DNA from: an uncultured Lachnospiraceae bacterium
GTDB lineage: Bacteria > Bacillota > Clostridia > Lachnospirales > Lachnospiraceae
Direction of reading: 5' to 3'
DNA length: 14,076 bases
Assembly: GCA_946537585.1 (NCBI GenBank)
Contig: CAMNFX010000014.1
Coordinates: 1 to 14,076, forward strand
The stretch's first letter is position 1, and each line of letters begins with the position of its first letter. The notes under the pieces are model-generated. The model did no database searches. It saw nothing but the letters and a program-made list of their open reading frames with translations, and was not told the origin of the DNA. Positions 1 through 14,076 of the stretch are shown piece after piece. Both the position numbers and the translations under genes were made by a program.

Positions 1-18
1 TATTTACATGAAGCTATG

Positions 19-57
19 AAGGCGTATGGCTCTTAGAAAAGAGCGATATGCCTTTTT
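19..57 (+). terminator. Intrinsic terminator hairpin, possible leader attenuator
   Basis: Two 16-nt arms (19-34 and 39-54) pair around a 4-nt AGAA loop, with one G.U pair and one mismatch. The stem runs into a T-tract (53-57), giving the layout of a Rho-independent terminator. Only 43 bases separate the T-tract from the binding-protein start at 101, and I see no convincing -35/-10 pair in that gap. The hairpin may therefore lie inside the operon's leader and act as an attenuator or riboswitch expression platform. Alternatively, it ends a gene upstream of the window. The structure is seen directly; the role is inferred. Confidence 0.8.
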
Positions 58-87
58 CTGTTTAAGAGCATAGCCGGTTTCTTTGAA

Positions 88-95
88 AAGGGGAG
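88..95 (+). promoter_or_regulatory. Shine-Dalgarno that fixes the binding-protein start
   Basis: AAGGGGAG ends 5 bases before the ATG at 101. The reading frame is also open from a TTG at 83, but that codon lies upstream of this site, so the ATG at 101 is the real start. It also leaves a normal lipoprotein signal peptide. Confidence 0.85.
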
Positions 96-100
96 ATATT

Positions 101-1735
101 ATGAAAAGAAAAATCACGAGTCTTTTGCTGACAAGTGTGTTGGCACTTTCTCTTGCGGCATGCGGCGGCAGCACACAGAACACTGCGCCGGCAGCTACAG
201 CTGCGGCTGCGCCTGAGACTACTGCGGCAGCTGCAGAGCCTGCAAAAACACAGGCTGCAGATACTGCGGCGACTGAAGCGGCAAAAACAGAGGCCGCGAA
301 GGAAGGCACCGGAGAAAAGATCCTTTATACCGCAGCATCCTTTGCCTATCCGAGTCTGGACGTGCATACAGAGTACTACGGGTGGTATACCTCGATCTAC
401 GGCCTTTCAGAGGCACTTTTCAAGATCGGTCCGGACATGGGACTGATCCCTGTACTGGCGGAGTCCATGGAGACAGAGGGCAATGTAGCAACGATAAAGC
501 TCAATGAGGCCGCTGCCTTTTCAAACGGAAATCCTCTGACTGCAGATATGGCTGTCCGAAACCTTCAGCGTCTTGCCGAGGTGAACTCCCGTTTTGCTTT
601 CCTTGGCGATTTTGATTATGAGGTGGTGGATGAGCATACCTTCACCATCGATACCAAAGCGCCCTATCCGACACTGAAGAATGATCTTGCAAGTCCCGAG
701 TGCGGCATGATCGATCTTGATAACACCAAAGATTTCGACCTTGATCCCATCTGCACCGGCCCGTTTGTAATCAGTGATTTCCAGCCCTCCGGGGATGTCA
801 GGGTCGCAAGGAACGAAAACTACTGGGGCGGCGACGTGCTCCTCGATGGTGCTGTGTTCTATTACATGCAGGAGGATCAGCCGAAGCTCATGGCGATGCA
901 GTCGGGAGAGCTCGACTGCTACAACAGCATTGATTCTGCATCCCTGCAGATCTACCAGTCTGATCCTTCCTCCTACAACGTCGTTCAGATCGCCGGCACC
1001 CGCCTGCAGTTCTACATTCTGAACGAAAACCGGCTGGACGACAAGGTGCGTGAGGCCATCAACCTGACCGTAGACAAGGACAGCATTGCGGCTTACCAGG
1101 AGGGCACCGTCTCACCGGCAGTCGGCCCCTTCCTTCCTACTGCGGCATATGGACAGGTAACAGTTCCCGCGGTTGATACGGAAAAGGCAAAGCAGCTTCT
1201 GGAAGAGGACGGCTATACGCTCGGAGCTGACGGCATCTACGAAAAGGACGGCGAAAAGCTTTCTCTCAATATCTGTTATTATGCGGCCCGCAACCTTGAT
1301 GCGATCGCGATCCTGATGCAGGAGCAGCTGAAGGCCATCGGCGTCGACTCCGTACTGACGGTGGAAGAGGATCCGGACGCCACCTATATTTCTACCGGAG
1401 ACTTTGATGTGGCGCTGTACTGCATGATCTCCGACAAGGCCGGCGATCCCCTGTACTTCCTCGATTCGACCCTTGCGGAAGGCTCCTATTATGACTGCGG
1501 CGGCTTCAGCGATGACGAATGCCAGGCTGCGATCGAGCAGCTTCGTACCGAGGCGGATCCTGAAGTTCGTGCAGAGCTTGCCAACAAGGCGGTTCAGATC
1601 GCAATTGATGACAATGCCTTCGGTTATGTCGGGCTCTTCAATCAGACCACGGTATTAAAGCCCGGCGTTCACGGGTTTGCGGAAGACATCCCCTTCGATT
1701 TCTACGGCGTGGATGCCAAAACCGACAAACCGTAA
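101..1735 (+). CDS. ABC importer substrate-binding lipoprotein, family 5 (peptide/nickel type)
   Basis: This is the extracellular substrate-binding component of an oligopeptide/nickel-type importer (SBP_bac_5), lipid-anchored to the outer face of the membrane. The 544-residue product begins with a lipoprotein signal peptide (MKRK, a hydrophobic core, then the lipobox LAAC with Cys21 as the lipidated residue). Residues 22-71 are a low-complexity Ala/Thr/Glu/Lys tether, and the folded domain starts near residue 72. Family motifs are visible, including FSNGNPLTADMAVRNL and CTGPFVISDFQPSG followed by ARNENYWGG. Length is normal for the family. It heads the importer operon, and a stem-loop separates it from the first permease. 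The substrate cannot be assigned: the AVGPFLPTAAYG stretch and the neighbouring short ATPases hint at the nickel/metallophore branch, but di- or oligopeptides remain possible. Confidence 0.93.
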   Translation: MKRKITSLLLTSVLALSLAACGGSTQNTAPAATAAAAPETTAAAAEPAKTQAADTAATEAAKTEAAKEGTGEKILYTAASFAYPSLDVHTEYYGWYTSIYGLSEALFKIGPDMGLIPVLAESMETEGNVATIKLNEAAAFSNGNPLTADMAVRNLQRLAEVNSRFAFLGDFDYEVVDEHTFTIDTKAPYPTLKNDLASPECGMIDLDNTKDFDLDPICTGPFVISDFQPSGDVRVARNENYWGGDVLLDGAVFYYMQEDQPKLMAMQSGELDCYNSIDSASLQIYQSDPSSYNVVQIAGTRLQFYILNENRLDDKVREAINLTVDKDSIAAYQEGTVSPAVGPFLPTAAYGQVTVPAVDTEKAKQLLEEDGYTLGADGIYEKDGEKLSLNICYYAARNLDAIAILMQEQLKAIGVDSVLTVEEDPDATYISTGDFDVALYCMISDKAGDPLYFLDSTLAEGSYYDCGGFSDDECQAAIEQLRTEADPEVRAELANKAVQIAIDDNAFGYVGLFNQTTVLKPGVHGFAEDIPFDFYGVDAKTDKP

Positions 1736-1744
1736 ATCAACAGA

Positions 1745-1800
1745 CGAATGCGGGCTTTGGCAAAGACGCCTCCGGTCTTATAAGCCCCGGCCCGCATTTG
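1745..1800 (+). promoter_or_regulatory. Intercistronic GC-rich stem-loop
   Basis: The 86-base gap between binding protein and permease contains a long inverted repeat. CGAATGCGGGC (1745-1755) pairs with GCCCGCATTTG (1790-1800), 11 base pairs with one G.U. A smaller AAGAC/GTCTT hairpin (1763-1767 with 1775-1779) sits inside. No T-tract follows, so it is not a typical full terminator. In binding-protein operons such structures commonly protect the 3' end of the binding-protein message or cause partial termination, making binding protein exceed permease. That role is inferred here. Confidence 0.65.
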
Positions 1801-1821
1801 CTCACTTAAAATATTGAGACT

Positions 1822-2754
1822 GTGAAAAAGTATGTTTTCAAACGTATAGTGTCCCTTATCCCCCTGCTGCTTGCCTTAAGCTTCTTCAGCTTCCTCCTCC
1901 TGGATATGGCTCCGGGAGATCCCGCGGAAAAAAAGCTGGCAGCGCAGGGAATCGCGGTCAGCAGGGAAGTGATCGAAGCGGAGCGGATCCGGATGGGTCT
2001 TGACCGTCCGTTTTTACTGCGCTATTTATCATGGCTTATCTCAGCACTGCACGGGGATCTGGGGATATCCTACAAGGATAGTCTGCCGGTTGCGGCAAAG
2101 CTGGTCACCGGTCTTAAAATGACCTGCCGGCTGGCAGGCTTCAGCCTGCTGCTGGCGCTCATGATTTCGGTGCCGGTGAGCATCCTCTGTGCTGTGCGGC
2201 AGGGATCGGTATTTGATCATATTGCCCGTATTTTCTCCTTCGCGGGTAATTCGATCCCGAATTTCCTGATCTCCATTCTTCTCATGTACCTTCTCTGCAT
2301 CCGGTTTAAGCTGTTTCCGGTGATCGCCGGAGATTCGCTGACCGGGCTGTTTCTGCCGGTGATCTCGCTTGCCATACCCATGGCAGGCAGATTCATCCGG
2401 CAGTTTCGTGCTGAAATGATCTCACAGCTGGAAATGGACTATGTGACCGGGATCCGTGCCCGCGGCGTGAAAGAAATGGCTGTATTATTCAGCAATGTAT
2501 TCCGCAACTGTCTCGGGCATATGATCACCGTGATCGGTCTGTCCCTTGGAACCCTGATGGGCGGCAGTGTTGTGATCGAAACGATCTTCCGCTGGTCCGG
2601 CATCGGTAAGCTGGTCATGGATTCCATAACAGCCCGTGATTACCCGACGGTACAGGGATTTGTTCTGCTGATGGGGACCCTGTATCTTCTGATCGGTCTG
2701 GTGACGGACCTGATCTTTGTATTCCTGGATCCCAGAGTGGAGCTCAAGGTATGA
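1822..2754 (+). CDS. ABC importer permease 1 (DppB/NikB type)
   Basis: First membrane subunit of the importer, 310 residues, with the usual DppB/OppB/NikB layout. A transmembrane helix lies at about residues 9-29, followed by the extracytoplasmic APGDPAE and RMGLDRPF motifs (near 30-64). Further hydrophobic segments lie near 103-124, 138-160, 173-188, 236-252 and 279-302. The cytoplasmic EAA loop that contacts the ATPase is visible at about 204-232 (MDYVTGIRARGVKEMA onward). The start is a GTG with only a weak Shine-Dalgarno match. No better start exists, because the next Met falls beyond the first helix. Its stop overlaps the next gene's ATG by 4 bases. The weak start together with the stem-loop upstream suggests lower synthesis than the binding protein. 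Confidence 0.93.
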   Translation: MKKYVFKRIVSLIPLLLALSFFSFLLLDMAPGDPAEKKLAAQGIAVSREVIEAERIRMGLDRPFLLRYLSWLISALHGDLGISYKDSLPVAAKLVTGLKMTCRLAGFSLLLALMISVPVSILCAVRQGSVFDHIARIFSFAGNSIPNFLISILLMYLLCIRFKLFPVIAGDSLTGLFLPVISLAIPMAGRFIRQFRAEMISQLEMDYVTGIRARGVKEMAVLFSNVFRNCLGHMITVIGLSLGTLMGGSVVIETIFRWSGIGKLVMDSITARDYPTVQGFVLLMGTLYLLIGLVTDLIFVFLDPRVELKV

Positions 2755-3593
2755 AAACCGTTGTCTCTGTCAAACTGATAAAGCGTCGTGCCCGGATCAA
2801 AGCTGTCATCATAGGCAGCCTGTGCATTCTGCTCATCCTGGCGGCAGTCCTTTCCGACTTCCTGATGCCGCATGATCCCAATGCCACAAGTGCGCTGCTG
2901 ATCCGGAAGCCTCCCTCCGCCATGTATCCCTTCGGCACGGACAGCTTTGGACGATGTGTGTTCTCGCGTGTGCTCGCAGGAGCGAAAACCACGATCTTCG
3001 CGACGACCTTTCTCGTGGCAGTAACCTTTGCGATCGGCACGATCCTGGGAATTATCAGCGGATACTACGGCGGCATTACGGACAGCGTGATCATGAGGAC
3101 TACAGAGCTGTTCCTGGCATTTCCCCAGATGGTCGTGGCGATCGCTGTTGCAGGCATTCTGGGAGGCGGGCTTAGCGCTGCGCTCATTGCATTGGGCGTA
3201 ACTGCCTGGACCGGATATGCCAAGCTTGCGCGCAGCCATACATTAAGCATCCGAAATGAAAACTATATCGCTGCAGCACGTCTCGCAGGCCTCAGCGGCT
3301 GGCAGATCATCCTGCGGCATATACTTCCGAACATCCTGTTCCCCTTAATTACCAATGCGCTGACACAGATCGGCACCACGATGATCGGCATTTCGGGCCT
3401 GTCCTTTCTCGGACTGGGAGTCATACCTCCGCAGGCGGAATGGGGGTCCATGATCAGTGAATCAAGAGCCTATATTCAGCTTGCGCCCTGGTCAGTCCTT
3501 TATCCTGCGGCTGCAACTGTGCTGACGATCATGCTGTTCAACTATCTTGGCGACGCGGTGATGGAGCTTGGGGCAGCGGAAAGGAGAAGCTGA
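2751..3593 (+). CDS. ABC importer permease 2 (DppC/NikC type)
   Basis: Second membrane subunit, 280 residues, pairing with the preceding permease to form the channel. The first helix is at about residues 17-35. The DppC signature FGTDSFGRCVFSRVLAGAKT lies at 61-80, where most relatives read FGTDxxGRDVxSR; here Cys69 replaces the usual Asp. More helices lie near 84-103, 123-150, 197-222 and 246-268. The EAA loop is at about 169-196 (NYIAAARLAGLSGWQIILRH), followed by GLSFLGLGVIPPQAEWG. The ATG overlaps the upstream stop by 4 bases, with TGGAG (2738-2742) as ribosome binding site. The C-terminus after NYLGDAV is slightly unusual (MELGAAERRS, where relatives usually carry RDxLDPR). Confidence 0.94.
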   Translation: MKTVVSVKLIKRRARIKAVIIGSLCILLILAAVLSDFLMPHDPNATSALLIRKPPSAMYPFGTDSFGRCVFSRVLAGAKTTIFATTFLVAVTFAIGTILGIISGYYGGITDSVIMRTTELFLAFPQMVVAIAVAGILGGGLSAALIALGVTAWTGYAKLARSHTLSIRNENYIAAARLAGLSGWQIILRHILPNILFPLITNALTQIGTTMIGISGLSFLGLGVIPPQAEWGSMISESRAYIQLAPWSVLYPAAATVLTIMLFNYLGDAVMELGAAERRS

Positions 3594-4423
3594 TGGCATC
3601 TTTTGATCAGAATGCTGAAAAAAACCTGCAGCTGAGCCATGCCCGCCCCGATTATGTACTTGAAGTGAAGGACCTTTCACTTTCCTATGGTGATGAGGAT
3701 ATCGTAAAACATGTGAATCTTCAGATCCAGCCCGGAGAAGTTCTGTGCATTGCCGGCGAGAGCGGCTGCGGAAAATCTACACTTCTGAAGGCGATCCACG
3801 GCATGGACGCTGTCAATGTGACCGGCGGCTGCGTCTGCTTTGAGGGGAAAAATCTGAAGGGACTGAATAAAAGAGAGCTTCGCTCCCTGATGGGGACCGG
3901 GATCGGTCTGATCCCGCAGAATCCACAGGGGTCGTTCAATCCTTTAAGGACCTTTGAAGTTCAGATGAAGGAAACGATGGCCAGTCACGGGCTGCCCTTT
4001 GATCCGGATGAGATGGTGCAGCTGATGGAATCCATGGGGCTGCCGCAGGGAAAAAAGCTTTTGAAAAGCCGTCCCTTCGAATTGTCCGGAGGTATGAACC
4101 AGAGAGTCGCGATCGTTTTCTCGCTTCTGCTGAAGCCGTCCGTCCTGCTTTGCGATGAGATCACCAGCGCACTGGATGTGATGAGCGGTCAGAATGTGAT
4201 CGATGAGATAGAAAGCTATGCTTCCCATTCCAATGCGGCTATCATCATGGTGACGCATCACCTGGGGATCGCCGACCGGATCGCGGATACTGTAGCAGTA
4301 ATGAATCACGGCGAGATCGTGGAATACGGAAGCAAGGACCAGGTACTTCATGACCCGGCGGACAGTTATACCAGGATGCTTCTGGAAAAGATCCCCAGGA
4401 TCAGAAGGGAGGCTGCTTCATGA
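3593..4423 (+). CDS. ABC importer ATPase 1 (DppD/NikD type)
   Basis: One of two ATPases energising the importer at the inner face of the membrane, 276 residues. All nucleotide-binding motifs are intact: Walker A GESGCGKST (55-63), Q-loop IPQNP, signature LSGGMNQR (from 164), Walker B VLLCDE (184-189), D-loop SALD and switch VTHH. It stops almost directly after DSYTRMLLEKIP. DppD/OppD proteins continue there into a C-terminal oligo_HPY region of roughly 50 or more residues, so the length matches NikD rather than OppD. The start overlaps the preceding stop (TGATG) and is preceded by AAAGGAG at 3580-3586. It is adjacent to and translationally linked with both permeases. Confidence 0.94.
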   Translation: MASFDQNAEKNLQLSHARPDYVLEVKDLSLSYGDEDIVKHVNLQIQPGEVLCIAGESGCGKSTLLKAIHGMDAVNVTGGCVCFEGKNLKGLNKRELRSLMGTGIGLIPQNPQGSFNPLRTFEVQMKETMASHGLPFDPDEMVQLMESMGLPQGKKLLKSRPFELSGGMNQRVAIVFSLLLKPSVLLCDEITSALDVMSGQNVIDEIESYASHSNAAIIMVTHHLGIADRIADTVAVMNHGEIVEYGSKDQVLHDPADSYTRMLLEKIPRIRREAAS

Positions 4424-5268
4424 GTGAGATATATGTCAAAGAAGCGGCTTTCGACTCTGCGCCGATCCTGGAAGCGAAAGACCTGGTACGCACATACCGG
4501 GCGAAAGACCGGGTCATAAAAGCGATCGATCATGTATCCGTATCATTGATGCCCGGCAGGATCCTGGGCATCGTGGGAGAAAGCGGCAGCGGAAAGTCCA
4601 CACTGATCCGTCATATCGCCTGTCTTGAGCAGCCGGACGCAGGCAGGCTCTTTTTCCGGGGTGAGGAATATACCGGCAAAACCGCTGCATACGCCGGACG
4701 GCATATGCAGATGATCTTTCAGGACTCCCAGAGCTCCTTTGATCCGAAGATGCGTTTCGACAAAAGCCTGCGTGAAGCACGGAAAGGACAGAATGATCCG
4801 GAGCTTTTAAAACGCCTTCTGGAGGAAGTGCGGCTGGACGAAAGCTTTCTTAGCCGTTTCCCCCGTTCCCTAAGCGGAGGGCAATGCCAGCGGATGTCGA
4901 TCGTGAGGGCGGTTTACTCGGGGGCCGAGGTGCTGCTCTGCGATGAGGCGACGAGTGCACTGGATGTGGCATCGCAGGCTCTGGTCATCGAGCTGCTGCA
5001 GGAGCTGAAGGAAACGCATGGCATTTCGATGATCTTTGTGTCTCATGATCTCGGGGTCGTGAGCCAGCTTTGCGATGAGATCATGGTCATGAAGAACGGG
5101 CGGTGTGTGGAGCGGGGCAGCAGTGCCGATGTGATCAACCGACCGAAAGACGAATACACCAGGCAGCTTCTGGATGCCGTTATGGAGGTTGGTACTGAAA
5201 CCGGGCTCCATGGTATTAAGGATGAGCCTGCGATATTGCATGAAGTAACAGAAAGGGATCTTTCATGA
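4420..5268 (+). CDS. ABC importer ATPase 2 (DppF/NikE type)
   Basis: Partner ATPase of the importer, 282 residues, predicted to form a heterodimer with the preceding ATPase. It has Walker A GESGSGKST (53-61), Q-loop MIFQDSQSSFDP (relatives usually read QDPxxSLNP), signature LSGGQCQR (from 151), Walker B VLLCDE (171-176), SALD and the switch VSHD. The start (ATGA, 4-base overlap) follows AAGGGAGG at 4405-4412. After the family C-terminus (YTRQLLDAV) it carries a tail of about 30 residues containing HGIKDEPAILHEVTERD. The tail has no recognisable motif, and its last codons double as the ribosome binding region of the methyltransferase gene. Confidence 0.94.
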   Translation: MSEIYVKEAAFDSAPILEAKDLVRTYRAKDRVIKAIDHVSVSLMPGRILGIVGESGSGKSTLIRHIACLEQPDAGRLFFRGEEYTGKTAAYAGRHMQMIFQDSQSSFDPKMRFDKSLREARKGQNDPELLKRLLEEVRLDESFLSRFPRSLSGGQCQRMSIVRAVYSGAEVLLCDEATSALDVASQALVIELLQELKETHGISMIFVSHDLGVVSQLCDEIMVMKNGRCVERGSSADVINRPKDEYTRQLLDAVMEVGTETGLHGIKDEPAILHEVTERDLS

Positions 5269-6044
5269 GACATCAGATCATTTCCGAAAACCGGGATTAC
5301 TGGACCGGGCGGGCATCAAGCTACTCGGCAATCAATCAGAGCGAACTGCAGAGCGGCCAGCGCTTCAAATGGCGTGAGGAGATATTGAAGCGGATCAGCC
5401 GGAACTTTCCCGGGAAGCCCGTTTCAAAGATCCGTGTCCTGGAGGTCGGAACAGGGCCCGGCTTTTTTGCAATCATTCTTGCTGAGGAGGGCTTTCAGGT
5501 GACAGCGATTGATCTGACGCCTGCCATGCTGGAGGAGGCAAAGCGGAATGCGGGTCCTTTAGCTTCCAGTATCGACTTTCTTGAGATGAACGCGCAGGCG
5601 CTCTCCTTTGAGGATGACAGCTTTGATGTAGTGATCACCCGGAACCTGACCTGGAATCTGCCGGATCCGGAGACCGGATACCGCGAATGGTGCAGGGTGC
5701 TTAAGCCCGAAGGACTGCTGCTTAATTTTGATGCCAACTGGTACCGTTATCTGTATGATGAGGATGCAAGGAAGGGGTATGAAAAAGACAGAGACAATAC
5801 TGCGGAGCAGGGCCTTGAGGACGGCAATATCGGCGTAAACTTTGATGTGATGGAAGATATCGCCCGCAGGATCCCGCTTTCAAGCGTCCTTCGCCCTCAA
5901 TGGGATCGGAATATTCTGAATACCTTCGGGTGCAGCGTTCACACGGATGAGGACGTGTGGAAGAATGTCTGGTCTGAGGTGGAGAAGGTCAATTACGCTT
6001 CCACGCCGCTGTTTCTGGTCGAGGCGGTCAAAAGGGCCGGCTGA
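5265..6044 (+). CDS. SAM-dependent class I methyltransferase coupled to the importer operon
   Basis: Predicted soluble S-adenosylmethionine-dependent methyltransferase of 259 residues. The Rossmann-fold motifs are clear: motif I VLEVGTGPGFFAI (58-70), the acidic ribose-binding residue Asp83 in VTAIDLTPAMLEEAK, and DSFDVVITRNLTWNLPDP (118-135) at the motif II/III region, then a VLKPEGLLL strand. The N-terminal NRDYWTGRASSYS resembles the helix that caps SAM in UbiE-like enzymes. The C-terminal about 100 residues, which usually set the acceptor, show nothing I can assign. ATGA overlap with the ATPase gene and AAAGGGA at 5252-5258 indicate translational coupling. An acceptor related to the transported ligand is therefore plausible, but the substrate is unknown. 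Confidence 0.9.
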   Translation: MRHQIISENRDYWTGRASSYSAINQSELQSGQRFKWREEILKRISRNFPGKPVSKIRVLEVGTGPGFFAIILAEEGFQVTAIDLTPAMLEEAKRNAGPLASSIDFLEMNAQALSFEDDSFDVVITRNLTWNLPDPETGYREWCRVLKPEGLLLNFDANWYRYLYDEDARKGYEKDRDNTAEQGLEDGNIGVNFDVMEDIARRIPLSSVLRPQWDRNILNTFGCSVHTDEDVWKNVWSEVEKVNYASTPLFLVEAVKRAG

Positions 6045-6059
6045 GGTACAGGAAAACGC

Positions 6060-6088
6060 TTGCTTCAGGAGTTTTCGGATGCTAAGAT
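6060..6088 (+). promoter_or_regulatory. Candidate promoter for the HAD phosphatase gene
   Basis: TTGCTT (6060-6065) and TAAGAT (6083-6088) are spaced by exactly 17 bases in the gap after the methyltransferase gene. The matches to consensus are 3/6 and 4/6, so this is moderate evidence. No intrinsic terminator is evident between the two genes, so read-through from the importer operon is also possible. Confidence 0.35.
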
Positions 6089-6177
6089 AAAACACGTCCG
6101 GCAGCAGCGGACCCGTGCCTTTTACCCGGGGAAAAAGACGGGTCAAAAAAGATCAGCTGTCTCAGACGTGGAGCAGG

Positions 6178-7044
6178 ATGGAAGCATTCATCGGGAAAGA
6201 CTCGGAAAAAAATGATATACGTATGATCGCACTCGATCTCGACGGTACGCTCCTTACTTCGGACAAGGAGCTTACAGAGCGAAGCCGCGAGGCCCTTGAG
6301 GCAGCTGCTGAAAAAGGGATCCTGATCGTACCGGCGACCGGACGCTTTTATGCCGGCATGCCGGAGGCAGTCCGTTCGCTCCCGTTTATCCGTTATGCGG
6401 TCACGATCAACGGGGCTCTTGTTTTGGATGTGAAAACGCGCCGGGAGGTTTACAGCGCCACGGTCCCGACAGAGGAAGCAATGGAATTCTATTCCTATCT
6501 GGATACGCTTCCCGTGATCTATGACTGTTATGTCGATGAGTGGGGATATATGACGGCATGGATGCATGAGGCTGCCGGGGAATATATTTCCAATATCCAT
6601 TCACTGAAGATGGTAAAGGAGCTCCGCACCCCGGTGCCGGAGCTTAAAGCCTGGCTTAAGGAAGGCGGGCACTGTCCCCAAAAGATGCAGCTTTTTACCA
6701 AAAATGATCCCGTATACCGGGATGAACTGCTGGGGATCTTATCAGAAAGATTTCCGCAGTTTGCGGTCTCAACCTCACTCCCGAATAATATTGAGATCAA
6801 TATCAAAGGCGCGGACAAGGGACTGGCACTGGCAAAGCTTGCGGAACACTGCGGCATGGCTCCCTCGCAGATCATAGCCTTCGGTGACGGTCTCAATGAC
6901 ATTACTATGCTGAAGACGGCCGGGATCGGGGTCGCCATGGAGAATGCGCATCCTCTTGTAAAGGAAGCTGCGGATCTTACTACGGACAGCTGCGACCGGA
7001 ACGGAGTGGCCGCAGTCATCGAAGAGCTTCTTAAAAACAGCTGA
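6178..7044 (+). CDS. Cof-type HAD-superfamily sugar/nucleotide phosphatase
   Basis: Cytoplasmic Mg-dependent phosphatase of the Cof/HAD-IIB family, 288 residues from this start. Motif I is IALDLDGTLLTSD (17-29), with nucleophile Asp20 and acid/base Asp22. Motif II is the VPATGR region. The C2 cap, which selects substrate, occupies the middle of the protein. The Lys of motif III lies in INIKGADKGLALAKL, and motif IV is GDGLND (236-241). Members hydrolyse small phosphosugars, flavin or nucleotide phosphates, and the substrate is not predictable. The frame opens at a GTG (6115), but that codon has no ribosome binding site. ATG 6178 follows GGAGCAGG and is preferred; ATG 6223 would begin directly at the core fold. 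It ends with a Ser and a TGA at 7042. Confidence 0.92.
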   Translation: MEAFIGKDSEKNDIRMIALDLDGTLLTSDKELTERSREALEAAAEKGILIVPATGRFYAGMPEAVRSLPFIRYAVTINGALVLDVKTRREVYSATVPTEEAMEFYSYLDTLPVIYDCYVDEWGYMTAWMHEAAGEYISNIHSLKMVKELRTPVPELKAWLKEGGHCPQKMQLFTKNDPVYRDELLGILSERFPQFAVSTSLPNNIEINIKGADKGLALAKLAEHCGMAPSQIIAFGDGLNDITMLKTAGIGVAMENAHPLVKEAADLTTDSCDRNGVAAVIEELLKNS

Positions 7045-7080
7045 TGACGGAAGCTCTCTGCGGGAGATCGCCTGCTGCCT

Positions 7081-7099
7081 GGGCACTGAGTGCTTTTTT
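7081..7099 (+). terminator. Weak candidate terminator after the HAD gene
   Basis: GCAC (7083-7086) pairs with GTGC (7090-7093) around a TGA loop, extended by two G.U pairs and followed by six T residues (7094-7099). The stem is short, so efficiency is doubtful. Its position between the HAD stop and the next gene's promoter supports a real role. Confidence 0.4.
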
Positions 7100-7170
7100 G
7101 CCATTCAATCACACAGGTGCCGAACCGTTACGTTGCTTTTAAAAAAAACAGAAGTGCAGCTTCTGTCTGG

Positions 7171-7199
7171 TTGCATAAGCGGGATCTTTCAGATACAAT
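7171..7199 (+). promoter_or_regulatory. Candidate promoter with start point at the next ATG
   Basis: TTGCAT (7171-7176) and TACAAT (7194-7199, 5/6 match) are separated by 17 bases. A start point about 7 bases downstream of the -10 falls at about 7206, one base before the ATG at 7207. If used, the transcript would be essentially leaderless, which fits the lack of a Shine-Dalgarno sequence there. Confidence 0.5.
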
Positions 7200-7206
7200 A
7201 TGTCCT

Positions 7207-7743
7207 ATGAAAAAGGACATGCCTTTATTTCTGTTCAGACTGATCCAGTTTACCTGGGGTCTGCCGCAGAGCGCGGCAGGCCTGCTTTTATTTTTGTTCT
7301 TTTATAAGTACAAGCATTTCCCTTACAGGAATGCTATAATCACGGCATGGAGCGATGGGGCCGATTGTGTATCTTTGGGCCCCTTCATTTTTGTTTCAGG
7401 GAGTTTTTTGCCGAAGGATGATCCGTCTTTTGCTGACGCGAAACAGATCATGCTGACAGAGGATGCGGCCGTGCCCGGTGAGCAGGCTGCGATCCGCGGC
7501 AGGATCCCGATGACGCCGGCTCTTCGGCGGATCCTCCGTCATGAGTACGGCCATTCGATTCAGTCCCTGATACTCGGACCGCTTTATCTGTTTGTGGTCG
7601 GACTTCCGTCGATCCTCTGGTGCAGAGTACCTGCGCTCGGAAAAAGCTGGCGGAGCGGCCGGCGGTCCTACTATTCGTTTTTTACCGAACGGAGCGCGGA
7701 CAGGCTGGGCGGCAATGAACGCAGCCGGGATTCCAAAGCCTGA
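7207..7743 (+). CDS. Small membrane protein with gluzincin-like HEYGH and ExxxD motifs
   Basis: Hypothetical protein of 178 residues. A hydrophobic segment lies at about 6-33, a soluble stretch follows, then HEYGH (112-116), immediately a second hydrophobic segment (about 119-138, SLILGPLYLFVVGLPSILW), and TERSADRLGG (160-169). HExxH plus ExxxD (Glu161, Asp165) is the zinc-ligand pattern of M48/M56-type gluzincin peptidases, so a tiny membrane-associated zinc peptidase is possible. I recognise a family of small uncharacterised proteins with HEYGH followed by GPLYL but know no tested function. The start is uncertain. ATG 7207 has no ribosome binding site but sits right at a promoter, while a GTG at 7090 would add 39 unconvincing residues across the terminator. 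The C-terminal tail is short and charged. Confidence 0.65.
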   Translation: MKKDMPLFLFRLIQFTWGLPQSAAGLLLFLFFYKYKHFPYRNAIITAWSDGADCVSLGPFIFVSGSFLPKDDPSFADAKQIMLTEDAAVPGEQAAIRGRIPMTPALRRILRHEYGHSIQSLILGPLYLFVVGLPSILWCRVPALGKSWRSGRRSYYSFFTERSADRLGGNERSRDSKA

Positions 7744-7806
7744 CGGACGCCCGGCGCTTTTGCAAAGCCGCTTTCTGAAGAGTCCCGGCAGCAAAGAGGT
7801 GCGCAT

Positions 7807-8589
7807 ATGGAAGGCATCCGCATTAATAAATATTTGTCCGGTATGGGGATCTGCTCCCGGCGTGAGGCCGACCGCCTTCTTGCGGAAGGACGTGTCAGGG
7901 TCAACGGGAAGCCGGCCGTCCCCGGGCAGCGCATCATGGATGAAGACACCATCCGGATCGACGGGCGGCAGGTGACGGCAGATCTGAAGGGAGAGCCCGT
8001 GCTTCTGGCTTTCCATAAGCCGCGCGGCATCGTCTGCTCCACCACATCAAATGACAGGGCAACCAACATTATCGAATATATCAATTATCCGAGCCGCATC
8101 TATCCGGTGGGACGCCTGGACAAGGATTCCGAGGGCGTGATCCTTCTGACCAACCGCGGAGAGCTTGTCAATCTGATCAACAAGGGCAGATACGGACATG
8201 AAAAGGAATATATCGTCACCTGCCGAAAAAAGCTGACGGATTCATTCCTTCTTAATATGCAGGACGGCGTAGAGATCACGATCCCGGTCATTGATGCAGG
8301 AGAGAAGGATCGGAGTAATGCCGGCGGAAGAGAGTACGTCAACGTTGTTACCCGCCCCTGCAGGGTGCGGAGGCTCGACGATTACAGCTTTGATATCATC
8401 CTGACCCAGGGGCTCAACCGCCAGATCCGCAGGATGTGTGATGCTTTGGGTAATTATGTTGAGCGCCTCAAAAGGATCCGGGTCATGAATATCGAACTGG
8501 GAGATCTTCCGGAAGGAAAGTACCGTGAGGTCACCGGCGAGGAACTGAAAACGTTAGAAAAGCTGATCGGGATCGAACCGCAGGCTTGA
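7807..8589 (+). CDS. rluF: 23S rRNA pseudouridine synthase, RluF type
   Basis: RNA-modifying enzyme of the RsuA/RluB/E/F family, 260 residues, isomerising uridine to pseudouridine in 23S rRNA (U2604 in E. coli RluF). An N-terminal S4 RNA-binding domain covers about 1-60 (RINKYLSGMGICSRREADRL, then GRVRVNGKPA). The catalytic domain contains GRLDKDSEG with catalytic Asp105, KEYIVTCRK, and GLNRQIRRMC followed by LKRIRVMNIELGDLPEGKYREV, which is the RluF-like C-terminal pattern. Length is near that of E. coli RluF (290). GAGG at 7796-7799 lies 7 bases before the ATG. It follows the small membrane protein by 63 bases and may share its promoter. RluF rather than RluB/E is my reading of the GLNRQIRRMC motif; the exact target base is inferred. 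Confidence 0.9.
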   Translation: MEGIRINKYLSGMGICSRREADRLLAEGRVRVNGKPAVPGQRIMDEDTIRIDGRQVTADLKGEPVLLAFHKPRGIVCSTTSNDRATNIIEYINYPSRIYPVGRLDKDSEGVILLTNRGELVNLINKGRYGHEKEYIVTCRKKLTDSFLLNMQDGVEITIPVIDAGEKDRSNAGGREYVNVVTRPCRVRRLDDYSFDIILTQGLNRQIRRMCDALGNYVERLKRIRVMNIELGDLPEGKYREVTGEELKTLEKLIGIEPQA

Positions 8590-8685
8590 TTTGTCCGGTA
8601 TCAGCGTGAGCTTATGGAATATGCAGGACGCACTGTCCCGTCGGATACAGATGCTTTGGCTGCTTTGACAGCTTGAACATACAGG

Positions 8686-8692
8686 AAAGGAG
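8686..8692 (+). promoter_or_regulatory. Shine-Dalgarno that fixes the asnA start
   Basis: AAAGGAG ends 7 bases before the ATG at 8700. The frame is open further upstream to a TTG at 8673, but that codon precedes this site and would add nine residues absent from AsnA proteins, so 8700 is chosen. Confidence 0.85.
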
Positions 8693-8699
8693 AACTATC

Positions 8700-9707
8700 A
8701 TGCAGCTTATTTTGCCCGAGAGATACGACCCCAAACTCTCTGTCAGGGAGACCCAGGAAGCGATCAAATATATCAGAGATAAATTTCAGAAGGTCTTTGC
8801 AAGGGAGATGAACTTAGAGCGTATCTCCGCCCCGCTTTTCCTTGAAAAGAGCTCCGGCCTGAATGATGACTTAAACGGCGTGGAACGAAAGGTCAGCTTT
8901 GATCTGAAGGCGGAGCCGGGTGAGGAGATGGAGATCGTCCAGTCTCTGGCAAAGTGGAAGAGAATGGCGCTTGGCCGCTACGGCTTTCTGCCCGGCGAAG
9001 GCCTCTATACCAACATGAACGCGATCCGCAGGGATGAAGAGCTGGATAATCTTCACAGCGTCTATGTAGATCAGTGGGACTGGGAAAAGGTTATTCTGAA
9101 GTCCGAGCGTACTGAAGAGATGCTCCGGAAGACGGTCCGTATGATCTTCAAGATCATCAAACATATGGAGCATGAGGTCTGGTACCGTTTCCCCGAGGCG
9201 GTGTATCACCTTCCCGAGGACATTACCTTTATTGATTCCGAAGAGCTCAGGCTGATGTATCCCTCACTCAGCTCAAAGGAAAGAGAAAACGAGATCTGCA
9301 AAAAGCACGGCTGCGTATTTCTGATGCGCATCGGCGACAAGCTTGGAAACGGGCTGCCGCATGACGGACGCGCACCGGACTATGATGACTGGCAGCTGAA
9401 CGGTGATATCCTCTTCTGGTTTGAGCCGCTTCAGATGGCGCTTGAGATCTCCTCCATGGGCATCCGCGTTTCCGAGGTCAGCCTTCGGACACAGCTGGAG
9501 AAAGCCGGCTGCCCGGAGAGAGCGGAGCTTCCGTTCCATAAGATGATCTTAGAGCAGAAGCTTCCGTATACGATCGGCGGCGGCATCGGTCAGTCCAGGC
9601 TCTGCATGCTTTTACTTGGCCGGGCGCATGTCGGCGAAGTCCAGGCTTCCTACTGGCCGCAGGAAATGCGTGAAAAGTGCGCACAGCACCGCATATTCCT
9701 CCTGTGA
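8700..9707 (+). CDS. asnA: Aspartate-ammonia ligase (asparagine synthetase A)
   Basis: Cytoplasmic enzyme making asparagine from aspartate, ammonia and ATP, with AMP and pyrophosphate as products. It is related to class II aminoacyl-tRNA synthetases. The 335-residue product matches the family length (E. coli AsnA 330). Recognisable blocks include [57 protein letters not shown] followed by [30 protein letters not shown], and the C-terminal [20 protein letters not shown] with VQASYWP, which supplies the class II motif 3 arginine. No truncation is visible. The 110-base gap upstream contains no promoter I would defend. A strong terminator follows. No link to the neighbouring genes is evident. Confidence 0.97.
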
Positions 9708-9746
9708 TTTCTGATCTGCACCCCGTAATAAGATCCGGTATAACAG

Positions 9747-9799
9747 AAAAGCTGCATTTTGTTCCCCTGAAAACAGGGGCTGCAAAACGCAGCTTTTTT
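9747..9799 (+). terminator. Strong intrinsic terminator between convergent genes
   Basis: Three nested stems form one long hairpin. AAAAGCTGC (9747-9755) pairs with GCAGC plus T residues (9789-9797), TTTTG (9757-9761) with CAAAA (9783-9787), and CCCCTG (9764-9769) with CAGGGG (9774-9779) around an AAAA loop. Six T residues (9794-9799) follow on the + strand. On the - strand the hairpin ends in four T residues, so it probably also terminates the convergent DUF4364 gene. Confidence 0.93.
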
Positions 9800-9831
9800 C
9801 ATTTGCAAGGCTCTGCTGTCCGGCGTTTAGC

Positions 9832-10359
9832 TCAGGCGTGCTCTCCGCCCATCAGGCTGAGCATGATATGGGAGTAGAGCTCCTGACTCCGGGTGGACCA
9901 GTTGGCGCACATATCTGCCGCGATCTTCTCATCCGGCACACTGATATCAATGGAAAGCAGGGTGCCGCTGCCTTCCCTGGCAACGCAGTGTACGGTATAG
10001 CTCCCTGCAGAACGAAAATAGTCGGCAGTAGTATCGACCGCAGAACGAATGCTGTATCTGTTCGCTTCAAGATACTGATCCATATCTGCGCATGCGGCAG
10101 CCGAGATCTCTCCGAGAAAGAAGTTCAGTGCTTCTCTTCCGTCGCTGGTGATCTCGTAATGCGTGGAGTTCCCGACTTTATGCGATGTGATAAGACCGGC
10201 CTCGATCAGATCGTTCAGCACGATCTGCAGGGTCATGTAAGTGGTGTACTCTTTATCAAGAAAAAATTCTGAAAGCTGGCTGTTGGTCAGCGGGAAATTG
10301 ACCTTATCAAGCATGTAGAGGGTCATCAGCTTGTATAATGTTTCCGGTTCCTGAAGCAT
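9832..10359 (-). CDS. DUF4364 winged-helix family protein, probable regulator
   Basis: A 175-residue DUF4364 protein, a Clostridia family with an N-terminal winged-helix fold but no tested function that I know of. Residues about 1-75 carry the family block (MLQEPETLYKLMTLYML, DKVNFPLTNSQLSEFFLDKEYT, LNDLIEAGLI) and the wing HKVGNSTHYEITSDGREAL. The C-terminal half is alpha/beta and probably serves dimerisation or sensing. The frame extends to an ATG at 10392, but Met at 10359 has AAAGGA 7 bases upstream and matches the family N-terminus. It is divergent from the DUF5717 gene across 221 bases and convergent with asnA. A palindrome overlaps its -10, consistent with autoregulation. DNA binding is inferred from the fold. 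Confidence 0.88.
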   Translation of the reverse strand: MLQEPETLYKLMTLYMLDKVNFPLTNSQLSEFFLDKEYTTYMTLQIVLNDLIEAGLITSHKVGNSTHYEITSDGREALNFFLGEISAAACADMDQYLEANRYSIRSAVDTTADYFRSAGSYTVHCVAREGSGTLLSIDISVPDEKIAADMCANWSTRSQELYSHIMLSLMGGEHA

Positions 10360-10404
10360 AACTGGATCCTTTCTTTTTCGGAACGAAATCATGTGAACCC
10401 AATG

Positions 10405-10413
10405 ATTATATCA
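10405..10413 (-). promoter_or_regulatory. Extended -10 promoter of the DUF4364 gene
   Basis: Read on the - strand this is TGATATAAT, a perfect TATAAT with the extended -10 TG. No good -35 is seen, which is common for extended -10 promoters. The predicted start point near 10398 gives a leader of about 39 bases to the ATG at 10359. The site overlaps the 11-base palindrome TGATTATATCA (10403-10413). Confidence 0.65.
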
Positions 10414-10451
10414 CATATATTTGTTCAGGTGGAAAGGAATCGGCTGCAGAG

Positions 10452-10463
10452 CTGAACTTTCAG
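10452..10463. promoter_or_regulatory. 12-base palindrome in the divergent intergenic region
   Basis: CTGAACTTTCAG is a CTGAA/TTCAG inverted repeat with a 2-base centre. It lies between the two divergent promoters, and a further TTCAG half-site occurs at 10424-10428. It could be an operator for the adjacent winged-helix protein. Short palindromes also arise by chance. Confidence 0.3.
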
Positions 10464-10507
10464 AAGTGAAGAATTACCGATTATGTATGGAAATCCTCGA
10501 AGGCGTA

Positions 10508-10516
10508 TGCTATCAT
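10508..10516 (+). promoter_or_regulatory. Extended -10 promoter of the DUF5717 gene
   Basis: TGC followed by TATCAT (10511-10516, 5/6 match) forms an extended -10; only a poor TGGAAA lies at the -35 position (10488-10493). The predicted start point near 10523 falls after the GTG at 10521. This rules that codon out and supports the ATG at 10581, leaving a leader of about 58 bases. Confidence 0.5.
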
Positions 10517-10580
10517 AACTGTGTATGGACTCCGGGAACTGATCAGGATACGATATTCCGGAGTTTGTATTGTGGACGCT

Positions 10581-13169
10581 ATGAGAGATAAAATCAGCAG
10601 ACTTTCCAGAGGAATCATAGACATTGAAACTCCGTCAATCCGAGTATTGCCGGAGTCTGTCAGCAACCGCATGATCGCGGGCAGCAGGGATTCCTTTGAG
10701 CTTGAGGTCGTCAGCACCAACGGGTTCAGCATTCGGGGTGCTGTTTTTTCAGATGATCCGAGAGTGAGCTCTGAGACCCGCACCTTCACAGGACGCAGGG
10801 TCCATATTACTGTGCAGCTGAATGCGGCAGGTCTCCGGCCCGGAGAGCATCTGACGGCCAATGTCTGTCTTGTGACCAATGCGGGGGAGATCCGGATCCC
10901 CTGTGATATTCTGTGCGAAGAAAAAAGTCCGGAAGCCGGAGGAGCCGCAGCCCTGAGCGCGGCAAAGGAAACGGAGCTGTCCGGATCCGGAAACTATGTT
11001 GAAGATCCTCTGATCTACGGGCCGTATGACAGTACGGTACCGGAGGAGATTTCCGGTACAGGCGGCACGGAGTCTGCCGGGAACACGGAAATGGAAGAGC
11101 AGCCGGAGGAGGATCGCTTTTTCTGGAGGGAGCCTTCCAAAGGCACCGGCAGCTTCTCAGACGGCACCCCGGAGGAAGAACAGAAAAAGCTTTTGTGTAC
11201 GGTTTTTCCGGAGGATATGCCGTTATTCGAAGGCGTCCTGGCTGCTTTGATCCGTGCCAAGGATGAGTCACCGGAGGCATTTTCTTTTTACAGGGAGGCC
11301 ATCCGCAGAAACCTGAGCGTCACAAGGCTGTATGAAAGCTATATCCATGCCTATCCTGCGGACTCGGATGAAATGATGCCGCGGGAGGTTTTGCTGTACT
11401 ATTCCTATGACCGGGATCCTGAGGCCATGATCCGCGAAAAGCTCTATAAGAATGTTCTGCTCTATGTCGACAGAGATTCTGAACTGTACGGGATCTATGA
11501 GCCGCGGATCAGCCATTTTGCCATGAACTGCGTACTTGAGCGCAGGATCAGCGAAAACCTCAGGGTGATCTATGACAGGATGATCTATCCGGGAATGATC
11601 GACCGCCGTGCGGCAGAGTGCCTTCCCGACATACTGAAATGCCGCCGGATCCTTGTTAAATCACCGGATGTAAAGTATGTCACCGTACGTTATCCGGAGC
11701 TTGGCATTTCGATGCGGGCGGAAGTAAAGGGCAGAGCTGCCTATGTGCCCGTATATTTCCAGAATGCCGCAATCGTTCCGGACAGCGGAGACGCGGATAT
11801 TTCCGATGAAGCCCTGTTCGATAGGCCGGACCTTCTGAGACGCTGCTTTGATATTTTCCCGGAGCACCGGATGCTTCTTTTGTCCGCGGTCAGGGAAATT
11901 GCTGACCGGGGGACTGCCGGTGAGGATGAGATATCCGTATGCATGAAGGCGCTCAGCGTGCTTAAGCTTAAGCCTGCGTTCCGCTCAAAGCTGATCCGGG
12001 CGCTCTGCCATACGGAAGGAGAGCCCCGGTGGATCAATTCTCTTTCGAAAGAGGACTATACCCCCGAGATCGCAGCGGATATCTGCCGCGTGCTCTTAAA
12101 ATACGGACATGCTCCGGAGGCATGGGAGATCATGAAGAGCTTTGGCTGCTGGGAGAAGGACAGCTCCCTGACAGCGGACCTTCTCGACGCCCTGATCCGT
12201 TCCGGCAGCATTCCGATGGCGGACGATCAGCCGGAACCTGTTTTTGTCAGTATCAGCAAAAGTGTTTTTGATAAGGATCCGTCTGCCGCACCGGATTCCG
12301 TATGCGAGCTTTTAGGCTATGCCTACGAAGGACCGTCCGGAGAAATGTACCGGGTGATGAGCGAGCTTCTGAACCGGAAGCGAAAGCTGTATGATCTTCC
12401 GGAGAATGTGCTGGCATATCTGCTCTTTACGGACAGCAGAGAGCATATCGACGAGACCTTCCTTACTTATATCGATCACTGCGCCTACACGGATATGATG
12501 GTGAGAGCCTACCTGATCCGCCGCAGCGCAGACTACTTCCTGGATGAGGAAGAGGTGATCGGTTCCATACTGTTTGAAGCTCTGTTCAGCTATCTGAAGG
12601 CAGTGGATGATCCTTTAAAGCAGCCGGAGCTGATGCTTCTGGCGCTGACGAAATACTGGTCTGAAAAGGACACCCTGACGGCGGAGGAGACGGAATTCTG
12701 CCAGCTGCTGACGGATAAGCTGATCGCGGACGGACTGGTCTTCCGTTACACCAAGGTCCTGCGCAAGAAGATCCGGGTCCCGCGGGAGATCTGTGACCGC
12801 TTTTACGTGGAATACCATGGGGACAGGCAGACTGCGCCGCGCCTTATGGTGCGGATCCGGCCGGATGAAAAGGAATTTCATCCGGAAGACATGAAACGTG
12901 TCTACCGGAACATTTATGTGATGTCCACGCTGCTGTTCATGGGAGATGAGATGCACTATCTGATCTACCATGTTCCCTCGGCCACGCAGCCGTCCGAGGA
13001 AGGCGTGATCAAGGTTACAAAGTTCCACCGTCAGAAGGACGATCGCTTTGAATGCCTCAACTATATGCTGAAGGCGATCGCGGACAGGGACAGGGAGCTG
13101 CTGCGTGAAAACATGCTGAAGTATGTGGAAACGCGGGAAGTCATGAAGGAACTATATAAGTTGAAATAA
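10581..13169 (+). CDS. Large DUF5717 family protein (Ig-like head, helical body)
   Basis: An 862-residue protein I recognise as DUF5717, typical of Lachnospiraceae and without a known function. Residues about 1-112 look like a beta-sandwich: MRDKISRLSRGIIDIETPSI, GRRVHITVQLNAAGLRPGEH, then TNAGEIRIPCDI, a pattern like Ig-type domains in which an SNGGE-IPV strand ends the fold. Residues about 113-205 are low-complexity, rich in Gly, Glu, Ser and Pro. The rest is long and mainly helical, TPR-like in character without a clean repeat, and ends in LKYVETREVMKELYKLK. There is no signal peptide or membrane segment, so it is cytoplasmic. The start at 10581 fits the family and the promoter; the Shine-Dalgarno is weak (GTGGA). 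The DUF5716 gene follows after 140 bases. A scaffold role is inference. Confidence 0.85.
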   Translation: MRDKISRLSRGIIDIETPSIRVLPESVSNRMIAGSRDSFELEVVSTNGFSIRGAVFSDDPRVSSETRTFTGRRVHITVQLNAAGLRPGEHLTANVCLVTNAGEIRIPCDILCEEKSPEAGGAAALSAAKETELSGSGNYVEDPLIYGPYDSTVPEEISGTGGTESAGNTEMEEQPEEDRFFWREPSKGTGSFSDGTPEEEQKKLLCTVFPEDMPLFEGVLAALIRAKDESPEAFSFYREAIRRNLSVTRLYESYIHAYPADSDEMMPREVLLYYSYDRDPEAMIREKLYKNVLLYVDRDSELYGIYEPRISHFAMNCVLERRISENLRVIYDRMIYPGMIDRRAAECLPDILKCRRILVKSPDVKYVTVRYPELGISMRAEVKGRAAYVPVYFQNAAIVPDSGDADISDEALFDRPDLLRRCFDIFPEHRMLLLSAVREIADRGTAGEDEISVCMKALSVLKLKPAFRSKLIRALCHTEGEPRWINSLSKEDYTPEIAADICRVLLKYGHAPEAWEIMKSFGCWEKDSSLTADLLDALIRSGSIPMADDQPEPVFVSISKSVFDKDPSAAPDSVCELLGYAYEGPSGEMYRVMSELLNRKRKLYDLPENVLAYLLFTDSREHIDETFLTYIDHCAYTDMMVRAYLIRRSADYFLDEEEVIGSILFEALFSYLKAVDDPLKQPELMLLALTKYWSEKDTLTAEETEFCQLLTDKLIADGLVFRYTKVLRKKIRVPREICDRFYVEYHGDRQTAPRLMVRIRPDEKEFHPEDMKRVYRNIYVMSTLLFMGDEMHYLIYHVPSATQPSEEGVIKVTKFHRQKDDRFECLNYMLKAIADRDRELLRENMLKYVETREVMKELYKLK

Positions 13170-13186
13170 AGCGTAACCATTCAGCC

Positions 13187-13203
13187 TCTGCCTGATCGGC
13201 AGA
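13187..13203 (+). other. Small hairpin in the DUF5717-DUF5716 gap
   Basis: TCTGCC and GGCAGA pair around a 5-base loop, 18 bases after the DUF5717 stop. No T-tract follows, so it is not a terminator. The rest of this 140-base gap shows no promoter I can support, and the two genes are probably cotranscribed. Confidence 0.4.
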
Positions 13204-13309
13204 CGGCCCGTGCATGAGCAGAATACTGATGACATACGGATGATCGGTCACTTTTTGCGAATGCAGGACAGCCGGGTGCAGAATGGCAGCAATAACCGGG
13301 GATAGCGAT

Positions 13310-14076
13310 ATGCCACTGACCATCGGCATCGACCTGTGCGATGACTATATAACTGCATATGGAAGCGAGGACAAGATACTGCTGCATGTTCCCGCCGTGG
13401 TCTGCCGGGAAAAGAAGGATGACCTCTGGTATATCGGTGAGACTGCTTACCGTATGGCACTTTCCGGCAAGGGCGTGCTCACGGACAAGCTCTTAAGCCT
13501 TCTCAGAAAGGGAGGCACCTCGACGATCGCCCGCAGATCCTACAGCGCCGAGCAGCTTATTTCCAAAATGCTGGCAAGCGTTTTGTGGCAGATCCTCAAC
13601 GGACGTGATCTGAGTATTGTCGACCGTCTCGTGATCGCCCTTCATAAACCGGAAAAAGATATCATGGATGCTGTCTTAAATGCGGCGGAAAGCTCCGGGG
13701 TGGAGCGCTCCCGGATCAGGATCATCAGTCATGCGGAGGCATTCGTATACTATACGCTCGCGCAGGAAAAAGAATTATACAGCAATATGGTCGGACTCTT
13801 TGATCTTTCGGACGAGTCGCTTTCCTATTACCGGCTGAAGGTCATGCGCGGCATCAGCAGAAACAGTGTGGTGGTAGAAGGGACAGACCTCGAGGAGGCC
13901 TTCCATATCGGGATCCTGAAAAATGAATCCGGATCCGAGCTGGGAGACCGCATCATGACAGACGCCGCCAGAAAATGCCTCGGAAATGATATCTTTTCCT
14001 CCGTTTTCCTGACGGGACGCGGCTTTGAACGGACTGACTGGGCAAAGGGTTTTATCAGCTTTATCTGCAAGCGGCG
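13310..14076 (+). CDS. DUF5716 family protein, actin/Hsp70-fold type (3' end outside window)
   Basis: An open frame runs from ATG 13310 off the window edge: 255 codons with no stop. I recognise DUF5716, an uncharacterised family found beside DUF5717. The order of motifs suggests an actin/Hsp70-type (ASKHA) nucleotide-binding fold. LTIGIDLCDDYITAYG (3-18) is at the phosphate-1 position, GLFDLSDESLSYYRL (162-176) is at phosphate-2, and VFLTGRGFERTDWAKG (232-247) is near the adenosine site. YIGETAYRMAL and ISHAEAFVYY also match family blocks. The usual DLGTT and DxGGGT glycines and threonines are missing, so ATP hydrolysis may be lost or altered. GGGGA at 13298-13302 supports this start; an in-frame ATG at 13283 would add nine residues. 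Confidence 0.8.
   Translation, partial: MPLTIGIDLCDDYITAYGSEDKILLHVPAVVCREKKDDLWYIGETAYRMALSGKGVLTDKLLSLLRKGGTSTIARRSYSAEQLISKMLASVLWQILNGRDLSIVDRLVIALHKPEKDIMDAVLNAAESSGVERSRIRIISHAEAFVYYTLAQEKELYSNMVGLFDLSDESLSYYRLKVMRGISRNSVVVEGTDLEEAFHIGILKNESGSELGDRIMTDAARKCLGNDIFSSVFLTGRGFERTDWAKGFISFICKR

Follow-up and report, generated by a model that had tools for sequence, protein, structure and literature searches.

The DUF5717 and DUF5716 genes in the window seem to be what is left of a more extensive chaperone gene set, which is still present in related bacteria. DUF5716 is an Hsp70-derived protein, which combines the fold of the nucleotide-binding domain (NBD) with the beta part of the substrate-binding domain (SBD-beta) and is devoid of the lid, of subdomain IIB and of canonical ATP motifs. 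The Pfam entries for DUF5717, DUF5716_C and DUF4364 give no function. A literature search, which included PMC7159879 and PMC9682168, listed no paper describing the DUF5717 and DUF5716 families or their operon.

Gene organization of the window

The window is a whole contig (positions 1 to 14,076) and the DUF5716 gene runs off its end. The following features were assigned:

9832..10392, minus strand: DUF4364 protein, 186 aa, winged-helix-like (Pfam PF14277, E 2.9e-51)
10393..10580, no strand: divergent intergenic region, with the DUF5717 start taken as ATG 10581 (sequence)
10581..13169, plus strand: DUF5717 protein, 862 aa, predicted ASH/MSP-like head and alpha-solenoid scaffold (PF18984, PF18983, AF2 model)
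10626..10925, plus strand: predicted N-terminal ASH/MSP/PapD-like Ig domain of DUF5717 (model residues 19-118)
11169..12791, plus strand: predicted alpha-solenoid of DUF5717, beta insert at 357-414 (model residues 200-740, DSSP on AF2 model)
12801..13013, plus strand: predicted C-terminal beta domain of DUF5717 (model residues 744-814, DSSP on AF2 model)
13310..14076, plus strand: 5' part of the DUF5716 gene, Hsp70 NBD-like (SBD-beta part past the contig end)
13325..13345, plus strand: degenerate phosphate-1 loop GIDLCDD, GIDLGTT in Hsp70 (alignment)
13799..13816, plus strand: degenerate phosphate-2 loop FDLSDE, DLGGGT in Hsp70 (alignment)
13880..13927, plus strand: probable site of the missing Hsp70 subdomain IIB, position approximate (motif spacing)
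14009..14026, plus strand: degenerate adenosine motif LTGRGF, VGGST in Hsp70 (alignment)

DUF5717 matched the Pfam N and C models (PF18984, E 2.7e-83; PF18983, E 3.2e-51) above the gathering cut-off; its likely start is ATG 10581, because homologues begin there, and its stop codon occupies 13167-13169. DUF5716 lies directly 3' on the same strand and matched DUF5716_C (PF18980, E 1.8e-36), also above the cut-off. Its start is more likely at 13310 than at 13283, since an MPLTIGIDL-like sequence opens most of the homologues. The window holds residues 1-264 of a 415-aa DUF5716 protein (P0001), for which 100% identity over these 264 residues was reported; the alignment shows a single mismatch close to the end. 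Scanning the window for Rfam families and tRNA genes gave no match.

DUF5716 has an Hsp70 fold and a degraded ATP site

Structure prediction gave, with high confidence, a two-lobed actin-like NBD fold of the Hsp70 type, so that the actin fold proposed in the initial annotation was borne out as that of the actin/Hsp70 ATPases. The structural matches listed are Hsp70-type and include SBD-beta; the DnaK alignment reaches model residue 415 and DnaK residue 503. An alpha-helical lid is absent, as the last beta strand comprises residues 408-414 of 415. With the profile of the family's DUF5716 alone, no Hsp70 was found by sequence (hhalign P 16) or among solved structures, and the homology rests on the fold together with DUF5716 relatives from outside the family.

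The phosphate-1, phosphate-2 and adenosine motifs (GTT, GGGT and adenosine GG) were present in 0/20 DUF5716 sequences of the family and in 0/48 of the window's clade. The distance between the phosphate-2 and adenosine motifs is 60-78 residues in the 20 family sequences compared to 144-146 in 15 Hsp70b sequences (medians 72 and 146; 142 in 20 non-family DUF5716), and because this spacing is short, NBD subdomain IIB is taken to be absent from the family's DUF5716. Three charged residues are kept in the clade, D17 in 48/48, K69 in 45/48 and D174 in 45/48 sequences, while D17 is found in 17 and D174 in 13 of the 20 sequences from across the family. They may match D8, K70 and D194 of DnaK, although K69 is offset by two alignment columns from the Hsp70 lysine. 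Judged from this sequence conservation, some nucleotide or metal binding by DUF5716 of the window's clade is possible. The nucleotide binding originally suggested for DUF5716 is nevertheless unsupported, as all three ATP-site motifs are missing even though the charged residues persist.

Alternatively, DUF5716 could still hydrolyse ATP as a minimal Hsp70 whose cycle needs neither GrpE nor a lid, with DUF5717 as its scaffold and co-chaperone. The confidently predicted Hsp70 fold, the retained SBD-beta and the near-invariance of D17, K69 and D174 in the clade would fit such an enzyme, but it is improbable given the motif counts above, the loss of the exchange-factor fusion (see below) and the lack of IIB, the subdomain that closes over the nucleotide in Hsp70. 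The envelope or division role considered in the initial annotation would make DUF5716 an actin-like protein that polymerises as part of the cytoskeleton or division apparatus, and DUF5717 its cross-linker. This agrees with the actin superfamily fold, with a weak Pfam MreB match of the contig-truncated protein (E 0.025, 13.9 bits against a cut-off of 27) and with coiled-coil membrane genes nearby: a gene with two transmembrane segments (C3) adjoins 14/20 family loci, and another kind (CC) stands beside DUF5717 in 16/30 non-family genomes, with no link between the two by hhalign (P 1.9 and 1.5). However, the structural matches listed are Hsp70-type with SBD-beta, a domain that actin-like filament proteins are not known to have, nucleotide motifs are missing, and the next gene in the tested locus of the window's genus encodes valyl-tRNA synthetase. 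An actin filament is thus unlikely, and less probable than a working ATPase.

DUF5717 is a scaffold-like protein

The AF2 model of DUF5717 (pLDDT 83.3) bore out the Ig head and helical body that had been read from the 862-aa sequence, and supported the view of a large scaffold. In the model, the head has an ASH/MSP-like Ig fold; it is 4-14% identical to ASH/MSP/PapD-like domains (HYDIN, CEP192, MSP) among the matches listed and, unlike these, sits on a bacterial alpha-solenoid. No specific fold match was obtained for the solenoid, with VIA rows covering the head only. The window's protein matches only positions 1-118 and 525-1184 of the profile of fetched family forms (median 1195 aa), and its middle is therefore missing. 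In genome G089, a 385-aa gene before DUF5717 was considered as a split N-terminal part and dropped, as its start reads like S-adenosylmethionine synthetase.

The gene pair corresponds to part of a larger Hsp70 gene set

Both genes were detected in all 35 genomes sampled from the window's family (probably Lachnospiraceae) and were adjacent in each of them, which is far beyond chance. The proposed adjacency thus held throughout the family; outside it, only genome G012 shows the direct arrangement (36/94 DUF5717 genomes across the order). The third gene of the family locus, past the window's contig end, encodes a TPR-like protein. One genome of the window's genus (G774, 94% complete) gave no DUF5717 match. 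Outside the family the set is patchier (59/161 genomes), and DUF5717 and DUF5716 are either separated by about 3-10 kb within a larger operon or scattered. In 16 genomes the two genes are on different contigs, which could reflect assembly breaks. Nine of these and G065 (43 kb apart) were checked: DUF5717 is truly apart from Hsp70a in 8/10 (G102, G022, G065, G132, G095, G088, G034 and G121), and the locus is contiguous up to the contig end in the other two (G003 and G014). Gene order therefore does not require a fixed stoichiometric pair. Nearly all of the 20 distant loci had been chosen from genomes in which a single contig carries both genes, and the value of 19/20 is not an order-wide rate. 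Our assessment is unchanged by the dispersed loci because co-occurrence carries the argument.

In related families, for example in the cultured Anaeropeptidivorans aminofermentans, the set comprises four Hsp70-type proteins, one of them fused to VWA, and a GrpE-domain fusion, and the DUF5717, DUF5716 and TPR-like genes each correspond to genes of this set. GTT and GGGT are present in 15/15 Hsp70b, and GTTN and GGGT in 18/18 Hsp70a and 14/14 VWA-Hsp70 sequences. All three A. aminofermentans proteins are without a C-terminal lid, as the Pfam match stops at profile position 477-496 of 599, and in one of them a VWA domain follows the match. The GrpE domain is fused to an N-terminal part of about 460 aa without Pfam match, for which the best hit among solved structures (4.7e-4, residues 68-112) was a glutamine transporter protein and no single stretch passed. 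Neither the GrpE-domain fusion nor the three Hsp70s whose ATP motifs are intact were found in the window's family. ATP-competent Hsp70s and the fusion are also missing from G012, yet its DUF5716 keeps a IIB-sized segment, and the losses are therefore not strictly coupled. A scan of genome contigs with the VWA-Hsp70 alignment, in which one of the two patterns is a general Hsp70 motif, yielded one locus of the sought type (L103, Defluviitaleaceae, 79%) among 80 kept loci; the other 79 were 33-38% identical. VWA-Hsp70 was not detected in a phylum sample (0/299) that has no internal positive control.

DUF4364 is probably not part of the module

The divergent DUF4364 gene upstream of DUF5717 was confirmed as a member of PF14277 (score above the gathering cut-off), and the interval 10360..14076 initially assigned to a three-part module covers just its first ~30 bases. 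Module membership was rejected: DUF4364 occurs in 189/196 genomes of the order, including genomes without DUF5717, and lies within 5 kb of DUF5717 in 3/35 family genomes and in 0/41 of those non-family DUF5717 genomes (41 out of 59) whose DUF4364 match was listed. Control of DUF5717-DUF5716 by DUF4364 from the shared intergenic region, as a regulated three-part module of the window's lineage, is unlikely on these counts, and the promoter-like matches, one of which falls in this region (10488-10516, plus strand), are at chance level (2 in 9600-14076, 3.5 in shuffles). In its favour, DUF4364 is the divergent neighbour in 17/24 genus genomes carrying DUF5717, and the two matches lie 4,038 bases apart in both g7 genomes; in the one fetched (L094), another ORF separates the genes.

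Comparison with known systems and proposed function

DnaK and other canonical Hsp70s (PF00012) have the lid, IIB and the phosphate and adenosine motifs that DUF5716 lacks, whereas DUF5716 has its own scaffold gene. By analogy, it may be comparable to Ssz1, the atypical Hsp70 of the yeast ribosome-associated complex, in working without an ATP cycle. Ssz1 differs in being eukaryotic, in that DUF5716 lacks IIB, and in its partner Zuo1, a J-protein; no J domain was among the matches listed for the A. aminofermentans genes. GTPase-centred GAP1-N2 neighbourhoods, as portrayed by Kaur et al. 2020 (PMC7159879), contain HSP70, GrpE, a second HSP70 without a domain and an Ig-like protein with TPR. The A. 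aminofermentans locus differs in its four Hsp70-type proteins, the VWA fused to Hsp70 and the GrpE fused to the ~460-aa part. A conflict system akin to these neighbourhoods would account for the shared HSP70, GrpE, domain-lacking HSP70, TPR and Ig-like repeats, but anti-phage defence is unlikely, the least probable of the readings weighed here, with no GTPase or GAP1 family among the matches listed for nine A. aminofermentans genes (E up to 1; TPR gene, best 25 of 28; the GAP1 result depends on the library holding GAP1 models), a best PADLOC match of 2.1e-8 (Hsp70b to PDC-M61B) and presence in 35/35 family genomes, unlike patchy defence systems, although the set is patchier outside the family.

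On balance, we lean towards DUF5717, DUF5716 and the TPR-like protein being the retained core of the order's four-Hsp70 gene set, with DUF5716 acting as an ATP-independent clamp or subunit on DUF5717. DUF5716 would have no ATP-driven bind-and-release cycle and would stay domain-docked in one fixed state, serving as a structural subunit or as a clamp that binds proteins or peptides constitutively; the docked state may be a preference of AlphaFold, and the tree is a quick one with long branches. The solenoid of DUF5717 would carry DUF5716, the ASH/MSP-like head would bind another partner and the TPR-like protein would be the third subunit. Such an assembly could act without ATP as a holdase or adaptor, perhaps anchored in the membrane through a coiled-coil membrane protein, and the earlier chaperone-like idea pointed in the right direction. 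More tentatively, the order may possess a specific ATP-driven chaperone machine in which lidless Hsp70s are mounted on a solenoid scaffold with an ASH head, VWA replaces one lid, a GrpE fusion is the exchange factor and a coiled-coil protein the membrane anchor. One family might have turned this machine into an ATP-independent three-protein assembly whose sole own Hsp70 is a pseudoenzyme.

For the core gene pair of the window's family, folds and an ancestry can now be given, and its chemistry can be tested. The order provides a before-and-after pair, the full four-Hsp70 set (as in A. aminofermentans) and the reduced form. Comparing the two could show what an Hsp70 retains once ATP, exchange factor and lid are lost.

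Genes of the window and their neighbourhood

The end of the window, a complete contig from a source genome that is 59% complete, carries three genes whose family assignment by Pfam score is beyond doubt:

9832-10392 (-), DUF4364, divergent from DUF5717
10581-13169 (+), DUF5717, 862 aa
13310 to the window end (+), DUF5716, first 64% only

The DUF5717 protein matches the profile of the window's bacterial family (f1, taken as Lachnospiraceae in the narrow sense) only at positions 1-118 and 525-1184, so the middle has been lost in the window protein. The reading of f1 as Lachnospiraceae rests on those close homologues that have source names, which are labelled 'Lachnospiraceae bacterium' or 'Eubacteriales bacterium'. 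Further upstream, a binding lipoprotein, two permeases and two ATPases, judged from their translations, make 83-5268 (+) look like a peptide/nickel-type ABC transporter operon. At 7090-7743 (+), a 217-aa hydrophobic protein for which Pfam gave no match up to E 0.01 has a HEYGHS motif, presumably zinc-protease-like; its homologue at a same-genus locus (L204) precedes a pseudouridine-synthase-like gene.

Profile searches of 196 genomes of the order matched DUF5717 in 94, DUF5716_C in 92 (86 exceeding the cut-off) and DUF4364 in 189. The initial annotation had proposed a module of all three genes. The DUF5717-DUF5716 pair was borne out in f1, where both genes share contig and strand in 35/35 genomes with 267-847 bases between the matched parts, but is not general outside it. 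There, 40 of the 59 genomes with DUF5717 have both genes on one contig, always on the same strand, with spacings of 782 bases (genome G012), 43 kb (G065) and 2.9-10.2 kb (remaining 38); the pair is split over different contigs in 16, and three have no DUF5716_C match. In a class sample of 293 genomes, DUF5717 was found in 13, every one f1.

DUF4364 was not upheld as the third part. Its distance to the DUF5717 match is no more than 5 kb in 3/35 f1 genomes (other contig 24, further off 5, no DUF4364 3) and in 0/41 non-f1 genomes among the matches listed, 18 further genomes being unlisted. Within the window's genus, every genome except G774 has DUF5717 (24/25), with DUF4364 adjacent and divergent in 17 of these. 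The third gene is instead a TPR-like protein of ~277 aa. Among 20 fetched f1 loci, DUF5717 (20), DUF5716 (19 by clustering) and this protein (19) form one unit; at L099 another reading frame was picked where Pfam places DUF5716, and L097, the one locus without the ~277-aa protein, is cut off by its contig edge. For the copy tested Pfam gave nothing up to E 0.01, but in an hhalign comparison the protein aligns with the TPR protein found in the larger set described below (P 99.8, E 1.1e-29). Its gene follows DUF5716 in 9/10 fetched loci of the window's genus (other frames were picked at the tenth, L195), and at the one locus tested the next gene encodes valyl-tRNA synthetase.

A larger gene set outside f1

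The larger set is exemplified by Anaeropeptidivorans aminofermentans (locus L073; VWA-Hsp70 100% identical to that species' protein P0119 over the 208 residues compared), which NCBI taxonomy also places in Lachnospiraceae and which belongs to family f12 in this sampling. Its genes lie on one strand in the order DUF5717 N part (400 aa), DUF5717 main part (896), Hsp70a (558), GrpE-domain fusion (622), DUF5716 (528), Hsp70b (547), Hsp70 with C-terminal VWA (691) and TPR (387). These two DUF5717 parts correspond to positions 24-304 (N) and 315-1196 (main) of f1 DUF5717; they are fused in f1 as well as in L065 and L072. GrpE fusions from different families can be aligned (mean column identity 32%); the ~460-aa N-terminal part of the L073 copy (7100-8968 (-)) has no Pfam match.

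The order Hsp70a-GrpE-DUF5716-Hsp70b-VWA-Hsp70 is kept in 19/20 fetched non-f1 loci, almost all of which were picked from genomes where a single contig carries DUF5717 and DUF5716 (order in L070 and L072 completed from further profile searches). Extra frames are inserted in L070 and L071, and the N part or TPR was undetected in some loci, e.g. L082. The exception, L074 (G012), has the DUF5717 parts and DUF5716 only; Hsp70a, the GrpE fusion and VWA-Hsp70 all went undetected at the E-value cut-offs given below, perhaps reflecting a second, independent reduction. When 10 genomes with the pair apart were checked, DUF5717 was truly separate from Hsp70a in eight and contiguous up to the contig end in two. 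Dispersed cases include a coiled-coil gene (CC), N part and main part as one cluster, with Hsp70a alone or with GrpE-DUF5716 elsewhere. In family f4 (e.g. L205-L222), chaperone genes are scattered over the genome in 8/10 genomes checked with all partners retained; this is operon break-up without gene loss.

Probable gene loss and decay of the DUF5716 ATP site

Among the 196 order genomes, VWA-Hsp70 (E<=1e-150) was detected in 59, Hsp70a (E<=1e-130) in 58 and the GrpE fusion (E<=1e-25) in 58, several GrpE-fusion matches (such as G002, G041 and G049) spanning the GrpE end only. At these cut-offs all three are present in 58/59 non-f1 DUF5717 genomes (exception G012), and not one of them in any of the 35 f1 genomes, where the Hsp70 candidates are weaker, as DnaK would be expected to score. 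G161, which gave no DUF5717 match, carries DUF5716 and VWA-Hsp70 close to the end of a contig. VWA-Hsp70 was found in 0/299 genomes of the phylum sample. In a quick maximum-likelihood tree, provisional because of long branches and no bootstrap, 20 f1 DUF5716 proteins (19 from loci and P0001, the full-length counterpart of the window protein) form one clade (SH-aLRT 99), sister to DUF5716 of the operon-bearing G002 (97); the window groups with G157 (99). The pattern is more simply read as loss of the larger-set genes from f1, although they may have been gained outside it. At the G002 locus (L063) the operon is present with VWA-Hsp70 in two reading frames and a short GrpE gene (279 aa), either ongoing decay or an assembly error.

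The ATP-site motifs GTT and GGGT are kept in Hsp70a (18/18), Hsp70b (15/15) and VWA-Hsp70 (14/14). Non-f1 DUF5716 has lost both in 20/20 and keeps the adenosine GG in 17/20, whereas f1 DUF5716 has lost all three motifs (20/20; 48/48 in the window's clade) and has a shortened segment holding subdomain IIB (60-78 versus 117-152 residues). The site has thus decayed stepwise. Against reading it as dead stands the conservation in the window's clade of D17 (48/48), K69 (45/48) and D174 (45/48), charged residues that may match DnaK D8, K70 and D194; K69 is out of register with the Hsp70 lysine.

Candidate membrane partners

CC adjoins the DUF5717 N part in 8/20 first-set non-f1 loci, two partial (L066, L067, L069, L070, L071, L073, L077, L079), and in 8/10 second-set genomes (L205, L208, L211, L213, L215, L217, L221, L224), and accompanies DUF5717 outside f1 even where the larger set is dispersed. 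By simple hydropathy, every full-length CC copy (14/14) contains a strongly hydrophobic stretch, and 13/14 contain two or more; such stretches were found in 1/14 DUF5717 main parts, 0/15 N parts, 0/17 GrpE fusions and 0/12 TPR proteins. The L073 CC copy weakly matches NCBIfam ZorA (4.5e-5, coiled part), and three others have weak Pfam matches only, such as Nsp1_C. In 14/20 f1 loci (L083-L102), a ~395-aa coiled-coil gene with two TM-like stretches directly follows the TPR-like gene; the one copy tested has no Pfam match, and no relationship to CC was detectable (P 1.5). A membrane tether is thus plausible in f1 and outside it alike.

A proposed Hsp70-derived system

The DUF5717/DUF5716 gene set is classed here as an Hsp70-derived system. 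Literature searches found no description of either family or of the larger gene set. The nearest published system is the GAP1-N2 neighbourhoods with HSP70 and GrpE, which centre on GTPases (PMC7159879), whereas no GTPase is among the matches listed here.

In composition the larger set resembles a dedicated Hsp70 machine, in which ATP-competent Hsp70s would be joined by an exchange-factor domain, a pseudo-Hsp70, a TPR protein and a large scaffold. The A. aminofermentans locus genes gave no J-domain match at E up to 1 (for the TPR gene, among the best 25 of 28 families), so the machine may rely on general J proteins or on some component not recognised as such. f1 lacks the ATP-using half and retains scaffold, pseudo-Hsp70 and TPR protein, a remnant that fits best with a fixed binding clamp or adaptor.
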